Source of the DNA: a bacterium
Lineage (GTDB): Bacteria > Verrucomicrobiota > Verrucomicrobiia > Limisphaerales > RI-55
Reading direction: 5' to 3'
Length of the DNA: 64,000 bases
Assembly (NCBI GenBank): GCA_016124235.1
Contig: WGOC01000002.1
Span: forward strand, 124,001-188,000
In this document: positions 1 through 64,000 of the stretch, piece by piece
Layout: each line of letters begins with the position of its first letter
How positions within the stretch are numbered: the stretch's first letter is position 1
Translations under genes and position numbers: made by a program
Notes under the pieces: generated by a model
What the model was told of the DNA's origin: nothing
The model's input: only the letters and a program-made list of their open reading frames with translations
Databases searched by the model: none

Positions 1-311
1 CAGTGATCATCGGCATCGTTCAGTTCGGCGACTGGCGCGTGGGACTCGTGGTCGGCGTGTTTGTCACGGTGCAATTCCTGGAAGGCATGGTCATTTCGCC
101 CAAGATCATCGGCGACCGCGTGGGCATGCATCCGTTGACCGTCATCATTGCGGTGATCACCGGGACCACGTTGATGGGTGGAATTGTCGGCGGCATTTTG
201 GCGATCCCGATCACCGCTGTGCTGCGGGCGCTGATGTTCCGCTACGTGTGGGTGAAGCGCGAGCAGCCGGAGTCCGCCGATGTGGACGAAACGCCAATCC
301 CGGCGGACTGA
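1..311 (+). CDS. AI-2E family transporter, C-terminal part (cut by window start)
   Basis: Only the last 102 or so residues are visible; the frame is open to the first base, so the true start lies outside. The residues 'VQFLEGMVISPKIIGDRVGMHP' region followed by two hydrophobic, glycine-rich helices (ITGTTLMGGIVGGILAIPI) match the C-terminal end of the AI-2E/PerM-type permease family, where the V-I-S-P-K-I-x-G-x-x-V-G-x-H-P motif is diagnostic. These are inner-membrane proteins; members have been linked to autoinducer-2 export or ion transport, and the substrate cannot be told from this fragment. A short acidic tail ends the protein. The next gene is convergent, with 16 bases between the stops. 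Confidence 0.85.
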   Translation, partial: VIIGIVQFGDWRVGLVVGVFVTVQFLEGMVISPKIIGDRVGMHPLTVIIAVITGTTLMGGIVGGILAIPITAVLRALMFRYVWVKREQPESADVDETPIPAD

Positions 312-327
312 TTCGTCGCGGAGCTTC

Positions 328-3300
328 TCAGATACCGTCGAGACTCGCGTCTGACCGCGCTGCCCGCTTGCCCTTTTCACCGGGAGCCTTTGAAGGGGAG
401 ATGAGAGTTCCCACGATGTCGTCGTACAAGGCCCTGATGCCATACACTTCGACCAACACACCCGCCGCCTCCGACCGGGTTTTGTAGATGGCCTCCAAAC
501 CGGGCGACCCATTCAACGCCACAGGAAATTTCAACCGGTCGGCCAGAGCCTCGATGGCCAGTTCTCGGGCTCGGTCTTTCACTTCCTGTGTGGTGTAGTC
601 CTCAAACGGGATCAGCACACTCCCGTAGCTGCCGGCGCCCGGTCTCTTGCCAATGACTTCCTCGGAAACAGGATTGTTGGAATTGTCCGTAAAGAAAGAG
701 GTGAATTCGCGCGTGTTCGAATAGAATTGCAGTTCATCGAAACCGAGGACCAACGCCAGATCCTCACCCTTCGCCGCAAGAAAACTGAAGAGATATTGGT
801 GGAACTCGTCCCCAACCGTCTTTCGATAATGCACGGAAACCGTTGGAAAATCGGCAATGACATCGAAGGGGATCGTGATGACCCCTTCCCAATCGCCGGT
901 CCTCGCCTTGGTCACGCTGAAATAGCTCTGAATTTGCAACCCTTCCCTCTCCGGGAAATAGGGATGTTCATTGTAATTATCATTGGCGCCATCGGGATTT
1001 CCGCCGTCCATGTCGATATGCATATCGAAGGACTGAAGGTAACTGACGTACAAGGTGGTGAAATTGTTGGTAGTCCACTCGACCGGCAGCTCATCCGGGA
1101 ACGGCGGCGCGCCGGAAAGCACCACATTTTCCTCGTCCTGTTCCCAAATGGCCTCGTCCAGCAGCACATCGATGTCGCGGTAAAAACCCTGGCTGAGATT
1201 GCGTCCCGTGGGCTCTTTGTCGGGGTCCACTTTGAAAGGGCTGAGGGAATCCAACGACGGACTGGCACTTTGCCCATCCTGATCGAGAAAGCCGTTGCCA
1301 TTGAAGTCGTAGCGGGAATAGATCTCCTCCGGCAGCGATTCGCCAGGAGTGGACCGGAGGTTGTAGGGCGCAGGGTGCGGTGGGGAAACCGGTTGATCAA
1401 ACACCAGTCCGTCGAAGTTCAGGTCGCGTTTGAAATGCATCGGCGGACCGTCCAGATACTTGTCCTCCCCGTTCACCTGCAGCCACGCATCCCGAAAGGC
1501 GCGGAAATCTTTCATGTTGATGACACCATCACCCCGCCGACCGTCGGCCGTGTGAATTTGGTCCGGGTTCTTCTCGAAATTCATGAGTGCCGCGCGGAGG
1601 TTGCCGTCCCTTGTCCCGTCATCGACATCCACGAGCGCCCGCTGCCGGTCGAAATTCTCCTGCTGGAGAACGTAGTCGGCCCGTAGGCGATCAATGTCCA
1701 ATGCGGCTGAAAAACCGTCCACCAGATTGCCGCGCTCACCGCCTTGAACTTCAAAAGTGGTGTTGGTCCCCATCAGCAATTGCTTCATTTCAAAGATGCT
1801 CAACGAGGGTTCCAGCGACCACAGAAAGCTGGCGATGCCGGTGACCAGTGGAGCTGCGTAAGACGTGCCGGATTGATCAACGTGGCTAAAAGCGTTCGCC
1901 TGCGGTCCCTGCAGAACGGTTACATCGGTGCCACCCGCTGAAACGGAATCGCCCTGACCGGACGCGTCGTAGTTGGAATAGTCACTGGTGGTACGGTCTT
2001 CCGAAACGCTTTCGACCGTAAGAAACTGCGGGGCCATCGAACGTAGTTCCGGACGGCAGGCGATGTTCGCCATGGGGCTGCTGTAGGCGGCATCCACCCC
2101 GTCATCATTTCCTGCGGAACAGACGATCAGGTAGTTGGTTCGGGAAATGTTCTGATTCAAAGTCTCAAAACAACCTGCCCAAAGCGCGCCCAGGTCGTCC
2201 ATCCATTCCGCGTAGGTTACCCCGGGCACCCGGGTCGTGATCGTTGGATCTCCTATTTGATACCACGGCATGCCGGATGAAATGTTGATCACTTTGGGGG
2301 CATTTTCACCAATCAGAATCGAGGCCAGTTGTCCCAGGTCCGTGCCAGCGTAGCTGTGGACTGACGTGTTGTTCACCAGAAATGGAATTCCCCTGACAAC
2401 ATCCGGCAACGGAGTCACTCCGTCCGTGCCAGCGCTGTTGCGTTTGGCGGCGATGATCCCCATTACGGCGATGCCATGATCGTAATATGACTGATCGAGC
2501 GAACTGTTGGACGTGGCTCCCAGAACGACATTCGTATCAATATCATTGTGCGGATTGAAGGCGAACTCCAGAACTGCGACTTCGTGTCCACCCAACCGCG
2601 CCCGTTGGCGATACGCGTAGTCCAGCCAGTTCCACATCTGCGGCACCCGCGACATCTCAAAGCCATTGTTGCCGCCAAACCCTTTTCCCAATCCCATCAC
2701 TTCCCAGGTCCAGTTGAGAAATCCCCGCTGGCGTCCCACGCGGTTCAACTGCGGCAACGGATTTTCAAAGGTCCGCGGCAGGCTCATTCCCATGTTCAGC
2801 GCCACGGCGCTGAACAAACCCGAGGCGGTCAACCGTTCCGCCAGCGCGTTCAAGTCCGCCAATGTCGTGACAACATCTCGTCGAAGCACGCCAAGGTTCA
2901 TAACGGGAACCGTGCCCGCAAGAGTGAGGTTTTCGGCCGTCAACAATTCGTTCAAGGACTGCACCGTCGTGGACGCTTTGAAATGCACCAGCAGGTGCGT
3001 CAGGGAAATCGGCAGATCGTTCTCCATCGACACTTCATTCACCTCATCCTCAAACGGCATGCCCATGTCCGGCAGATGCGCCACAACCGCTTCGGTTGCC
3101 GGAGCGTCCAGTTGCGCAATCGGTTCCGGATTCGGAGGCACCGGTTCATAGGCCGCCTGATACGCTGCCACGGGTTTCTCGGGATTGATCTCCAAAAGAT
3201 AAGTTGCCTTATCGCCGTCAAAACTGACCGGCGGCAAGGGACCTGCCGGCACCCAGTCAACGAGATTTGACGACCGGAGAATGGTGTAGGACTCATTTGC

Positions 3301-3453
3301 TGGTGTCGTCAGCGTAATGTGAACCTGGTTCGTCGCAACTCGCTGAAACGCACTCACCCGATGTTGCACTTGGCCCCATGATTCGGACGCCGCGATGAAA
3401 CAAGCCCCACAGAGCACAAGTAAAAGAAAACGGAGGAAATCGCCGGACTTCAT
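328..3453 (-). CDS. Secreted S8 (subtilisin-like) serine peptidase with dockerin-like calcium repeats
   Basis: 1,041 residues with a clear signal peptide (LLLVLCGACFIAASESWGQ). After it comes a module containing 'YTILRSSNLVDW', the sequence-tag type seen in many verrucomicrobial secreted proteins. The peptidase core shows the histidine motif D-H-G-I-A-V-M-G-I-I-A (His326) and the serine motif G-T-S-Y-A-A-P (Ser531). The usual catalytic aspartate strand reads V-A-V-L-E-F-A-F, so Glu296 stands where Asp is expected. Downstream are EF-hand or dockerin-like loops (GDGVINMKDF, DLNFDGLV, DFNGNGFLD). Expected to act outside the cytoplasm. Family assignment is firm; whether it is proteolytically active is less certain because of the Asp-to-Glu change. 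It is convergent with the permease gene at the left. Confidence 0.85.
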   Translation of the reverse strand: MKSGDFLRFLLLVLCGACFIAASESWGQVQHRVSAFQRVATNQVHITLTTPANESYTILRSSNLVDWVPAGPLPPVSFDGDKATYLLEINPEKPVAAYQAAYEPVPPNPEPIAQLDAPATEAVVAHLPDMGMPFEDEVNEVSMENDLPISLTHLLVHFKASTTVQSLNELLTAENLTLAGTVPVMNLGVLRRDVVTTLADLNALAERLTASGLFSAVALNMGMSLPRTFENPLPQLNRVGRQRGFLNWTWEVMGLGKGFGGNNGFEMSRVPQMWNWLDYAYRQRARLGGHEVAVLEFAFNPHNDIDTNVVLGATSNSSLDQSYYDHGIAVMGIIAAKRNSAGTDGVTPLPDVVRGIPFLVNNTSVHSYAGTDLGQLASILIGENAPKVINISSGMPWYQIGDPTITTRVPGVTYAEWMDDLGALWAGCFETLNQNISRTNYLIVCSAGNDDGVDAAYSSPMANIACRPELRSMAPQFLTVESVSEDRTTSDYSNYDASGQGDSVSAGGTDVTVLQGPQANAFSHVDQSGTSYAAPLVTGIASFLWSLEPSLSIFEMKQLLMGTNTTFEVQGGERGNLVDGFSAALDIDRLRADYVLQQENFDRQRALVDVDDGTRDGNLRAALMNFEKNPDQIHTADGRRGDGVINMKDFRAFRDAWLQVNGEDKYLDGPPMHFKRDLNFDGLVFDQPVSPPHPAPYNLRSTPGESLPEEIYSRYDFNGNGFLDQDGQSASPSLDSLSPFKVDPDKEPTGRNLSQGFYRDIDVLLDEAIWEQDEENVVLSGAPPFPDELPVEWTTNNFTTLYVSYLQSFDMHIDMDGGNPDGANDNYNEHPYFPEREGLQIQSYFSVTKARTGDWEGVITIPFDVIADFPTVSVHYRKTVGDEFHQYLFSFLAAKGEDLALVLGFDELQFYSNTREFTSFFTDNSNNPVSEEVIGKRPGAGSYGSVLIPFEDYTTQEVKDRARELAIEALADRLKFPVALNGSPGLEAIYKTRSEAAGVLVEVYGIRALYDDIVGTLISPSKAPGEKGKRAARSDASLDGI

Positions 3454-3631
3454 GAATCTGGCTTATCGCCCTCATCAGGTCAGGTCAATTCATTACCGCC
3501 TTGGGGCACTCAGATCAATGGAAGCACGCTCACCAAGCCCGCTGCCGTGCCGCAGGACTGGGATCCCGTGAAATCAGACAGCGGCAAACCACGAGGAAGT
3601 GGCTACGGGACAATGGACGATCTTGGAGAAT

Positions 3632-4162
3632 TCACCCCACCCGAAATGAAATCCGTTGAATCATCTCGCGACCGAACGCGGTTTGCAGTCGGGTCAGTAT
3701 CTCCTTGCGGCGATAGCGCACGATCTCGTCGAGCCACGGGCTGCTGTCCACGTTGACGAACAACGTCCCTTTGTGAACACCGGACGGTTGCGCGTGGGCG
3801 GTCAGGTTCGGATCAATCAGGTGATTCCACACTTTTACGATTTCCGTCTCCGCTTGGCGCTGATCGAGCCGCAGCTTTTTCAGCACCTTGCCGACGATCT
3901 CGCCGGTCGGACGCCCGGCCATTTGGTTGGCGATTTCGTTCGGTCGAACGTCCACACCGCGCCACTGGGCCAGCACCCTCTCCTTGGCCGTCGGTGGGCG
4001 CCGTGCATACACCCGTTGCTCATTCGGGTTGGTCGGCGGCGTAGTGTTCGTCTCGCCCTTTGAACCGGGCGCCGATTTTGGCGGGCGTGATTGGTTGGAC
4101 GAAGCTCTTCGGGCGGTAGCGCCGTCGTTTCGTTTTCTTCGGTTAGTGGAGCTGCTCATCAA
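3632..4162 (-). CDS. dciA: DciA/DUF721 family protein (putative helicase-loader)
   Basis: 176 residues. The C-terminal half carries the DUF721 pattern: V-W-N-H-L-I-D-P-N-L-T-A-H-A-Q-P, then 'KGTLFVNVDSSPWLDEI' and 'RYRRKEILTRLQ'. In bacteria lacking DnaC/DnaI, DciA proteins of this family help load the replicative helicase DnaB at the origin. The N-terminal third is basic and low in complexity (SSSTNRRKRNDG), probably disordered. The start codon lies inside the 3' end of the upstream beta-galactosidase gene (20-base overlap); a second Met codon directly follows, so the overlap may be 17 bases. Overlap suggests translational coupling, an odd partner for a replication gene. Family is secure; the replication role is by family. 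Confidence 0.85.
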   Translation of the reverse strand: MMSSSTNRRKRNDGATARRASSNQSRPPKSAPGSKGETNTTPPTNPNEQRVYARRPPTAKERVLAQWRGVDVRPNEIANQMAGRPTGEIVGKVLKKLRLDQRQAETEIVKVWNHLIDPNLTAHAQPSGVHKGTLFVNVDSSPWLDEIVRYRRKEILTRLQTAFGREMIQRISFRVG

Positions 4163-6194
4163 TCACCAATACCCCGTGCGGTGGCAGATCGTATTTCCCG
4201 CTAATGGTCTCACCGGTCAGGAAATCGTGGGCCGGTTTGTAGAACTGCAGGCGCACGGGAGAGTTCTGGTGATTCAACAGGAAGTAAATGTTCTTTTCGT
4301 CGTTGCGGCGGAGGCTGACTTCCACCGTGTCCGGAACCTTCAGCAACGGGAACAAATTGCACATGCCGCGAAGCCACGTCACGAGGTCGTAGTAAAACTC
4401 CTGATGGCTTTGGGTGCCGACGTAGATCGCCTTACCGAGACCGAAATTGTTTGTCGTGATTGCCGGGCGGCCCGCATAAAAGTCCTTGGCGTAGGTCGCC
4501 AGCACATCGCACCCCTTGGTCTGGATTATGTCGCACCACAATCGAGCGGGATGCAAATGACTCGTGTGGAAACCGCCCTTGAACGCGAGGTGGTTTTCCT
4601 CATTCAACGGCAGCGGATCAAATTCCTCCACCTCCATGCCGAAGAGATCCGTCAGATTACCGGGCAGGCCGGTGTCCGGCGCGACATGATGGGCATCCAC
4701 CAAGCCGGTGTTGAATGTCCCAACGAGCGTACCGCCGTTTTGCACAAACAACTTCAAGCGATCGGCTTCAGCGGCAGGCAACTGGTGCAACGACGGCGCA
4801 ATGACCAGTTTGTATTTGGACAGGTCATCGATCGGCCGCGTGAATTCGACCGGGATGTTGCGGTCATGAAACGCCGAATGGAACAGCTGAATGTGCTCGC
4901 GGAGTTTGAAATTGCGATTGGGCTGCGTCGGCAACTGCAGCGTCCAGTCATTGTCGTGCGAAAAAAGGATCGCACACTCGCACGGCACGGTCGTGTTTTT
5001 GAGAATGGGCGCCAGCAATTTCATTTCTTCACCCACCTGCGAGATTTCGCGATACACCCGGTGATCTTCCCGACCGCAATGCGTGAGCACGCCGCCGTAA
5101 AATTTCTCCGACCCGATCCGCGGCTGGCGCCAGCAAAAGTAAAACACGCCGGTCGCGCCGCGCGAAACGAGCTGGTAATGAAACAGACGCAGCACTCCCG
5201 GCCGCACGAGGGAATTCACATCCTCCCAGTTCACCTGCCCGGCTTTTTGCTCGATCACCCAAAAGCCGCGATCGCTGTCCGGCGTTCGAATGTGTTCCTT
5301 CTTGAGCGAGCGCATCATGTCCACTTCGCAGGCGGATTCAGCGACCCGGCTCTTCAACGTCGGGCTGTTGTCGACCGCCACAAAATCAAGCACGTTGGCC
5401 ACATCGAAATGGTCGAAATTGCGGGTCAACGGCCGAAGATTCGTCGTGACCGGCGCATTCGGCGTGATGCGGTGCAGGATGTCGGCCTGCATTTTGATAT
5501 AGGCGACAATCGTGTCGCTCGAGAAACGCATCCAATCCAGAACCATGGCGGGATTATGTTGCTCGGGTGCCCGCATCGGCATCGGCACTTCGGACCAATC
5601 GGCCACCACTTGGCTCCAAAATCGGCCTCCGTGACTGTCATTCAAGTTTTCGATCGTTTCGTATTTCGCCTTCAACCAGCCGTGCCAGTCGCGCTTGGTT
5701 GAATCGTTAAACGACATTTCGTTGTTCTTGCCGCCGATGCCGTTGTGAATCTGCCAGGCGATCAGGTTGGGATGCTGGCCGAGATTTTCCGCCACCGCGG
5801 TCACGATCTTCTGCGAATACTCCCAGAAGATGTTGCTGTTGAGACAGTGGGCATAGCGTGTGCCCTCGTGGAGCAATCGACCGTCGGCGTCTCGGGGCAG
5901 AATCTCGGGATGTTTCTTGTACAACCAGCGGGGCGGCGCCGCGGTGGGTGTGCCCAAGACGATCTTCATGCCGGCCTTGGCCACCAGATCCATCGCCCGG
6001 CGCATCCATTCGAAGTCGAACTTGCCTTCCTCGCGCTCATACAAGCCCCAGGAAAACTCACCCATGCGGATGGTGTTGAACCCGGCTTTGACCATGAGTT
6101 CCACATCGCGTTCCCAGCGGGATTCGGGTTTATCCTTGGTGCCAGCATAGGGATAGACCCAGTGCTCCGGGTGGTAATCGACGCCAAAATACAT
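4143..6194 (-). CDS. GH42 family beta-galactosidase
   Basis: 683 residues, the usual length of glycoside hydrolase family 42. It begins MYFGVDYHPEHW, the standard GH42 start at the first TIM-barrel strand, and has no signal peptide, so it should be cytoplasmic. The barrel motif 'AGFNTIRMGEFSWG', the trimerisation-domain region 'ILFSHDNDW' and the nucleophile motif F-W-V-I-E-Q-K-A-G-Q-V-N-W (Glu315) are present. The general acid/base site normally reads W-Q-I-D-N-E; here it is W-Q-I-H-N-G (Gly152), with a nearby N-N-E-M (Glu159) that may take over. Likely hydrolyses beta-galactosides or related oligosaccharides. dciA overlaps its 3' end. Confidence 0.9.
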   Translation of the reverse strand: MYFGVDYHPEHWVYPYAGTKDKPESRWERDVELMVKAGFNTIRMGEFSWGLYEREEGKFDFEWMRRAMDLVAKAGMKIVLGTPTAAPPRWLYKKHPEILPRDADGRLLHEGTRYAHCLNSNIFWEYSQKIVTAVAENLGQHPNLIAWQIHNGIGGKNNEMSFNDSTKRDWHGWLKAKYETIENLNDSHGGRFWSQVVADWSEVPMPMRAPEQHNPAMVLDWMRFSSDTIVAYIKMQADILHRITPNAPVTTNLRPLTRNFDHFDVANVLDFVAVDNSPTLKSRVAESACEVDMMRSLKKEHIRTPDSDRGFWVIEQKAGQVNWEDVNSLVRPGVLRLFHYQLVSRGATGVFYFCWRQPRIGSEKFYGGVLTHCGREDHRVYREISQVGEEMKLLAPILKNTTVPCECAILFSHDNDWTLQLPTQPNRNFKLREHIQLFHSAFHDRNIPVEFTRPIDDLSKYKLVIAPSLHQLPAAEADRLKLFVQNGGTLVGTFNTGLVDAHHVAPDTGLPGNLTDLFGMEVEEFDPLPLNEENHLAFKGGFHTSHLHPARLWCDIIQTKGCDVLATYAKDFYAGRPAITTNNFGLGKAIYVGTQSHQEFYYDLVTWLRGMCNLFPLLKVPDTVEVSLRRNDEKNIYFLLNHQNSPVRLQFYKPAHDFLTGETISGKYDLPPHGVLVIDEQLH

Positions 6195-6360
6195 AGGGTG
6201 GTCTGGATTGGATTAATGGCAGTGTGTATCGGTTGGCCTTTCTGGGGCAATCTCATTTTCGGCGGTTCACTAAATGAATGGAAACGATCACAAAACTGAG
6301 CCTTTTTTTCGCAGTTTCGGATTGAATATCGCATCGCCGCCCGCTGTCCTACCGGGCTTC

Positions 6361-8700
6361 ATGACAGCCACAACATTCCTTGCCCACCGGCGCGCAGTTT
6401 CCGCGGTGGCATCAATTGGTCTTGCCATAACGCTGGCGTTGCCCACCGGTGCGCAAAATCGCAAACACCCCAACTACTTCCAGGACGATTTCCCGTTTCA
6501 GGGCGCGTGCATCAGTGCGAAATTTCCTGATCACAATATCGCCTACAAGGGCCTCGCCATTCGCGTCGGCCATGGCGCATCGATGCTGTTTGACGAGGAA
6601 CTCGTGCGCATGGCGGCGGGTTGGACGGGCGGCTACATCACCGGTCACGGCGTGGTCTATGACGGCAACCACGGGGTGCACCCGCAAATTGATGGCGACC
6701 AGAAATTTGGGACGGCATCCATCCCCGGATGGGCGGACGCCGATGCGGGTTTTGTCGACAATCGGCCGGAGAAACCATACGGCCCACTGCCCGACGACCA
6801 GGTCAAATGGAACGGACTGTACGTTCATGGAATGGACGTTGTCCTTTCCTACACGATCCAGGGGGTTGCCATTTACGAACAACCCGGCAGCGCCGAAGCC
6901 GATGGTGAAATCGGCTTTGTCCGCACTTTCAGAATCGAGGATCGCGTCGCGAAGCCCTTGCTTCTCAACATCGCCGAGGTGCCCGGCGCGCATGTGGAGG
7001 TCGTCGATAAATCAGCCACGTTGACCGCCGGTGACCGCGTCACGAAAGTCGCCGTGATCGGGGCCGCCGATGATGCCCGATTGGAAGTGCGCAATGAGCA
7101 GGTGCTGTTGGAGATTCCTCCGGGCCGCCAATCAAAGCCGTTCAAGGTCGTGATCTGGAGCGGCGCCGCGGCCAACCAATCAAAGTTTGGCCAACTAACG
7201 GCCGGTGAGCCGGAAATGGTCGACTTCAAAAATGGCGGGCCTCAACGCTGGACACAATCGGTCACGGTGAAAGGCGAACTAGCCACGAGCAAAACGCCGG
7301 ATGACGCGTTTGAAACCGATTCCATCACCACGCCCTCCAAAAACCCGTGGAACCGCCGCGTGCGCTTCGGCGGGATGGCTTTCTTCTCCGATGGCAAACG
7401 TGCCGCGCTGAGCACCCATGAAGGCGATATCTGGATTGTCTCCGGCATCGACGACAAACTCGATCATCTCACGTGGACACGCTTCGCTTCGGGAATGTAC
7501 GAAACGCTGGGTCTGGCGATCGTGGACGACGTGATCTACACGTCGGGGCGCGATCAAATCACCCGTTACCACGACCTGAATGGCGACGGCGAAGCGGACT
7601 TCTACGAATGTTTCAACAACCAGTACGTCTCGAGCCAGGGTTTCCATGAATTTGTCTTCGATTTGCAGACAGACGGCGATGGCAATTTCTATTTTGCCAA
7701 GGCCGGTCCGGTACGCGCAGGCGGACCCGGGTTCGGCGACCGCGACGGCAAAACACCGGGCAACGGTGAAATCACTTCATTTTCCGGCACGCTCATGAAA
7801 GTCAGCAAGGACGGGAAAAAGCTGGAGATCATTGCCACCGGATTCCGCGCGCCCAATGGCATCGGCGTGCGCCCGGACGGTCAGGTGACCACGAGCGACA
7901 ACGAAGGCACCTGGGTGCCGACAACACCGATCAACTGGATTCAACACGGCGGCTTTTACGGGGTGACACACCAGGACGACGACCGCCGCACCGGACCCCT
8001 CAAGGATTTCTATCCGCCGCTCTGCTGGCTGGCGAAGGACTACGACAATTCCGGTGGCGGCCAGATTTGGATTCACGACAGCAAGATGGGTCCGCTTGAT
8101 GGCCGCCTCTTGCACATGTCGTACGGTCAGTCGTCGCTCTACTTGGTGATGATGGAACCCGTCGGCCACGACCGCATTGCCATGCAAGGTGGCGTTGTCA
8201 AAATCCCGGTGAAGTTTGACTCATCGGCCATGCGCGCGCGCATCAACCCCCGCGACAAGCAACTCTACATCGCCGGCTTGCGCGAATGGCAAAGCAACGC
8301 CGCCCATGAAACCGGCTTCGACCGCATCCGCTACACGGGTAAGAAGTGGTACTCCGCAAACTCGCTCAAGGTCGTCCACGGCGGCGTGGAAATCGGCTTT
8401 TCGCAGCCGTTGAACAAGGACTCCGCGGAGGATTTGCAAAACTGGAGCGGCAAACGCTGGAATTACCACCGCACTTCGACTTATGGCTCGCCCGAATTCC
8501 TCGTAAACCAACCGGAAAAGCAGGGTCGTGAACCCATCGAAATTACCTCCGCCAAACTGGCCGCGGACGGCAAAACGGTCACGCTGCAGATCAAGGATTT
8601 CAAACCAGTGATGCAGGAGACGATTCGCTATCTGCTCGATGCCGCCGACGGCGAACTTCTGGACCAGGAAATCATGCACACGGTTCACGTGATTCCGTGA
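6361..8700 (+). CDS. Exported DUF6797-type protein with NHL/PQQ-dehydrogenase-like beta-propeller
   Basis: I take the ATG at 6361 because the signal peptide (RRAVSAVASIGLAITLALPTGAQ) begins there; the frame is open further up to an ATG at 6274. About 779 residues. The N-terminal third (NYFQDDFPFQGACIS ... GASMLFDEELVRMAAGW) matches the DUF6797 pattern common in Planctomycetes and Verrucomicrobia. The middle is a propeller-like region with 'GDIWIVSG', 'DLNGDGEADFYECFN' and 'GFRAPNGIGVRPDGQ', as in the membrane-bound dehydrogenase proteins of this phylum. No CxxCH heme site is seen, although many relatives carry one C-terminally. Probably periplasmic; substrate unknown. A good terminator follows. 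Confidence 0.75.
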   Translation: MTATTFLAHRRAVSAVASIGLAITLALPTGAQNRKHPNYFQDDFPFQGACISAKFPDHNIAYKGLAIRVGHGASMLFDEELVRMAAGWTGGYITGHGVVYDGNHGVHPQIDGDQKFGTASIPGWADADAGFVDNRPEKPYGPLPDDQVKWNGLYVHGMDVVLSYTIQGVAIYEQPGSAEADGEIGFVRTFRIEDRVAKPLLLNIAEVPGAHVEVVDKSATLTAGDRVTKVAVIGAADDARLEVRNEQVLLEIPPGRQSKPFKVVIWSGAAANQSKFGQLTAGEPEMVDFKNGGPQRWTQSVTVKGELATSKTPDDAFETDSITTPSKNPWNRRVRFGGMAFFSDGKRAALSTHEGDIWIVSGIDDKLDHLTWTRFASGMYETLGLAIVDDVIYTSGRDQITRYHDLNGDGEADFYECFNNQYVSSQGFHEFVFDLQTDGDGNFYFAKAGPVRAGGPGFGDRDGKTPGNGEITSFSGTLMKVSKDGKKLEIIATGFRAPNGIGVRPDGQVTTSDNEGTWVPTTPINWIQHGGFYGVTHQDDDRRTGPLKDFYPPLCWLAKDYDNSGGGQIWIHDSKMGPLDGRLLHMSYGQSSLYLVMMEPVGHDRIAMQGGVVKIPVKFDSSAMRARINPRDKQLYIAGLREWQSNAAHETGFDRIRYTGKKWYSANSLKVVHGGVEIGFSQPLNKDSAEDLQNWSGKRWNYHRTSTYGSPEFLVNQPEKQGREPIEITSAKLAADGKTVTLQIKDFKPVMQETIRYLLDAADGELLDQEIMHTVHVIP

Positions 8701-8735
8701 TCAGATCCCGGAAAGTTCGATTCTTAAATCAACAG

Positions 8736-8770
8736 CGGGCAGGGCAACAAACCCTGCCCGTTTGTGTTTT
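8736..8770 (+). terminator. Rho-independent terminator after the DUF6797 gene
   Basis: A perfect 9-bp stem (8736-8744 with 8752-8760, CGGGCAGGG/CCCTGCCCG) with a 7-base loop is followed by TTTGTGTTTT. It lies 35 bases after the stop codon at 8700. Confidence 0.85.
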
Positions 8771-8816
8771 ACCGTTGATGAAAACAGTACGCTGCCGTTG
8801 CTGAACTTGTTTTGAA

Positions 8817-9413
8817 ATGCTACGCAAGATGACCAGGCAGACCCGGCTCAAGCTGCGACAGGCGGTCCTCATCGGGACATTTATTCCATTCTGCTGGTTG
8901 GCCATGCAAATCGTTCATGAGTCAGGGCATGTCATGGCGGCGCGGTTCACCGGCGGCCCCGTAGCAAAAGTAGTCCTTCATCCATTCGCGCTTTCCCGAA
9001 CGGACGTCAGCCCCAACCCGCATCCCGGATTCGTGGTGTGGGCGGGGGTGACATTCGGCAGTCTTTTTCCCCTTCTGCTTTGGATTTTCACTCGACCGTT
9101 TTTCGTTCTCATGCCCCACCTTTTTCGCTTCTTTGCTGGCTTTTGTTCGGTCGCAAACGGTGTCTACCTCATTGGTGGAACTCTGATGAGCGGTGCCGAT
9201 CCCGGCGACATGATCAAAAACGGTGCCTCACCGATCCTAATCATTTTTCTCGGCATCCTTGGAATGGCCGGCGGCATGTTCCTTTGGCATCGGCAGGGCA
9301 AATACTTTGGAATCGGGCCGACGCCGACAGAAGTGAAACTTCAAGCCGTTGTTGCGTCAATTCTGCTCCTTGTGGCGGTAGCAGTCGGTGAATTGATTTG
9401 GGGCTCTCGGTGA
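8817..9413 (+). CDS. Small membrane protein with HExxH-type motif (M50-like, putative)
   Basis: 198 residues with about five hydrophobic segments. The first helix ends in M-Q-I-V-H-E-S-G-H-V-M-A-A, an H-E-x-x-H zinc-binding motif inside a membrane segment, as in M50 (site-2-protease-like) peptidases. A later 'SGADPGDM' could supply a third acidic ligand, although the usual M50 'N-x-x-P-x-x-x-L-D-G' signature is not seen. It may therefore be a metalloprotease or only a relative. Met5 (8829) is an alternative start. It stands alone between terminator-flanked neighbours and its role is unknown. Confidence 0.55.
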   Translation: MLRKMTRQTRLKLRQAVLIGTFIPFCWLAMQIVHESGHVMAARFTGGPVAKVVLHPFALSRTDVSPNPHPGFVVWAGVTFGSLFPLLLWIFTRPFFVLMPHLFRFFAGFCSVANGVYLIGGTLMSGADPGDMIKNGASPILIIFLGILGMAGGMFLWHRQGKYFGIGPTPTEVKLQAVVASILLLVAVAVGELIWGSR

Positions 9414-10125
9414 GTCGGCCTCCTAAATTATCCGGCTAGAGCAAAGCGCACTCATTCAAGAAACTGAGCGACGGCGTCCGTTCCGATTCTCTACTTGATG
9501 ATAAATCGGGAACCCAATTCCACTCGGGCTCCCACCGAACACGCTTTTTAAAATTCGCTTTCCAGTCGAATCAGCAACTCATCATCGGTGCTTTCGATCT
9601 CCATGAGCGATACTCGTTCGTCCCCATTCATCAAAACAGCGGCATCGTCGCCCGCATCCATCAAGTCACCGTCAGCGAACCCCTTCTGGGTCGGATCCAA
9701 TCGCGCCCCGCCACCACCAATCTTCGATTCATGGAATCGCCCCGGCTCACCGCTCTTGCACTCACTGCGAGTTGGAAGAAGAAAGCGTGCTGGCGTCACA
9801 CAATTCTTGCGCAGAGCGCTGCGCAGGTCCCCTATGGTCGGATTAATTATTGTTATTTTCATCCTTGGCTTCAGCTTTAGTTAAACGTGTCATCGTGCTC
9901 CGGAATTCAACTGCATAACAAAGTTCCCCAAAAAATTCCTAGCGACGGAAACTGCTCAGGGGCAATCAATTCCGCTACAGCCTAAAGACGACACAATTTA
10001 CTTTGTTCGATTTTTTTGAAACTGCAGAAGGAAGTGCTTCGCGCTGATCGATTGAACGCAAATGACCAGTCCAGATTGCGGCTCTCTCATTGAAAATCGC
10101 ACAAATTCCATTCATCTTGAATCTC
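9414..10125. other. Gene-poor 0.7-kb stretch
   Basis: No confident gene. An imperfect hairpin (GGGAACCC at 9508-9515 with GGGCTCCC at 9526-9533) is present. Two short overlapping frames on opposite strands exist; only the minus-strand one is listed, at low confidence. I saw no tRNA-like fold. Confidence 0.4.
9548..9862 (-). CDS. Possible small acidic protein, unknown function
   Basis: 104 residues. The C-terminal half (GDLMDAGDDAAVLMNGDERV, then SLMEIESTDDELLIRLESEF) has a natural-looking composition with alternating acidic and hydrophobic residues. It overlaps a plus-strand frame (9588-9884) whose translation is Ser/Pro-rich and looks like a shadow. There is no recognised domain and no supporting context, so it could be spurious. 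Confidence 0.3.
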   Translation of the reverse strand: MKITIINPTIGDLRSALRKNCVTPARFLLPTRSECKSGEPGRFHESKIGGGGARLDPTQKGFADGDLMDAGDDAAVLMNGDERVSLMEIESTDDELLIRLESEF

Positions 10126-10950
10126 ATGTCCTTTGCCAAGCCTCTGCCCCCTCGGCGTGCGGTCTATCTCTCAGCGCTGGCCTTGACCATCGCACAGCAA
10201 ATTTCCGCCGCTACGGCGATCAGGCCAATCGAACGCACTGACACGAATTCGCGAATCGCCCACGAGCAACTTTTGCAAAAAGCAAAGCAAGGTCGCACCG
10301 ACATTTACTTCGAGGGCGATTCCATCACGCGTCGTTGGGGGTGCACGGATCCTCAATGGGCGGAGCTGCTTGCGAACTGGAAGAAAAACTTCTTCGGGTG
10401 GAACGCGGCGGACTTCGCCTGGGGCGGCGACACGGTGCAGAATATTCTTTGGCGTTTGGAAAACGGCGAACTCGATGGCGTTGATCCGAAAGTGATTGTT
10501 CTGCTCGCGGGAACGAACAATCTCGGCGGCAACCCGCCCGCGGACGAAGAAGGGAAAATCAACGAAGTGGTTGCCGGCATTCAGGCAATTCTAAAGGTCA
10601 TGCGGGAGAAGGCGCCGAACGCAACGATCATTATTACAGGAATTACCCCGCGCCGGGATCGCCAGGGCGGAACCGGCATGATGTCGGTGATCAACCAGAT
10701 CAACGCGCGCCTTGCAAAGCTCACCGACGGCAAAAGTAGCCGCTACATCAACATCAACGATCGTCTGGCGGACGCGGACGGCAAGTTGGTCGACGGCGTA
10801 ACGGTGGACGGGCTTCACCTGTCGGCGAAAGGCTGCCAGATTTGGGCCGACGCCTTGAAACCGATTTTCAACGAAGTGCTCGGCCCGCCCGCGAAAGAAG
10901 ATCACGCGCCACCCCCGACGGGTGATCCGAGTGCGATGCGGCGAAAGTGA
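10126..10950 (+). CDS. Secreted SGNH/GDSL-type hydrolase
   Basis: 274 residues from the ATG at 10126; a TTG further up at 10090 is a less likely start. A signal peptide (RRAVYLSALALTIAQQISAATA) is followed by the SGNH block I motif Y-F-E-G-D-S-I-T-R-R-W-G (nucleophile Ser66), block II/III (WGGDTVQNILWRLENGE and 'VIVLLAGTNNLGG') and block V 'VDGLHLSAKG' with the catalytic Asp-x-x-His. These enzymes are esterases or acetylhydrolases acting on acetylated glycans or lipids outside the cytoplasm; the family pattern resembles sugar-acetylesterase relatives. The stop overlaps the GTG start of the next small gene. Confidence 0.88.
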   Translation: MSFAKPLPPRRAVYLSALALTIAQQISAATAIRPIERTDTNSRIAHEQLLQKAKQGRTDIYFEGDSITRRWGCTDPQWAELLANWKKNFFGWNAADFAWGGDTVQNILWRLENGELDGVDPKVIVLLAGTNNLGGNPPADEEGKINEVVAGIQAILKVMREKAPNATIIITGITPRRDRQGGTGMMSVINQINARLAKLTDGKSSRYININDRLADADGKLVDGVTVDGLHLSAKGCQIWADALKPIFNEVLGPPAKEDHAPPPTGDPSAMRRK

Positions 10951-11282
10951 ATTCGGAAATGGCCAAGATTCGTATGACCAAATGGCTTCGCAGAACGATT
11001 GGATCATCAGGCATTCTTTGGGCGGTTGTCATGCTGTCGTACCTCCACGGGATTCACAACAGTGCGTATCGGACAGTCCGAGCCCATACCATCCTCGCGC
11101 GCAGTTATGTCGGGACGCAAACAAACGTCGTTGATCAGCAGCTCCGCACAAACGCGATTAACGAGATCAATGCTACACAGTCTGCTGCGGTAATATATTT
11201 TGACCGTTTTGCCATCCTCCAAGTCATGTCGTGCGTTGTTATAATCATCGTGTCCTGCTTTTCATTTGCCGTGCGCCGGTGA
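10947..11282 (+). CDS. Small membrane protein, unknown function
   Basis: 111 residues. The GTG start sits in a GTGA overlap with the stop of the SGNH hydrolase gene; an ATG at 10959 is an alternative. There are two hydrophobic segments: one near the N-terminus (SSGILWAVVMLSYLHGI) and one at the C-terminus (ILQVMSCVVIIIVSCFSFAV), with a polar loop between. The topology resembles a small two-helix inner-membrane protein. No family is recognised. The overlap is the main support for it being a real gene. Confidence 0.5.
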   Translation: MNSEMAKIRMTKWLRRTIGSSGILWAVVMLSYLHGIHNSAYRTVRAHTILARSYVGTQTNVVDQQLRTNAINEINATQSAAVIYFDRFAILQVMSCVVIIIVSCFSFAVRR

Positions 11283-11375
11283 CACTCATGTCGATTCTCT
11301 TCTCAAAATGAATGTTACCAGTCGACGGAACAATGACTTAGCGACGGCAAATTCACCATCGGTTGCTTTTGCATT

Positions 11376-12707
11376 CTACCGAGATGCCGGCCGGCTGCAT
11401 CGTTCCAATCGATCAGCAAAGCTTTGCAGGAAATCAACGCGCCAGCGGCTTACTGTCTTGGCTCCCATATGCTCGCCTTCGGCCAGTTCTGGATCCGGAT
11501 TATCGGTCCACCAGTTCGGTAAATTGGCCTTCGGTTTTCCAGTGACATCGGGAGTTGTGTTCACAGCGTTGATTCCACCGGTTTTGCCATCCATTTCTCG
11601 ATCATTGCTGCGCAACTCGAACCGGTAAGTCTTCGCACTCTTCGGGCAAAAGCGGAAACGAATGGTACCGTCGCCGGGCGCGTAACCAGCTATGGATTGA
11701 TTCTCAACAACTAGCCGGGCTACCGATTTCTCCGGCGCGTTGTTACCGAGCGGCAGAACCAGCTCCAGAATGCCAAACACCTCCATGCGATCGTTCGTCG
11801 TGGTGAGTCGGTTGAACCGCGCAAAAGGTCGTTCCCAGGCCCGCACGAATTGCCCGCCCCAGCCCGGACTCGCCGGATTGTCCGGATTGCCGTTGAGAAG
11901 CCAACCGACTGACGGTGTATCCCCCATCTTGATCTTGCCCCCGAGTTGTTGATCGAAGAAATCTCCCAAGGCGCCATGCCCGGCAATATGTTTTGTGACG
12001 AAGTTCCGGTTGCCCCATTCGCCCGACTGGTCGCCACCGACAAACCAGCCGCGATAGGTCGAGTTCACCTCGATGATCCACAAGTTCGGATGGCGCGTGA
12101 CGATGTATTGATAGGCGTCCGGGCTCCCTTTCTTGTTCGGTCCGCCGATCCAGTAAACGCGCAGCTTCGGCAAAATGTCCGGGGCGTCGTGCAACGCTTG
12201 CGCGAGGTCCTCGATCCCGCCCCAGACCAAAATGTAAAGTAGACGAGGATCATCCCGCCGGGCGCATTTCACAATCCAGTCCGAGCCTTCGGTCGTCTGC
12301 CGCACGCCGGCGTAAGGCGCCTTTTCGGTCTCCCCTTGTTTGGTCAAGGCGCGCAAGGCATCAGGAGCCGGATAACGATTGGAATAGGTTTTGAGATTGG
12401 CGAAATCGCGCGCGTAGCAATCGATGACTTTGAGAATGTCCGCCTTTCGACCCGGCCCGTACGGCGACGATATCAGTCCCTCGATGTCGAGGACGTCCGC
12501 ATAAAGAAGGAGATACACCATCGACTGAAAATCGTCCGGATCGGTGCCGCCAATATCGGAAGAGACGATCACCCGATACCGCTGGCCGGCCAACGCGCTA
12601 CCTGCTTGCGCATGTAATTCCGCCGGTTGGTTTGATTCGCCGGCAACGGCGAGCGTGCCGGACGCAACCACCAGGCTCCACAGGTAAACAACAACTCCGA
12701 TCGCCAT
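11376..12707 (-). CDS. DUF1593 / nucleoside-hydrolase-like exported protein
   Basis: 443 residues with an N-terminal signal peptide (GVVVYLWSLVVASGTLAVAGE). The core 'RVIVSSDIGGTDPDDFQSM' contains the D-x-G-x-x-x-D-D calcium-binding signature of the inosine-uridine nucleoside hydrolase fold, followed by 'LDIEGLISSPYGPG', 'ILVWGGIEDLAQAL' and 'WIGGPNKKGSPDAYQYI', typical of the DUF1593/Sde182-like family found beside polysaccharide-degradation genes. The C-terminal part resembles the associated beta-sandwich domain. It is expected in the periplasm or at the surface and probably acts on a glycan-derived substrate; the exact reaction is not established. Confidence 0.85.
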   Translation of the reverse strand: MAIGVVVYLWSLVVASGTLAVAGESNQPAELHAQAGSALAGQRYRVIVSSDIGGTDPDDFQSMVYLLLYADVLDIEGLISSPYGPGRKADILKVIDCYARDFANLKTYSNRYPAPDALRALTKQGETEKAPYAGVRQTTEGSDWIVKCARRDDPRLLYILVWGGIEDLAQALHDAPDILPKLRVYWIGGPNKKGSPDAYQYIVTRHPNLWIIEVNSTYRGWFVGGDQSGEWGNRNFVTKHIAGHGALGDFFDQQLGGKIKMGDTPSVGWLLNGNPDNPASPGWGGQFVRAWERPFARFNRLTTTNDRMEVFGILELVLPLGNNAPEKSVARLVVENQSIAGYAPGDGTIRFRFCPKSAKTYRFELRSNDREMDGKTGGINAVNTTPDVTGKPKANLPNWWTDNPDPELAEGEHMGAKTVSRWRVDFLQSFADRLERCSRPASR

Positions 12708-12796
12708 ACTTTATCTCAAAGCCAATTTCCGAAAACGCCGCTTAGAACAAGAAGTCTGCCGCTATCGAAATTCACCAGCGAACGAATTGCGCCAGC

Positions 12797-12920
12797 AACG
12801 TGCTGCCGGCGTCTCGCCGGCAGAAACCGTCCTACATTTCTGGTTGAAAGGCAGTCGAAACAAGTCGGTTCGTGTGGCTTTGAAAACGGGGCCTGCCAGC
12901 GGGACGCTGGCAGCACACTG
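12797..12920. repeat. Type A paired-hairpin intergenic repeat
   Basis: Two hairpins about 75 bases apart: CTGCCGGC/GCCGGCAG (12803-12810, 12816-12823) and CTGCCAGC/GCTGGCAG (12893-12900, 12906-12913). The outer ends are inverted (GTGCTGCC ... GGCAGCAC). A related element, ending in the same GCACACTG, is at 59541-59602. It lies in the gap between two convergent-looking minus-strand genes and resembles a REP/REPIN-type element. Confidence 0.65.
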
Positions 12921-12939
12921 AACGAACCTGCCGGATTAG

Positions 12940-14436
12940 TTACTTCTCCGTCTTCTCCGGCGGCGTGTGACCAATCTTTTTATCTGCCCACTGGAGGAAG
13001 TATTTCATGTTGGAGCGATCTTCGTGTCCGCCGTCGTGCTGCCGCCAGGCCAGTTCGCCATCAAGCATGTCCGTGTTGTACGGCGGCATCTTGGCGACGT
13101 GATAGTCGTTGGTGTCGCCAATATCCTTCGCGCCCAATAAGCGAAATACCCGCCCCGCCGCCACCGTCGCCATGTAACTCCCTTGCTGGTCGAGCCAGTT
13201 GGCGTCGCCTTTCTCGGGAATGCCGTAGCTGATGAAGGTCAAGCGCGGCGCACAAAGTGCAATCAGTTCGTGTGCGTCGACTGGAATATCGTTTGGCGTC
13301 ATTTTTCCGAAAGCTCCCTCGTCGGCGCCGTATTTAATGAAATTGCCGGCCATCCAGTGATACTCGCCCGAGCCGGTCAAGTTTTCGACCGCCTCACCGA
13401 AGTTACGTCGATGTGGTTTGGCGCCGCCTTCGCCGGAGGAACCAACGAGCACCATCGCAAAACGCGGTTCAAACGCCATCGTCACGAGCGCGGCTTTGCC
13501 GTAACGGGACACACCTTCGATGCCCACATGTTTGGCGTCCGCCGTCGGATCAGTCTCCAAATAATCGAGCCCCCGCGCGGCACCCCAGGCCCAAGCGCGG
13601 AGCGAACCCCAATCATCCGGCTTGCGGGGCTGGCCTTTGTTGACCAAACCGATAATTCCCTTGGTCAAGCCCGCACCGTTGTCGGCCTGAATGCTGTTGG
13701 GCACGATGGTCGCGTAGCCCCAGCCGTCGGCGATGAGCTGTTCGGTGGACGGCGGGTCATTGAATTTTTGGTTGCGGAAGAAGGCGCTGAAACGGTTCGT
13801 CGGTTCCGGCTCGCCGGCTTTTCGAGGCAGCCCGCCGCCGCCAAAAAAACCGCCGAACATCATCAACACCGGCACCGGTTGCTTGGCGTTCAACGGCGTA
13901 ACCACCGTCAGGTCAATGTTCACGTCGATCGCCGGGTAAGACGAGTTGTCGACATGGCCCCGGAGCTTTCTCGCGTTCACGGGAATATCTCCCACGACTC
14001 GATCCGTGGCCTGTGTCACCACCGACCACGTGACTTTGGGTACATTGGCCGGCACGCGACCGATCACCTCGCGCTCAAAGTCCTCAACAATTTCCGGCCG
14101 GCGCTGCTGCCACCACATTTCAGCCGTGGTGACCTTTTTCCCGCTTTTCAAGGTCAATGCGTCGGGCCAGTCGGGATATGGATTTGCCTTGGCCTGATCG
14201 TAGTTTGCCGGGTTGTTTGTGGCGTTGGGGTTCCCGTTTTTGCCGGGCCGCAACTTCGTGATCCCCAGCTGATCCATCATGTTTTGATGATCGTCCTTGG
14301 CGGTCCAACCCTCGGTTGATATGGCCGCCCCACCATTGCTTTGCGCCGCACGGCCTGAAATGGCAAAGGAGAAACAGGCGATGGCCGCGACGGCCAGTCG
14401 AATCGACAGACCCCGAGTAAGTTGAGAAGCCTTCAT
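12940..14436 (-). CDS. CE15-type glucuronoyl esterase / acetyl-xylan-esterase-like hydrolase
   Basis: 498 residues with a signal peptide (LAVAAIACFSFAISGRAAQ). The nucleophile elbow G-V-S-R-Y-G-K-A-A-L (Ser310) corresponds to G-C-S-R-x-G-K-G in carbohydrate esterase family 15, and a terminal 'QHDGGHEDRS' supplies the catalytic histidine. The preceding 'GSLRAWAWGAARGLDYLETD' is also a CE15 feature. CE15 enzymes cut ester bonds between glucuronoxylan and lignin alcohols. A stretch before the core (MMFGGFFGGGGL) gives the oxyanion region. Family is quite certain; the natural ester is inferred. Confidence 0.85.
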   Translation of the reverse strand: MKASQLTRGLSIRLAVAAIACFSFAISGRAAQSNGGAAISTEGWTAKDDHQNMMDQLGITKLRPGKNGNPNATNNPANYDQAKANPYPDWPDALTLKSGKKVTTAEMWWQQRRPEIVEDFEREVIGRVPANVPKVTWSVVTQATDRVVGDIPVNARKLRGHVDNSSYPAIDVNIDLTVVTPLNAKQPVPVLMMFGGFFGGGGLPRKAGEPEPTNRFSAFFRNQKFNDPPSTEQLIADGWGYATIVPNSIQADNGAGLTKGIIGLVNKGQPRKPDDWGSLRAWAWGAARGLDYLETDPTADAKHVGIEGVSRYGKAALVTMAFEPRFAMVLVGSSGEGGAKPHRRNFGEAVENLTGSGEYHWMAGNFIKYGADEGAFGKMTPNDIPVDAHELIALCAPRLTFISYGIPEKGDANWLDQQGSYMATVAAGRVFRLLGAKDIGDTNDYHVAKMPPYNTDMLDGELAWRQHDGGHEDRSNMKYFLQWADKKIGHTPPEKTEK

Positions 14437-14622
14437 AGGAATTATCTTCAGGACGCCCCAAACTCCCCACGGGATACAACCAGAAATTTGTTTCGCGGCT
14501 CGAAAACCGGAAATTGGCGCGCCGCCACCCCGGGGCTCAATTCCACGATCGAAAACGGTAAAACACCGCTGACTTGAAGGACGGTGGATTCTCCTCCATG
14601 TTCGCCGGCCACGATTTTGAAA

Positions 14623-16635
14623 ATGATGACCAGTTTCCTTCGCACCGCCGCCGTTGGTTTCGCCTCCGTTTTATTTGCGTTCAACAGTCCCGCCCAAATA
14701 CAGCCGGGCGTCGCGCTGACGTTCACCCCGGGCAATGGCGACGCCTCGCAAGCCGACACGGTCATCCGCTCAAATGTCTGGCTGCACGTGGCCAAAGGCG
14801 AGACGCCCAGCCCGTTTTTGGCGCCGGGCCCGTTCACCGCGCAATGGCACGGATTCCTGTCGGTGGAACTCCGCAGCATCTACACGTTTCAGGCGGAGGT
14901 GAACGGCTCGCTGCAAGTGGTCATCAATGCGCGGGAAATTCTCAATGTTTCGGGCGAGGGCAAAATGAGCGAACCGGGCGTGCGCGTCCGATTGAATAAA
15001 GGCACCAATGACGTCGTGGTGACTTACACGCCCGCCGCGACCGGCGATCCGCATGTGCGTCTCTTCTGGACGGCCCGCGATAGTTACGCCCAACTCATTC
15101 CGGACAATGCCTGGAGTTACGTGGCTGATGACGCCACCACGCTTTCCTTGCGCCGCCATCAAGGACGGGCCTTGGTGATCGAATACCGTTGCGCGCGTTG
15201 TCACAAAGTCGAGGGCCAGGGCATTCCCGAATTGATGATGAACGCACCCGTGTTCGACGGCATAGCGTCGCGCCGAAATCCCGCGTGGATTCGGAAGTGG
15301 CTGACCAATCCGACAGCCGAACGCGCCAACACCCGGATGCCGAAAATCTTTCATGGCGGTGAAGCTATCGACGCGACGGAAGAAGTGGCGGCGTTTCTCG
15401 CGACCCTCGGTGATCCCAGCTGGAGTGCGGCGCCCGAACCAAACGACGCCGCATCCATCGCCGCCGGGGAAAAGCTCTTTGGCGAATTGCATTGTGTCGC
15501 CTGCCACAATCCACCCGGTTCAGCTGAACCAGACGCGACCAAAATCTCGTTCAACCATGTCGCGCAAAAATTCAAACTGGGCGCACTCGCCAGATTTCTC
15601 GGCGAACCGACCGAACATTACGGCGCGATCCGCATGCCGGATTTCCGTCTGAGCAACGCTGAAGCGGGACACATCGCCGCCTTTCTCCTTGCGAAAGCGG
15701 ACCCGATCAGCGGCGTCGCGCCCCGGCCGGAGTTGGCGACGAAAGGCCGCGACCTCGTGCAAACGGTTGGCTGCTTGAATTGCCACACATTGCAGTCCGC
15801 GCCTTTGGAAAACCAATTGAAACCAAAGGCCATGGCCGACCTGGCCAATTGGGATGAGGGCTGCCTCGCCGCGACTCCGCAAGCGGGGACCCATATCCCG
15901 TTCTTCAACTTTTCGGATGCGGACCGGCAGGCGATTCGCGAGTTCGGCAAGGTGGGTTTTGTTTCGCTCACGCGAAACGTGGACGCCGACTTCGCCGCGC
16001 GGCAGACGGCAAACTTGAATTGCATTGGTTGTCACAACCGACAGATCGACCTGGTGCCGCAGTTTGGCATTCTCGGCGGAAAGATTCGTCCGGAATACGG
16101 TGCCGAAATCATCGCCGGCCAGGTCGCGAATAAACCGCGTCCGTGGATCGCCGCCCGCATGCCGGGCTTTGCCACGCGGGCGGAAGGCATTGCCCGCGGC
16201 ATTGCGAATCTTCATGGATTTCCCGCAGTGACGCCCCCGGATCCCGGACCGATCGACGAGGATCTGGCCCAGGTTGGATTCCGCCTCGTGCAACCGGAGG
16301 GCGGATTTTCGTGCATCTCCTGTCACGCGATCGGCAAGGCGCCGGCGACGCAGGTGTTTGAAAGTGCAGGTATCAACTTTGCCTGGACGACCACTCGGTT
16401 ACAGCATGATTACTTCGTGCGCTGGCTTCGTAATCCGTTATCAGTCGATCCGACAACGAAGATGCCGGTGTTCTTCGATGAATCGGGACACAGCCCAATC
16501 GACTTGCGGGGCGGTAACACGCTGAAACAAATCGACGCCTTGTGGCAGTACTTCCGCCATGGCGATCAAATGAAAATTCCACCGGGAATGACCGTTGGCG
16601 GGACCAAGCCAGTCGCCCCGCAAAAGTTCGAGTAA
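14623..16635 (+). CDS. Exported multi-heme cytochrome c with PA14-like N-terminal domain
   Basis: About 670 residues from the ATG at 14623 (a second Met follows). The signal peptide is TSFLRTAAVGFASVLFAFNSPAQ. Residues about 30-160 form a PA14-like beta domain (FTAQWHGFLSVELRSIYTFQ). Then come five C-x-x-C-H sites: CARCH, CVACH, CLNCH, CIGCH and CISCH, each in a cytochrome-c-like segment with downstream Met candidates (for example TRMPKIF, IRMPDFR, TKMPVFF). It should be a periplasmic electron carrier with up to five hemes. The partner is not obvious; the gene has its own gap on both sides and the histidine kinase gene starts 46 bases downstream. Confidence 0.88.
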   Translation: MMTSFLRTAAVGFASVLFAFNSPAQIQPGVALTFTPGNGDASQADTVIRSNVWLHVAKGETPSPFLAPGPFTAQWHGFLSVELRSIYTFQAEVNGSLQVVINAREILNVSGEGKMSEPGVRVRLNKGTNDVVVTYTPAATGDPHVRLFWTARDSYAQLIPDNAWSYVADDATTLSLRRHQGRALVIEYRCARCHKVEGQGIPELMMNAPVFDGIASRRNPAWIRKWLTNPTAERANTRMPKIFHGGEAIDATEEVAAFLATLGDPSWSAAPEPNDAASIAAGEKLFGELHCVACHNPPGSAEPDATKISFNHVAQKFKLGALARFLGEPTEHYGAIRMPDFRLSNAEAGHIAAFLLAKADPISGVAPRPELATKGRDLVQTVGCLNCHTLQSAPLENQLKPKAMADLANWDEGCLAATPQAGTHIPFFNFSDADRQAIREFGKVGFVSLTRNVDADFAARQTANLNCIGCHNRQIDLVPQFGILGGKIRPEYGAEIIAGQVANKPRPWIAARMPGFATRAEGIARGIANLHGFPAVTPPDPGPIDEDLAQVGFRLVQPEGGFSCISCHAIGKAPATQVFESAGINFAWTTTRLQHDYFVRWLRNPLSVDPTTKMPVFFDESGHSPIDLRGGNTLKQIDALWQYFRHGDQMKIPPGMTVGGTKPVAPQKFE

Positions 16636-16681
16636 ACCGGCAGGATTGACCGGGGAAGCAATTTCTTGATTCCCTGAGGCG

Positions 16682-18808
16682 ATGCATCCCGCCGTCATGC
16701 CATGCCGCCCGCTCCGGCTCCTGCTGGTGGTGATGTCATTCGTTGGCGGAATATATGGCGCGAATCCGCTGATTGCGGCCGATGCGCCGTTGGCGAAGAA
16801 AGTGATTCGCACCTGCTTGGAGTTAATGACGGCCAGCCGGGAGACTTTGGCGACCAGGCCCGAAGTCGACTTGGAAGCGGTCGTCACGTTTGTTCAGCCC
16901 AGTGCGACGTTGCTATTTGTTCACGACGGAACGGCGGGTGTTTATGTTTACACTGGCGTGGACCTGACTCCCTTCGCCACCGGAACCCGGATCAAAATCC
17001 ACGGTACCGGCCAGTTGGGGCTCTACGCTCCAATCATTGCGGCGACAAAGTTGACTGTTGCTGGCCAGGGGCAAATGCCGGAACCCATTCCGGCAACCGT
17101 CGGTCGGATTCTCTCCGGCGCGCTCGACAGCCAATGGATTGAATACACGGGTGTGGTGCATACCGATCAGCCGGACTGGTTGGATCGGTTGTTGCAGGTG
17201 TACGACGGCACGCGCTTTCTCAATGTGAGGGTTCAGGGCGGCGACAAGATCGAACCACCGAACCTGGTGGACGCTCGGGTTCGCGTTCGCGGTGTGGCCG
17301 CCCGCATCCAAGACCAGGATGGATTTACCAAGGGATTTTCCATTTACGTGCCCGGCGAAACGAATTTGGAGATTCTCGAACCACCCAGCGAAGACCCGTT
17401 CGCCGCACCTTTGATCGCGGTGACGAATCTGGGCAAATGGATGGTCGCCAAACGCCAGGAGCATTTGTTTCGGATTAGTGGCGTGGTGAATTTTCAAATC
17501 CCCGGCAAGTGGCTCAGTGTGCAGGATGGCGAAGCGGCACTCCTCGTTGAATCACCGCAAACAAACACGATTGCACCCGGATCCGGAATCGAGGTGGTGG
17601 GATTTCTGGCCAAGTATGGCCGGTTTCCCCGGATGCTCAACGGGACGTGGCGCACCAACGGCGCGGACCATCCGGTAACACCGCGACTGATCGAAAACGT
17701 GGATCAACTGAGCAACTCGCGACCGGGCCAGTTCGTCAGAATCGAAGGCCGATTACTCAACCAGCCACCGCCGAAGGTGCCACCCAGCGCCGCAATCGTC
17801 CAAGTGAGTCCGCTGCGTGAGGTTCAAGTTCAGATGCTCGACACAAGCCATGTCGACCAGCTTCAAGTCGGCGCGGAATACCGGATTGACGGCGTGTTTG
17901 CCCCTTTGGTGGATGAGCTGGAACACACGACGGCTTACGATCAAATCTGGGTCGCGGGCGCGCCTTCATTCAGCTTGATCCGGCCCGCACCTGTGCCCAC
18001 CGCGGGCCAGCATACCGCGGGTGCCCTGATCGGCCTCTCACTGATCGGTGTGATCCTTCTCGGATGGTGGTGGCAAAACCGCCGTCAGCGAATCGCTTTA
18101 AACGAAATGGAGTCGGCGTTGGCGTTCAGCCGCGCGCAACTGGTGCGGGCGGAGAACGAAACTTCCAGAATCGCCCGCGACCTGCACGACGGAGTCATTC
18201 AGTCCATTTACGCCGTCGGCATGCGATTGGAGGAATGTCGGCGCGTCGCGAGTTCGCGACCCGAGGCGGCCGTGGACAAACTCGCCAACACCAGCGAGGC
18301 ACTGAACCACGTCATCCGGGAAGTCCGCGGTTTTCTCACCGGCATGGAGGCGGCATCCATCCAGGGCAAGGAGTTGAAAACGGCACTCAAATCGGTGTTG
18401 CTGGATCTGGGCGACGAAGCCGCCAACCGAATCGCTCTCGATGTCGACACACGGGCCGCAGAATCCCTCACTTCCAAGGAGGCAACCGAACTGTTTCACA
18501 TCTGCAAGGAAGCGATTTCGAACAGCCTTCGCCACAGCCATGCCAGCCGCGTGGAAGTGCTCTTGCAGGAAACCCGGGAGGGCTGCCGCGTCGAAATCAA
18601 TGACAATGGCACTGGGTTCGATCCCACAACGGTATCCGCCGAATCACGAGGCTTGAACAATATGCGGGCACGCGCTAAGACTCTCGGTGCCACGCTTAAG
18701 CTTGCCACTGCTTCGGGAACCGGAACCCGGATTGCGGTGGTCCTGCCGGAAGATCGTCGTACCTATGAGTCAGCCCGCTTCAAGACCGATTCGCGTCGCC
18801 CTGATTGA
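16682..18808 (+). CDS. Membrane sensor histidine kinase, NarL/HisKA_3 type
   Basis: 708 residues. Signal or first membrane segment LRLLLVVMSFVGGIYG, then about 400 residues of periplasmic sensor built from OB-fold-like repeats (TLLFVHDGTAGVYVYTG, 'WLSVQDGEAALLVES'), a membrane helix (AGALIGLSLIGVILLGWWW, about residues 440-460), and a cytoplasmic kinase. The H-box is R-I-A-R-D-L-H-D-G-V-I-Q-S (His502). The ATPase domain shows 'CKEAISNSLRHSHAS' and D-N-G-T-G-F-D-P (Asp641). This is the HisKA_3 class that phosphorylates LuxR-type regulators. The ligand is unknown. Its end overlaps the response regulator gene by 44 bases, so the two form one operon and almost certainly a pair. Confidence 0.92.
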   Translation: MHPAVMPCRPLRLLLVVMSFVGGIYGANPLIAADAPLAKKVIRTCLELMTASRETLATRPEVDLEAVVTFVQPSATLLFVHDGTAGVYVYTGVDLTPFATGTRIKIHGTGQLGLYAPIIAATKLTVAGQGQMPEPIPATVGRILSGALDSQWIEYTGVVHTDQPDWLDRLLQVYDGTRFLNVRVQGGDKIEPPNLVDARVRVRGVAARIQDQDGFTKGFSIYVPGETNLEILEPPSEDPFAAPLIAVTNLGKWMVAKRQEHLFRISGVVNFQIPGKWLSVQDGEAALLVESPQTNTIAPGSGIEVVGFLAKYGRFPRMLNGTWRTNGADHPVTPRLIENVDQLSNSRPGQFVRIEGRLLNQPPPKVPPSAAIVQVSPLREVQVQMLDTSHVDQLQVGAEYRIDGVFAPLVDELEHTTAYDQIWVAGAPSFSLIRPAPVPTAGQHTAGALIGLSLIGVILLGWWWQNRRQRIALNEMESALAFSRAQLVRAENETSRIARDLHDGVIQSIYAVGMRLEECRRVASSRPEAAVDKLANTSEALNHVIREVRGFLTGMEAASIQGKELKTALKSVLLDLGDEAANRIALDVDTRAAESLTSKEATELFHICKEAISNSLRHSHASRVEVLLQETREGCRVEINDNGTGFDPTTVSAESRGLNNMRARAKTLGATLKLATASGTGTRIAVVLPEDRRTYESARFKTDSRRPD

Positions 18809-19421
18809 TGACCACCAAATGGTAAGAGTGGGACTGCGAACCTTGTTCAGCAGTTATCCACAATTGGAGGTCGTTGGTGAGGGTGCCACCGTGGCCGAGG
18901 CGTTGGAGGTTGTTCCAAAAACCACACCCGATGTCGTGCTCTTGGACATTCGCCTACCCGACGGATCAGGACTCAGTGCCTGCCGCAAACTCCGCGAACT
19001 ACGCCCCGAGCTCCGTGTCCTCATCCTAACCTCGTTCTACACCGACGAAATGGTGATGGATGCCATTGATGCGGGGGCGGAGGGTTATTTGCTGAAAGAG
19101 ATCAATTCGGACTTTTTGGTCCGTTCAATCGAGGAAGTCATGGAAGGCAAATCGATCCTCGATCCCGCCGTCACGCGAAAGGTGATGGAACGGGCGCGAC
19201 GCGAAAAAGTGGACGAAACCGGCCCAAGCTTGAGCATGCTCTCCCCTCAGGAGCGCCGGGTGATTGCCTTGGTTGCCGCCGGCAAAACGAACAAGGAAAT
19301 CGGCCTCGAACTCAATCTAAGCGACAAGACGGTGAAGAATTACCTCAGCAATCTGATGGAAAAACTCAATTTCAGTCGCCGCTCCCAAGCCGCCGCGTTT
19401 TACGCCCAGCAACAGAGATAG
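18765..19421 (+). CDS. LuxR/NarL-type response regulator
   Basis: 218 residues from the ATG at 18765, chosen because the receiver domain begins at once (IRVALIDDHQMVRVG); an upstream in-frame ATG at 18687 would add shadow sequence from the kinase. The receiver has the acidic pair D-D, the phospho-acceptor in V-V-L-L-D-I-R-L-P-D-G (Asp61), and 'EGYLLKEI' with the conserved Lys. The C-terminal LuxR HTH reads L-S-P-Q-E-R-R-V-I-A-L-V-A-A-G-K-T-N-K-E-I ... LSDKTVKNYLSNLMEKL. It is a complete two-domain regulator, expected to be controlled by the overlapping histidine kinase. Target genes are unknown; the adjacent pilin genes are candidates. Confidence 0.93.
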   Translation: MSQPASRPIRVALIDDHQMVRVGLRTLFSSYPQLEVVGEGATVAEALEVVPKTTPDVVLLDIRLPDGSGLSACRKLRELRPELRVLILTSFYTDEMVMDAIDAGAEGYLLKEINSDFLVRSIEEVMEGKSILDPAVTRKVMERARREKVDETGPSLSMLSPQERRVIALVAAGKTNKEIGLELNLSDKTVKNYLSNLMEKLNFSRRSQAAAFYAQQQR

Positions 19422-19425
19422 CCAA

Positions 19426-19506
19426 ATGGCCCTAAATTAGCAGGGCCATAAAAATTCGTTAACGAATTCAGACCTATAACTCGCTGACTTTCAGCGAGTT
19501 TTTCCA
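19426..19506 (+). terminator. Three consecutive palindromes ending in a terminator
   Basis: Directly after the regulator's stop are an 8-bp stem (ATGGCCCT 19426-19433 with AGGGCCAT 19442-19449), a perfect 16-base palindrome (19453-19468, centred on GTTAAC) and a strong terminator: AACTCGCTGA (19478-19487) with TCAGCGAGTT (19491-19500), loop CTT, then a run of T. The last element should stop transcription from the kinase/regulator operon. Confidence 0.85.
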
Positions 19507-19597
19507 TTTCTACAGCTCATCGCTTTCACAATCGGACGCCGGCGGAAGCCGATCTGCTGAGAGGCCCTTCAGCTAACTTAGAGAACGCTTTTGTACT

Positions 19598-20080
19598 ATG
19601 CGCATTCGCTTCAATTCAAAAGGAGGCCGCCAGATGATGGCGGGCGTCACACTGATCGAAGCACTCGTCGCAATGGGGGTCTTTGGCATCACGTTCTTTT
19701 CGCTCTACGGCGGCATGTCGATGGGCATTTCGATCATTCGCGATGCCCGCGAAAACCTGAGAGCAACCCAGGTAATGGTGGAAAAAATGGAAACCATCCG
19801 CCTCTACTCTTGGGATCAAATCACGAACACCACGTTCATTCCCTCGACATTTTCCGAAAGCTATTACCCGGAGGGGCTAAGCGCCGACTCGCAGTCCACT
19901 TACAATGGTTTGGTTTACAGCGGAACTCTTAGAATCACGGGTGGCCCAAGTGGTGTCGCGTACGGCGGCGACATGCGCAGAGTCACCGTCGGCGTTTCCT
20001 GGACTTCGAATGGACGTTCCCACAATCGCACAATGAGCACTTACGTGGCACGACATGGTTTGCAAAACTACATTTACTAG
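19598..20080 (+). CDS. Prepilin-leader minor pilin, PilV-like
   Basis: 160 residues. A basic leader (MRIRFNSKGGRQMMA) is followed by G-V-T-L-I-E-A-L-V-A-M-G-V-F-G, the type IV prepilin cleavage and methylation motif, then a hydrophobic helix (FFSLYGGMSMGISI) and 'ENLRATQVMVEKMETIRLYSW', typical of PilV/GspI-type minor pseudopilins. It is expected to be cut by PilD-type peptidase after the glycine and to sit in the pilus or pseudopilus tip. It is the first gene of a three-gene set with overlaps to the next (26 bases) and then a 4-base ATGA overlap. No SD-like sequence is obvious. Confidence 0.88.
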   Translation: MRIRFNSKGGRQMMAGVTLIEALVAMGVFGITFFSLYGGMSMGISIIRDARENLRATQVMVEKMETIRLYSWDQITNTTFIPSTFSESYYPEGLSADSQSTYNGLVYSGTLRITGGPSGVAYGGDMRRVTVGVSWTSNGRSHNRTMSTYVARHGLQNYIY

Positions 20081-20594
20081 GCGCCGCGCATTCACGCTGG
20101 TCGAATTCATGATCAGCCTGGCCGTAGGCAGCTTGATTTTTCTCGCGGTGGGAGTGCTGGGTATCTACGCGGGGCGCACCTTCGCGGGATTGGTCAATTA
20201 CGCCGAATTGGATGCGAACAGCCGCAATGCGCTTGATTACCTGACACGAGATGTTCGCGGGGTCAAACGCCTTGCCTCGAGCACAGCTACGAGTCTCACC
20301 TTCATTGAATCGGATGGAACAACGCAACTTCAGTACGTCTATTCACCGGATGCCAAGACGCTGACCCGCATCGAAGGCACCAAGTCCAAGGTGCTCCTTA
20401 CCGGCTGCGATAGTTTGTCCTTTTCCATTTATCAGCGGAACCCAATCGCGGGCACTTACAATCAGTTTCCCGCGGGATCGGCCTCCACAGCGAAGCTCGT
20501 CAATGTCACCTGGTCGTGTTCCCGGGACATATTGGGAACGAAGATGAACACCGAGAATGTGCAGACGGCAAAAGTCGTAATTCGTCAGCAATGA
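20055..20594 (+). CDS. Prepilin-leader minor pilin, PilW-like
   Basis: 179 residues. Leader TFTRRRA, then A-F-T-L-V-E-F-M-I-S-L-A-V-G-S-L-I-F-L, the prepilin motif with the invariant Glu. 'NSRNALDYLTRDVRGVKRL' after the helix is the pattern of PilW/GspJ-type minor pilins. The C-terminal half is beta-rich (LQYVYSPDAKTLTRIEG, 'LSFSIYQRNPIAG'). The start lies inside the PilV-like gene and the stop overlaps the next start as ATGA, so the three are co-translated. No major pilin or assembly ATPase is in this window; those would be encoded elsewhere. Confidence 0.88.
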   Translation: MVCKTTFTRRRAFTLVEFMISLAVGSLIFLAVGVLGIYAGRTFAGLVNYAELDANSRNALDYLTRDVRGVKRLASSTATSLTFIESDGTTQLQYVYSPDAKTLTRIEGTKSKVLLTGCDSLSFSIYQRNPIAGTYNQFPAGSASTAKLVNVTWSCSRDILGTKMNTENVQTAKVVIRQQ

Positions 20595-21922
20595 AAGTCA
20601 TGAAATTTACTCGCAACAAATACACCTCGGAAAGGGGAACGGTCCTGTTCGTGACCTTGGTGGCCACCGGAATTTTGGCGGCCGCCTTGGCCAGCTACCT
20701 CAAGCTGGTGAGCACGCAGAACTATTCCGTGGCCCGATCACAGGCCTGGAATCGCGCAATCCCGATCCTAGAAGGTGGCATTGAAGAAGCGATGGCACAG
20801 ATCAATTGGAATCGAACCCCCGCTTCGCTGATTTCCAATGGTTGGGTATTGAGCGGCACCAACTACGTCAAGACCAACTACATTAACGGCGAGTTCTGTA
20901 TCACAAAAGTCGCGTTGCTCGCATGGCCCATCATTCAATCACAAGGCTTCGCCAGGATTCCGCGCCAAAGTGACGGATATGTGAGCCGGACCGTTCGCGT
21001 GACCACCAAAACGACGTCTCCGTTTACGAAAGCCATGGCGGCCGACGGGGTCATCGATTTGAACGGAAACAACGTAGCCACGGACAGCTTCGACAGCCAA
21101 AGCACTACTTATAGTAACAGCGGCCTTTACGATTCGAGTCGCCGGAAAGCCAACGGCGATGTGGCGACAAATGGAGATATCATCAACGTTGGTAACGCCG
21201 ACGTTTATGGCCACGTTTCGACCGGGCCTGGTGGTACAACAGAAGTGAGCAAGAACGGTGCGGTGGGGGATCTGGCCTGGCATACCGCCGGCAATACCGG
21301 CATCCAGACTGGCTTCGCGAATGATGACATGAATGTGGAATTCGCCCCGGTCACGCCACCGTTTACGATTGGCCTTCCTCCAACGACTGGCTTCGTTGGC
21401 ACGACCAACTACGGCTATTTGCTTAGCGGTACGGGCACGCAGTATTCGATGTCGTCACTTAGTATGAGTGGGAATGGAACTGGCAATCAGATGATGGTAA
21501 CCGGTGATGTAACTCTTTATGTTTCCGGAAACGTTTCACTCTCTGGTCAGTCGTCAATCATTGTCGCTCCAGGTGCTCGCCTCCGCATGTATGTTAATGG
21601 CGCGTCAACTTCCTTCGGTGGCAACGGCATTGTCAACGGAAACGGGAACGCGACCAACTTTATGTATTACGGAACGCCGAACAACACGTCAGTATCCATG
21701 ACCGGAAACTCAGCATTTGTCGGAACCGTCTACGCGCCCAGCGCTGATCTGCACCTAGGCGGCGGTGGAAACAACACGTACGACTTCGTTGGTGCCAGCG
21801 TTTCCCGTACGGTGGGCATGAACGGTCGCTTCAATTTCCATTATGACGAGAATCTTGGCCGGATGAACAATGACGCCTTTTTCGTCATCACATCCTGGAA
21901 CGAAATGAGCGCCGGCTTATAG
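20591..21922 (+). CDS. PilX-like exported protein with repetitive beta-rich C-terminus
   Basis: 443 residues from the ATG at 20591 (ATGA overlap with the PilW-like gene). The N-terminus 'RGTVLFVTLVATGILAAALASYLKLVS' is the PilX-type leader and helix, lacking the usual G-F-T-L-I-E motif, followed by 'ARSQAWNRAIPILEGGIEEAMAQI'. The second half is Gly/Asn/Ser-rich with short beta-strand repeats ('DVTLYVSGNVSLSGQSSIIV', 'NNTSVSMTGNSAFVGTVYAP'), like the DUF7305-type domain found in PilX-associated proteins of environmental bacteria. Probably the tip or adhesin element of the minor-pilin complex. The function of the repeat region is inferred only. Confidence 0.82.
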   Translation: MKVMKFTRNKYTSERGTVLFVTLVATGILAAALASYLKLVSTQNYSVARSQAWNRAIPILEGGIEEAMAQINWNRTPASLISNGWVLSGTNYVKTNYINGEFCITKVALLAWPIIQSQGFARIPRQSDGYVSRTVRVTTKTTSPFTKAMAADGVIDLNGNNVATDSFDSQSTTYSNSGLYDSSRRKANGDVATNGDIINVGNADVYGHVSTGPGGTTEVSKNGAVGDLAWHTAGNTGIQTGFANDDMNVEFAPVTPPFTIGLPPTTGFVGTTNYGYLLSGTGTQYSMSSLSMSGNGTGNQMMVTGDVTLYVSGNVSLSGQSSIIVAPGARLRMYVNGASTSFGGNGIVNGNGNATNFMYYGTPNNTSVSMTGNSAFVGTVYAPSADLHLGGGGNNTYDFVGASVSRTVGMNGRFNFHYDENLGRMNNDAFFVITSWNEMSAGL

Positions 21923-21933
21923 CGTCGCGTTTC

Positions 21934-22608
21934 TCACGGCGCCAAGCGCTCGATCTTCCACGGGCCATCACCCAGCGCGGTGTACAGAAAGCGATCGTGC
22001 AACCGACTGGCCCTGCCCTGCCAGAATTCAATCGTCCGCGGCTTCACTCGATAGCCTCCCCAAAACGAAGGTAAGGGTACTTCGCCGTTGGCGAATTTTC
22101 GTTTCATCTCGGCAAACTTCATCTCCAGCAGCTTCCGTGTTGTTACGACACTGCTTTGTTGCGAGGTCCAGGCAGCGAGTCGACTCTCGAACGGTCGCGT
22201 CACAAAGTACTTCAACACCTCGACGTTCGACATGCGCGTGGCGTTGCCATTGATGATCACCTGTCGCTCCAGCTTGATCCACGGAAACAAAAGGGAAACG
22301 TTTGAGTTGGCCGCGATCTGCGTGGCCTTGGTGCTTTCCAGGTTCGTGTAAAAAACAAAACCGCTCCGGTCGTATCCCTTGCACAACACCGTGCGCAAAG
22401 TCGTTTGACCGGTCGGGCTCGCCGTCGCCAGACTCATTGCGTTTGGTTCCAAAATGCCCGCGTCTCGGGCTTGTTGAAACCACGTTTCAAACTGCTCAAA
22501 CGGATCGGAAAGAAGCTGCGCTTCGTCGAGCTCGCCTTGGGTGTAGTTGTTTCGCATCCCAGCCAGCTCATCACCGGGACCCGACTCGTTGTCTGATTCT
22601 AAACTCAT
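21934..22608 (-). CDS. pdxH: Pyridoxamine 5'-phosphate oxidase
   Basis: 224 residues from the ATG at 22608; the frame is open to a GTG at 22695 but the extra residues are not family-like. The enzyme oxidises pyridoxamine or pyridoxine phosphate to pyridoxal phosphate with FMN. Landmarks: 'MRNNYTQGELDEAQLLSDPFEQFETWF' region at the N-terminus, 'LRTVLCKGYDRSGFVFYTN' and 'SKATQIAANSNVSLLFPW' (FMN binding), and the signature F-W-Q-G-R-A-S-R-L-H-D-R-F-L-Y. The length fits the family (about 210-230). It is transcribed toward the pilin genes with an 11-base gap between stops. Confidence 0.95.
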   Translation of the reverse strand: MSLESDNESGPGDELAGMRNNYTQGELDEAQLLSDPFEQFETWFQQARDAGILEPNAMSLATASPTGQTTLRTVLCKGYDRSGFVFYTNLESTKATQIAANSNVSLLFPWIKLERQVIINGNATRMSNVEVLKYFVTRPFESRLAAWTSQQSSVVTTRKLLEMKFAEMKRKFANGEVPLPSFWGGYRVKPRTIEFWQGRASRLHDRFLYTALGDGPWKIERLAP

Positions 22609-23129
22609 AATATGGTTCTGCTTCCGACGGGCCATTTCCTGACAGCGCCGTTCACAGGTCAAATCGTTTTCACGGCGAATCGTCCCTGGAGTCACCCTAA
22701 ATTTACTACTCGGTCAGCCAACTTCTTTGCGATCCGCGTGGCCCAAAGTTAGGACAAATAGCGTCCCAATTTGGCCGAAAATCGTCCTAAATGGATTCAA
22801 AATTGGGCACCGCGCCTGTGCCGGTTGTCGCCGGCGCGACGATGAAGCAATGCTTTTGACCTTATCAGCCCAGTAAATGCCCGCGCGCTAGAATCAAATG
22901 CCCCTAAAGCCCTCAACCTATTTGGTCGTTTAAAGGATACTCCCTCCATGATTTCAGCTTCGACGGCACGACAACTGCCTGAGGGAAATCGCGTTTTGTC
23001 GGTATACGCCGGGCACCGCCGGCGGTGGAACCAACGTGGGAAGCCGCGAAACGCGAATTCGTCGTGAGCGCTATCGAAACCCTCGAAACTCCAATCGGCA
23101 CGCCTGCCAGCGGGCCAGACTCCCTAAAT
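22609..23129. promoter_or_regulatory. Divergent promoter region between pdxH and the coiled-coil gene
   Basis: No gene is supported in these 521 bases. They contain TTAGGAC (22749-22755) facing GTCCTAA (22784-22790), a further CCCTAAAT near 22695 and another just before the ATG at 23130. A perfect 14-base palindrome CACCGCCGGCGGTG (23014-23027) covers the GTG at 23025 that could otherwise be taken as the start of the long downstream frame. Promoter elements could not be assigned with confidence. Confidence 0.35.
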
Positions 23130-26100
23130 ATGACCGCTCGCCGCATCTTGTTGGTGGTGGGCGATCCGATGATCCACCTCAATCTATCGAGCCGGCTGCG
23201 GCTGGCGGGATTTGAAGTCAGCGTCACTTCAGGTACCGAGATGGCGATTCAGAAGTTTCATTCCTACAACCCGCACGCCGTCGTGCTGGATATGGTGGTC
23301 AACGACGATTCAGGAGACGAGGTCATTCGCGAACTACGACGCAATCCGGACGGAAAGGAACTGCCGATTTACGCGTTCTCCAGTTCACCCAATTCCAAAG
23401 CGGTCCGCCGGGCGGTCAAATCCGGTGCGACGAAATTGTTTACCGACAGCGCCACGCCGTTTGACGACATCATTGTCGAACTCACCACAGAACATTCTCA
23501 ACAGATTCCGGACGGAGAAATTCCCGAAGCTCCCGATGCAGCAGCCAAACACGCGGTTGAAAACAAAATCTTCCTGAATGGTTTGCGTAGCGCAATCGCG
23601 CGGGTCCAAAAGCATTTGGAAGTGCTCCTGGAAGCCGAAAGCAACCACGGTCGTTCCGTCGCTTATGGGGAATTGCGTGGTAAACTTCAGACTGTGCTGC
23701 CGCTCGCCCGCCAGTCCGTTCGCCCCGGCGTGTACCGTCTCGCGGGCGCCCTTCACGCGTTATTGAAGGTACTTCACGAAATGCCCGAGTGCGCCACCGA
23801 GACGACGCAACGTACGGTGATCGCCGCGATCGATGTGTTGGGGCGTCTGTGTGACGGCGACAAGCCCCCGCTGGAAAGCAAGGCGTTGGATCTGTCGGCA
23901 GCGATTGGCGATGAAGACATGGTTTCGCGTTCGGTCGTTTGCAGTGCCCTGCGATCTGTCGGTTTCCAGTTCGAGTGTTTCGCTCACTTTTCGTTGGTGA
24001 TGCCTTACCTCGAAAATGGGAAATCGGATTTGGTGATCGTTCATCTCGCACCGGATTCCTCGCCGGATTCTGATTTCGGAAAGAAACTTCGCGCCAAGTC
24101 CAAAACCTCCTGCGTGCCGGTGATTCTGGTGCATGGCGTGAGTGACTTCGAAGACCAGGCCCCCGTCACCAAGGACACGATGGACGAGCTGATCACCAAG
24201 CCGTTCATCTTCATGGAACTTTCTGTCAAGGCCTTGACTCTGGCTTTGAAGAAACGTCTCGCCATCGCTACAGCGAAGCTGGAAGCCGCATCCGGGAGCA
24301 CTGCTGTTGGATCCAAGGGCTCCTTGGCGGCCACGAGCGAAGCGGCGTATGAGGATAATTCCTTCGGCATTGCACAGTACGACGACAGTTCCATGGCGAG
24401 CACTCCGGGCGATATCGGTCAACCCAAACTGCCCCCGTCGCGATTCAAAGGCAGCGCGATCAGTGAGGCGGAAGACCTTGTCGGTGAAGGCGCCACCGCC
24501 ATGCTCACGCTGCGGGAGGAGCTGGATCAAAAACGCCGGGAACGCGAACGATTGGTCAGCCGCATCTTCAACACCGAGCTGGAACTCGAACAGTTGAACA
24601 CGGCACTTGAGGAAGAGCGCGAACATCGTCAGCAACTCGAGCAAATGGTTCAGGATCTCATGGTCGGGCAGGTTCCGCCGACTCCGGGACCAGCCACCAG
24701 TGACCCAAATGCTAGCTTTCAAGCCGATGCATCGCACGTCGCCGCGGAAACGGCAGACGATTCACTTGCGAACTTGCAAATGCAGATCGCGGAATTGAAC
24801 GCCGAAACGGACATTCTCAAAAACGAATTGCAGGCCCGCCACGAGGAGCGTGAACAACTTGCCGCCCGGATCTATCAAGACGAACAAGAACTTGAAGCCG
24901 TACGCAAGCAACTGGAAGAGGAGCGCTCTAATCGCGTCGCCAGCGAAGCCCTGCCTGATGATCAACAATCGACAGATGGGATTGCCGCTGATGAAGCAAC
25001 GGCCGAATTGCGGAAAACCCATGACGAACTGGTCGCCCAATTGGCGGCGGCCCAGCAGGAAAACGAGGCGGAATTCCGGAATCGCGCCGAGCTGGAAGTT
25101 AAGCTCGAAGAGCTGACCAATGATCTGAACCAAGCCCGCGTAGCGCAGCAAAACCTCGAAGCGGAACGCGATCGACTGGAAGCTGAATTCGAACAGAAGC
25201 TGGCCGAAACACGCCAGGCATTGGAAGCAGACCAATCAAACCAGGCAGCACAAGCCCAACTGCAGGAGCAACTCCAGCAGGAGCTGGCCTTGGTTCGCGA
25301 CCGGCAGGCCACGTTGGAGGAAGCCCTGACCAAAGCCGAGGCGGAAGCTTCCGAGAATACGCGACTGAAATCCGAGCTCGAGGAACAACTGCTTCAAACG
25401 CAACAGGCTCTTGAGCAAGCCCGCGCCGAACAGGAGAAAGCGATCACCGAACGAGCGGAAGTGGTGAACGGCCTCCGTGACCAACTTGACCAGCTGACCA
25501 AAGCAGCGGACCAAGCCGAAGCGGCGCGCACCGAAGAGGTCGAGCGCCGGAACAAATTGCAGGCCGAGTTGGACCAACTTTGGAAGGCGCAAGAGGAAAT
25601 CGACCAACAACTGGCGTCGGAAAAAACGAACGCCGCGGAAGCGGATTCACGACAACAGGAACTGCAGGCGCGCTTGCAGGAAGCGTCGCAGCAGCTTGAA
25701 CAATCCCATCGAGCGCTGCAGGAAGCCGAGGAGCTGAAGCGCAGCGAAGCCGATCGTCGGGCCGCGTTGGAGAAGCAGTTGGCCCAGGTTCAAGAGGAAC
25801 TCGATGCGAAACTCAACGCCCAAAGCCAGCTCGCAGCGGAGACCAACGAGCAGAAGGCCGATCTCGAGAACCGCTTGAAGCACCTCGAAGAAGAGCTACC
25901 GCAAGCTCGGCAAAAAATCTCCGAGCTGACGCAGGAAAAAGAGCGCGTCCAGGCGGAATTTGCGAACCAATTGAAGGCCGCCACCGAAGCCACCGCGCTG
26001 GCCGAGGAAAAGGCCAGAAAAGAAGTCGCGCGAAGCGAGGAACTCGAATCGGATCTCGCCAAAAATCGTGATGCCGCCCACGCACTCAAAGCGCGTCTCG

Positions 26101-28751
26101 AAACTCAACAAGATCGTATCGCCGAAACTCTCGCTGCTCGTGAGGATCTTGAGCAAAAGCTAAATTCAGCCACGGCCGAGATCGATGCCGCAATCGCCGC
26201 GCGGCAAAAGTTAATTGAAGAACACAACACGGTGGTGGCGCAACTTGAGGAACGTCTCCAAAAAGCGGAACAGAACGCCAACCAAGTTCGGCAGGATCTC
26301 GAGAAGGAATCGAACCGTAACCAGCAATTGCGGGCCGAGGCGGAAAAACTACAGGCCTCACGTGACGAACTCGAAAAGCGTCTGCAGGCAGAATCGGAGA
26401 AGCACCAGCAATCGGCGACCACACTTTCGCAACTCGAACAAAAGTTGGCGCAAAAATCTGCGGAACACGAAGACATTGTCAGGCGCCTCAAGGAGCTGGA
26501 AAACTCAAAGTCACACGCCGAAGCGGAACTTGGGCAAAAACTAGAGGCCACCACGCAAGAACTCACGTCCGCGCAAAATGAACGCGAATCCGCAAAACAG
26601 CGCGCTCTCAAACTGGGCGAGGAAATTGAGCATCTGCAGAAAGCCAAGGAATCGCTTGAAGCATCCCTGACTGACGAACGCAATGCCTTGAGTCAGGCAA
26701 AAGAACGCGGCAACCGATTTGAGACCAAGCTCTCGCAGGTTCAGGTACTGTGCGATGAATTGAACGGTAAGCTCTCGGCGGAACAGGAGGCAACGGCTTC
26801 GCTAACTCGCGAAAAAGCAGAACTCGAACAACGTCTCGCCGCAGAAACCAAGGCCTGGCAGGCGGCCAAACAGAATTCAGAGCAGCAGGTCGCCACTTGG
26901 AAACAACGGGACGCGGAATACAACCGGGAGCGCAATGCGTTGCGGACGGCTGCCGCCGAAGCCGAGGAAGCCCGGAAACAAGAACTTGCCCGCGCGAACA
27001 AATTTGAGGCCGAAGTCACCGAACTCTGGCAGGTCAGGGACGACCTGAAAGCACGCGTCGCTTCCGGTCAGAAGATCATCGGGGATCTGCACCAACAGCG
27101 GGCCGCGCTGGAACGACAACTCGAAGAAGTCGCCACGCAGCTGGAGCAAACTCGCAATGACCTCGCGTCCCTGCAAAACAACTTGCGCGCGGTCGAAGAA
27201 AAATCACAACACCTCGCCGACGAGAATGCCGCACTCAAATCGGAAGCCGCCGTCTCCGCCGAGAAACAGCGGCTTCATGAAACGGAACTGGCATCCATGG
27301 ACCGCCGGGTCCGCGATACGATCGCCTCATTGGCGCGCACCACGGCAGAATTGGAATCCGAACGCGGTGATCGTCGTCGCATTGAGCAGCGCGCCGCCGG
27401 CCTGTCAGCGCAGTTGCAGGATCTCCATCGCGAACTGAACAGCCATCTGGAGATTGAACGCGAGAACAAGACTCGCCTGACGGAGCTGGAGCAGGAGATC
27501 GCAGAGCGGGTCAATGAACTTAACGCCGAGCGAACCGCCGGCGAAAAGGAGCGAGGCGAGCGTCGCAACGTGGAACAACGCGCCGCCGCCCTGGCGTCGC
27601 AGATTGAATCTCTGCGCGAAGAACTGATCGAACGCCAGAAGCTCGAAAAGGAAAACCAATCACGCATTTCCAATTTGGAGCAGCAACTCCGCGCTCGCGA
27701 AGAAAGCCTTGTCCGGGTCACCCAGCACCTGGAAACCGAGCGCGAAGAACGTCGTCGTGTCGAGCAGCGCGCTGAAGCCCTGGTGGCCCAAACGCAGAAA
27801 TTGCAAGATGAGCTGGCCCAGTCTGGTCAGCGCGAGAAGGAACAGCTCAACCGTATCACCCAGCTTGAAGAGCACGACACCAAACAGTCTTCTGAAATTG
27901 ATCGGTTGCAGAACGGACTCGCCGGCGAGCGAAGCGAGCGCACCAAGTCCGAGGACCGGGCCAAGTCGCTCGCGGCACAGCTGCGCGATCTGCATAATGA
28001 ACTGAACGAACATCTCCGGATGGAGAAGGAGGCCGGCGCCCGGATTTCCGAGCTTGAAGGTCAGTTGCATGAAAAGCAGAGCGTGATCACGGAACTGCAA
28101 TCCGATTTGGAGAAGGAGTCTTCCGACCGCGAAATGGCGGAAGAACAATTGCGAGCGGCCGGTGATATCGCCGGGAAACTCAAGCAATACCAATCCAGCT
28201 TTGACGACGCCCGGAAGGCGTTTGAAACCACTCAGCGCGAGCTGGAATCCCGCTTGGAGGTCGCCGCCACTGAATTGCGCGAACAGGAAGCGACGCTGGA
28301 AAAGGAACAACAGGAAAAGAGCGCTCTGAAAAAGGCCCTGGAAACGGCCCAACGGGAAGTCGAACAACAGAATCAGCAAAAGTCCATCGAGCTTTCCAAA
28401 CTGCAATCCGCCCTGCTGGTCGAATCCATGGAACGCCGCCGACTCGAAGGCGACGCGATGCACTCGCGTTATGCATCACTCCAGAGCAGTCGTTCCGGCC
28501 GCACGTTGGTCAACGGCTTCCGCCGGCAACTGGAAAAACCTGTCGATCAGGTGATGCAGAACGCCCGCAAGATGCTTTCGTTCGAAATGAACGAGAGTCT
28601 CAAAGAAGTTGCCGAAGCGCTGCTCGAGTCCGCCGTAACCTTGCAGAACAATGTTCGCGAATGCGACATGGTTGAAGTTGGAACTGAGCCGGCACCGACC
28701 GATGAAAGTGAAAATGTTGGGAACCCGGCCACGACTGAAAGTGCTGAATAA
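23130..28751 (+). CDS. Giant receiver-receiver-coiled-coil protein (AglZ/FrzS-like architecture)
   Basis: 1,873 residues from the ATG at 23130, chosen because the first domain starts there (ARRILLVVGDPMIHLNLSSR); a GTG at 23025 is possible. Residues 1-120 form a receiver-like domain with Asp54 in A-V-V-L-D-M-V-V-N-D but only one residue (Asp12) of the usual acidic pair. A second, more degenerate receiver-like domain is at about 265-385 (AIGDEDMVSRSVVCSALRS ... 'ELITKPFIFMELS'). From about residue 450 to 1790 the sequence is almost unbroken heptad coiled coil, rich in Glu, Gln, Ala, Leu and Arg, with recurring 'ERGDRRRIEQRA'-type blocks. It ends in a short globular part (SGRTLVNGFRRQLEKPVDQV). 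No membrane segment. This layout is known from AglZ and FrzS, motility scaffolds of Myxococcus; any similar role here is inference. Confidence 0.85.
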   Translation: MTARRILLVVGDPMIHLNLSSRLRLAGFEVSVTSGTEMAIQKFHSYNPHAVVLDMVVNDDSGDEVIRELRRNPDGKELPIYAFSSSPNSKAVRRAVKSGATKLFTDSATPFDDIIVELTTEHSQQIPDGEIPEAPDAAAKHAVENKIFLNGLRSAIARVQKHLEVLLEAESNHGRSVAYGELRGKLQTVLPLARQSVRPGVYRLAGALHALLKVLHEMPECATETTQRTVIAAIDVLGRLCDGDKPPLESKALDLSAAIGDEDMVSRSVVCSALRSVGFQFECFAHFSLVMPYLENGKSDLVIVHLAPDSSPDSDFGKKLRAKSKTSCVPVILVHGVSDFEDQAPVTKDTMDELITKPFIFMELSVKALTLALKKRLAIATAKLEAASGSTAVGSKGSLAATSEAAYEDNSFGIAQYDDSSMASTPGDIGQPKLPPSRFKGSAISEAEDLVGEGATAMLTLREELDQKRRERERLVSRIFNTELELEQLNTALEEEREHRQQLEQMVQDLMVGQVPPTPGPATSDPNASFQADASHVAAETADDSLANLQMQIAELNAETDILKNELQARHEEREQLAARIYQDEQELEAVRKQLEEERSNRVASEALPDDQQSTDGIAADEATAELRKTHDELVAQLAAAQQENEAEFRNRAELEVKLEELTNDLNQARVAQQNLEAERDRLEAEFEQKLAETRQALEADQSNQAAQAQLQEQLQQELALVRDRQATLEEALTKAEAEASENTRLKSELEEQLLQTQQALEQARAEQEKAITERAEVVNGLRDQLDQLTKAADQAEAARTEEVERRNKLQAELDQLWKAQEEIDQQLASEKTNAAEADSRQQELQARLQEASQQLEQSHRALQEAEELKRSEADRRAALEKQLAQVQEELDAKLNAQSQLAAETNEQKADLENRLKHLEEELPQARQKISELTQEKERVQAEFANQLKAATEATALAEEKARKEVARSEELESDLAKNRDAAHALKARLETQQDRIAETLAAREDLEQKLNSATAEIDAAIAARQKLIEEHNTVVAQLEERLQKAEQNANQVRQDLEKESNRNQQLRAEAEKLQASRDELEKRLQAESEKHQQSATTLSQLEQKLAQKSAEHEDIVRRLKELENSKSHAEAELGQKLEATTQELTSAQNERESAKQRALKLGEEIEHLQKAKESLEASLTDERNALSQAKERGNRFETKLSQVQVLCDELNGKLSAEQEATASLTREKAELEQRLAAETKAWQAAKQNSEQQVATWKQRDAEYNRERNALRTAAAEAEEARKQELARANKFEAEVTELWQVRDDLKARVASGQKIIGDLHQQRAALERQLEEVATQLEQTRNDLASLQNNLRAVEEKSQHLADENAALKSEAAVSAEKQRLHETELASMDRRVRDTIASLARTTAELESERGDRRRIEQRAAGLSAQLQDLHRELNSHLEIERENKTRLTELEQEIAERVNELNAERTAGEKERGERRNVEQRAAALASQIESLREELIERQKLEKENQSRISNLEQQLRAREESLVRVTQHLETEREERRRVEQRAEALVAQTQKLQDELAQSGQREKEQLNRITQLEEHDTKQSSEIDRLQNGLAGERSERTKSEDRAKSLAAQLRDLHNELNEHLRMEKEAGARISELEGQLHEKQSVITELQSDLEKESSDREMAEEQLRAAGDIAGKLKQYQSSFDDARKAFETTQRELESRLEVAATELREQEATLEKEQQEKSALKKALETAQREVEQQNQQKSIELSKLQSALLVESMERRRLEGDAMHSRYASLQSSRSGRTLVNGFRRQLEKPVDQVMQNARKMLSFEMNESLKEVAEALLESAVTLQNNVRECDMVEVGTEPAPTDESENVGNPATTESAE

Positions 28752-28781
28752 CCAGCGCGCTGCCGCGCCGCTCCCGCTGGG

Positions 28782-30044
28782 TCACCAGATCCAGAGCGCA
28801 AGTAGTCCGGCGACCAGCGTGACGCCCAGCACCACCGAAACACGTCGCTGAAGCAGGGGCGCTCCCAGCGTCAAGGCAATCACCAGCTTTGTCAGCGTGT
28901 TCGCCACCGCCGCCACCACGATCACTTGTGCAGCCAACGATTCCGCTAAATTCCCCGTGCGAACGGCATCGATCGTACTCAGCGTGATTGCGTCCACATC
29001 CGTCAGACCCGATAAAAAGCTAACCGCAAACAGGCCGCGCGTGACTTCACTCTCCGCGACCGCTCGCACGACCAACGTGACGACGCCATAAATGGCGGCA
29101 AACTTGATCGCCGTACCGAGTCGGAGAGGATTCGTCAATTGCGGCGCTTCCACCGGTTCTGTTTTGGATCGACGGACAAAAAATACCCAGAATCCGGCGG
29201 CGATTCCCGGCAGCGACATCAGCAGCAAGGGCAACCAGACATAGGCGAACAGTTCCCGCCGCAACGTCAGGACGACGGCTGCCACGCGCGCCAGCATGAC
29301 CGTGCAAGCCAGCACCACCGCCAACGCGTAGCCGGCGCTCGCCCCTGGATCCTCCTTGCTGCGCCGACTGAACGCGAGTGTCGTGGCCGTGCTCGACGCC
29401 AGCCCTCCGACCAGACCTGTCAGCGCGATCCCCGCCCGCGTTCCGATGAATCGCATCAACAGGTAGCCGACAAATCCCAACCCCGAGATCAACACCACCA
29501 TCAACCACATGGAATAGGGATTGAACGCCTCGTAGGGGCCAAAACCTCGGTTCGGCACGATGGGCAAAATCACGCCCGTGATCGCCACAAACTGCAACGT
29601 CGAACGAATGTCCGCTTCCGTGAATTTGCGCGTCCAGGCATGGATCGGTTGCTTGAGTCCCAGCAACAGCATCGTGATGGCGGAAAGCACCACCGCCGCC
29701 TGCGTGTGTTGCCAGTACACCAAACCACCGACCAGGAAGGTCAACAGTGACGCCGCAGTCGTGGTGAAACCGATCTTGAAATCGATACGGCCAAACACCC
29801 CACGAAGAATCAAATGAACGCCCACCAGTAGAAGGGTCGCCACAAATGCCCCGGTGACGTGGCGGTCGGAAATGAACGCCGAACTCGTCCCCAGCAATGC
29901 CCACAACACAAACGTTCGCAATCCGGCAAAACCGTCCTTCGGCCGCTGCTCATGTTGTTTGCCCCACTGCCGGATGGTTCCGATCAACGCCCCCAGACTG
30001 GCGCTGACAATCAGCGACGGCAGGATCTCCGGCATCGTGTTCAT
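28782..30044 (-). CDS. MgtC/SapB family membrane protein with DUF4010 domain
   Basis: About 420 residues from the ATG at 30044; a GTG at 30071 adds nine. The N-terminal part 'LIVSASLGALIGTIRQWGK ... AGLRTFVLWALLG' is the MgtC/SapB fold start (G-A-L-I-G ... R-T-F). The rest has many membrane helices with the DUF4010 signatures 'GPYEAFNPYSMWLMVVLISG', 'GLVGGLASSTATTLAFSRRS' and 'SFLSGLTDVDAITLS'. About twelve membrane segments in total. Such proteins are inner-membrane and of unknown transport function, distinct from the virulence MgtC. Its 3' end faces the coiled-coil gene (30 bases between stops). Confidence 0.85.
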   Translation of the reverse strand: MNTMPEILPSLIVSASLGALIGTIRQWGKQHEQRPKDGFAGLRTFVLWALLGTSSAFISDRHVTGAFVATLLLVGVHLILRGVFGRIDFKIGFTTTAASLLTFLVGGLVYWQHTQAAVVLSAITMLLLGLKQPIHAWTRKFTEADIRSTLQFVAITGVILPIVPNRGFGPYEAFNPYSMWLMVVLISGLGFVGYLLMRFIGTRAGIALTGLVGGLASSTATTLAFSRRSKEDPGASAGYALAVVLACTVMLARVAAVVLTLRRELFAYVWLPLLLMSLPGIAAGFWVFFVRRSKTEPVEAPQLTNPLRLGTAIKFAAIYGVVTLVVRAVAESEVTRGLFAVSFLSGLTDVDAITLSTIDAVRTGNLAESLAAQVIVVAAVANTLTKLVIALTLGAPLLQRRVSVVLGVTLVAGLLALWIW

Positions 30045-30253
30045 CAACCCAATAATCTTCGTTCCGGACACGAAATCAACTCGTGCGAATTTGTCCGATG
30101 TTGGTCACCCTTGGTGATTCAATATTGCGCCTCCGAGCAAACAGGCTTGAGCATCAAACCACCTCTCGGCCAAGGTTCCCTGGTGAACCAAAACTCGCCC
30201 AACGCACCTGCCTGCCTGAAGTACCGACGCTTCAACTCCAACATCTCCTGCTT

Positions 30254-31645
30254 ATGAAAATTACCTTCTTTGGCGCCGCCGGCGAAGTCACGGGGTCCGC
30301 GTATCTCGTGCAAACCGAAAAGTCACGATTGCTGATCGACTTTGGAATGTTCCAGGGCGAATCGGAAACGGCGGGAAAGAATTGCGTCCCGGCCGGACTG
30401 GATCCAACGACCATCGACGCGGTCGTCATCACGCATGGTCACCTCGATCATACCGGCCGACTGCCACTGCTGACCAAGGCGGGTTACCGCGGTCCGATTC
30501 ACGCCACTTCAGCGACCATCGACATGTCGGGGTTGATTTTGCGCGATTCGGCGAAAGTCCAGGCACAGGACATCGAACGCACCAATCGCAAACGTCTTCG
30601 CGCCGGCAAGGATTTGCAGGAACCGCTCTACAACTTCGATGACGTCGAACGGACGATGCAGCAATTCAAGGCGCAACCGTATCGCGAGCCGGTGCCGATC
30701 GCACCCGATGTTTCAGTTCGTTTTGTCGAAGCCGGTCACATGCTGGGCTCCGCGAGCCTGCAGCTCACCATCACCGAGAGCGGCCGCGCAAAAACCGTGG
30801 TCTTCTCGGGTGACCTCGGTCCCGCCGATTTGCCGGTGTTGCGGGATGCCGAATGCCTGAACCACGCCGATCTCGTCATCATGGAGTCCACCTATGGCGA
30901 CCGCGATCATCGTTCGCTCACCGACACGTTGAACGAAGCTCGTGACATCATCAAAGAAGCGGTCAAGTTGAACGGAAAGATCCTTGTGCCAGCGTTCGCG
31001 GTCGGCCGTACGCAGCAGATTATCTATCACGTTTTGGCAATGTTTCGAAACCACGAGGTGCCACCGTTTCCAATTTACATCGACAGCCCGATGGCGATCG
31101 AGGCGACCCGCATTTACGAAAAGCATCCTGAGCTTTACGACGAAGAAGCTCGACGCCTCGCGGACGCCGGGCTGTTGAATCTTGATCTGCACGGGGTAAA
31201 AACCTGCCAAACCGCCGACGAGTCCAAAGCTCTCAATGATCTGTCCGGCACGTTGATGATCATCGCCGGCGCCGGCATGTGCAACGCGGGCCGCATCCTG
31301 CATCACTTGCGCAATCATCTTTGGAAGGAGAACACGACCGTGATCATCGTCGGCTATCAGGCGGAAGGTTCACTCGGCCGTCTGCTCGTCGAGGGACGAC
31401 CCGAAGTGCGCATCTTCGGCGAGGAAATCGCCGTGAAAGCGACGATCCATTCCCTCGGCGGTTTCAGCGCCCACGCGGGCCAGTCTGACTTGATGAAGTG
31501 GTTTAATTGCCTTGCCCACGCCAAGCCACAAGTCGTGCTGACTCACGGTGAAGCCAAAGGTCGCGAACCGCTCGCCCAATTGATCAAGGAACGCCACGGC
31601 CTGACGGCCCGGCTTCCGATGTTCGGTGAAACCATCGAGCTGTAA
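30254..31645 (+). CDS. MBL-fold beta-CASP RNA-processing-type hydrolase
   Basis: 463 residues from the ATG at 30254, where the metallo-beta-lactamase fold begins (MKITFFGAAGEVTGSAYLV). Metal-binding motif H-G-H-L-D-H-T-G; 'EAGHMLGSASLQL' supplies another ligand region; 'MESTYGDRDH' and 'LVPAFAVGRTQQIIYHV' are beta-CASP landmarks; the terminal 'IHSLGGFSAHAGQSDLMKW' and 'LTHGEAKGREPLAQLI' form the RMMBL region. Members are zinc-dependent ribonucleases of the CPSF/Ysh1-like type in bacteria and archaea. Probably cytoplasmic and involved in RNA cleavage; the target is unknown. It runs into the next gene with a 21-base gap. Confidence 0.9.
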   Translation: MKITFFGAAGEVTGSAYLVQTEKSRLLIDFGMFQGESETAGKNCVPAGLDPTTIDAVVITHGHLDHTGRLPLLTKAGYRGPIHATSATIDMSGLILRDSAKVQAQDIERTNRKRLRAGKDLQEPLYNFDDVERTMQQFKAQPYREPVPIAPDVSVRFVEAGHMLGSASLQLTITESGRAKTVVFSGDLGPADLPVLRDAECLNHADLVIMESTYGDRDHRSLTDTLNEARDIIKEAVKLNGKILVPAFAVGRTQQIIYHVLAMFRNHEVPPFPIYIDSPMAIEATRIYEKHPELYDEEARRLADAGLLNLDLHGVKTCQTADESKALNDLSGTLMIIAGAGMCNAGRILHHLRNHLWKENTTVIIVGYQAEGSLGRLLVEGRPEVRIFGEEIAVKATIHSLGGFSAHAGQSDLMKWFNCLAHAKPQVVLTHGEAKGREPLAQLIKERHGLTARLPMFGETIEL

Positions 31646-31666
31646 TTCCGTCCAACGTTTTCGCCC

Positions 31667-32923
31667 ATGCATTTGTTACGCACTCTTCCCGTCTTGTTAA
31701 CCGTCGCCATGTCGGCTCACGCGAACTGGCCGCAGTTTCTCGGCCCGGACGGCACCGGCGTGGCCGCGCCCGCCGACGTGCCGTTGCATTGGAGCGAGAC
31801 GAATCACGTCAAATGGAAGACGCCGATCCACGGCAAGGCATGGTCGTCTCCAGTGATTTGGGGCGATCAACTTTGGGTCACCACTGCCACCGTGGATGGG
31901 CACGAATTGTCGGTAGTTCAACTCGATAAGCACACTGGAAAGATCGTCCTCGATAAGAAGCTCTTCGATATCGCGACACCGCAGTTTTGTCATGAGTTCA
32001 ACTCCTACGCGTCCCCGACGCCGGTGATCGAAGACGGTCGCATCTACGTCACCTACGGTTCGCCCGGCACGGCTTGCCTCGACACCAAAACGGGCGACGT
32101 CCTCTGGCAACGGACGGATTTTGTCTGCAACCATTTTCGCGGTGCGGGCTCGTCACCGATTCTCTACGGCGACCTGCTGATCATGAACTTCGACGGAAGC
32201 GATCACCAGTTCGTCGTCGCTTTGGACAAACACACCGGCAAAACCGTCTGGCGCACCGAGCGTTCGATTGACTTCCAGGACCTGGATCAAAATGGCAAAC
32301 CGCAGGGCGACGGCGACTTTCGCAAGGCGTATTCCACGCCACAGGTGGCGATGGTCCACGGCAAACCGTTGCTGGTGAGTGTCGGTGCCAAGGCGGTTTA
32401 CGGTTACGATCCACTGACCGGCAAGGAACATTTCCGCATCGAGTGCCGCATGGGGCAGGCGTCCAGCGACCGGCCGGCGATCGTCGATGACACCGTTTAT
32501 TTTACAACCGGCTGGTCGAAGGGCCAATTATGGGCGTTCAAAGTGCGGCCCGATTTGACCGCCGACGACAACACCATCGATTGGCAACTACGCCGCAGTG
32601 TTCCGAACAAACCGGTCCCAGTCTTGCGCGGCGATTTGATTTTCATGGTGGACGACGGCGGGATCGCGAGCTGCGTGGATCGGCACACCGGCGATCTGCT
32701 CTGGCACGAACGTGTGGGTGGCAATTACTCTGCCTCGCCGCTGGTTATTGGTGATAGAGTCTATTTCTCAAATGACGCCGGAAAAACAGTCGTTGTGGAA
32801 GCCGGTCGCGAATTCAAAATACTGGCGGAAAACAATCTCGATGACGGCTGCATGGCATCCCCGGCCGTCGATGGCAACGCACTGATACTGCGAACGAAGA
32901 AGGATTTGTATCGGATTGAATGA
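31667..32923 (+). CDS. Exported PQQ-like beta-propeller protein (BamB-like)
   Basis: 418 residues with signal peptide LLRTLPVLLTVAMSAHA. 'NWPQFLGPDGTGVA' after it and repeated blades of the form 'KHTGKIVLDKKLF', 'TKTGDVLWQRTDF', 'KHTGKTVWRTERS', 'RHTGDLLWHERVGG' identify the PQQ/Pyrrolo-quinoline-like repeat family. These proteins are abundant in Planctomycetes and Verrucomicrobia, exported, and mostly of unknown function; similarity to BamB is structural only. No dehydrogenase catalytic residues could be identified. It follows the beta-CASP gene closely and may be co-transcribed. Confidence 0.85.
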   Translation: MHLLRTLPVLLTVAMSAHANWPQFLGPDGTGVAAPADVPLHWSETNHVKWKTPIHGKAWSSPVIWGDQLWVTTATVDGHELSVVQLDKHTGKIVLDKKLFDIATPQFCHEFNSYASPTPVIEDGRIYVTYGSPGTACLDTKTGDVLWQRTDFVCNHFRGAGSSPILYGDLLIMNFDGSDHQFVVALDKHTGKTVWRTERSIDFQDLDQNGKPQGDGDFRKAYSTPQVAMVHGKPLLVSVGAKAVYGYDPLTGKEHFRIECRMGQASSDRPAIVDDTVYFTTGWSKGQLWAFKVRPDLTADDNTIDWQLRRSVPNKPVPVLRGDLIFMVDDGGIASCVDRHTGDLLWHERVGGNYSASPLVIGDRVYFSNDAGKTVVVEAGREFKILAENNLDDGCMASPAVDGNALILRTKKDLYRIE

Positions 32924-32951
32924 TCGTTCGCAGGACAAGTTCCAAGGGCTG

Positions 32952-33129
32952 AAGGTGGGGCGCGAACTCCGATCGCGCCTCCGATCGAACCTACGGTATC
33001 TGCTTGGTTGAGCGTCCCCATCGATCCGGCATCGGATTCTCTAACGACCGCTCCTCGCATAAGTGGCATTTCCGGACCAAGGCAAACGCTACTTTTTGCA
33101 AGGCTCGCCCGGAGGTCTCGCCCCACCTT
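32952..33129. repeat. Type C GGTGGGGCG inverted-pair repeat
   Basis: An AAGGTGGGGCG copy starts at 32952 and an inverted copy (CTCGCCCCACCTT) ends at 33129. The right arm, 33098-33128, is a 31-base exact inverted match to 50995-51025. It lies in the gap before the uronate-isomerase-like gene and over the upstream extension of its frame, so the extension is not coding. Confidence 0.7.
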
Positions 33130-33193
33130 CGGAATGGATTGTCGCCCCCCGGATTTCCTTGGCCGCTCTGCTTGTTCCTGCGTTAATGCCCGC

Positions 33194-34456
33194 ATGCACT
33201 TCAACATCACCGATTCCCATGAAGCCGAACTCCGCGAGCGCGTGCTGGACATCGTCGATGAAACGCCGGTCGATGACATTCACACGCATCTCTACGATCC
33301 CGCGTTCGGTCCACTGTTGCTCTGGGGCATCGATGATTTGCTGACCTATCATTACCTCGTCGCCGAGAGCTTTCGTTATTTCGACCTGCCGTACGCGGAT
33401 TTCTGGAAGTTCGACAAAACCACCCAGGCCAACTTGATTTGGGACGCGCTGTTTCTCCAGCACTCGCCCGTGTCTGAGGCCTGTCGCGGCGTGATCACGA
33501 CGCTGCACGCGCTCGGCCTGGAGGCAAAACACCGTGACTTGCCAGCCATCCGCAAATGGTTCGCTGAGCAATCGATCGACGGGCATATCCAAAAATGCAT
33601 CGAGCTGGCCGGCATCAAATCGATCTGCATGACCAATTCGCCGTTCGACGATTTGGAACGCCAGGTCTGGCACAAGGGCTTTGATCGCGAGCCGTGGTTC
33701 ACGTCCGCTTTGCGCATCGATCCGCTCATTCTCGACTGGCCGCGCACCGCCAGGCGCATGAACGAATGGGGCTATCCCACGGGCGAGGAACTCAGCATTG
33801 GCGCGTTTGACGCCGTCAAAAAATTCCTCGCCGATTGGGCGGAACGAATGGACGCGAAATACGTGATGGTATCGTTGCCGCCGGATTTTGAATTCCCCGC
33901 CAACAACGAATCAGCGGAGTTGCTCGATCAAGCGGTGCTGCCGTTTTGTCGCGACGCGGGACTTCCTCTGGCCGTCATGCCGGGCGTCGTGCGCCAGGTG
34001 AATCCGCAACTGCTGCTCGCCGGTGACGGCGTCGAACGGACCAATCTTACGTTTCTGAAAAACCTGTGCGCCGCGTTTCCGCAAAACAAATTCGCCGCGA
34101 CCGTGCTGGCACGCGAAAATCAGCACGAGCTCTGCGTACTCGCCCGCAAGTTTCGTAATCTGCACATCTTCGGCTGCTGGTGGTTCACGAACACGCCATC
34201 AATCATCGAGGAAATGACCCGCGAGCGAACTGAATTGGTGGGCTTGAGCTATACGCCGCAACACTCAGACGCGCGGGTGCTGGACCAGATCATTTACAAA
34301 TGGCAGCACTCTCGCACCGTGATCGGTGATGTGCTGGCCGACAAATATGTCGACCTGCTACGCGTGGGGTGGGAATGCTCCGAAGAGGAAATTCAGCGCG
34401 ATGTGGAAGGTTTGTTTGGCGGCGACTTCGCGCGCTTCTGTCGCGCAAGCTTCTAG
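33194..34456 (+). CDS. Uronate-isomerase-like amidohydrolase-family protein
   Basis: 420 residues from the ATG at 33194; the frame is open to 33008 but that part is a repeat. The N-terminal D-D-I-H-T-H-L-Y-D gives the H-x-H metal ligand pair of the amidohydrolase superfamily, and 'LLLWGIDDLLTYHYLVAE' resembles the glucuronate isomerase (UxaC) pattern. 'GFDREPWFTSALRIDPL' and 'HIFGCWWFTNTPSIIEEM' fit the later barrel strands. It could be a uronate isomerase or an amidohydrolase of different specificity. No signal peptide, so it is cytoplasmic, which fits uronate catabolism next to CE15 and GH42 genes in the same region. Confidence 0.7.
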   Translation: MHFNITDSHEAELRERVLDIVDETPVDDIHTHLYDPAFGPLLLWGIDDLLTYHYLVAESFRYFDLPYADFWKFDKTTQANLIWDALFLQHSPVSEACRGVITTLHALGLEAKHRDLPAIRKWFAEQSIDGHIQKCIELAGIKSICMTNSPFDDLERQVWHKGFDREPWFTSALRIDPLILDWPRTARRMNEWGYPTGEELSIGAFDAVKKFLADWAERMDAKYVMVSLPPDFEFPANNESAELLDQAVLPFCRDAGLPLAVMPGVVRQVNPQLLLAGDGVERTNLTFLKNLCAAFPQNKFAATVLARENQHELCVLARKFRNLHIFGCWWFTNTPSIIEEMTRERTELVGLSYTPQHSDARVLDQIIYKWQHSRTVIGDVLADKYVDLLRVGWECSEEEIQRDVEGLFGGDFARFCRASF

Positions 34457-34464
34457 CCGAACGC

Positions 34465-35370
34465 TCACTGATCATCCAGCTCCACTCGCACGAGCGGACG
34501 CAGTTTTGCCATCGTCTTGCGCCCGATGCCGGGCACCTCGTCCAGTTCCTCGACCGTCTTGAACGGACGATGCGCGATAATTCGTCCCGCGAGCACTTTC
34601 CCAATGCCTGGCAGCTTTTGAAGCTCGGGGTCGCTCGCCGAATTGATATCGAGCAAGCTCGGATTTAAGGTCGTCGACGGAGGCTTCGAGTTCGTCGCAA
34701 TTTCATCTTCATTTTCGGCGTCACCAACGCGGGTAAATTTCTTCGCGTCCCACAAACCACGATTTTCGCCGCGGGCGACCAATTCGAGATGTTTGAGCTG
34801 ATTAATGAACGTGGTTGATCTTGGACCGCCGGGCCAGTTCGCGCGATAGCCGTAGATTCGCGCCAGGCCATTCTTGACGAGTTGCTCGGCCAGATTTTCT
34901 TCATGAACAAAAACAATCGCGTAGAAGCGGGCCAATGAACTGCGCCCCATCGCATTCTGCCAGCGCGTCAAAATCGTAAATTCGCCGGCGCCCAGTTCAT
35001 TGCGCGTAAACTCCGTGGCGAGTTCGCCGCCGCGAGCGATGTCGTTTGAGGAAATTCCAAAATAGGCCGCCTGATCGACCATCCGCCGGCTGAGCCGCGC
35101 GTCCGTTTCCGGTGCGTCAACGAAGTAGAGGCGGAAGATGTATTCGCGGTCCTCGTGGTGAACATGAAAACTATCGCCGTCGATGGTGGCCCCGGACACC
35201 AGGGTGCATCCCTCCAGCGTCTCCCATTCTCCGGACGCTCCGCTGTCGCTCCGTTGCTGGGCCAACCCCGTCAGGGAAATCGCCAATGACGCCGCGAGCA
35301 CAAACAGCCAGACTGGGCCACGCCTTTTGGGCGTCGGCAGTGAAACTCGATTGCTCGGGGCAAACGGCAT
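34465..35370 (-). CDS. Thermonuclease-like domain plus helix-hairpin-helix protein, exported
   Basis: 301 residues from Met at 35370 (an upstream start at 35406 is possible). A signal or membrane segment (RGPVWLFVLAASLAISLTGLA) precedes a staphylococcal-nuclease-like domain: 'IDGDSFHVHHEDREYIFRLY' with Asp-Gly-Asp and Arg, then F-V-D-A-P-E-T-D, and later 'QNAMGRSSLARFY' for the second Arg. The C-terminus is a ComEA-type helix-hairpin-helix pair (LLDINSASDPELQKLPGIGK and 'EELDEVPGIGRKTMAKL'), a DNA-binding motif. It is probably a secreted or periplasmic nuclease acting on DNA. The catalytic residues look intact. Stop codons with the upstream amidohydrolase gene are 8 bases apart. Confidence 0.85.
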   Translation of the reverse strand: MPFAPSNRVSLPTPKRRGPVWLFVLAASLAISLTGLAQQRSDSGASGEWETLEGCTLVSGATIDGDSFHVHHEDREYIFRLYFVDAPETDARLSRRMVDQAAYFGISSNDIARGGELATEFTRNELGAGEFTILTRWQNAMGRSSLARFYAIVFVHEENLAEQLVKNGLARIYGYRANWPGGPRSTTFINQLKHLELVARGENRGLWDAKKFTRVGDAENEDEIATNSKPPSTTLNPSLLDINSASDPELQKLPGIGKVLAGRIIAHRPFKTVEELDEVPGIGRKTMAKLRPLVRVELDDQ

Positions 35371-35479
35371 ACCTCCATCTAACACAAATCCCGCGGCACC
35401 GCACACCGGGAAGTTCCAAATCCTTCGGAATGTTGAGCGTAGAAGATCGTCCCTCTCGTTGGGACGCGCGATCGGGAAG

Positions 35480-37066
35480 CTATTCGGCCAGCTCGTGATC
35501 CCGCAAAAACTGGACGCCCGATTCCTGCAACAGCCGGTTCAGTTCATCCGGTGGAAGTTCGTGTCGAATCGTCACCGTCGCGGGCTCGCCGAAGTACAAC
35601 TTGTTGTTCGAATCGTTCACGTGCCGGTTGATCCGTTCGTAGAGCTGGCCGGCAGGCCGATCGACCACCACGACCAGGGCTCGCTGCTGCACGGCAATCA
35701 ATCGTACTTCGGGCAGTTTGGAAATCTTGCGCACCAGCCAGTCCATTTGGCGCCGTGGTTGATGGCGGATGTGCCGATACGTGAGCGCGCTCAAAAACAA
35801 AAAGAAGACCAGACCACCGAGACTGAGGTTATTGAGCAAGGCGTAAACTCCGATCCCGATCGCCACCACACCAATGGCGAGCCACGTCATTTGCGCGGGC
35901 CTCATTCGACCGACTTGTTCGATCGTGTCACCAATGCGTTCCCGCCACGGAATCGACGGGCGTTGACCTGATTCGGTATTCCGTCGAGCAACCCGCAATT
36001 CTTCCAGCAACGCCCGCGCATTCGGATAACGATCATCCGGACTTTTGCGCAAACAGCGTTCGATGATGCGCCGCAAGTCGGCGGGCATTGGCACACCGGG
36101 ATTGGCCGGTGGCACGGGTTCCTCGTAGACCACCGCGTGGATGGTTTCGAGCATGCTACCGCGCTGAAATGGTGTCCGGCCGGTCGCCATTTCAAACAAC
36201 ATCACCCCGAGCGAAAAAATATCGCTGCGCGCGTCCACCGCTTGTCCCTTCACCTGTTCCGGGCTCATGTACGCGGGCGTGCCCTTGATGGTGCCGGTCT
36301 GGGTTTGCTCAATCGTGGCGAGCCGGGAGTGGTTCTCACCGGTAATGGTCGACGCATCCGGGTCGAGCAACTTGGCGAGACCAAAATCCAGGATCTTCGC
36401 GTGCCCGTCGGGCGTCACCATCACGTTGGCCGATTTGATATCGCGATGCACAATGCCGGCCTCGTGCGCCTTCGCCAGACCACCGGCGACCTGTTGGGCG
36501 ACGTCCAACGTGCCCAAAAGGTCGAGCGCCTTGCTCTCCACGAGCGCGCGCACGGAACTGCCCTCCACCAGTTCCATCGCAATGAAGATGAAGTCATCCT
36601 GTTCGTCGACGTCATACACCTGCGCAATCGCCGGATGCGTAATGCGCGCCGCCGCCCGGGCTTCGAGCAGGAAGCGTTTCCGGCGTTCCGGATTCTGCAC
36701 CACCTCCGGCGCGAGCAATTTGATCGCAACCGGGCGCTGAAGCTTTTCGTCATGCGCCCGGTACACCACGCCCATCCCGCCGCGCCCGAGCAGGGACGTC
36801 ACGCGATACTGCTTGAGCGTTTTGCCCAATAGCGAGGTCTCGGAAGTTGGCAATGACGTGTTCAAATCGATTCCCGGCGGCTCATCGTCCGTGCCGGAAC
36901 CAGCCGCTGTTTCAATGGTTGTAACGGCCTCTTTTTCTCCAGAATTGGCTGCCTCCTCAACTCCAAACGCCGCCAACTCGGTGTCCCCCATCCCGTGCCG
37001 TTCACGCCAATAAGCACCCGCATCGTCCAGCAACCGCTGCCAACGCGACAAACGGCCCGGCAACAT
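35480..37066 (-). CDS. PknB-type membrane serine/threonine protein kinase
   Basis: 528 residues from the ATG at 37066; a GTG at 37153 is an alternative. The kinase domain starts at about residue 86: glycine loop L-L-G-R-G-G-M-G-V-V-Y (92-102), V-A-I-K (Lys116), H-R-D-I-K-S-A-N-V, D-F-G-L-A and 'GTPAYMSPEQ', all needed for activity. After it lie two hydrophobic segments (WLAIGVVAIGIGVYALL, 'LGGLVFFLFLSALTYRHI') and a C-terminal tail of unknown fold. This is the bacterial PknB/Hanks type, with kinase in the cytoplasm and a membrane anchor. An acidic low-complexity linker precedes the kinase. Targets are unknown. Confidence 0.92.
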   Translation of the reverse strand: MLPGRLSRWQRLLDDAGAYWRERHGMGDTELAAFGVEEAANSGEKEAVTTIETAAGSGTDDEPPGIDLNTSLPTSETSLLGKTLKQYRVTSLLGRGGMGVVYRAHDEKLQRPVAIKLLAPEVVQNPERRKRFLLEARAAARITHPAIAQVYDVDEQDDFIFIAMELVEGSSVRALVESKALDLLGTLDVAQQVAGGLAKAHEAGIVHRDIKSANVMVTPDGHAKILDFGLAKLLDPDASTITGENHSRLATIEQTQTGTIKGTPAYMSPEQVKGQAVDARSDIFSLGVMLFEMATGRTPFQRGSMLETIHAVVYEEPVPPANPGVPMPADLRRIIERCLRKSPDDRYPNARALLEELRVARRNTESGQRPSIPWRERIGDTIEQVGRMRPAQMTWLAIGVVAIGIGVYALLNNLSLGGLVFFLFLSALTYRHIRHQPRRQMDWLVRKISKLPEVRLIAVQQRALVVVVDRPAGQLYERINRHVNDSNNKLYFGEPATVTIRHELPPDELNRLLQESGVQFLRDHELAE

Positions 37067-37305
37067 GGCCGTTGGCTGGAACGCATTCCGCAATTTCGAG
37101 CTGTGTAATTCCGTCTTTACCGAGAAATCACATGTAGTTTCGCACGCATGCACTTCCGGAATAAACAGGAGACGCCCGACAAGTTTCGGAAAAATTCAGT
37201 TCTTTGGACAACCTGCCGTCCGCGGGGCTCGAGCTTTCAGCAAGTGTGCGGGCTAAAGGCCAAAAAATAAACGCCCGCGCCTCAAAGCTCCGATGAAATT
37301 CTGGC

Positions 37306-39930
37306 TCATTTTAACGACGCCAGAAAGGCCACCAGATCGCGCAATTCACTCACGGTCATCGTTTGCTCGAGGCCGTCCGGCATGAGCGATCTTTGAAGGA
37401 CGCCATAACGCTCGACGTCCGGCCCGTTGAAATGCCGGGTGATGCCTTCCGTGGTGTAGAGTTCGATGTCGCCGTGGTTTCGGTGATCCAGCTGCAAACC
37501 TTGGAAATAGTCTCCGTTTTTCAGTTCCACGAACCACGCCTGGTACTGGGGCGGAAACTGGTCGCTGGGTCGCAGGATCGAATGGATGATCTGCGCCCGC
37601 GAAGTCGATTGGCCGACATTGCTCAACTCGGGACCAATCCGACGTCCGCGATGATTAATCAGATGGCAGCCGGCACATTGCGTCGACGGAGAAAAGAAAA
37701 CCCGTTCGCCGGCCTTTGGATCGCCGCCGTTCGCAAGGGCACGCTCCCATTCCTCGATGGACACCGGTCGCTTTACCGTCGACGGCGACAACGCAAATTC
37801 GATTTGTACGCGTAGCTCTTCGTCGCTGTGGTCAGTCTGCGGTGTCGCGCCCAGTTTCTCGATCGTCGGTTTGATGTCCGCCCGATCGGCATAAAAGCGA
37901 AGCGTGCGCATGGCCTCCCGACGAACGGCCGGATCCTGATCCGTCAACAGCGGCAGCAGTTTGGCGGGTTGATTGAGCGTTTCTCGCGACAACGCCAGCA
38001 ACGCTTCGGCCCGGACATTTGGATCTCGTATTGTGTCCTCGGCAATCTCCAGAAACAACTCGACCGGTGCCTTGCTCAATGTGCTGAGGCTACGAATGGC
38101 TTCGATTTGCAAAGATAGTTTGCCGTTTTGCGCGAATTCCCGCAGCAGGGATTGGGTGGCGGCATCATCGATTGAAGGGAAATGGACCAACGCCAGCGCC
38201 CGCACGCGATCCGGACGTTGTTCGTCCTTCAGCACGTCGAGCAAGACGTTCGCATCCAGCTTGCGGCGGAGTCGGTTCGCCCAGGCCTCGGCTTTCTCCT
38301 TGCGCGCTTTGACGTAGTCTGGATCGAGCGCTTCCACCGCCGCGACCCAGGTCTCGAACAGCGGTGCGGAGACTTCATCGAACGCGATGGCTTTGTCGAG
38401 GTCCTTGCGGATCGAAATCATTCCTCCGTCACCGGCCCAAATCAGCGCCGCGCGACGCACCGTTTCGTCCGGATCCCCCAGCAGCCGGCGGGCATACAAT
38501 TGCGGTTCAAAGATTCCACCCCGTTGCATGGCGAGAAGCGCTCCCAAACGAACTCGCGGATTGGCATCGTACATCGCTTGGACCGCATATTCCAGAAACG
38601 CCGGCCGCGACAAGGCGACAACTGCCGCGTGCCGCAGGAACGGATCATCGCTTGCGAGCGTGCGTTCCAAACGGCGATGAAATCGCGGTTCGGTCTCGGT
38701 CAAGACTTTCTCAAATTCCTCCGCGCCCGGGTTCGGTAAAGGCGCGTCAAAATACTTGCGCGGCCGCAACCTTTTCACGCCGTCATCGATATCGGTCTTC
38801 ATCGAGACGCGCCAGATTCGACCATGACCGTGAACGGGATACGCCACCAGCATCCAATCAGTGATAAACAGGTTACCCCGGCTGTCGGTCGCCAGCGCCA
38901 CCGGGCGAAAGTTTTGGTCGCCCTGAATCCACACGCTGTGGGTCGCCTTGATCGAGACGCCGTTCGTCGTCGGCACATAGCGCGCAATTGCATTCTCGTT
39001 CCAAATCGAAACGAGGTATTGGTCGCGATAATCGATCGGGAACGAAGTCAGGTTGGCGTCAATCAATCCAGCGGGCGCTTCACCCGCGCTGTCCACGTAG
39101 CCCAGGGTTCCGGGCAGGGTTCCGTCCCAACCTTGAAACGGATGATTGCCGCCGTGACCGTAAATGGATTTGTAACCATAGTCGCCGGCTTCGACGACGT
39201 GCACCAAACGGTTGGGTCCGCGCGCATCAGGATCGTTGTCCACCGCGAGCAAGCGGCCATACGAATCAAATTTGATGTCGAACGGGTTCCAAAAACCAGT
39301 GGCCACTTCCTCCAGTTTCGATCCGTCCGGGCGACAGCGATAAATGCTTCCGCCATCGCCGTAGCCTTCGAGCTTCGAACCGTCCGTTCCCGTGATGGTG
39401 TACGCCGCGCTGCCGTTGTTGCCGCGCGAAATGTAGAGCCAACCGTCGCGCGAAAACGTGATGCCGAGCTGGCAACTGTGCGGATATTTGTTCGCGGTTT
39501 CCACCGCGATGATGCGCCTGCGGCTTTCGCTGACGCCATCACCGTCGTTGTCTTCAAACGCCCACACTTCACGGGCGCACACGGCGAAGAGCTTTCCCTC
39601 AGGCGACAGGGCCAGGTTCATCCCTTCCTGAATGCCCTCGGCGAAATGCCAGGTGCGATCCGGTTTGCCGTCGTTGTCGGCATCTTCGAAGCCCTTGATA
39701 ATGTCGCCCTTGGGTCCGGCGTAATCCGGTGCCGGCGAGTGCGTGTGCGATTCCAACACGTAGATGCGGTCATGGGAATCGATCACCATTCCGATTGGCG
39801 TGACGATCTCCGGGTTTTCGGCGAAGAGCTTTAACTCAAGCCGGTCGTCCGCAATTGACGGCTGACCGGCGATCGCGGCCGCGACCGGTTGCAGTAACGC
39901 AACGATTCCAAGAATGAATCCGCATTTCAT
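37306..39930 (-). CDS. PVC-type heme-binding NHL/HEAT cytochrome
   Basis: 874 residues from Met at 39930, where the signal peptide begins (MKCGFILGIVALLQPVAAAIAG); a start at 39969 is possible. The N-terminal half is an NHL-like propeller with 'DSHDRIYVLESHTHSP' and 'GRLLAVDNDPDARGPNRLVHV', the planctomycete membrane-bound dehydrogenase pattern. The middle is a HEAT-type repeat region (DPFLRHAAVVALSRPAF, 'DETVRRAALIWAG', 'DPAVRREAMRTLRFYA'). The C-terminal domain carries one heme site, T-Q-C-A-G-C-H, and 'PPQYQAWFVELKNGDYFQGL'. Likely periplasmic electron transfer coupled to sugar or alcohol oxidation; the substrate is unknown. Confidence 0.88.
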   Translation of the reverse strand: MKCGFILGIVALLQPVAAAIAGQPSIADDRLELKLFAENPEIVTPIGMVIDSHDRIYVLESHTHSPAPDYAGPKGDIIKGFEDADNDGKPDRTWHFAEGIQEGMNLALSPEGKLFAVCAREVWAFEDNDGDGVSESRRRIIAVETANKYPHSCQLGITFSRDGWLYISRGNNGSAAYTITGTDGSKLEGYGDGGSIYRCRPDGSKLEEVATGFWNPFDIKFDSYGRLLAVDNDPDARGPNRLVHVVEAGDYGYKSIYGHGGNHPFQGWDGTLPGTLGYVDSAGEAPAGLIDANLTSFPIDYRDQYLVSIWNENAIARYVPTTNGVSIKATHSVWIQGDQNFRPVALATDSRGNLFITDWMLVAYPVHGHGRIWRVSMKTDIDDGVKRLRPRKYFDAPLPNPGAEEFEKVLTETEPRFHRRLERTLASDDPFLRHAAVVALSRPAFLEYAVQAMYDANPRVRLGALLAMQRGGIFEPQLYARRLLGDPDETVRRAALIWAGDGGMISIRKDLDKAIAFDEVSAPLFETWVAAVEALDPDYVKARKEKAEAWANRLRRKLDANVLLDVLKDEQRPDRVRALALVHFPSIDDAATQSLLREFAQNGKLSLQIEAIRSLSTLSKAPVELFLEIAEDTIRDPNVRAEALLALSRETLNQPAKLLPLLTDQDPAVRREAMRTLRFYADRADIKPTIEKLGATPQTDHSDEELRVQIEFALSPSTVKRPVSIEEWERALANGGDPKAGERVFFSPSTQCAGCHLINHRGRRIGPELSNVGQSTSRAQIIHSILRPSDQFPPQYQAWFVELKNGDYFQGLQLDHRNHGDIELYTTEGITRHFNGPDVERYGVLQRSLMPDGLEQTMTVSELRDLVAFLASLK

Positions 39931-40105
39931 GGAGTTAACCTGAGTGAGGATCGGAACACTACGCTCCAACGCGAGTCAGTCCAAGCGACTTTGTTGAAAC
40001 CGCCCCATCAACGAATGGCTTTTTGCCGGAGCGAAGGATTGCCCAATAGAGCCGTGGACCAAGACTCTGCGGGAAAGCGCTTTTTGCCGAACGACCACGC
40101 TTGCG

Positions 40106-40942
40106 TCAGTTCGCGATCGAGATGTCGCCACCAATGCGCGCGGTGGTGCGGGCCTGAATCCAGCGGAGGTCGGCGTTGCCGGGGGAGGATTCGTTGTGGA
40201 GGATCAACTCATTCTTGCGCGCCTTGCGATCGGTGCGCGGGTCCGTCCATTTGTGATAATCGGCGTGGCCATCGACGAAGGACACCACCGCGCCGCCGGA
40301 ATGTTGCGTGGCCGGGTAATGGTAAAACCCATCGATCGAGTCCCCCGGCATCCGCACGATGAAGGCCGGCATGCACACGTTTTCCGGCAGCACATCCATG
40401 AACGTGAACACCCGCGCCGGCGGCGGCTGGGTGACCTGCGACACCTTGCGGTACACCTCGTAGCCCGGCCGCAACATCTGCCCGATCGAATCGGTGCCGC
40501 CGACGTAACCATTGAGCGCGTAATCCCGCAGCCGTTGTTGCGGCACGCCCTTGACGGTGATCGTTTTGCGATCGGCCGGGCAGCGATAGACGTTGGCGGC
40601 GGTGATGTAGGCGGCGAAGAGCGCCTTCTGCGGATCGAGCACATAGCTCTCGTCGTAGAACGCCTCGAATAGTTCGTGCCCACCGCCGCCGATCCAGTAG
40701 GTGCGCGGGTCCGGATGGGTGGCCGGGTCCTTCTGGCCGTTGTTGGGAAAGGCGTCGTTGGCGTCGGCGACGTAGAGATTGAGGGCCAGCGTGAGCTGGC
40801 GTTGGTTGCTGAAACACTGGGCGCGCCAGGCCCGGGCCTTGGCCCGGCCAAGGACGGGCAACAGCAACGCCGCCAGCACGCCGATGATGGCGATCACCAC
40901 CAGCAGCTCGATCAACGTGAAGCCACGATTGCCCTGCGCCAC
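40106..40942 (-). CDS. Prepilin-leader protein, H-x9-DG type
   Basis: 278 residues if translation starts at the GTG at 40942, giving the short leader MAQGNRG before [14 protein letters not shown]. Longer frames (Met at 41053 or 41074) would translate a hairpin repeat (40951-41010), so I judge them less likely. After the helix come '[24 protein letters not shown]' and, near the end, '[14 protein letters not shown]', the DG-x-H motif of the DUF1559-like prepilin family of this phylum. These are probably exported pseudopilin-like proteins with unclear function. The gene is divergent from the cassette region to its right. Confidence 0.82.
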
Positions 40943-40950
40943 GGCTGAAC

Positions 40951-41010
40951 CTCGAAGGGCGACACTCCTGTCGCCCACCTGAACGGCGGCAGGAGTCCCG
41001 CCGCTTCTGC
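40951..41010. repeat. Type B double-hairpin repeat
   Basis: GGGCGACA-CTCC-TGTCGCCC (40957-40964, 40969-40976) then CGGCGG ... CCGCCG (40984-40989, 40998-41003). Relatives with the same loop CTCC or GGAA are at 51064-51111, 52197-52254, 53901-53950 and 54764-54810. This copy lies against the start of the prepilin-leader gene. Confidence 0.7.
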
Positions 41011-41105
41011 TCGATGGGGAAATAATCGCAAAAAGTTTTGTGTGGCCTCTCATGTTCCCGTGGATTAGCGGCATACTGTGCCGTATTCAACCATGGCTGT
41101 CTATT

Positions 41106-41372
41106 GGGGAAACCCCGGATAAAGCTCTGATTGCAAAATTGCACTTTTCTGTCTCGGGGGGTGCAGGTGCGTTGGCGGGCCGTAAACATTGGTCGCTTTT
41201 GGGTGTCTCAGGGAAACCCCCGATGGACAAAACCCTCAAATTGCCGTTTTCTCAGGGAAAGCCCCGATAGACGACATCGGGAAAAATCGTGTAATGATGA
41301 AAGCAAGCTCACCCAAGGACGTATCGAGGTAACGGAGGAGCGAGACGGTTCAAACCAAAACCAAGAGGTTAA
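41106..41372 (+). promoter_or_regulatory. Cassette 1 upstream control region with RGGGAAASCCCSGAT boxes
   Basis: Three near-identical boxes: GGGGAAACCCCGGAT (41106-41120), AGGGAAACCCCCGAT (41210-41224) and AGGGAAAGCCCCGAT (41254-41268). The last two are 44 bases apart here and in both other cassettes. The region from about 41147 to the ATG at 41373 is nearly the same as 43938-44162 and 46760-46984. An AGAGG element just before the start codon may be the ribosome site. The boxes are likely operators for an unknown regulator. Confidence 0.6.
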
Positions 41373-41747
41373 ATGAAAAAATCATTACTACGCAGAATGG
41401 CCCCGCTCGTGGCGGGGATGTTAATACTGGGCCAATGTGGATTGGCAGTGGCGACGTACCCATATATTTACAACATTACTTGGCCGGAACCGCCCTACGA
41501 CCAATACGCAACAGTTTACGTCTACACCTGAGGAAGCGTTCCTTCAGGGTATGTAGAACCGAGGAGTAGTACGAACAACTACTATTGGTTTTTCGGAGCC
41601 ACTTACTCGGGTTACTGCTGTAATACCACGATCGACACGATGGGTGAAGATGACAGCGTGAGCGTCTATGTCTATGGCACAGACAACGACTATTCGTGGG
41701 CAACGGTTTCTCGGACCTATGGAACCCTGATCGATAACGGACCCTAG
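41373..41747 (+). pseudogene. Cassette 1 small exported protein, interrupted by in-frame TGA
   Basis: The frame starts MKKSLLRRMAPLVAGMLILGQ, the same signal peptide as the two paralogues at 44163 and 46985, and stops after 52 residues at a TGA (41529-41531). The same frame continues for 71 more codons to a TAG at 41745-41747, giving the same length as the paralogues (about 124 codons), and it keeps their features: 'SSTNNYYWF', 'SVSVYVYGTDNDYSW' and the ending 'LIDNGP'. The TGA aligns with a glycine in the 46985 copy (Y-G-G-G-V-P-P-G against T-stop-G-S-V-P-S-G). It is either a recent nonsense mutation or readthrough. The mature protein would be a beta-rich domain of about 100 residues, unknown family. 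Confidence 0.75.
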
Positions 41748-41757
41748 AATTCGACCT

Positions 41758-41787
41758 TCTCCGCCCGTTCTCAGTATCGGGCGGAGA
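41758..41787 (+). promoter_or_regulatory. Intercistronic hairpin, cassette 1
   Basis: A perfect 10-bp stem TCTCCGCCCG (41758-41767) with CGGGCGGAGA (41778-41787), 10-base loop, then GTTTT. It sits 10 bases after the small gene's stop and 11 bases before the ATG of the large gene. It may act as a partial terminator or an mRNA-processing signal. Confidence 0.7.
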
Positions 41788-41798
41788 GTTTTCGATAA

Positions 41799-43739
41799 AT
41801 GAAGCTTGCTGGAACCATCATGCTGCTGATTGCCACTCTGTCGGTAAGCGCCGACGAGTTCTCGCGGTGGACGTGGCGGGTGCCCGACCCACCAGCGGCA
41901 TTGTTCTCGAAGGTCGTCTACGCACAGGACCAGTTTGTCGCCGTGGGAGATTTGGGCTACATCATGACCTCGACCAATGGACTGAAATGGAATTTGGAGG
42001 TGTCGCCCACCACCAATCAATTGCGCAGTGTCATTTATACCGACCAGTTCGTTGCTTCCGGCGACAAGGGAACCATCATTACGTCGCCCGATGCCCGAAC
42101 CTGGCAGTTGACGACGGCGGGAGATTCACAGATCGAAGCGTTGGCCTACGGCAATGACATCTACATGGCGCTGGACAGCCGGGGCAATCTGTTCCGATCG
42201 AATGACGCGCGCCAATGGATTCCCGTTGGCGATCCCATCAACAAGGGCGGCCGCGACATGACCTTCGGCAGTGGGTTGTTCGTCACCGTGGGATTGAATG
42301 GGTTGATCGCCACGTCGACCAATGGTGTGAACTGGGTGCAAAGAACCTCCGGCACCACCGGCATCCTGTTCTCCGTGGCCTATGGCGACGGACTTTTCGT
42401 CGCCGTCGGAGCCGAAGGAACCCAAGGAGTTATCCTGACCTCCAATGACGGGATATATTGGCAACTACAATTCGTGGATAAACCGCTTTCGGATGTCACT
42501 TTCAATGATGGTGAATTCTTGATCATCGGTGGGTCCTTCATGGGGTCGGGCACGTCGTTGACGTCAAGTGATGGCATTTATTTCAACGAGCCCGCCAGTG
42601 ATCCAGGTTTGGATTGGAGCCTCACCGGAGTGACATGCGGCGGCGGAGCCTGTGTCGCCGTCGGCGCCGGAATGTTCATTTCATACGACGGCGGTCAGAC
42701 TTGGAGTGACATCACGGTCGGACCACGTGCGCCGATCTATGGATACGCGCAAAAAAATAGCACTTTGGTCGGCGTTGGTGGCAGCGGTGTCATCGTCACC
42801 ACAACAAACGGTGTGGATTTTACCAACCAGCAGATTCTGAGTGACAAGGCGTGGCTGAGCGTTTGTGCGGGTGAACCGGGATTTGCCGCTGTCGGCGTCG
42901 GAGGGAGAATCGCGTTCTCGCCGGACGGATTTGACTGGACGAATATAACCGGAGCGACACTGGGAGAACTTCCGGCGATTGCCTTTGGCGGCGGCATCTA
43001 CGTCGCGGTGGCTTGGGAAGCCGTCGGCAAGCCTTATGGCTATTTTGTCACCTCGACCAACGGACTGGACTGGGTGGAGCGACGGCCATTTGTGGACACC
43101 TATATCAATCGGACGATCACTTATGGAGCTGGCCAATTCGTGGCGGGCGGCTACGACGGCAAGATCTACACGTCGACCAATGGAATAGATTGGACCGAGC
43201 GACTGACGGGCGTCGGTGGCAACACCATTCCAGTCGCCTATTTGAACAACGGGTTCATCGCTTCGACCGGTGGCGGAATCTTGCATTCCACTGACGGGCT
43301 GACATGGACGTTCACCGGCGGGGAAACGCCCAACGCCCGGGCTATGGCCTATGGCAACGGGCTGTACGTCGCAGTCACCGGCGCGTGGCCCGACGTGCTG
43401 TGGAGTTCACCGGATGGAATCACGTGGAAACGGGAGAAGTTCGGTGCGCGTGACCTCTCGGCCGTGACCTATGCGTTCGACTCGTTTTATATTTCGGGTG
43501 CGGTTATCCAGTCGCAATCCTCGCTGATCCCAACACTGGAACATGTGACTCAAGGGAACGAGCAATTGGACGCGAGTGTGTTTGGCGAAATTGGCCGGGA
43601 TTACGAACTTCAAAGCTCGACGGATTTGAAGACGTGGCAGCACGAGAGTGATTACAACCAGGGCCAACGCATCCAACCGCTCACCCTGCCCACCGGTCCA
43701 AGCCAGAAGTTTTACCGGGTGAAACTGAAACAACCGTGA
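41799..43739 (+). CDS. Cassette 1 large exported beta-propeller protein
   Basis: 646 residues. Signal peptide MKLAGTIMLLIATLSVSADEF, then 'SRWTWRVPDPPAALFSKVVY', a start shared by all three large cassette proteins. The body is built of repeated units of the type G-x-F-V-A-V-G-x-x-G-x-I-x-T-S-x-N-G-x-x-W, as in Ycf48/BNR-type propellers. I count at least seven. The C-terminal segment 'GEIGRDYELQSSTDLKTW' followed by 'LTLPTGPSQKFYRVKLKQP' is almost the same in the three copies and resembles the module in other secreted proteins here. No enzymatic residues were identified. It is probably at the cell surface and may pair with the small protein from the same cassette. Confidence 0.85.
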   Translation: MKLAGTIMLLIATLSVSADEFSRWTWRVPDPPAALFSKVVYAQDQFVAVGDLGYIMTSTNGLKWNLEVSPTTNQLRSVIYTDQFVASGDKGTIITSPDARTWQLTTAGDSQIEALAYGNDIYMALDSRGNLFRSNDARQWIPVGDPINKGGRDMTFGSGLFVTVGLNGLIATSTNGVNWVQRTSGTTGILFSVAYGDGLFVAVGAEGTQGVILTSNDGIYWQLQFVDKPLSDVTFNDGEFLIIGGSFMGSGTSLTSSDGIYFNEPASDPGLDWSLTGVTCGGGACVAVGAGMFISYDGGQTWSDITVGPRAPIYGYAQKNSTLVGVGGSGVIVTTTNGVDFTNQQILSDKAWLSVCAGEPGFAAVGVGGRIAFSPDGFDWTNITGATLGELPAIAFGGGIYVAVAWEAVGKPYGYFVTSTNGLDWVERRPFVDTYINRTITYGAGQFVAGGYDGKIYTSTNGIDWTERLTGVGGNTIPVAYLNNGFIASTGGGILHSTDGLTWTFTGGETPNARAMAYGNGLYVAVTGAWPDVLWSSPDGITWKREKFGARDLSAVTYAFDSFYISGAVIQSQSSLIPTLEHVTQGNEQLDASVFGEIGRDYELQSSTDLKTWQHESDYNQGQRIQPLTLPTGPSQKFYRVKLKQP

Positions 43740-44162
43740 TCCAAATGCGGAATGCAGAATTCCGAATGAGGAGTTGGCAAATCGGAGTTGGATGACAGGA
43801 GACAGGAGATGGGAGTTGGGAAATCGGGCAGAAGCGTTCGCGCTAATTCGCGCAATTCGCGTAAAGCCAGGTCCCCATGTGTCAGCGATCGAAGAATAAC
43901 GATACCCTGCACCGTCATACGATGAGGTGCCGAAAAATTTCTGTCTCGGGGGTGCTGGTGCGTTGGAGGGCCGTAAACATTGGTCGCTTTTGAGTGTCTC
44001 AGGGAAAGCCCGGATGGACAAAACCCTCAAGTTGCCGTTTTTTCAGGGAAAGCCCCGATAGACGGAACGCAAAAAAATCGTGTAATGATGAAAGCAAGCT
44101 CACCCAAGGTCGTATCGGAGTACGGAGGAGCGAGACTGTTCAAACCAAAACCAAGAGGTTAT
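43740..44162. repeat. Shared 3' flank of cassette 1 and control region of cassette 2
   Basis: The first part (43740-43937) is a shared flank also present at 46571-46759 and, as its last copy, at 49386-49535; it includes short AATTCGCG units that differ in number. From 43938 to 44162 the sequence matches the cassette 1 control region, with boxes AGGGAAAGCCCGGAT (44001-44015) and AGGGAAAGCCCCGAT (44045-44059), again 44 bases apart. Long frames read through it (from 43980) are not thought to be genes. Confidence 0.75.
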
Positions 44163-44543
44163 ATGAAAAAATCATTACTACGCAGAATGGCCCCGCTCGT
44201 GGCGGGGGTGTTGTTTGTCGTGCCAGTTGTTACAGCATCGGCGGCTTACACAGGGATTAGTTGGCCGGTGTATTATCCAGATAATCAGTATTGCACTGTC
44301 TCGGTAAATTCGAGCCCGTCTTACCCGTACATTGCGCCGAAGGCTGACAGCGAAAACTACATCTGGTGGTTCGACGGTACTCGAACCTATGCATATTACT
44401 CGGACCATTATACCACTGCCACGGTCTATCCTCTAACCGTTACGAATGTTTGTGTCTACGTGTATGGCGATGACTCGTCCGGTGACGTATCGTACGCCAT
44501 CAGCGATCGTGATACAGGGGTATATATTTGGAACGGGTCCTAG
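44163..44543 (+). CDS. Cassette 2 small exported protein
   Basis: 126 residues from the ATG at 44163. Signal peptide MKKSLLRRMAPLVAGVLFVVP, same as the first 15 residues of the other two copies, then a divergent beta-rich mature domain: 'AYTGISWPVYYPDNQYCTV', 'DSENYIWWFDGTRTYAYYSD' and 'CVYVYGDDSSGDVSYAISD', ending VYIWNGS. The Y-V-Y-G-D-D-x-S-G-D/N-x-S-Y-A block and the terminal N-G-P/S are shared by the family. No cysteine pair and no anchor motif are evident. It is an unknown family. It lies 53 bases before the large gene, with the hairpin between. Confidence 0.75.
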   Translation: MKKSLLRRMAPLVAGVLFVVPVVTASAAYTGISWPVYYPDNQYCTVSVNSSPSYPYIAPKADSENYIWWFDGTRTYAYYSDHYTTATVYPLTVTNVCVYVYGDDSSGDVSYAISDRDTGVYIWNGS

Positions 44544-44559
44544 AAAAATCGATTACGTG

Positions 44560-44587
44560 CTCCCGCCTAATTTTCGTTAGGCGGGAG
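44560..44587 (+). promoter_or_regulatory. Intercistronic hairpin, cassette 2
   Basis: A perfect 11-bp stem CTCCCGCCTAA (44560-44570) with TTAGGCGGGAG (44577-44587), loop TTTTCG. It is in the same position as in cassettes 1 and 3 but of different sequence. It ends 9 bases before the ATG of the large gene, so it may also shield the ribosome site. No T-run follows. Confidence 0.75.
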
Positions 44588-44596
44588 TCGATTGCC

Positions 44597-46570
44597 ATGA
44601 GAATAACAATCACCTGCTTGCTTGGCTTGATGAGTTTGTGCCACGCCGACGAATTCTCTCGGTGGACGTGGCGGGTACCGAGTCCTCCGGCGATTCTCTG
44701 GGAGAAGGTGGCCTTTGCCGACGGCCAGTTCATTGCCGTTGGGGATCTCGGTTCTATCATGACTTCGACCAATGGCCGCGAGTGGTTCCTGGAAAACACG
44801 GTTACCACCAACCGCCTTCTGAATGTCTTCTATGGCGACCGCTACGTGGCTTCGGGCAATCGGGGAACGGTGGTGGCGTCACCGGATGCTCATGAGTGGC
44901 GGCTCGCCAGCTTTCCGAACGATCACACCCTCCTGGCCATGGCCTACGGCAACGACGTCTACGCCGCGTTCGACGTTTACGGAAATTTCTACCACTCGAC
45001 CAATGCGCTGAATTGGGAGACGGTCGACCCGCCCGCCCCAACGACCGGGGCGGACATGGCCTTTGGCGGTGATCAGTTCGTGATGGTCGGTGCTGCGGGG
45101 CTAATCATGACTTCCACGAATGGCTTGGACTGGGTGCAGCGGCAGTCGAATACGACGGGTGATTTTTTGTCGGTCGCTTTTGGAGCGGGCAAATTCGTTG
45201 CGGTGGGTAGCGAGATCGACGGCGACGGAAATGCCAACAGTTTTATTGAGACTTCCTTCAATGGAATCGATTGGTTTTTTCAGTCGTTGAACACTGATGT
45301 GTTGGTTAAAGACCTGACCTACGCCGACGGGCGTTTTGTCATTGTCGGCGGGGATGGTTACTCGGGTGGGTCCATTTCGCTGAATTCGAGTGATGGCATC
45401 TATTACAATTCAGCTGCCGGGGACAATGGTTTTGGCGGGTCAGACGTCAATGGCGTCGCGTGCGGCAATGGCGTATGTGTCGCAGTCGGACAAGGGGTCT
45501 TCAATTCAACCGACGGCGGTTTGACTTGGACGAACATCAACTCAGGACCGTTGGCGACGATTTATGACTTTGCGCAAAAGGATGGCACCGTAGTCGGGGT
45601 TGGTGACGATGGTGTGATCCTGACCACGATCGACGGCCGCGCGTGGGTCAACCAAGTTGTTGGAAGCAGCGCCGGATGGCGATCGCTTAGCGTGGGAAGC
45701 GGTGTGTTTGTGGCCGCTGGGCTGGACGGAGCCCTGGCCAGTTCCCCGGACGGACTCGGATGGACCAGTTATGCCAACGTGACTGCGGGGAACATCTGGT
45801 CGGTCGCGTACGGCGCCGGCCGGTTTGTGGCCGTGGCGTGGGAAGCGACGGGAACGCCGTACGGCTTTTTTGTCACCTCGACCAACGGGACGGACTGGGA
45901 AGTAATCAAACCGCTGGGGAATGTGGGCATAAACGCTTCAATCGCGTTCGGAGCCGGTGCGTTCGTGGTGTTCGCAAATAATGGGTACTATTACTATTCG
46001 CAAGACGGATTGACATGGACCGCGCGCAATACCGGGTACGGCCACTACGTGCTGCCCGTGTTCTATTGCAACAACGAGTTCTTGGGGGTGGAGCCATCTG
46101 TTGGAGTTTTGACTTCAAGCGACGGGCTTTCGTGGGTTCAGCATGAAACCGATATTTCTGGCGTGAGACACGTTTCCCATGGGAACGGAATCTATCTGGC
46201 TGTGGGAGATCTCCCCGGATCCGGGAAGATGTGGAGTTCGGCAGACGGGCTAAACTGGAAGACGGAAAAGATCGGTGTGACCGATCTTCGTTCGTCGATT
46301 TACGCCTACGATTCATTTTATGTTGGCGGCACAGTCCTTCAATCCGAGACTTCGCTGATCCCGTCGCTGGAACAAGTCACTCAGGGGAACGGGCAGTTGA
46401 ACGCGACCGTCTTCGGCCGGATTGGCCGGGATTACGAACTGCAAAGCTCGACGGATTTGAAGACCTGGCAGCACGAGAGCGATTACAACCAGGGCCAGCG
46501 CATCCAGCCACTCGCCCTGCCCACCGGCCCAAGCCAGAAGTTTTATCGCGTGAAACTGAAGGAACCGTGA
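44597..46570 (+). CDS. Cassette 2 large exported beta-propeller protein
   Basis: 657 residues from the ATG at 44597 (the frame is open to 44528 but that extension covers the hairpin). Signal peptide MRITITCLLGLMSLCHADEF, then 'SRWTWRVPSPPAILWEKVAF' as in cassette 1. The G-x-F-V-x-V-G-x-x-G-x-I-x-T-S-T-N-G-x-x-W repeats are the same type, but the middle of the protein has diverged from the other copies. It ends 'GRIGRDYELQSSTDLKTW' and 'PTGPSQKFYRVKLKEP'. Exported; no catalytic signature. The natural ligand and location are unknown. Confidence 0.85.
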   Translation: MRITITCLLGLMSLCHADEFSRWTWRVPSPPAILWEKVAFADGQFIAVGDLGSIMTSTNGREWFLENTVTTNRLLNVFYGDRYVASGNRGTVVASPDAHEWRLASFPNDHTLLAMAYGNDVYAAFDVYGNFYHSTNALNWETVDPPAPTTGADMAFGGDQFVMVGAAGLIMTSTNGLDWVQRQSNTTGDFLSVAFGAGKFVAVGSEIDGDGNANSFIETSFNGIDWFFQSLNTDVLVKDLTYADGRFVIVGGDGYSGGSISLNSSDGIYYNSAAGDNGFGGSDVNGVACGNGVCVAVGQGVFNSTDGGLTWTNINSGPLATIYDFAQKDGTVVGVGDDGVILTTIDGRAWVNQVVGSSAGWRSLSVGSGVFVAAGLDGALASSPDGLGWTSYANVTAGNIWSVAYGAGRFVAVAWEATGTPYGFFVTSTNGTDWEVIKPLGNVGINASIAFGAGAFVVFANNGYYYYSQDGLTWTARNTGYGHYVLPVFYCNNEFLGVEPSVGVLTSSDGLSWVQHETDISGVRHVSHGNGIYLAVGDLPGSGKMWSSADGLNWKTEKIGVTDLRSSIYAYDSFYVGGTVLQSETSLIPSLEQVTQGNGQLNATVFGRIGRDYELQSSTDLKTWQHESDYNQGQRIQPLALPTGPSQKFYRVKLKEP

Positions 46571-46984
46571 TCCGAATGCGGAGTGCAGAATTCTGAATGA
46601 GGAGTTGGCAAATCGGAGATGGATGACAGGAGACAGGAAATGGGAGTTGGGAAATCGGGCAGAAGCATTCGCGCTAATTCGCGTAAAGCCAGGTCCCCAT
46701 GTGTCAGCGATCGTAGAATAACGATACCCTGCACCGTCATACGATGAGGTGCCGAAAAATTTCTGTCTCGGGGGGTGCAGGTGCGTTGGCGGGCCGTAAA
46801 CATTGGTCGCTTTTGGGTGTCTCAGGGAAAGCCCGGATGGACAAAACCCTCAAGTTGCCGTTTTTTCAGGGAAAGCCCCGATAGACGGAACGCAAAGAAA
46901 TCGTGTAATGATGAAAGCAAGCTCACCCAAGGTCGTATCGGAGTATGGAGGAGCGAAACAAACAAACCAAAACCAAGAGGTTAA
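46571..46984. repeat. Shared 3' flank of cassette 2 and control region of cassette 3
   Basis: Flank 46571-46759, then the control region 46760-46984 with boxes at 46824-46838 and 46868-46882, 44 bases apart. Nearly identical to 43740-44162. The frame from 46803 to 46988 is a by-product of the repeat and ends across the true ATG at 46985. Confidence 0.75.
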
Positions 46985-47356
46985 ATGAAAAAATCATTAC
47001 TACGCAGAATCGCCCCGCTCGTGGCGGGGATCTTGTTGGCGGGTCAAACGTTGAGCGTGTTGGCAACATATCCGTATATTGAATCCATCACCAAGGGAAG
47101 CACCTCGGCGAGTGCTAGCGTTGCATATGGTGGCGGAGTACCACCGGGTCACACAGGACCGCGTGATCCAGGCACCTACGGAAATTACTACTGGTGGGTC
47201 GACCAAAACTTTTACACCTCAAACACGCTCAGCATTTCGATTCCATACGGAACAACAAACGTGAATATTTACGTTTATCCCGACGACCTAAGTGGCAACT
47301 ACTCCTACGCGTATGTAAACGATGTTTGGGGAACTTACATCTACAACGGGCCGTAG
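46985..47356 (+). CDS. Cassette 3 small exported protein
   Basis: 123 residues. Signal peptide MKKSLLRRIAPLVAGILLAGQ, then 'LSVLATYPYIESITKGSTSA', a Gly/Pro-rich stretch (YGGGVPPGHTGPRDPG), 'NYYWWVDQNFYTSNTL', 'VNIYVYPDDLSGNYSYAYVN' and the ending IYNGP. It is the intact relative of the interrupted copy at 41373 (shared T-Y-P-Y-I). Exported, unknown family. Its downstream partner gene is itself interrupted, so this small protein may have outlived its partner. Confidence 0.75.
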   Translation: MKKSLLRRIAPLVAGILLAGQTLSVLATYPYIESITKGSTSASASVAYGGGVPPGHTGPRDPGTYGNYYWWVDQNFYTSNTLSISIPYGTTNVNIYVYPDDLSGNYSYAYVNDVWGTYIYNGP

Positions 47357-47378
47357 TAAGCAACCAGGTGGACTCGCA

Positions 47379-47410
47379 AATTCCCGGGAGCGCCAATGCT
47401 CCCGGGAATT
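47379..47410 (+). promoter_or_regulatory. Intercistronic hairpin, cassette 3
   Basis: A perfect 13-bp stem AATTCCCGGGAGC (47379-47391) with GCTCCCGGGAATT (47398-47410), loop GCCAAT. It lies 22 bases after the small gene's stop and 16 bases before the ATG of the large gene. The sequence is unrelated to the hairpins of cassettes 1 and 2. Confidence 0.75.
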
Positions 47411-47426
47411 CAGCCTGCCGTTCCTG

Positions 47427-49385
47427 ATGAATTCACTCCTTACAACCTTGCTGGCGGTGGCATTTGTGTTCGAGTTGCGCGCAGACGAGTTCTCTCAATG
47501 GGAATGGCTGGTGCCTACTCCAGTTGGCGATCACCTGGCTGCGATCACATTTGATGGCACGCGATTTATAGCCGTCGGCGAGATGGGAGTGATACTGACA
47601 TCGACGAACGGCGCTGACTGGCGTCTGACGTACACAGACACCACGAATAAACTGTGGGGCGTTACTGTCGGAGATGCCACGGTACTCGCTTATGGGGACA
47701 ACTCCACCGTGCTGGCCTCCAGCGGTGACGCGACGACTTGGAGATCCGTTGAGACTGGCTCCGACACGGCGATTCACGCATTGACATACGGCAACAACAC
47801 GTACGTCGCCTTGGATTTCTCGTGGCGCGTTTTTATTTCGACGAATGCCGACACTGGATGGCATGAGACGTTGACGCCTCCGGACGGCGCGGCAAATGAC
47901 ATTGAGTTTGGCGACGGAAAGTTCGTCGCGGTTGGTTGGAATGGCCTGATCGCGACGTCAAGCGATGGTGTGGGTTGGACCACTCAAGTTTCTGGTACCG
48001 ATGGTCCAATTTGGGCCGTAACTTATGGCGATGGCAAATGGGTGGCTGTGGGAGGTGAAGAGGATACTGGCTTCATCCTCACTTCGTTCAATGGAACTGA
48101 CTGGTTCCTGCAACTAACGGATACGCCGATGTACTCAGTGACATACGGTCCCTACGGCTTCATCGCCACCGGCGGCGATGTCATGGGATCCGGTGTATCC
48201 ATGAATTCATCGGATGGAATTTATTTCTCCGGTGGCGAGCCGGGCGGATCGGGCCTTTCATCGGTGCCCGCCGGCGTCGCTTGCGGCAATGGTGTTTGTG
48301 TTGCAGTGGGCGGGCCGGGACAAATTTGGACGACAACCGACGGGTCGGCTTGGGTATCCCAGTCCTCTGGCCAGGATCTGACCGTGACGTCACTGGTTTC
48401 CAACGGCGCAAAACTGGTTGGCGTCGGTGGAAAAGGCACCATCGTGACAAGTAGTGACGGACTTCAATTTGAGTCACACATCTATTCGACGAATGAAAAC
48501 TATTTCAAAGTGATCGCCACCGATCACGGGTTCGTAGCAGCGGGCGCAAACGGTATCATTCGGACATCAGCCGATGGGACAGATTGGAATTTGGAGAATA
48601 CCAGCTCGGATGCGACTCTCAAGGATCTTGCCTTCGGCGGCGGCAAGGTTGTAGCGATAGGATGGAACGCATCAGGCAAGCCCTATGGTCAGTTTCTGGT
48701 GCGTGATTCAAATGCCGATTGGCAGGCGGTATGGCCAGCTGCGGACGAATTCATCAATTCCTCGATCGCGTTCGGCAATGGCCATTTTGTGGCGTCAGGA
48801 TATTATGGCGAAGTCTGGATTTCCGATGATGGAACTCAGTGGCAAAAGTCGCAAACGGGAATCGGTGAGACGATCCTGCCCATCCAGTTCATAAACGGAC
48901 AGTTTATCGGACTCACCTCCGGCTCTGTCGGCTTTTCCAACGACGGTGTAAATTGGAACTTTACGACCACGACGCCACCAGCGGTCAAACAGTTGGCATT
49001 CGGCAATGGCCTGTATATCGCAGCGGGTTGGAATCGTGGCGGGATTGAAATCTCCGAGGATTGAATTCATTGGACGAGTCGACCGATGAAGACGCTCAGC
49101 CTCACCTCGGCGGCCTACTTTAGAGATTCATTCTATGTGGCAGGGTTCATCCTGAAGTCGACTTCGTCACTGATTCCGACGATCGAAGATTTTGGGCGAA
49201 AGGGCAACGAAGTGAGCTTTCAAATGTTCGGCCGGATCGGCCGGGACTACGAACTGCAAAGCTCGACGGATCTGAAGACCTGGCAGCACGAGAGCGATTA
49301 CAACCAGGGCCAGCGCATCCAGCCGCTCACCCTGCCCACCGGTCCAAGCCAGAAGTTTTATCGCGTGAAACTGAAGGAACCGTGA
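47427..49385 (+). pseudogene. Cassette 3 large beta-propeller protein, interrupted by in-frame TGA
   Basis: Starts MNSLLTTLLAVAFVFELRADEF, then 'SQWEWLVPTPVGDHLAAI' and the same propeller repeats (RFIAVGEMGVILTSTNG). The frame stops at a TGA at 49062-49064 after 545 residues. The same frame resumes directly (I-H-W-T-S-R-P, then a Met at 49086) and runs to 49385 with the family C-terminus 'GRIGRDYELQSSTDLKTW ... KFYRVKLKEP'. In the intact cassette 1 gene the equivalent codon is GGA (S-P-D-G-I-T-W against S-E-D-stop-I-H-W). Total length with the stop read through is 652, matching its paralogues (646 and 657). Either a nonsense mutation, so the C-terminal module is lost, or readthrough. Confidence 0.75.
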
Positions 49386-49535
49386 TCCGAATGCGGAGTG
49401 CAGAATTCTGAATGAGGAGTTGGCAAATCGGAGATGGATGACAGGAGATAGGAGATGGGAGTTGGGAAATCGGGCAGAAGCGTTGACGCTAATTCGCGCA
49501 ATTCGCGTAAAGCCAGGTCCCCGTGCATCAGCGGT
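49386..49535. repeat. Last copy of the cassette 3' flank
   Basis: Matches 43740-43937 and 46571-46759 up to the AATTCGCG units and the following AAAGCCAGGTCC. Here the repeat ends without a further control region; the next gene (49564) is unrelated. This marks the right end of the cassette array. Confidence 0.75.
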
Positions 49536-49563
49536 CAACCAATAACCTGAAACTTGAACAGAT

Positions 49564-50872
49564 ATGAACCGGAGGAAATTCATCAGGCGAACGGCGCTCG
49601 CCTTGGGCGCGGCACCGTTCGTAAAAATCAACCTCAATGCCGCCACCAACCGACCGGCCGATATCCGAATCGGCATCATCGGTCTCGGTGGAATGGGGCG
49701 TTATCATCTGGACAAATTATCCAAGGCTGCGCATGTCGTCGCGGTCTGCGATGTGCATGAAGTCCGATTGCATCAGGCTGCAGCGCACGCGCGACTCAAC
49801 AATGGTGTTTTCGCCGACTACCGGACGCTGCTGGCGGACAAGCACGTCGATGCGGTGGTCATTGCCACACCGGATCATTGGCACGCCCGGATGACGATCG
49901 ACGCGTGTGAGGCCGGCAAGGATGTACACGTGGAGACACCAGCGGCGACCAATCCGACGGACGGCCGAAAGATGGTGGAGGCCGCCCGCCGCAACAAACG
50001 AATCGTCCAGGTGGGCGCCCACGGTCGCTCCAACGCCGGTGCCCGCAAGGCCTGCGAATACCTGCGCAACGACCAGATCGGTAGGATTGAAAGTGTGAAG
50101 TGCTGGATCACAAAGGATTGTGAGGGCATGAAGGTTTTCCAGCCGCGAGATCCGCGGACCGGGCCCACGGTCTTTGAACTGAAATCAGTGGCAGCCGCCA
50201 AAGAAGCTGCATCGTTGGGCCAGGCGGACCAAAACACCACCGCAAACAGCGGACAACCGCCCGCCGGTCTGAACTGGCGGCAATGGCTCGGTCCGCTGGG
50301 CGAGCGGCCGTATTCCATCGATCTGTTTGAAAACTGGAGGATGCATTTTGATGTCGGAGGCGGGCGGTTATGCGGCATCGGTTCCCAGCTGCTCGGTCTG
50401 GCAAGCTGGATCATGCAAGTGGACGAGACCGGTCCCGTGCGGGTGGAGGCGAAAGGTGGTGCGGCTGGATCTCCGACGGAATGTCCCCATGACTTGGCGG
50501 TAACATGGACTTTCGAAAAGCCGGAATGGAAACTGGTCTGGCAACAACCACACAAACAAATCGGCCAATTGGATCGAGGACTGGTGTTTCACGGATCGAA
50601 CGGGGGGATTAAATGTTTACGGAGGAGCCAACAGTGTGGGAGCAGAACAAAAAGCATGGGACTGGAAGCCGGGCGCTGGTGATCGGAAGGTGCCCTTCAG
50701 TCCGGGGCATCTGGCGAACTGGTTGGAGTGCATTCAGACGCGCAAGCGCCCGATCATGGACATTGAAGCCGGTCATCGGGTGGCGACGCTTTGTTATCTG
50801 GGCAATTTGGCGTGGAAGCAGAAGAAACCCATTATGTGGGACTGGCGGAACGAAACGGCGATTCCGGCCTGA
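49564..50872 (+). pseudogene. Gfo/Idh/MocA-family oxidoreductase with Tat leader, frameshifted
   Basis: Begins M-N-R-R-K-F-I-R-R-T-A-L-A-L-G, a Tat-type leader. The NAD-binding start 'IRIGIIGLGGMGRYHL' and 'VDAVVIATPDHWHARMTIDA' with 'KDVHVETPAATNPTDGRKM' are the family landmarks (the usual E-K-P is E-T-P here). After 'VFHGSNGGIK' near base 50613 the frame is lost; a second frame continues with family-like 'GAEQKAWDWKPGAGDRKVPF' and 'KRPIMDIEAGHRVATLCYLG' to 50872. One extra T near 50614 (AAATGTTTAC against an expected AAAGTTTAC) repairs the reading as I-K-V-Y-G-G-A-N-S-V. It is either a recent frameshift or a sequencing error. Exported sugar-modifying oxidoreductase by family. Confidence 0.8.
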
Positions 50873-50888
50873 CGATGCGAAACCGTAA

Positions 50889-51332
50889 ACGCACGAAGCA
50901 AGGCGCTGGCGGCTGCCTGCCGGCAGAAGGTGGAAAATCCCCCTCTCCGGTCCTGATGGACATCCTCTCCCCCACCGGGGCGAGGAACGGAATGAGGTGG
51001 GGCGAGACCTCCGGGCGAGCCTTGCTTGCGAATTCTCGCAGGCATTGGGACCCGGAACTGGAAAGGCGGCACTCCTGCCGCCTCGGTAGCTGGGCGACAG
51101 GAATGTCGCCCCTCCGATAGGCACGGGAAAGGCGGTCTCGGAGAGAGGCGCCCCACCTTTCGGTTCGTGGGCGCGGACGACGGATCCTGCCAACACCGAT
51201 TCTTTACTTTGCCGGTGCAAAAAAGTCCTTGCTCTTCAGGGGGGGGGGGGGGGAGTAATCTTCAGCATCATCACAGGGCTACGGAGGTCCTGTTGTGAGC
51301 TGTTTGAGGCAACAACCCGAGAGGAATAAGTC
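50889..51332. repeat. Repeat-rich gap with type B and C elements and a poly-G tract
   Basis: No gene is supported. It holds a type C arm (AGGTGGGGCG..., 50995-51025), a type B double hairpin (AGGCGGCA/TGCCGCCT 51064-51083 and GGGCGACA/TGTCGCCC 51092-51111), an inverted GGCGCCCCACC arm near 51147-51158, and a run of 15 G (51239-51253). Small frames here are repeat by-products. Confidence 0.7.
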
Positions 51333-52160
51333 ATGAACGAAATCATGGTCGTTGTGGGGCCGGCCGGCATGGAGCGGGAGGCCATCCAGCGGAGCGTCGA
51401 GATGACCGGGGAATTTACGGCCGTCGCGGTATCAACCCTCAGGGAACTCACCAGGCGGAAATTCGATATGAGCCGGATCACCTGCATCCTCGAGATGTAC
51501 GACGCGAAGACCAATTCGTCGGCCGGCAAATTCACCGGCCGGTTATCGGTCCCCCGCATGTTGGTGGAAACCAGCGACGTGCCCGATACCTGGCTGATCG
51601 AAGGACTGCGGAGCGGAGCGGTCGCGGTGATTGCGTGGCCCTGTCTGGCAAACGAACTGCGCGCGGCACTAAAAGCGGCCCGACAAGGCGAGGCGTATCT
51701 CACTCCAAAAGCCGGCGGGCTGCTGGTAAGCGGGATGAGGAATGGCCGCCCACCAAGGTTGTGGGAACTGGTGTTGACGCCGCGTGAACGACAGGTTGCG
51801 CAACGACTGGCCGACGGCGAGATGAACAAGGAAATTGCCCGGACGTTGCGAATCTCCGAACGCACCGTCGAAAGCCACGTCACAAACATCTACCGCAAGC
51901 TCCGTGTCCAGTCGCGAGCCGAGGCCGCCGTGCGAATCAACCAGAAGCCCAAGGCGCCGCCGTCAGCCGGGCCGTTGACGGACGGCGAACAGCAGGTCGT
52001 CGCGGCCATTTTGCAGGGACACGGCAACGACGCCATCGCCGACCGGCTGCAGATTTCCCGACATACGGTGGAGACCCATCTGACGCACGCCTACCAGAAA
52101 TTGGGCGTTCGCAGTCGAACGGAGCTGATCGCCCATCAGGCTGAGTCAGCCAAGAAGTAA
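51333..52160 (+). CDS. Atypical response-regulator-like protein with two LuxR HTH domains
   Basis: 275 residues. The N-terminal domain looks like a receiver fold (MNEIMVVVGPAGMEREAIQ ... 'LIEGLRSGAVAVIAWPCLANEL') but lacks the acidic pair, and the phospho-acceptor strand reads I-T-C-I-L-E-M, so Glu54 stands where Asp is expected. Two LuxR-type HTH domains follow in tandem: LTPRERQVAQRLADGEMNKE ... SERTVESHVTNIYRKL (about 148-200) and LTDGEQQVVAAILQGHGNDA ... SRHTVETHLTHAYQKL (about 215-268). A partly deleted copy of the gene is at 54515-54725. It may bind DNA without phosphorylation control. Targets are unknown; the poly-G run sits 79 bases before the start. Confidence 0.8.
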   Translation: MNEIMVVVGPAGMEREAIQRSVEMTGEFTAVAVSTLRELTRRKFDMSRITCILEMYDAKTNSSAGKFTGRLSVPRMLVETSDVPDTWLIEGLRSGAVAVIAWPCLANELRAALKAARQGEAYLTPKAGGLLVSGMRNGRPPRLWELVLTPRERQVAQRLADGEMNKEIARTLRISERTVESHVTNIYRKLRVQSRAEAAVRINQKPKAPPSAGPLTDGEQQVVAAILQGHGNDAIADRLQISRHTVETHLTHAYQKLGVRSRTELIAHQAESAKK

Positions 52161-52195
52161 TACGGCTGCCGGACGACATCGGGACCCGTTACCGG

Positions 52196-52295
52196 AAAGG
52201 CGACACTCCTGGCGCCTCACCGTCTGGGCGACAGGAATGTCGCCCCTCCGATAGGCACGGGAAAGGCGGTCGCGGAGAGACGCGCCCCACCTTGT
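52196..52295. repeat. Type B plus type C repeat behind the regulator
   Basis: AAAGGCGACACTCCTGGCGCC (a slightly degenerate hairpin), then GGGCGACA-GGAA-TGTCGCCC and CGCGCCCCACCTT. The same order as at 51061-51160 and, more degenerate, at 54762-54860. Confidence 0.65.
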
Positions 52296-52380
52296 TTTGT
52301 TCGAGGCGACGCCGAACACGGCACGCGGGCCGCGTGCGCTCCCCGCTCCGATTGAAGGAAGCACCTGAGGCCGGTTCGCC

Positions 52381-52700
52381 AAAATGAATCAGGTCCACGT
52401 TCTCGATGGTCGCGTGGCCGAACTTGAGAATGCCCTGCATCCAAACAATGAACGGACGTACCTTTTCCGGGAGATCCACAAACTCGACGCACAACGGCAG
52501 GTGCTCGGCCAGGCGCAGGTGCAAGAGACCGAGTTGTTCGTGCAGGAAGTAGAAGTAGCAGTGGAGGCATTTGACCGGCTCCAGCCGCAGCACCAGTTTC
52601 TTCTGCGCCCGGTCCTTGCGTACAAAGTAAGTCAACCAGGGTTCGACAACACTCCAGATGCCGATCAATCCAGTGGTCAGACCGTCACGACGGGCCTGGT
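52381..52700 (-). pseudogene. Chimeric remnant: DUF190 C-terminus joined to an unrelated gene fragment
   Basis: On the minus strand, 52381-52521 encodes 'RLAEHLPLCVEFVDLPEKVR' and 'FIVWMQGILKFGHATIENVD', the last 45 or so residues of the DUF190 protein intact at 54930-55265. Upstream of the join (52522-52700) the frame encodes a different protein end, 'SVVEPWLTYFVRKDRAQKKL' and 'EPVKCLHCYFYFLHEQLGLL', which resembles a conserved family I know with 'KCLHYYFYF-DEELGL', but this match is from memory. The long frame 52189-52770 is thus a fusion of remnants and repeat, not a gene. The DUF190 part is certain; the other is tentative. Confidence 0.65.
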
Positions 52701-52889
52701 CACGGGCCGTTGCTGCTGGGCGGCCAGTTGGTGGGCGGCGGTGCGCACACGCTGGTCCAGCCGCTGGCAACGGCGGCGAAGTCCTTGAGGAGAACGCCGG
52801 CGACGTGTGCGGTATGTCGCATTGCGAAAGAGGACGGAACGTCGCTGGTCGGGGTGTGGATTTTGATTTTCACACTCAGGTTCTACCGC

Positions 52890-53150
52890 ACCGGCGCCGA
52901 CCTCTGCTCTCCATCCGTGTTCGTCTGTGTTGATCCGTGGCTCAAGCCCTCTGCGATCTCTGTTCCCCCCTGTAAAAAAGTTCCTCGCATGGTGACCATT
53001 CTCGCAAACATTTTTGATGCTCCTGTGATTTCTCAAAGCACTTATCTCCGCGTCTCCGCGGTAAACTCCCGCCACCCGCGCTGCACAAACTTTCGCGTGT
53101 CCGCGCAACGTCGTTGTTTCCTGCGTGACTTTCTTCGTTGACCCCACTTT
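52890..53150. repeat. Dispersed intergenic repeats of the 'CCGTGTTCGTCTGTGTTGATC' and 'CTCCGCGTCTCCGCGGT' kind
   Basis: These sentence-like strings recur between genes in many environmental bacteria and are often mistranslated as proteins containing 'NTDEHG' or 'AETRRRGD'; here the minus frames show 'RINTDEHGW' and 'ETRR'. They are not coding. No gene is seen between 52,701 and 53,191. Confidence 0.6.
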
Positions 53151-53191
53151 TCCACACCACCCAAGGCTCCCGTTGAGTTAGGATCCTCGGC

Positions 53192-53602
53192 GTGAAAGAT
53201 GAACAAACCCAACAACAATTCATTCACCTCCGCGCCACCGGCCGTAGCTTCGCCGCCATCGCCCGCGAGCTGAATGTCTCCAAACCCACCCTGATCAACT
53301 GGAGTCGCAAATTCCGTTTCGACATCCAGAACCTCCGCGCCATTGAAACGGAAGCTCTCGCCGAACGGTTCATTGCCGACCGGATGGTCCGCGCCCGGCA
53401 TCTGGCCGATCAATTGAAAGGAATCGAGTCCGAACTGGCCAAACGCAACCTGGCCGATCTCTCGACTCATCGGTTGTTTCAACTCGCCGAAGGCTTGCGA
53501 CGCCAGCTGCAACAAACCTTCGGCTCGCCGCAATTCACCACCCGCATCAAGGACATCCCGGACGGGGAATACTGCGACGAAGTCCAACACTGGAATCCGT
53601 GA
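53192..53602 (+). CDS. HTH-domain protein, terminase-small-subunit-like, unknown function
   Basis: 136 residues from a GTG start. The N-terminal part 'QFIHLRATGRSFAAIARELN' with 'VSKPTLINWSRKF' is a clear helix-turn-helix of the Hin/transposase or terminase-small-subunit kind. The rest (RHLADQLKGIESELAKRNLA and 'HRLFQLAEGLRRQLQQTFG') is helical, and the end is 'DGEYCDEVQHWNP'. Similar small HTH proteins occur in planctomycete and verrucomicrobial genomes without a known role. It could be a mobile-element remnant. A second small gene of unknown function lies downstream (54003). Confidence 0.6.
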   Translation: MKDEQTQQQFIHLRATGRSFAAIARELNVSKPTLINWSRKFRFDIQNLRAIETEALAERFIADRMVRARHLADQLKGIESELAKRNLADLSTHRLFQLAEGLRRQLQQTFGSPQFTTRIKDIPDGEYCDEVQHWNP

Positions 53603-53613
53603 GCCTCATGCTG

Positions 53614-53953
53614 AAGGTGGGGCGTGCTCTCCGAGCGAGCCTGCCTTGTTCACCAAAAAGAGCGCCCCGGGGAGCGCGCCCGTCCCGGGTGCCCCCAGCC
53701 GGAGTCCTCGCCGGCTGGTCACAGATCATTCGCACCGCACAACGAGCACGATTGTTCACGGGCTGGCGAGAATCGTGCCGGCGCTTTGGCGTCCATCGGC
53801 CCGCGCGAACCCGCCACCGGGCGACAAAGGACTTTCGAACTCGAAGTCTTGGCGGAACGAGATTTCCGATGGCTTCCCGCCCGGCGCCCTCGAATTGGAG
53901 AGGCGGCATTCCTGCCGCCTTCCACGCGCGACCAAAATGTCGCCCGTCCCGAT
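53614..53953. repeat. Type C arm and type B hairpin between two small genes
   Basis: AAGGTGGGGCGTGCTCTCCGA begins near 53614 and a type B hairpin AGGCGGCA-TTCC-TGCCGCCT is at 53901-53920, followed by GCGCGACCAAAATGTCGCCCG. Several overlapping frames in this stretch are repeat by-products. No gene is supported. Confidence 0.6.
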
Positions 53954-54002
53954 TCGTGCTCAGGAACTGCTTTAAGAACACCCTTTCATCATCTCATGCT
54001 CA

Positions 54003-54419
54003 ATGACCCGATCACGTTACTCCATCAACAAGAACCACCACACTGCTGCTGCCCCGGCCAGTCGCCGTTTGGGTTCCCGTTTGTCGTTGACTCGACTCAA
54101 TTCACGTCTCAACCGGCCATTGAATCGTTACGCGACGGTCTTGCTCTCCGGTCGACCGTATCGACCGCCAAACCATCTGCGGGAAGCCTGCAAAATACTA
54201 CGGGTATACGTTCGGCTTGCCGAACGGGACCGCAAACGCAACCCCCACTTTTATGATCCGCTTCGGGTGGTTCGCGAATTGGAGCACCAGCGCTTTATGG
54301 AAGAAGTCCAACAGGCGATCGACCGTATTTACAGTTCCCCGAATCATTCCGAACCGTCCTGCCAACCGAATTTGAATAGCCCCATGGGCGATCCAAAATT
54401 GACCGCCGGAAAAAAGTGA
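54003..54419 (+). CDS. Small basic protein, unknown function
   Basis: 138 residues from an ATG. A basic, Ser/Arg-rich start (TAAAPASRRLGSRLSLTRLN) precedes a helical core 'NHLREACKILRVYVRLAERD' and 'YDPLRVVRELEHQRFMEEVQ', which looks like real coding sequence. The ending is polar. No known domain and no signal peptide. It may belong with the HTH gene upstream, 400 bases away. The start could be further in. Confidence 0.45.
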   Translation: MTRSRYSINKNHHTAAAPASRRLGSRLSLTRLNSRLNRPLNRYATVLLSGRPYRPPNHLREACKILRVYVRLAERDRKRNPHFYDPLRVVRELEHQRFMEEVQQAIDRIYSSPNHSEPSCQPNLNSPMGDPKLTAGKK

Positions 54420-54514
54420 TAAGTGGTAAAGAAACGGTAAACAAACGGTAAAGTCTTTTTCTTCTTCCGAGTGGGACCGCTCCGGACATCAGCAGCAGTT
54501 TGGAAATCTGGAAG

Positions 54515-54725
54515 CGCCCTTTTTGCGCGCGATCGGCCGGATGGCGAGGCATATCGCACTTCGAAAGCCGGCGGGCTGCGTAGGGGCACGGCAACGACAC
54601 CATCGCCGACCGGCTGCAGATTTCCCGACACACGGTGGAGACCCATCTGACTCACGCCTACCAGAAGTTGGACGTTCGCAGCCGGACGGAGCTGCCGCAC
54701 ACCAGGCGGCGTCGAGCGAGAAGTA
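54515..54725 (+). pseudogene. Deleted copy of the double-HTH regulator
   Basis: 54515-54580 resembles 51655-51722 (the end of the receiver-like part, sharing 'AAAGCCGGCGGGCTGC'), and 54581-54725 resembles 52015-52155 (second HTH, 'GACCGGCTGCAGATTTCCCG'). About 290 bases of the parent, including the first HTH, are missing at the join. The remnant cannot encode a working protein. Confidence 0.7.
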
Positions 54726-54761
54726 GTGCGCCGGCCGGCCGGCATCGGGATCGGTTACCGG

Positions 54762-54860
54762 AAAGGCGGCACTCTTGCCGCCTGGGGATTGGGCGCCAAA
54801 AATGTCGCCCCACCGATGGGACGGGAAAGTCGGTCTCGGACAGAGGCGAACCACTTTGTA
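54762..54860. repeat. Type B repeat, degenerate copy
   Basis: AGGCGGCA-CTCT-TGCCGCCT (54764-54783), then GGGCGCCAAAAATGTCGCCCC and a decayed end (GAGGCGAACCACTTT). It matches the repeat behind the parent regulator at 52196-52295 and belongs to the duplicated segment. Confidence 0.65.
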
Positions 54861-54929
54861 TTGTTCGACGAGCTGCCGAAAACGATTCGCGGGTCGCGGG
54901 CGCTCCCCGCTCCGGCTGAGCGAATCCCC

Positions 54930-55265
54930 TCACAACTGTTCGCCAAAGTGAATCAGCTCCACGTTTTCGATGGTGGCGTGGCCGAACTTGAGAATGCCCT
55001 GCATCCACTCGATGAACGGGCGCACCTTCTCCGGGAGATCCACAAACTCGACACACAACGGCAGGTGCTCGGCCAGGCGCAGGATCTTGCCCGTGTGTAC
55101 TTCGCCGTGGCTCCCGTAACCCATCATGCCTTTCAAAACCGTGGCGCCGGCGATGCCGTGCTTGCGCGCTTCATTCACGAGCACTTCGTAGGCGGGTCGG
55201 CCTTCGTGCTGGAGATGTTCGCCGATGTATATCCGCACGCGTAGGGCTGGAAGTGGAGCTTTCAT
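54930..55265 (-). CDS. DUF190 family protein
   Basis: 111 residues from the ATG at 55265 (upstream Met at 55328 would overlap fluC). 'RVRIYIGEHLQHEGRPAYEV' and 'HGIAGATVLKGMMGYGSHGE' are the DUF190 signature; the C-terminal part 'PLCVEFVDLPEKVRPFIEW' completes it. DUF190 is a PII-like cytoplasmic domain often encoded next to fluoride channels, as here, with 10 bases between the fluC stop and this start. Its role in fluoride handling is by context. A C-terminal fragment of the same gene is at 52381-52521. Confidence 0.9.
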   Translation of the reverse strand: MKAPLPALRVRIYIGEHLQHEGRPAYEVLVNEARKHGIAGATVLKGMMGYGSHGEVHTGKILRLAEHLPLCVEFVDLPEKVRPFIEWMQGILKFGHATIENVELIHFGEQL

Positions 55266-55275
55266 GGTTTTCGAT

Positions 55276-55650
55276 TCACAGGATACGGGCGAGGGCAAAT
55301 CCGAGGAGGACGCAGATGATGCCGCCAACGTTTTGCACGGCGAGGTTCGTCAGCGCTGAAATCCACTGGCCGTCGCGCACCATGCCGGCGGTCTCAAAAC
55401 CAAACGTCGAAAACGTGGTGAACGCGCCCATGAATCCGGTCAGGAAAATAATCCGCACGCGGCTCGACAAAACAAAGCGCTCCTCGGCGAGAGCGAAGAT
55501 CAAGCCGAACAAGAAGCAGCCGATCATGTTCACCGCCAGCGTGCCCCAGGGAAATTTTGCGCCGCCAAGCTTCTGCGCCCAGCCCGCCACGGCATAGCGG
55601 GACACCGTTCCGACGGCTCCAGCCAGGGCAATCCACGCAAGGTCTTTCAT
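55276..55650 (-). CDS. crcB: Fluoride ion channel FluC/CrcB
   Basis: 124 residues, the usual length, with four membrane helices. 'GAVGTVSRYAVAGWAQKLGG', 'PWGTLAVNMIGCFLFGLIFA' and the signature G-F-M-G-A-F-T-T-F-S-T-F-G-F-E-T identify it; the Phe residues and the N-M of the pore are present. It exports fluoride passively as an antiparallel dimer in the inner membrane. It lies upstream of the DUF190 gene and 109 bases downstream of prsW, all on the minus strand. I found no convincing fluoride riboswitch in the 109-base gap. Confidence 0.95.
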   Translation of the reverse strand: MKDLAWIALAGAVGTVSRYAVAGWAQKLGGAKFPWGTLAVNMIGCFLFGLIFALAEERFVLSSRVRIIFLTGFMGAFTTFSTFGFETAGMVRDGQWISALTNLAVQNVGGIICVLLGFALARIL

Positions 55651-55759
55651 GATTCAATCAGCGGTTGAACAACCGTCCCGGCATTGTTGCAAGGGCGGAA
55701 CTTGCGCGCGAGCGTTTTCCCGGCTGCGAGACCAGCGCATTTCAGCTTTCGCCGAAAAC

Positions 55760-56509
55760 TTAGTCTTCGCCAATGCTCAGGTTTTCAACCGGCAATGTCA
55801 CAGCCTTGCGGGCCTGCCAAATCATCATGGCCCAAAGCACGAAGACCAACGCGCTCACTTTGCCGGTCGCGCGATGGGCGAAGATCAACCAGTCATAGAG
55901 ACCGTGCAGCCCCATGGCCGCCATCACGGCGCCGATCTGCAGCCAGGTGCGCTGCCAGCGTCCGCGAATGCGAAAACGCGCGTGCGCAATTGCGAGGCCC
56001 CACACACCGGCGAACAACGTGTGCGTAAACGGCAACGCAAACGCGCGGCCCAATTGCTGGCCGAGCGGAAGCCCCGGCAGATGAATGAAGTTTTCCAGCG
56101 TGGCGAAGCCCAACGCGATCGCGGCGGCGTACACGAGGCCGTCGATCGGTTCATCAAATTCCTTCCACCGAAACGCGATCAAAAGTGCAACGAGCAGTTT
56201 GGCCCCTTCCTCGACCGGACCGATCACGAGAAAACAATAGGTGGCCAGCCAACCGGAATCGCCTTCGTCGAACTCGGGAAAACCCAGAACATCCGTCAAC
56301 CAAAAGGCCCCCAACGCCAACGCACAGGCGATGATTCCCAGCACAAAGGCGCCGACCAACCGGCGCCGCGGTTCCGGCCGCAGTCGATCCTTGAGATCAA
56401 TGTACTGCAGCCAGAACAACGCGGCGGCGAGCAGCATGCCGGCGATCTGCCACGGGCCGCCGGTGAGATGCAGCGCGGACTGAACTTCCGATTCAATCGC
56501 GTTCGGCAC
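55760..56509 (-). CDS. PrsW-family intramembrane metalloprotease
   Basis: 249 residues from a GTG start, with about eight membrane segments. The signature 'VIGPVEEGAKLLVALLIAF' (E-E), 'DEPIDGLVYAAAIALGFATL' with 'ENFIHL', and 'ALPFTHTLFAGVWGLAIAH' (His) are those of PrsW, the protease that cuts anti-sigma factors in Bacillus. The substrate here is unknown. It is upstream of crcB in the same direction, so the three may be one transcription unit. Confidence 0.9.
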   Translation of the reverse strand: MPNAIESEVQSALHLTGGPWQIAGMLLAAALFWLQYIDLKDRLRPEPRRRLVGAFVLGIIACALALGAFWLTDVLGFPEFDEGDSGWLATYCFLVIGPVEEGAKLLVALLIAFRWKEFDEPIDGLVYAAAIALGFATLENFIHLPGLPLGQQLGRAFALPFTHTLFAGVWGLAIAHARFRIRGRWQRTWLQIGAVMAAMGLHGLYDWLIFAHRATGKVSALVFVLWAMMIWQARKAVTLPVENLSIGED

Positions 56510-56559
56510 GTTGTCTGGTGGGATGGATTACCCGTCCGCTGCGCCGCATTTCGCGCGAC

Positions 56560-58584
56560 TCAATAACCCTCGCGCACGCGGAAGAATTGTCCCCCGGACG
56601 CACCGCCACTCATGGGTAGCGAAAACTGGAAGGAGTTTGCGCTCGCTTCAACATTCATCGTTTCGACGGTAGTCCACGAAACAAAGTCCGATGTTGATTC
56701 GATCGTATAGGGAGTTCCCGGGTCACCCGCGAGGTGGCCGGTGAACACCGAACCCGACGCCGTCAGATTTGAAAACGCCGGCGCCACGACCGTGCCGGTG
56801 GTGGCGATCGTAAATTGAGTTTGCGCGTAGTAGCCGGCAAAGACGGTTGCACCCGGATAGGAAACCGAGTCCGAATCCGACACGTGCAGAAAACTCAGCG
56901 TGGCGCGATACACGCGGCCAGCTCCCAACGCGCCAACCGGCAAGGTGACGTCGGTCGCCGTGCCAGCCAACGCTCCCGCTTCGATAACGTCCGGCGTCTG
57001 AAAGACCGTGTTCCCGTATTCGCTCTCAATATCGAGCAGAATGAAATCGGACGCGGTACCACCGGCAAACTGTTGCCAGCTGATTGTGAAGGGCGCGGCG
57101 GGATTGATCGTCTGTGCAGCCGCGAGATTGGAGATCGTTGGCGCGTTGGGATATTGATCGCCAGTGACACTCACCGTGATGGAGTGACTGCCGTCACGGA
57201 TGGTATCGAGCGCGACGACGTAGTCGCCGTTCGGATAAAAAAGATCCAGATCACTTTGATTGCCAAACGGGGCGTCGGTTTCGAGACCGGAACGATCCGA
57301 ATTGAATTCAATCGCGTTCGATCGTGCGTCCGGAAGCGTAAATGTGCCGTTGGTCACCGCGTTGAGCGATCGAAACTGCCCGTCCACAGAGGCGACCACC
57401 AAACCCGGACCAACCGCCGTGGCACCGGACTGCGTGTAGAGACGCCCTTTGCCCAGCAGGATCCGTTTGACATCGGCACCGACGGGCGACGCGGACGCCC
57501 CCGTCACGAAGGATCCGGTGTTGGAAGTATACGCGTTGCCGGCCACGTCCTTGAATCCAGCCGGTTGGCCCACGGGATTCAGTGTCCAGGTGATCGCGGT
57601 GTTCGCGGGCAGATCCGAGTTGTAGCGACAGTACAGCGTCTGCTTGTCCGTGCTCCACGTGTAGGCAAAACCGGCTCCATCAACGCCCGACCAGTTGATC
57701 GCCACGCCACTTTGCATCGGCTCGTTGAAGGTAAAACTGACGACGGCATCGCGTTCCACTTGAGGCTGCCCCGTCCAGGGGCTTTGGTTGGTCAGTTGCG
57801 GCGGTTCGACATCGGTGCCCCCGGCGGTCTTTGTCACTGCGCTTGTTACCTTCAGATACGCGCCAAAGGCTCCCGAGTAAGTCGGGTCCTGATCAACGAT
57901 TCGCGCGAAATCGATCTCGAGGTTCACCGTGAGCCCCGGGCTGAAGGTTCCGGCCGGAATCACCACCGACGTGGCGGTGCCGTTCAAACTACCGGGTTCG
58001 CCGGGACCGCCCGTCGCAAACTCCTGGCTGCTGCCGTCCGCGTATGCGTTCACGATGATCAAATCATTCACCGTGCCGTTGACCATGGCATCCCACCGGA
58101 GCGTGAAATCCTTGGTCGAATCAAAGTTTTGCAGTTCGCTCCAGTTCGCGATGCGCGGCGCACTTGTCCAGTTGTCGCCGCCGACGTTGACGGTCATGGA
58201 CTGCGCACCGTCATTCAACGTATTGAGATGAACCGTGTAGCTGCCGTCCGGATACGCCGCGTGCAGTTCGTTCATTCGTTGAAAACCATCCTGGAACCGA
58301 AATTGATTGTCGTTCGAATCGTAACTCAACGTTTTGATGCCGATCGTGGTTCCTTCGACCGTGGCACCAAGAATCGAGCCCGGCGCTGAGGGCTGGACCA
58401 GTGCAACGAAGCCGAAAGGCGGTTCCTCTTCGCTTAACCTCGGCGCGATGGCCAACGATTGAGTGAATTGCTGCGCTTTCATCACGACAACCAACCCGGC
58501 GTCCTGGGCAGTCGCGGTGGAAATGAACGTGGCTCCGGACAGCAGAACGCTGCCAAACAAGTGGGGAATGAGTTTACGTCTCAT
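56560..58584 (-). CDS. Secreted Ig-like domain protein
   Basis: 674 residues from the ATG at 58584, where the signal peptide begins (MRRKLIPHLFGSVLLSGATF); the longer frame to 58716 crosses the divergent promoter region. Two similar halves each contain 'YPDGSYTVHLNTLNDGAQSM' or 'YPNGDYVVALDTIRDGSHSI'. Between them is a bacterial Ig-like segment (PPQLTNQSPWTGQPQVERDA ... 'VVSFTFNEPMQSG') of the SbsA type. The C-terminus 'GTPYTIESTSDFVSWTTVET' and 'QFFRVREGY' matches the module of the cassette proteins. No enzymatic motif. Exported and of unknown binding function; its gene is divergent from exodeoxyribonuclease III. Confidence 0.75.
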   Translation of the reverse strand: MRRKLIPHLFGSVLLSGATFISTATAQDAGLVVVMKAQQFTQSLAIAPRLSEEEPPFGFVALVQPSAPGSILGATVEGTTIGIKTLSYDSNDNQFRFQDGFQRMNELHAAYPDGSYTVHLNTLNDGAQSMTVNVGGDNWTSAPRIANWSELQNFDSTKDFTLRWDAMVNGTVNDLIIVNAYADGSSQEFATGGPGEPGSLNGTATSVVIPAGTFSPGLTVNLEIDFARIVDQDPTYSGAFGAYLKVTSAVTKTAGGTDVEPPQLTNQSPWTGQPQVERDAVVSFTFNEPMQSGVAINWSGVDGAGFAYTWSTDKQTLYCRYNSDLPANTAITWTLNPVGQPAGFKDVAGNAYTSNTGSFVTGASASPVGADVKRILLGKGRLYTQSGATAVGPGLVVASVDGQFRSLNAVTNGTFTLPDARSNAIEFNSDRSGLETDAPFGNQSDLDLFYPNGDYVVALDTIRDGSHSITVSVTGDQYPNAPTISNLAAAQTINPAAPFTISWQQFAGGTASDFILLDIESEYGNTVFQTPDVIEAGALAGTATDVTLPVGALGAGRVYRATLSFLHVSDSDSVSYPGATVFAGYYAQTQFTIATTGTVVAPAFSNLTASGSVFTGHLAGDPGTPYTIESTSDFVSWTTVETMNVEASANSFQFSLPMSGGASGGQFFRVREGY

Positions 58585-58715
58585 GATTGTAAGGTCTGAG
58601 TCGGCGCGAATGTGACCCAATCGGACGATGGGACCAAGACGATATTGCCATCGTGGCATTGTGTTCAGGCACAATCTCACTCCATATTGTCGCCACCGAA
58701 ACCAAGCCTCAGCCA

Positions 58716-59474
58716 ATGCGACTCCTCTCCTGGAATGTGAACGGCATCCGCGCCGTGTTGAAACGCGGCTTTCTGGATTTCTTCCGTGAGTGCGAAGCGG
58801 ACGTGCTTTGCCTGCAGGAGACCAAGGCGCATCCCGATCAACTTAATCACCTCGACTGGCCGGCCGGTTACCACCACGTCTGGAATTGGGCCGAGAAAAA
58901 AGGTTACTCGGGCACCGCGATCTTCACTCGCACGAAGCCGCTCAAGGTGACTTATGGACTCGGCATTGAAGCGCACGACACGGAAGGTCGGGTCATCAAC
59001 GCCGAGTTCGCGGACTTCTTCCTCGTCAACGTTTACACGCCAAATTCCAAACGCGAACTGTTGCGGCTGGATTATCGAACCAAGGAATGGGATGTCGCCT
59101 TCCGCAAGCACCTGAAGAAACTGGAACGCAAAAAGCCGGTGATCTTTTGCGGCGATCTGAATGTGGCGCACCAGGAAATCGACATTGCGCGGCCAAAAGG
59201 AAACGAGCGAAACCCCGGATTCACAATTGAGGAACGAACCACGTTTACCGCGTTGCTAAAAGCCGGGTTCATCGACACGTTTCGGGAATTTGAAAAAGGC
59301 GGCGGCCACTACACGTGGTGGAGCATGATGCCCGGCGTCCGCGCCAAGAACATTGGTTGGAGGATCGATTACTTCGGCATTTCAACGGCGCTCCGGCCTC
59401 GCCTGAAAAAAGCGTTCATCTGGCCGCACGTGATGGGATCAGACCATTGCCCGGTGGGAATTGAGTTGGAATAA
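58716..59474 (+). CDS. xth: Exodeoxyribonuclease III
   Basis: 252 residues from the ATG at 58716, where the fold begins. M-R-L-L-S-W-N-V-N-G-I-R-A (Asn7), L-C-L-Q-E-T-K-A-H (Glu35), 'KPVIFCGDLNVAHQEIDIAR' (Asp and Asn), 'GWRIDYFGIS' and the end 'MGSDHCPVGIEL' (Asp-His) give the complete active site of the ExoIII/APE family. The enzyme incises DNA at abasic sites and removes 3' blocks during base-excision repair in the cytoplasm. Gene and role are standard. The region between it and the divergent Ig-like gene (58585-58715) must hold both promoters. Confidence 0.95.
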   Translation: MRLLSWNVNGIRAVLKRGFLDFFRECEADVLCLQETKAHPDQLNHLDWPAGYHHVWNWAEKKGYSGTAIFTRTKPLKVTYGLGIEAHDTEGRVINAEFADFFLVNVYTPNSKRELLRLDYRTKEWDVAFRKHLKKLERKKPVIFCGDLNVAHQEIDIARPKGNERNPGFTIEERTTFTALLKAGFIDTFREFEKGGGHYTWWSMMPGVRAKNIGWRIDYFGISTALRPRLKKAFIWPHVMGSDHCPVGIELE

Positions 59475-59540
59475 TTTTGGTGCCGTTCCTGATCGAGCGG
59501 CGCCACAGTAGGACGGGTTTTCAACTTGATCCGGTCATCC

Positions 59541-59602
59541 AGGGTGCTGCCGGCTGCCAGCCGGCAGATCCAAACTTCCGGCAGGCTGCCGGAAGCACAC
59601 TG
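59541..59602. repeat. Type A paired-hairpin repeat, second copy
   Basis: CTGCCGGC-TGCCA-GCCGGCAG (59547-59554, 59560-59567), then the palindrome CTTCCGGCAG-G-CTGCCGGAAG (59575-59595), ending GCACACTG as in the copy at 12797-12920. It lies in the gap behind xth. Confidence 0.65.
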
Positions 59603-59739
59603 CGAATCGACATCTTCACCACGCGGGCGTCACCGAAGGTTTGAAGTGGAGACTCCCGGCAATTTGGGTTCGCTGTTGCAGCGTCGCGCCGGCTCCAAGG
59701 AGCATAGTATCGTACTCGGGCAGCACGCGAAGTTGCCGG

Positions 59740-60519
59740 CTAATTGAACAACTCGTCGAAGAAAACCTTCATCGCCTCCCACGATCGTTTGTCGGCTTTC
59801 TCGTTGTACGCGGCTCCCTTTGAATTGTCGTTGCCGGCATTCCAATCGGTGAACGCGTGCACCGCGCCTCCATATTTGACGAGTTGCCAGTCCACGTTGG
59901 CGTCGCGCATTTCCTTCTCGAAGGCGGCGACCTCCTCCGCTGGTGCAAACGGATCATCCGCTCCGTGCAACGCCAGCACCTTGCATTTGATGTTCTTTGC
60001 GTCCTCCGGTGTCGGCGTGCCGAGGCCACCATGGAAACTGACAATCCCCTTGATGTCGGCACCGCTGCGCGCCAGTTCCAAAACCGTCGTTCCGCCAAAA
60101 CAATAACCAATCGCCGCGATCTTGTTTGGGTTCACGCCGGGCTGCTTCTTCAACGTCTCGAGCGCGGCATTGATCCGTTCGCGCAACAGCGGCCGATCAT
60201 TTTTGTATTTACCGGCAAGCGCGCCGGCTTCCTGGGCGTTCGCCGCCCGCACACCCTTGCCGTAAACATCCGCACAAAAGACGCGATAGCCGAGCTTCAC
60301 CAGCATTTCGGCGCGTTTCTTTTCGTAATCGGTCAAGCCCTTCCACTGGTGCGCGATCAAGACGGCGGGGCCACGATTCATGTAAAGCGTATCGGTGACG
60401 AAAACACCTTCGCAGGCCGTATCGCCGGCCTGGTATTCGATGGTTTGGGATTGGATTTCCGCCTTGGCGTTTGCGAGTCCAAGAACGAATGCAGCTACGA
60501 GCAAAATGGATTTCTTCAT
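59740..60519 (-). CDS. Exported dienelactone hydrolase family protein
   Basis: 259 residues from the Met at 60519 (one at 60531 adds four). Signal peptide MKKSILLVAAFVLGLANAKA. The nucleophile elbow A-I-G-Y-C-F-G-G-T-T has cysteine, as in dienelactone hydrolase. 'VLALHGADDPFAPAEEV' supplies Asp and 'VKYGGAVHAFTDW' the His. Family members hydrolyse dienelactones or other esters; many exported relatives have unknown substrates. The catalytic triad is complete, so it should be active as an esterase. Confidence 0.9.
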   Translation of the reverse strand: MKKSILLVAAFVLGLANAKAEIQSQTIEYQAGDTACEGVFVTDTLYMNRGPAVLIAHQWKGLTDYEKKRAEMLVKLGYRVFCADVYGKGVRAANAQEAGALAGKYKNDRPLLRERINAALETLKKQPGVNPNKIAAIGYCFGGTTVLELARSGADIKGIVSFHGGLGTPTPEDAKNIKCKVLALHGADDPFAPAEEVAAFEKEMRDANVDWQLVKYGGAVHAFTDWNAGNDNSKGAAYNEKADKRSWEAMKVFFDELFN

Positions 60520-60604
60520 GGGAACGCTCATAGCCGAGATTCAAGCGGCTGGCAAATCCGCACTTGCTTCAGGGAAGGATCTTTCGGGCGCGAGATGCCA
60601 GCAC

Positions 60605-61846
60605 TTATTCGCGTCGCAGCCGTTTCGCCAAAGTCACGTATTGCGAATTGGCGATGCGCGCGCGTTCCACCAATCGGCGGCGCATGCTTCGTGCGTAGGA
60701 GCCAATGTACGCCACGAATTGCGGATCGGTGCGACCGCATTGCGCGCGCACCCGGGCCTCAATCCGATCCACCTGGGCGGTCAGTTTTTCCGCGGTGAAT
60801 TGATTCTTCAACAGCTCACCCATCCGGTCGAGGTATTGCCGTTGAAAATCGAAGACTTCGAAAACCCGATCGGCCACGAGACCCGACCGTCGAAAACCAC
60901 GCCCTCCCCAGCCGCGACCACGACCACCTCGCTCGGACGAACCGCCCGGCGTAATGGGGAAGTTCACGTCCCAGAACATCTGGTCCATCCCGTGCGGAAT
61001 GAAGATGAACTTGCCCGACGAGGGATCGTGGTAAAGGCGGTAGTTGTTGCGATTGCGAACGTATCCGTCCCAGTCACACGTAAGCATTTCAATGGCGGTG
61101 AAGGTGATGAACCGGTCGACATCCAGGATTGCCTCCAGCCGGTCCTTGCGCTTGGCCAGATCCGATTCGTTGGCCGCGTCGGCCAACTCCACCAGATCGC
61201 TCCAATCGTTCGGCCCATCACCCGCGTCCTTGTCGAGGTTCTCGTCCACATCCATCAAGAAACCGCCGTCATAGAGGTTCCCGCTCGTCTTCTTGAAATT
61301 GTGTTTCAGAAACCGTTTGTCGTAGCCCTCCTTGAGCACGTAGAAGCCCAGTTCGCGGCCATGGAATTTCACCCGCGCGTGGGTTGCGCGCGCCGTGGGG
61401 ACGCCGGCCGAACGAAACAATTCGCTGCAGATGATCTCGTCCAGCAAGGTCGGATCCTGCACGGAATTGTTAAGGTGAAATTTGTCCAGTCCGTGAAACG
61501 ACTGACCCTTTTGGAACTTGTCCATGTTGATCGTCAACGCCGGCAAGTTATCGACCGGACGAAAGCTGCCGCGGGCGCCCTTGAGCTTGAGCGCCACGTT
61601 CGTGAACACATTGGTGCCCTCGCGCAACGTGACCTTAACGTACTCCCTCGGCTGGTTGCGGAGCGATTGCACCGCGTCCGGGTCCAAGGTGATTTCGATC
61701 CGGGGAATGATCGTTTCAAACAACCGCGTCGCTTCCTCCGCGGACTTGCTGTGCCCGACTGACGCAGTCGTGTCCGGCGTCGCGGCCCGACCGCAACCGG
61801 TCAGTGCGAGCATCATCCACATTCCAAAAACGAAACGGCACCTCAT
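60605..61846 (-). CDS. CotH-kinase-like lipoprotein
   Basis: 413 residues from the Met at 61846; the longer frame to 61960 is not signal-like. The start M-R-C-R-F-V-F-G-M-W-M-M-L-A-L-T-G-C-G is a lipoprotein signal peptide with the L-x-G-C box. The core 'LTINMDKFQKGQSFHGLDKF', 'ELFRSAGVPTARATHARVKF', 'FYVLKEGYDKRFLKHNF' and 'GKFIFIPHGMDQMFWD' is the CotH protein-kinase-like pattern, known from the spore coat kinase CotH. It is anchored in the outer or inner membrane and may phosphorylate secreted proteins, which is inference. A Gly/Arg-rich insert is near residue 315. Confidence 0.82.
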   Translation of the reverse strand: MRCRFVFGMWMMLALTGCGRAATPDTTASVGHSKSAEEATRLFETIIPRIEITLDPDAVQSLRNQPREYVKVTLREGTNVFTNVALKLKGARGSFRPVDNLPALTINMDKFQKGQSFHGLDKFHLNNSVQDPTLLDEIICSELFRSAGVPTARATHARVKFHGRELGFYVLKEGYDKRFLKHNFKKTSGNLYDGGFLMDVDENLDKDAGDGPNDWSDLVELADAANESDLAKRKDRLEAILDVDRFITFTAIEMLTCDWDGYVRNRNNYRLYHDPSSGKFIFIPHGMDQMFWDVNFPITPGGSSERGGRGRGWGGRGFRRSGLVADRVFEVFDFQRQYLDRMGELLKNQFTAEKLTAQVDRIEARVRAQCGRTDPQFVAYIGSYARSMRRRLVERARIANSQYVTLAKRLRRE

Positions 61847-61966
61847 AAACGTTAAAGCTAAAGTAGACGATGCACGGTCACAAGAAACGCGGCCAACGTC
61901 AACCCACGGGCAATAATTGAAGTGGCCAACCCTTTTGAGCGTCTGCCATAATCCGACCATTCGCCC

Positions 61967-64000
61967 ATGACCAACGGTTTTTCATTCACAACCCCGGCCA
62001 ACCAACGCACGACTTGCCTGCCCAAGGCAGACGGTGCGCGACGGCTGCTGGTTTCCGCTTTGCTTTTGACCACCCTGGCTGCGGTTCGTGCCGAATCGGA
62101 AGTGCAGTTCAATCGCGATATCCGGCCCATTCTGGGCGCCAACTGTCTTGCCTGCCACGGACCGGATCCCGCCAACCGCAAAGCGGGGCTGCGACTGGAC
62201 ACGAAGAAAGGCATGTATGGCCAAACCGACAAACACGGGGCGGTCGTCACGCCGGGCAAGCTCGAAGAAAGCGAACTGTGGCGGCGGATCACGACGACCG
62301 ATGAAGACGATCACATGCCGCCGGCAAAGTCGCACAAGACGCTGACCGCCGCCCAAAAGGAGCTTTTCCGCGAATGGATCGTCCAAGGCGGCAAGTGGCA
62401 GGATCATTGGGCGTTTATTCGGCCGGCACGCCCGGCAGTTCCCCAAAGTTCAGCTTTCAACACCGGCAAACCGGGCTCAACAATCCGCAATCCGATCGAC
62501 GCGTTCATCGCCGCCAAGCTCGCGGAAAAAGGCCTGACGATGAATCACGAGGCCGATCGACGAACGCTGGCGCGTCGATTGGCGCTGGATTTGATCGGAC
62601 TTCCGCCGACGCCGGCGCAGGTCGAACGCTTCGTCAACGACCAGTCGCCGGATTATTATGAGAATTACGTCGATGAATTGATGGCGAGCAAACAGTGGGG
62701 CGAACATCGCGCGCGTTACTGGCTGGATGCCGCCCGCTATGCCGACACACATGGTCTGCACTTCGACAATTATCGCGAGATGTGGCCGTATCGCGACTGG
62801 GTCATCCGCGCGTTCAACAAGAACGAAGCCTTTGACCAATTCGTGATCGAACAAATCGCCGGCGATCTACTCGATCATCCCACCGAGGATCAATTGATCG
62901 CCACCGGCTTCCAGCGCTGCAACGCCACGACCAATGAGGGCGGCACGATCGAAGCCGAAAACCTCGCGTTCTACGCCAACGATCGCGTCACCACGACCGG
63001 CTGGGTGTTCCTCGGCCTGACGACCAATTGCAGCGCCTGCCACGATCACAAGTTTGATCCGTTTACTCAGAAGGATTTCTATTCGATGGCGGCCTTTTAC
63101 CGGAATACCGATCAAGGCGGCTTCGATTACAACTGGGGCGAAGGTGCAGTCTACATGGTGGCGCCGCAGGGCGACCACGATCGCGCGCGTTGGAAGGCGT
63201 TACCCGGAGAAATCAAACAAGCCGTAGTCGTGAACAAGCTACGGGAATCGTATGCCGACGACGCGTTCGCGAAATGGAAAGCAAAAGAGGAAAATCCAAA
63301 GCAGGCCAAGAAACTCAACAAAGCGCCGCTGCTCGGCGACGAGTATCTGCAGTTGGCTTTGAACAAAGCCGGCGACGGACTCGCGCCCGGCAAAGTTGAC
63401 GGCAAAGAACTGACGCTGACCGCCGATGCGCCGTTCGCCTGGCAGGACGGCCCGCTCGGTCCCGCTCCCATTCTCACCAAAACGAACTCGCTCAACCTCG
63501 GCGACGTCGGTGCATTCGATCAGACCAACGTCCTGAGTTTCTCGGCGTGGGTTTACCTGCCGCCGGATTTCAAAGGCAGCGGGTCCATCCTTGCGCGCAT
63601 GGCCGGCCCCGATGAACACAATCGCGGTTGGGACTTCTTCATCGACAACAAACGTTTCGGCATCCACGTGATCCATCGTTGGTCCAACTCCGCAATGAAG
63701 GCCCGCGCAAACGACGAAGTGCTCAAGCCCGGCGAATGGCAGCACATCGTCGCGACTTACGACGGTCAGGCCCGCGCCAAGGGTGTGAAGCTTTACCTGA
63801 ACGGCCAGGAGGTTGCCTCCGGCGGCGAAGCGGATCGTCTCGAAGAAACCGTCAAAGTCGATCTGCCGCTGCGTGTGGGTCGCCGCGAGAAGGACTTCAT
63901 TCTCGACGGTGTCGCCGTGCAGGATTTGCGCGTTTACCAGCGACGTCTGGACCCGGCTGAAATCCGTGCCCTGGCCATCGCGCCGAAGGTTTCCGAGTTG
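61967..64000 (+). CDS. PSCyt1/DUF1549-type exported cytochrome, C-terminus cut
   Basis: 678 codons are visible and the frame continues past the window end. The signal region is RRLLVSALLLTTLAAVRA. 'VQFNRDIRPILGANCLACHG' is the PSCyt1 heme site (C-L-A-C-H). 'NPIDAFIAAKLAEKGLTMNH', 'LALDLIGLPPTPAQVERFV' and 'YWLDAARYADTHGLHFDN' are DUF1549 (PSCyt2). A second C-S-A-C-H at about residue 358 and then a LamG/concanavalin-like insert (LSFSAWVYLPPDFKGSGSIL, 'WQHIVATYDG') follow. A DUF1553 part is expected beyond the end. These proteins are characteristic of the Planctomycetes-Verrucomicrobia and are linked to polysaccharide oxidation, with unknown reaction. Confidence 0.9.
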   Translation, partial: MTNGFSFTTPANQRTTCLPKADGARRLLVSALLLTTLAAVRAESEVQFNRDIRPILGANCLACHGPDPANRKAGLRLDTKKGMYGQTDKHGAVVTPGKLEESELWRRITTTDEDDHMPPAKSHKTLTAAQKELFREWIVQGGKWQDHWAFIRPARPAVPQSSAFNTGKPGSTIRNPIDAFIAAKLAEKGLTMNHEADRRTLARRLALDLIGLPPTPAQVERFVNDQSPDYYENYVDELMASKQWGEHRARYWLDAARYADTHGLHFDNYREMWPYRDWVIRAFNKNEAFDQFVIEQIAGDLLDHPTEDQLIATGFQRCNATTNEGGTIEAENLAFYANDRVTTTGWVFLGLTTNCSACHDHKFDPFTQKDFYSMAAFYRNTDQGGFDYNWGEGAVYMVAPQGDHDRARWKALPGEIKQAVVVNKLRESYADDAFAKWKAKEENPKQAKKLNKAPLLGDEYLQLALNKAGDGLAPGKVDGKELTLTADAPFAWQDGPLGPAPILTKTNSLNLGDVGAFDQTNVLSFSAWVYLPPDFKGSGSILARMAGPDEHNRGWDFFIDNKRFGIHVIHRWSNSAMKARANDEVLKPGEWQHIVATYDGQARAKGVKLYLNGQEVASGGEADRLEETVKVDLPLRVGRREKDFILDGVAVQDLRVYQRRLDPAEIRALAIAPKVSEL

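Follow-up and report, generated by a model that had tools for sequence, protein, structure and literature searches.

A very long coiled-coil protein of a verrucomicrobial bacterium is an apparent derivative of a REC-Hpt-REC family

A bacterium of the order Limisphaerales (phylum Verrucomicrobiota) encodes a giant protein that, judged from its sequence, appears to be a rare, coil-fused, and largely dead derivative of a family of REC-Hpt-REC proteins. The core family itself is common in, and concentrated in, this verrucomicrobial order. The gene lies in the window, the 64,000-nucleotide stretch of contig WGOC01000002.1 (assembly GCA_016124235.1) analyzed here (Table 1), and its product is made up, from the N to the C terminus, of a receiver (REC1), an Hpt-like domain, a second receiver (REC2), a short coiled coil, a long coiled coil, and a DHp-like hairpin, with no catalytic domain found. 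Because only one of the signaling parts still has its phosphorylation residue, the giant is most likely a long tether and not an enzyme, and we propose with moderate confidence that it is a two-component-derived, largely phosphorylation-independent tether or scaffold. A preliminary description had correctly recognized the N-terminal receiver, the degenerate second receiver, the roughly 1,300 residues of coil, and the scaffold-like character of the protein. It missed two parts that homology and structural models now indicate: an Hpt-like domain without its histidine between the receivers and a degenerate histidine-kinase DHp hairpin beyond the coil.

Table 1. Coordinates of the giant gene, its predicted domains, its neighbors, and two related loci. 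Positions without a handle are those of the window.
Feature	Position	Strand	Basis or remark
Giant gene, whole	23130..28751	+	1,873 aa; ATG start; no internal stop
REC1, residues 1-123	23130..23498	+	Pfam Response_reg, residues 6-103, E 1.4e-13
Candidate Hpt-like four-helix domain, residues about 137-241	23538..23852	+	Homology to short relatives with Pfam Hpt middles
REC2, residues 255-386	23892..24287	+	NCBIfam response-regulator models, residues 259-378
First short coiled segment, residues about 447-510	24468..24659	+	Sequence; Pro-containing linkers on both sides
Long coiled coil, residues about 527-1803	24708..28538	+	Sequence, periodicity
Four 63-residue (9-heptad) repeats, residues 1415-1666	27372..28127	+	Periodicity common to the G001 orthologue
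Putative degenerate DHp (HisKA-type) hairpin, residues about 1770-1845	28437..28664	+	Profile searches, register, AF2, Foldseek
pdxH	21934..22695	-	Neighbor of giant; also beside the G001 orthologue
DUF4010/MgtC-like membrane protein gene	28782..30071	-	Named by eye; homologue also beside the G001 orthologue
Three pilin-like genes (two N-methyl pilin-like, one DUF7305)	19598..21922	+	Pfam; 1.2-3.5 kb upstream of giant
Same-genus orthologue of giant (G001)	L039:10809-14978 / L107:6215-10384
G081 ORF containing two REC-Hpt-REC cores in succession	L111:1-3926	-	Cut by contig end

GC content by codon position is coding-like along all 1,873 codons of the giant. Its start is not certain, because an in-frame GTG upstream, at 23025, would lengthen the protein by 35 residues. 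The orthologue in the same-genus genome G001 has 1,389 residues and is 38% identical to the giant in the core and 47 to 49% identical at the C terminus. Since this orthologue has the same layout, and since the repeats of the coil exceed those in heptad-block shuffles, the layout of the giant is not a product of chance.

The N-terminal core retains a single intact phosphorylation residue. REC1 keeps the phospho-acceptor Asp54 and Asp12 and has Ser at the Thr/Ser site; its first acidic residue is Gly11 and the conserved Lys is gone, and G001 shares the loss of one acidic residue and of the Lys. The phospho-Asp is also kept in G001 and in the giant of G039, and Glu stands there in two other members. 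In the Hpt-like domain, Gln187 occupies the position of the His in short relatives. REC2 was not reported by Pfam; it is recognized by NCBIfam models and by its alignment with the intact receivers of relatives, and it has His305 in place of the phospho-Asp and keeps the Lys (TKPF). An AF2 model of residues 1 to 387, built from only three sequences, resolves REC1 as a clear (beta-alpha)5 receiver that matches solved receivers with VIA Z scores of 18 to 20 (receivers are the only VIA matches listed for this model) and predicts four helices for the Hpt-like domain (pLDDT about 80). Structure prediction of the two receivers thus gives a clear fold for the first, and the second is modeled with low confidence and poorly resolved.

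The last 110 residues of the giant have relatives in G001, G009, G039, and G081, and this C terminus is present in 5 of 293 genomes. A profile of these five sequences, run against 384 genomes from the class, matched its own members and then a series of weaker sequences from an E value of 3.5e-8 (the best) downward; all 27 of the weaker matches that were translated are kinase DHp segments, in which SHE(I/L)RTP falls in register with RRQLEKPV of the giant. Arg1799 stands at the phospho-His position, which is Arg or Lys in five of five members, and Pfam finds no ATPase domain (HATPase_c) after the hairpin. A sequence search of the PDB gave the DHp domain of ERS1 as the best match (E 0.037). AF2 predicts two helices, the first of them long, joined by a turn (pLDDT 92); with this model, each of the top ten Foldseek matches is a histidine kinase or a DHp domain (weak E values, 0.06 to 0.8) and the top VIA matches are GacS and ERS1 (Z 9.0 and 8.5), subject to the caveat that helical hairpins match many folds. 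In these two hybrid histidine kinases the linker helix and HisKA-type DHp are in register with the hairpin of the giant, which, unlike them, has Arg for the phospho-His and lacks the ATPase domain. Because the Foldseek E values are weak and Pfam HisKA does not match single C-terminal sequences, the case for a DHp origin rests on the profile searches and the register. The hairpin holds invariant residues across members from four families and stays conserved while total length ranges from 1,136 to 1,873 residues. G113 was rejected as a further member (E 2.8e-4), as its match falls within an ordinary hybrid histidine kinase (L070:7787-10360).

The long coil has a periodicity of about 3.5 residues and contains only two prolines (609 and 924), and E, K, R, Q, and D make up 43 to 55% of each 100 residues from 600 to 1800. 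Repeats of 63 residues are found in the giant and G001, of 95 residues in the giant and G039, and of 81 or 88 residues in the clade B proteins described below, all of them above heptad-block shuffles. If the long coil forms one continuous rod, its length would be about 190 nm (1,277 residues at 0.1485 nm).

A search with residues 129 to 387 of the giant recovered homologues in 42 of 58 relatives. Besides the G001 orthologue, the best matches to the core are mostly proteins of 380 to 490 residues, 400 to 460 being the usual size of family members, in which two receivers flank a middle domain, Pfam Hpt in four of the five tested, and they are homologous to the core of the giant over its full length. 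Unlike the giant, these short proteins have no coil and mostly keep their phospho-residues (REC1 Asp in 27, REC2 Asp in 28, and Hpt His in 23 of 28 short forms); the four window-type cores (clade A, below) have all lost both the Hpt His and the REC2 Asp. Of the short forms for which neighboring sequence was retrieved, most adjoin a hybrid histidine kinase, as judged by motif scan; no hybrid kinase adjoins the giant, the nearest kinase in the window being a HisKA_3 protein 4 kb off. The absence of a short form from the giant's own genome means little, because that genome is 56% complete. A survey of 194 genomes drawn from the phylum, at a strict cutoff of 1e-80, found the core family in only two genomes besides the giant's own. 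Within the collection of papers searched, none names REC-Hpt-REC proteins.

In a tree, the coil-fused proteins fall into two clades. Clade A, which has long branches and carries the DHp-like end, comprises the window giant, G001, G009, and the first core of G081. Clade B comprises G028, G043 (2,599 residues), G169 (2,429 residues), G208, and the second core of G081; its members resemble the giant in joining REC-Hpt-REC to a long, repeat-built coil and differ from it in keeping the Asp of each receiver. A further difference is that the two whose sequences are complete, G043 and G169, have no DHp-like end. A single origin of the two clades is not rejected (AU p 0.15). The G081 reading frame combines both types, with a degenerate first core (A) followed by a second (B) with intact Asp residues. 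The 41 residues at its end are identical to those with which the stretch L069 begins; L069 holds the coil and the DHp-like end, and we infer from this identity that L111 and L069 join. The giant of G039 consists of REC, PAS, and coil and has neither Hpt nor REC2.

The preliminary description likened the giant to the Myxococcus xanthus motility scaffolds FrzS and AglZ, a comparison that stands as an analogy and not as a demonstration of common descent. All three proteins begin with a receiver whose active site is altered, continue into a coiled coil, and finish in a distinct C-terminal end; unlike FrzS and AglZ, the giant has an Hpt-like domain flanked by two receivers, a DHp-like C terminus, a retained REC1 Asp, and no conserved motility-gene neighbors (pilin genes were looked for). 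The much greater length claimed for it does not hold against AglZ, which has about 1,400 residues and is close to the 1,389-residue orthologue. It does hold against FrzS, whose coil comprises 258 residues (PMC1974792). The receiver of FrzS has no phosphorylation site (Ala53, Ser10), and this atypical receiver acts without phosphorylation in a coiled-coil protein (PMC1974792).

In the mechanism that we favor, a REC-Hpt-REC phosphorelay protein would have been fused to a very long coiled coil ending in a leftover histidine-kinase DHp hairpin whose ATPase domain is gone. Two parallel chains would come together as a rod no longer than about 190 nm, the DHp-like bundle serving as a C-terminal dimer cap and the receiver and Hpt heads lying at the opposite end. 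The dead domains may be docking surfaces for kinases or regulators and would keep signaling proteins in one position or at a set spacing; the sole remaining phospho-site, that of REC1, may tune docking. Such a use would be like that in FrzS and AglZ, coiled-coil proteins guided by an atypical receiver that has no need of phosphorylation. If this is true, the receiver-plus-coil scaffold idea, best known from Myxococcus, reaches Verrucomicrobiota, with a scaffold whose parts come from the two ends of the phosphorelay, and the natural series from the live short form through half-dead clade B to mostly dead clade A lends itself to the study of how scaffolds arise from catalytic signaling proteins. 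Possible but doubtful is a bolder version, in which a whole phosphorelay on one chain, largely without its chemistry, lengthened by 63- and 95-residue repeats to about 190 nm and became a docking rod or a ruler of cytoskeletal type, possibly twice in the order.

The same evidence bears on several other explanations. Phosphorylation may matter more than we propose, because REC1 keeps Asp54, and the giant would then be a working signaling hub in which a hybrid kinase phosphorylates REC1 and the coil relays a conformational change to partners. The retained Asp54, Asp12, and Ser of REC1, the Asp in G001 and G039, and the two Asp residues of clade B agree with such a hub; we nonetheless consider it unlikely, given that both the giant and G001 lack the conserved Lys and one of the acidic residues, and given the Glu at the phospho-Asp position in two other members and the lack of an adjacent hybrid kinase among the relatives of the giant examined. 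Quite unlikely, in our view, is the suggestion of the preliminary description that the giant is a polar scaffold serving pilus-based (type IV) movement or the sensing of surfaces. That idea drew on a receiver-plus-coil layout as in FrzS (PMC1974792) and on neighbors that are indeed present beside the giant: pdxH, a sensor kinase gene (HisKA_3), a regulator gene (LuxR-type), and the pilin-type genes. At the G001 locus (L039/L107), however, the giant lies between a DUF4010-like gene and a PQQ-type gene, with pdxH and then a cytochrome c gene beyond the former, and neither a pilin nor a kinase nor a regulator is present; homologues of the three pilin-like genes are likewise absent beside the other coil-fused relatives in the stretches fetched, and no homologue of the HisKA_3 kinase was found beside relatives. 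On synteny, the pilus neighborhood was rejected as a clue to function, and as far as these data go the proximity of giant and pilins is a local coincidence. The giant's own genome has pilT, but so do almost all others (57 of 58 relatives score above the PilT cutoff, versus 5 of 293 genomes with the giant), and since pilT is near-universal the presence or absence of pili cannot decide the role of the giant. Nor does gene neighborhood point to what the giant would scaffold.

A purely structural rod, SMC-like or cytoskeletal, whose signaling heads are irrelevant leftovers, would suit a protein dominated by its coil and built of nine-heptad repeats. We rate it as very unlikely, as the C-terminal hairpin is conserved despite the variation in length; the NCBIfam SMC matches lie far below cutoff and are of the kind that coil composition alone produces, and SMC kinship was rejected on that ground. 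Decay of a relic gene would explain the loss of active residues in several domains, yet it is extremely improbable for a gene with 1,873 open codons, coding-like GC by codon position throughout, and invariant C-terminal residues in members from four families. The tether or scaffold remains the reading that we prefer.

Four further observations concern genes near these proteins or elsewhere in the window. Immediately upstream of the G039 giant, and on its strand, lies a 110-residue gene (L067:7583-7915, minus strand), a possible operon partner; it has no counterpart beside other giants and no family match above cutoff, and it was set aside as a partner. Directly downstream of the G009 giant is another possible operon partner, a cyclase-like gene (L068:146-943, minus strand; ADIRDFTSY and a weak match to Guanylate_cyc), set aside likewise as it has no counterpart beside other giants. 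Genome G011 encodes a protein (L043:8118-10367, minus strand) with an apparent N-terminal signal sequence and two regions resembling Hpt-REC2, close to pilin-like genes at L043:12216-13324. Within the window, three similar proteins are encoded at 41799-43739, 44528-46570, and 47322-49064, with the motif ...ADEFS(R/Q)W(T/E)W.VP.P... close to their beginning; the short genes with MKKSLLRR(M/I)APLVAG that lie between them number at least two, and the region 41799-49064 looks like a tandemly duplicated pair.

What the first reader, a model, noticed from the sequence alone, without database searches (positions are those of the whole stretch)
41758..47410. Perfect intercistronic hairpins of unrelated sequence at the same place in all three cassettes
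Stems of 10, 11 and 13 bp (41758-41787, 44560-44587, 47379-47410) lie 10-22 bases after the small gene's stop and 9-16 bases before the large gene's start. The sequences are unrelated, so the structure rather than the sequence is kept. That implies a function in RNA: partial termination, mRNA processing, or shielding the ribosome site, to set the ratio of small to large protein.
Basis: partly seen in the sequence, partly recalled or inferred. Interest (0 to 1): 0.8.

Follow-up and report, generated by a model that had tools for sequence, protein, structure and literature searches.

The report
RNA hairpins between paired secreted-protein genes
Three neighbouring two-gene units in a little-known bacterium (probably Verrucomicrobiota) each carry a perfect hairpin between a small and a large secreted-protein gene; the hairpins are real, lie far outside chance and are mostly not transcription stop signals, and they most likely keep the small protein's message stable so that more of it is made, a device already known from other bacteria.

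Summary
Perfect stems of 10, 11 and 13 bp lie exactly where stated, and dinucleotide shuffles of the three spacers match them in 16, 2 and 1 of 20,000 trials. In about 0.85 Mb of the same genome the typical same-strand gap of 30-110 nt has a best stem of 4 bp; only two of 111 reach 9 bp. The cassettes are only 40-60% identical in this part, so perfect pairing looks selected.

Shielding by Shine-Dalgarno pairing is doubtful: two stems contain GGAG, the third does not, and the sampled genome shows no Shine-Dalgarno signal. The one close parallel in the sample is the type VI secretion operon: a 13-bp stem after hcp, 11 nt before tagJ, without a U-tract, kept in two other genomes with compensatory changes. 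A stem loop after hcp4 in Yersinia raises hcp4 mRNA and is not a terminator (PMC12503267).

Best reading: 3'-protective (SRPS-type) stem-loops favouring the small protein. Two genes carry in-frame TGA codons.

The parts
41373..41747 (+). small secreted-protein gene, cassette 1; in-frame TGA at 41529-41531
41758..41787 (+). hairpin 1: 10-bp perfect stem, loop 10, followed by GTTTTCGA
41799..43739 (+). large secreted beta-propeller gene, cassette 1 (an in-frame TAA directly precedes the ATG, which fixes the start)
44163..44543 (+). small secreted-protein gene, cassette 2
44560..44587 (+). hairpin 2: 11-bp perfect stem, loop 6; no U-tract; GGGAG in the 3' arm
44597..46570 (+). large secreted beta-propeller gene, cassette 2
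46985..47356 (+). small secreted-protein gene, cassette 3
47379..47410 (+). hairpin 3: 13-bp perfect stem, loop 6; no U-tract; no Shine-Dalgarno core at usable spacing
47427..49385 (+). large secreted beta-propeller gene, cassette 3; in-frame TGA at 49062-49064
41208..41267 (.). paired palindromes TCAGGG-N4-CCCNGA in the leader of cassette 1 (44 bp apart)
43999..44058 (.). paired palindromes in the leader of cassette 2
46822..46881 (.). paired palindromes in the leader of cassette 3

Best explanation
Each cassette is probably transcribed as a small-large bicistronic mRNA (inferred). The intercistronic stem-loop acts as a 3'-protective barrier: after an endonuclease cuts in or beyond the large gene, 3'-to-5' exonucleases degrade the distal part and stall at the GC-rich stem, so the small-gene message survives and the small secreted protein is made in excess over the large beta-propeller protein. 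Because only stem stability matters, the sequence is free to change. The stem begins 10 nt or more after the stop codon, which should be just outside a terminating ribosome (general knowledge of footprints). A stem 9-16 nt before the large gene's ATG may also slow initiation there, pushing the ratio the same way. Shown: the stems, their statistics, their placement and the lack of U-tracts in two of three. Inferred: co-transcription, cleavage, stabilisation and the ratio.
For: Perfect stems well outside chance in a region diverged to 40-60% identity. Core energies -19.6, -20.4 and -24.4 kcal/mol, similar to the -23.45 kcal/mol mean around 3' intergenic processing sites in Clostridium cellulolyticum, where 28 of 33 such stem-loops lack a U run (PMC4423207). 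Hairpins 2 and 3 meet the published 'stabiliser' rule of U content at most 5 and U-tail at most 3 (PMC8219983; T counts). In the same genome a U-tract-less 13-bp stem sits 39 nt after hcp and 11 nt before tagJ, and is kept in two other genomes with two pairs changed on both sides. In Yersinia, mutating the stem loop after hcp4 lowered only hcp4 mRNA, which argues for a 3'-protective loop and against a terminator (PMC12503267). RNase E/G and PNPase-type domains occur in the congener and other members of the order.
Against: No transcript data. RNase E/G and PNPase were not found in this assembly itself, although it is only about 56% complete. Stem-to-start spacing is tighter (9-16 nt, including the hcp cases) than stop-to-stem spacing (10-39 nt), which simple 3' protection does not require and which hints at an effect on the downstream start. 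Hairpin 1 has a short U run. That the cell needs more small than large protein is an assumption. The three cassettes are paralogs, not three independent witnesses.
Confidence: 0.5

Rival explanations
1. The stem controls translation of the large gene: a stable helix 9-16 nt before the ATG blocks the 30S subunit, in cassettes 1 and 2 also by pairing a GGAG motif, so the large protein is made little unless the stem is opened.
For: Stem-to-ATG spacing is narrow: 11, 9, 16, and 11, 10, 9 in the hcp-tagJ cases. GGAG lies in the 3' arm of stems 1 and 2.
Against: Cassette 3 and the hcp stems have no Shine-Dalgarno core in the arm at usable spacing. Constrained starts in the genome sample show no Shine-Dalgarno enrichment (17 of 223 against 15 in controls), and some Verrucomicrobia are described as SD-scarce (PMC10783764). 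A ribosome stopped at the small gene's stop should not reach the stem (general knowledge).
Confidence: 0.2
2. Partial intrinsic terminator (attenuator): a fraction of RNA polymerases stop at the stem, giving more small-gene than large-gene mRNA.
For: GC-rich stems just after a stop codon; hairpin 1 is followed by GTTTTCGA.
Against: Hairpins 2 and 3 have only 3 and 1 T in the next 8 bases against a background mean of 1.7; about half of the stems at convergent gene ends in this genome have 4-6. The terminator scan lists none of the three.
Confidence: 0.13
3. The folded spacer brings the small gene's stop close to the large gene's start and helps terminating ribosomes re-initiate.
For: Minimum-energy folds close most of the stop-start spacer in all three.
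Against: The outer helices are no better than shuffled flanks give (P 0.17-0.53).
Confidence: 0.07
4. DNA-level element: a recombination or mobile-element site used in swapping cassette contents.
For: A near-identical block of roughly 0.8 kb alternates with divergent 2.3-kb interiors, so exchange or gene conversion has probably happened.
Against: The stems lie inside the divergent interior, not at the borders of the homogenised blocks, and share no sequence; the same layout recurs after hcp, where no cassette exists.
Confidence: 0.04

Closest known systems
Selective RNA processing and stabilisation (SRPS) stem-loops, e.g. cip-cel operon of Clostridium (Ruminiclostridium) cellulolyticum (PMC4423207, PMC8219983)
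   Same: Stable intra-operonic stem-loop at the 3' end of the upstream gene, mostly without a U-tract, similar folding energy, sequence not fixed
   Different: No processing sites or transcript ratios are known here; different phylum; stem unusually close to the next start codon
Stem loop after hcp4 in the Yersinia pseudotuberculosis T6SS4 operon (PMC12503267)
   Same: Hairpin directly after a small secreted-protein gene inside an operon; experimentally raises the upstream mRNA and is not a terminator
   Different: The Yersinia genes are T6SS genes; the cassette proteins are unrelated. The hcp-tagJ hairpin of this same genome is the direct counterpart
Intercistronic hairpin of the Rhodobacter puf operon (Chen et al. 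1988, as cited in PMC12503267; details from own knowledge)
   Same: Hairpin between small-protein genes and large-protein genes that shields the upstream mRNA and sets the ratio
   Different: One conserved locus; here three tandem paralogous units with different stems
Intrinsic (rho-independent) terminators
   Same: GC-rich perfect stem after a stop codon
   Different: U-tract absent in two of three

Membership tests
SRPS stabiliser stem-loop | Stable stem-loop inside an operon at the 3' end of the upstream gene | tested here: met
   that each small-large pair is one operon is inferred from spacing and strand
SRPS stabiliser stem-loop | U content <=5 and no U tail longer than 3 (rule in PMC8219983) | tested here: inconclusive
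   met by hairpins 2 and 3; hairpin 1 has UUUU one base after the stem
SRPS stabiliser stem-loop | Endonucleolytic processing site next to the stem | not testable with these tools
   needs differential RNA-seq or 5'/3' end mapping
SRPS stabiliser stem-loop | Upstream transcript more abundant than downstream; downstream gene still transcribed | not testable with these tools
   no expression data for this organism
SRPS stabiliser stem-loop | Processing enzymes present | tested here: inconclusive
   RNase E/G and RNase PH domains found in the congener and other relatives, not in this ~56% complete assembly
Intrinsic terminator | U-tract directly after the stem | tested here: not met
   hairpins 2 and 3: 3 and 1 T in 8; hairpin 1 borderline with 4
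Shine-Dalgarno-sequestering hairpin | SD of the downstream gene paired in the stem | tested here: not met
   GGAG paired in hairpins 1 (spacer 12) and 2 (spacer 9) but none in hairpin 3; no SD signal in the genome sample
Known Rfam family | Match at gathering score | tested here: not met
   none in the window

The most novel reading that the evidence does not exclude
In a genome that makes little use of Shine-Dalgarno sites, a sequence-free stem placed about 10 nt before the start codon of the second gene serves as a general ratio-setting element for two-gene secreted-protein units (the cassettes and hcp-tagJ), acting at the downstream start codon as well as, or instead of, by 3' protection.
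Probability: 0.15. Interest if true: 0.6.

Novelty: new member of a known kind. Interest (0 to 1): 0.35.

Why it matters
If true, it would extend stem-loop control of operon stoichiometry to a poorly studied lineage of bacteria and show it serving both type VI secretion (hcp) and an uncharacterised secreted pair in one genome. It gives a concrete, sequence-free signature (perfect stem of at least 10 bp, no U-tract, about 10 nt before the next start) that can be scanned for in genomes that make little use of Shine-Dalgarno sites.

Tried and rejected
Homologs of the small protein by single sequence (97 genomes) and by profile (320 genomes of the order): no convincing one besides the three copies (three marginal hits at E 0.003-0.01 did not return). 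Homologs of the large protein: only distant beta-propellers, without a small-gene partner in the two loci read in detail; the 17-bp stem upstream of one of them (L040) is about 100 nt from the start and close to a T run, so terminator-like. Outer helix bringing stop and start together: looked striking, rejected by flank shuffling. Hairpin after hcp as a phylum-wide rule: rejected; tagJ loci elsewhere show no comparable stem where the spacer could be read, and three with hcp-like upstream genes have short spacers or overlap. Rfam with a relaxed threshold on the leader and spacer of cassette 3: nothing useful. Structure of the small protein: model too poor (mean pLDDT 38).

Full report
What was checked. 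They are three of only five perfect stems of at least 10 bp in 64 kb, where a first-order Markov simulation expects about 1.3. Dinucleotide shuffles of each stop-to-start spacer reach the observed stem in 16, 2 and 1 of 20,000 trials. Against about 854 kb of the same genome, 111 same-strand gaps of 30-110 nt have a best perfect stem that peaks at 4 bp; only two reach 9 bp or more. So the feature is real and stands apart from the genome's ordinary gene gaps.

Are the sequences unrelated? Across the three cassettes the last part of the large gene, the flank, the leader and the signal-peptide codons are about 80-98% identical, while the 2.3 kb between them is about 40-60% identical. The stems lie in that divergent part. 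Cassettes 1 and 2 share CTCC(C)GCC / GGC(G)GGAG at the base of the stem, which may be a paired insertion since a common ancestor, but the alignment is ambiguous. Perfect pairing at this divergence is best explained by selection on structure. The outer helices in the predicted folds do not survive a flank-shuffling control.

Surroundings. Small genes: signal peptide plus roughly 95-100 residues, no Pfam or NCBIfam family. Large genes: secreted beta-propeller repeats, DUF6242 over its cut-off in one copy, predicted fold propeller-like with moderate confidence. The small gene of cassette 1 has an in-frame TGA (41529-41531) and the large gene of cassette 3 has one (49062-49064); other genes here end in TGA, so it is a stop in this genome. 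Two of three cassettes thus carry a broken gene or a sequencing error. The assembly is about 56% complete in 47 contigs, and no homolog of the small gene was found in 320 genomes of the order, so between-species covariation of these stems cannot be counted.

Termination. At convergent gene ends of this genome 10 of 18 stems of at least 8 bp are followed by 4-6 T in 8 bases; the genome mean is 1.7. The cassettes have 4, 3 and 1. Hairpin 1 could terminate weakly; hairpins 2 and 3 do not look like intrinsic terminators.

Ribosome site. The small genes carry GAGG 4 nt before ATG. The large genes have GGAG within the stem at spacers 12 and 9 (cassettes 1 and 2) and nothing usable in cassette 3. In 223 genes with constrained starts, Shine-Dalgarno cores are no more frequent than in a within-gene control (17 against 15). 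Start calls are approximate, but some Verrucomicrobia have been described as SD-scarce (PMC10783764). Shine-Dalgarno sequestration therefore cannot be the shared function, although a stem close to the start may hinder the ribosome physically.

The parallel. Of the two other gaps with long stems, one (L077, 14 bp) has a T-rich tail. The other lies in a type VI secretion operon, 39 nt after hcp and 11 nt before tagJ, with 13 bp and no U-tract. The congener G001 and the more distant G091 keep it at 33-34 nt after hcp and 9-10 nt before tagJ, with two base pairs changed on both sides and all cells paired; with three sequences the shuffling control is only suggestive (28 of 500 for the covariation score). 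In G091 a T-rich stretch follows the stem. It is not a phylum-wide rule. Hcp is needed in bulk (general knowledge), and in Yersinia pseudotuberculosis mutation of the stem loop after hcp4 lowered hcp4 mRNA alone, which led its authors to propose 3' protection and not termination (PMC12503267). Stem-loops of this type, mostly without U runs, mark highly expressed upstream genes in Clostridium cellulolyticum operons (PMC4423207), and published rules class U-poor stems as stabilisers (PMC8219983).

Conclusion. The most likely role is 3' protection of the small-gene message, giving more small than large protein (0.5). An effect on initiation of the large gene is the main rival and may act together with it; the narrow stem-to-start spacing (9-16 nt in six cases, against 10-39 nt from the stop) favours some role there. 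This is a known kind of element in a new place, not a new kind of system. That the organism belongs to Verrucomicrobiota is inferred from the gene content and from named relatives of the large protein, not from a marker-gene placement.

Noticed in passing
window 41208-41267, 43999-44058, 46822-46881 (degenerate third copy at 41104): Paired palindromes TCAGGG-N4-CCCNGA(T), 44 bp apart, upstream of each small gene; all six exact genome-wide matches are these. They look like a dedicated operator or leader element.
   Followed up: partly
window 41529-41531 and 49062-49064: In-frame TGA in the small gene of cassette 1 and the large gene of cassette 3: broken genes or sequencing errors.
   Followed up: partly
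window ~43550-44220 and ~46380-47040: Homogenised blocks (about 80-98% identical: end of large gene, flank, leader, signal peptide) alternate with 40-60% identical interiors, suggesting gene conversion or cassette exchange.
   Followed up: partly
L058 4797-4826 (- strand); L100; L102: Perfect stem between hcp and tagJ in a type VI secretion operon, kept in three genomes with compensatory changes.
   Followed up: yes
whole genome sample: No Shine-Dalgarno enrichment before constrained starts (17 of 223 against 15 in controls).
   Followed up: partly
window 51333-52160 (+): Regulator with two LuxR-type helix-turn-helix domains near the cassettes; a candidate, untested, for the palindromes.
   Followed up: no
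window 12803-12913 and 59547-59595: Two places with a pair of similar 9-bp stems (CTGCC(G/A)GC-type), possibly a dispersed REP-like repeat.
   Followed up: no

Follow-up and report, generated by a model that had tools for sequence, protein, structure and literature searches.

Bacteria in which UGA has become a sense codon are among the closest described systems for an in-frame TGA at a glycine site. In Absconditabacteria and Gracilibacteria, UGA encodes glycine according to the excerpted text of PMC8629427, and in verrucomicrobial endosymbionts with tiny genomes, of about 160 kb, it encodes tryptophan according to the excerpted text of PMC8204192, which also reports that Ca. Organicella extenuata has a tRNA-Opal-TCA and no PrfB. 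A further route to UGA as tryptophan, a tRNA-Trp with a 4-bp anticodon stem, is an idea taken from an excerpt of PMC13092985. Our literature search returned no report of stop codon readthrough in Verrucomicrobia, and none on pseudogenes in metagenome assemblies. The ordinary counterpart to these systems is the young pseudogene in a tandem array, marked by a single in-frame stop, adjoining intact sisters and a recognisable downstream frame.

The locus described here lies in a window of 64,000 nucleotides (the whole stretch of DNA that was analysed, C22:124001-188000) from a contig-level bacterial assembly of 3.89 Mb in 47 contigs, estimated to be 56% complete. It shares with the Absconditabacteria/Gracilibacteria code, as far as the excerpt describes it, a UGA at a glycine site, but differs in having release factor 2 (RF2), UGA as the commonest stop of the contig, no contig-wide signal of in-frame UGA and no UCA tRNA seen. 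Endosymbionts such as Ca. Organicella extenuata possibly belong to the same phylum, to judge from gene content and a single distant hit; unlike them, as the excerpt portrays them, this organism has a 3.9 Mb genome, retains PrfB and carries its UGA at a glycine site. With the young pseudogene, in contrast, the locus shares all three of the features named above. Compared with a typical nonsense-mutated paralogue its downstream module is hardly decayed, and therefore the lesion is either recent or the base is wrong.

Results

The array consists of three tandem cassettes at about 41.1 to 49.5 kb of the window, each with a gene for a small secreted-looking protein followed by a gene for a large one (Table 1). 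Over most of their length the large proteins are 42% (copies 1 and 3), 41% (copies 2 and 3) and about 50% (copies 1 and 2) identical. The DNA is about 90 to 95% identical between cassettes at the end of the large gene, in its 3' flank, in the upstream region and over the initial 50 bases of the small gene. Divergence in the non-coding cassette flanks (41146-41372, 43740-44162, 46571-46984 and 49386-49536) is only 4.5 to 9%. Uncorrected synonymous divergence in the coding block that the copies share is higher, with 12 differences in about 35 sites between copies 1 and 3; this may reflect either homogenisation with its centre in the intergenic DNA or strong constraint on non-coding sequence. No Rfam RNA family was found within the array at E 0.1. 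Every cassette has a strong hairpin between its small and large gene (41755-41796, 44558-44594 and 47378-47418; z of -4.2, -6.2 and -5.9 in cassettes 1, 2 and 3), different in sequence and alike in form. These hairpins are candidates for attenuation, termination or processing elements by which the small protein would be kept more abundant.

Table 1. Coordinates of the array and its neighbour, numbered along the window
Feature	Position	Strand	Remarks
Cassette-1 small gene	41373..41747	+	broken by TGA at 41529-41531
Cassette-1 large gene	41799..43739	+	intact sister; GGA 43416-43418 at homologous site
Cassette-2 small gene	44163..44543	+	intact
Cassette-2 large gene	44597..46570	+	intact sister; GGG 46247-46249 at homologous site
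Cassette-3 small gene	46985..47356	+	intact, 123 aa
Cassette-3 large gene, standard code	47427..49064	+	545 aa, signal-like N-terminus, beta-propeller (Asp-box) repeats
Frame after TGA, cassette 3	49065..49385	+	open, homologous; propeller remainder and C-terminal module, 106 aa, normal TGA end
Near-identical block, all three cassettes	49224..49536	+	C-terminal module and 3' flank
GFO/IDH/MocA oxidoreductase-like gene	49564..50872	+	frame break near G run 50602-50607

The large gene of cassette 3 is interrupted by a TGA at 49062-49064, which is codon 546 in frame with the ATG at 47427 (gene 47427-49385). The first-pass annotation had described this TGA as lying at a glycine site, GGA in cassette 1, with family sequence on both sides in a single frame and a conserved C-terminal module beyond it, and alignment with the sisters bears out each of these points. 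Cassette 3 reads S-E-D-stop-I-H-W where cassette 1 has S-P-D-G-I-T-W (glycine GGA) and cassette 2 has S-A-D-G-L-N-W (glycine GGG); the downstream frame stays open for 106 codons to a normal TGA end at 49383-49385, its product matches the tails of the two sisters at 63% and 65% identity, and a family profile passes exactly one stop in copy 3. Truncation thus removes 106 residues, the C-terminal module among them. A pattern for Asp-box-like motifs, the repeated S-x-D-G-x-x-W type, was designed to permit a stop at the glycine place; in the three large genes, 30 of its 31 matches have glycine there (12 GGA, 7 GGG, 7 GGC and 4 GGT codons) and the 31st is the TGA at 49062-49064. The assignment of this site to glycine is therefore sound. 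Relative to its intact homologues the gene carries a premature in-frame stop, as does a nonsense allele or young pseudogene.

To place the cut in the protein, we examined a structure model of the cassette-1 large protein, which is predicted to form a long chain of blades (mean pLDDT 75.6, mostly below 50 from about residue 572). Its Foldseek matches are propellers, at E of about 1e-13 to 1e-15, among them 2ymu (E 1.3e-15), 1nr0, which has two seven-bladed propellers (TM-score 0.64 by query), and the GH74 structure 6p2k; by sequence, the best PDB match was no better than E 0.54. The repeated S-x-D-G-x-x-W motifs and the predicted propeller fold are shared with Asp-box/BNR-like beta-propellers. 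Against DUF6242 (PF19755, Pfam) only copy 1 scores over the cut-off and copies 2 and 3 fall under it, while against NF045728 (NCBIfam) all three copies are under. The TGA corresponds to residue 540 of the cassette-1 protein, between the predicted strands 534-537 and 544-546. Because the cut falls inside a propeller blade, a damaged product is favoured over a tidy release form, and the truncated protein looks damaged as far as the model goes. The suggestion of the first-pass annotation that truncation could be a way of releasing the protein is thus speculation, a stop between two predicted strands of a blade offering no clean release point.

Relatives of the array are distant. In the one genome of the same genus we found no orthologous array and only distant propeller matches (best E 1.2e-22), and a scan of genome contigs returned one distant locus, in Opitutia, at 24% identity. 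Propeller matches at 1e-20 occur in 11 of 58 genomes, this one included, with no stop inside the matched part in any of the 11; the query for both counts ended upstream of the TGA. Outside the array, the C-terminal module has only weak matches (E 6.7e-7 to 9.1e-4), in 7 of 20 genomes including this one.

To determine how UGA is read in this organism, we searched the assembly for its release factor. The prfB gene scores over its cut-off and lies on the same contig as the array, about 39 kb further on (C22:212897), and its product carries the SPF and GGQ motifs. The gene (around C22:212897-213943, minus strand, L067) begins with a 23-codon leader that ends in UGA within GGAGG-TTT-CTT-TGA-C, after which the +1 frame continues as RF2. 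This programmed +1 frameshift is the RF2 autoregulation known from other bacteria, and it relies on UGA as a stop. Among the 219 modelled genes of the contig, 126 end in TGA, 55 in TAA and 38 in TAG; 14 of 30 chosen window genes end in TGA, as all three large genes do naturally. Based on RF2, the prfB frameshift and the predominance of TGA at gene ends, UGA appears to terminate translation here.

If UGA were commonly read through, coding-like sequence would be expected to persist beyond it. Across the same 219 modelled genes there is no excess of such extensions after TGA relative to TAA/TAG: those scoring over 10 follow 6 of 126 TGA ends, the cassette-3 tail being one of the six, and 10 of 93 TAA/TAG ends (7 TAA, 3 TAG), in an unsorted count many of whose members may be neighbouring genes sharing the frame. 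A tRNA with a UCA anticodon, a check named beforehand, was absent from the 23 ARAGORN-typed of 24 Rfam tRNA hits in this 56%-complete genome. The 24th hit is interrupted, and an intron-tolerant run weakly suggested tRNA-Glu; this tRNA-like gene (L034 1501-1660, C47:81724 onward; Rfam tRNA 42.5 bits) has an internal insert, is untyped by default ARAGORN, and is directly followed by an apparent second interrupted tRNA-like D arm. The sole tRNA-Trp seen in the incomplete genome has a CCA anticodon and a full 5-bp anticodon stem, and the 4-bp form was not seen. The only over-cut-off tRNA-Sec match is, by ARAGORN, a tRNA-Ser with anticodon TGA (again in an incomplete genome), and the 60 nt that start just before the TGA show no unusual fold (z -0.73; 41 of 200 shuffles were equally stable).

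These observations speak against two candidates. Selenocysteine insertion, which is marked by a stable hairpin after the UGA and by cysteine or selenocysteine in homologues, is not supported: here the fold is ordinary, the only over-cut-off tRNA-Sec match in the incomplete genome is a tRNA-Ser and the homologues carry glycine. A change of genetic code of the UGA=Gly or UGA=Trp type, in which UGA is no longer a stop, was rejected on account of RF2/PrfB, its UGA-dependent frameshift and the extension test. The local readthrough that the first-pass annotation had listed as an option is contradicted by the same set of results together with the ordinary fold and the absence of a UCA tRNA among those seen, and nothing we found in the sequence suggests that the UGA at 49062 is read as an amino acid.

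The tail beyond the TGA retains the character of coding sequence. Its coding bias is 0.187 per codon in frame and -0.324 and -0.142 in the other frames; the 53 codons that precede the shared block score 0.085, and windows of equal size upstream of the TGA average 0.101. The shared module of 53 codons offers roughly 35 synonymous and 124 other sites. Between copies 1 and 3 it shows 12 synonymous differences and 5 in codons where the amino acid changes; between copies 2 and 3 the corresponding counts are 5 and 3. States peculiar to copy 3 in the block comprise three synonymous changes and one replacement, which sits in the opening codon, at the edge of the block. Since these differences are mostly synonymous, the tail was under purifying selection until recently, or still is. 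Its preservation may mean that the TGA is young, that translation still reaches the tail, or that the base call is in error; gene conversion by a healthy copy is a further way in which the shared block could have been renewed.

Over the 54 aligned columns that separate the TGA from the block, identity to the sisters is only 31%; upstream it averages 41%, and 11% of equal windows are as low. Such low identity just after the TGA would suit a longer-standing relaxation and counts against youth. Copies 1 and 2 are unusually alike in this segment (59%), and relative to them the identity contrast of copy 3 is -0.278 against a mean of -0.085, with none of 484 upstream windows as low. We discounted this contrast, since the tract homogenised between copies 1 and 2 is longer there, and relaxed selection right after the TGA was set aside as confounded by homogenisation.

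The first-pass annotation had also called it striking that two lesions in one array are both TGA at glycine sites. Both are TGA and the one at 49062 is at a glycine, but glycine is unproven for the other (41529-41531, in the cassette-1 small gene): at the aligned place cassette 3 has glycine and cassette 2 serine or a gap, which leaves the lost residue uncertain. In a tally that gives every change equal weight, GGA-to-TGA makes up 25 of 231 (10.8%) and 20 of 225 (8.9%) of the single-base nonsense changes open to the two intact sister large genes, about one in ten, and changes that produce TGA make up about 25% in these sisters. Because GGA-to-TGA accounts for about a tenth of one-step nonsense changes and the second glycine is uncertain, the two TGAs are unremarkable.

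Discussion

The locus combines an in-frame TGA, a homologous open frame downstream, intact sisters and a UGA-reading release factor in the genome. We propose, at a probability of roughly 0.7, that it holds an ordinary young nonsense mutation in a redundant copy of the array. A UGA would have arisen at an Asp-box glycine in one of the three tandem genes for a secreted, Asp-box beta-propeller protein, and RF2 would stop translation there (49062); the 545-residue product would lack the last strand of its blade, the remainder of the propeller and the C-terminal module, and would probably be unstable or functionless, a loss tolerated owing to the intact large genes of cassettes 1 and 2. What is inferred in this account is a truly genomic and recent mutation, a defective product and compensation by the sisters. 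Among the options raised by the first-pass annotation, independent decay fits best. Under free decay, it is slightly more than expected that one array should hold two open-frame TGAs, both followed by well-preserved sequence; such a pair would also follow from readthrough or from consensus errors.

The main rival to a young mutation is an artefact of sequencing, polishing or strain mixing, in which the consensus holds an erroneous base, or one from a minority strain, and most cells carry an intact gene. This reading is unlikely but deserves serious weight: the assembly is contig-level and incomplete (56% complete, 47 contigs), three lesions fall within about 9.2 kb (41529, 49062 and about 50605), one of them at a run of six Gs, and the frames downstream of all of them are well kept. 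However, the substitution lies about 160 bases outside the near-identical block (start about 49224), which is atypical of a cross-mapping error, and in a survey of 30 other window ORFs, a subset of all, 25 had Pfam domain matches and no break was noticed, so that errors would need to cluster here. A selected 545-residue form, for example one released without its C-terminal module, is considerably less probable; that module is common to all three copies, is weakly matched in other proteins of the order and could be a putative sorting or anchoring module, but the stop sits off any domain boundary, between two strands predicted for one blade, the searches turned up no relative truncated in the same way, and the tail retains the mark of purifying selection.

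Local readthrough or recoding of UGA as glycine, tryptophan or selenocysteine, restoring the full protein, we consider very improbable. It would account for the open, coding-like frames past the TGA in both interrupted genes and for the selection visible in the downstream module, and UGA=Trp is known from tiny-genome verrucomicrobial endosymbionts (PMC8204192, as excerpted); yet it has to contend with RF2 and the UGA-dependent prfB frameshift, with tRNAs that include no UCA anticodon among those seen, a tRNA-Sec match that is a tRNA-Ser and a tRNA-Trp of normal stem, and with the lack of a post-TGA extension excess or an unusual fold (z -0.73) and large genes that themselves end in TGA. The portion absent from the 56%-complete genome could harbour a suppressor tRNA, and at the far end of the scale, with the slightest chance of all, such a tRNA might read both UGAs in part, giving short and long products, so that the array would set the ratio of protein with and without the C-terminal module.

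The surroundings of the array bear their own irregularities. By Pfam, the window holds PSCyt/DUF1549, GH42 and GFO/IDH/MocA genes, a content that together with the distant Opitutia locus suggests Verrucomicrobiota as the phylum of origin. In the GFO/IDH/MocA-like gene next to the array, the N-terminal domains lie in one frame and the C-terminal part in another (17 bits, below the family cut-off). With its three lesions, this stretch of about 9 kb may be under relaxed selection, or its consensus may be poor locally. Farther on, a run of about 15 Gs between genes (51239-51253) is a possible slippage tract or assembly weak point, and an ORF at 53192-53599, in a poorly coding stretch after the array, resembles a transposase-type helix-turn-helix (HTH_Tnp_1, just under the cut-off).

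Were readthrough to prove true, this would be a rare large-genome bacterium with RF2 that still decodes UGA as sense in chosen genes. As it stands, the locus is a caution that in an uncultured bacterium a stop codon standing where glycine is expected can mimic recoding, and that checks of RF2, the prfB frameshift, the tRNAs and post-stop extensions make recoding unlikely at little cost.
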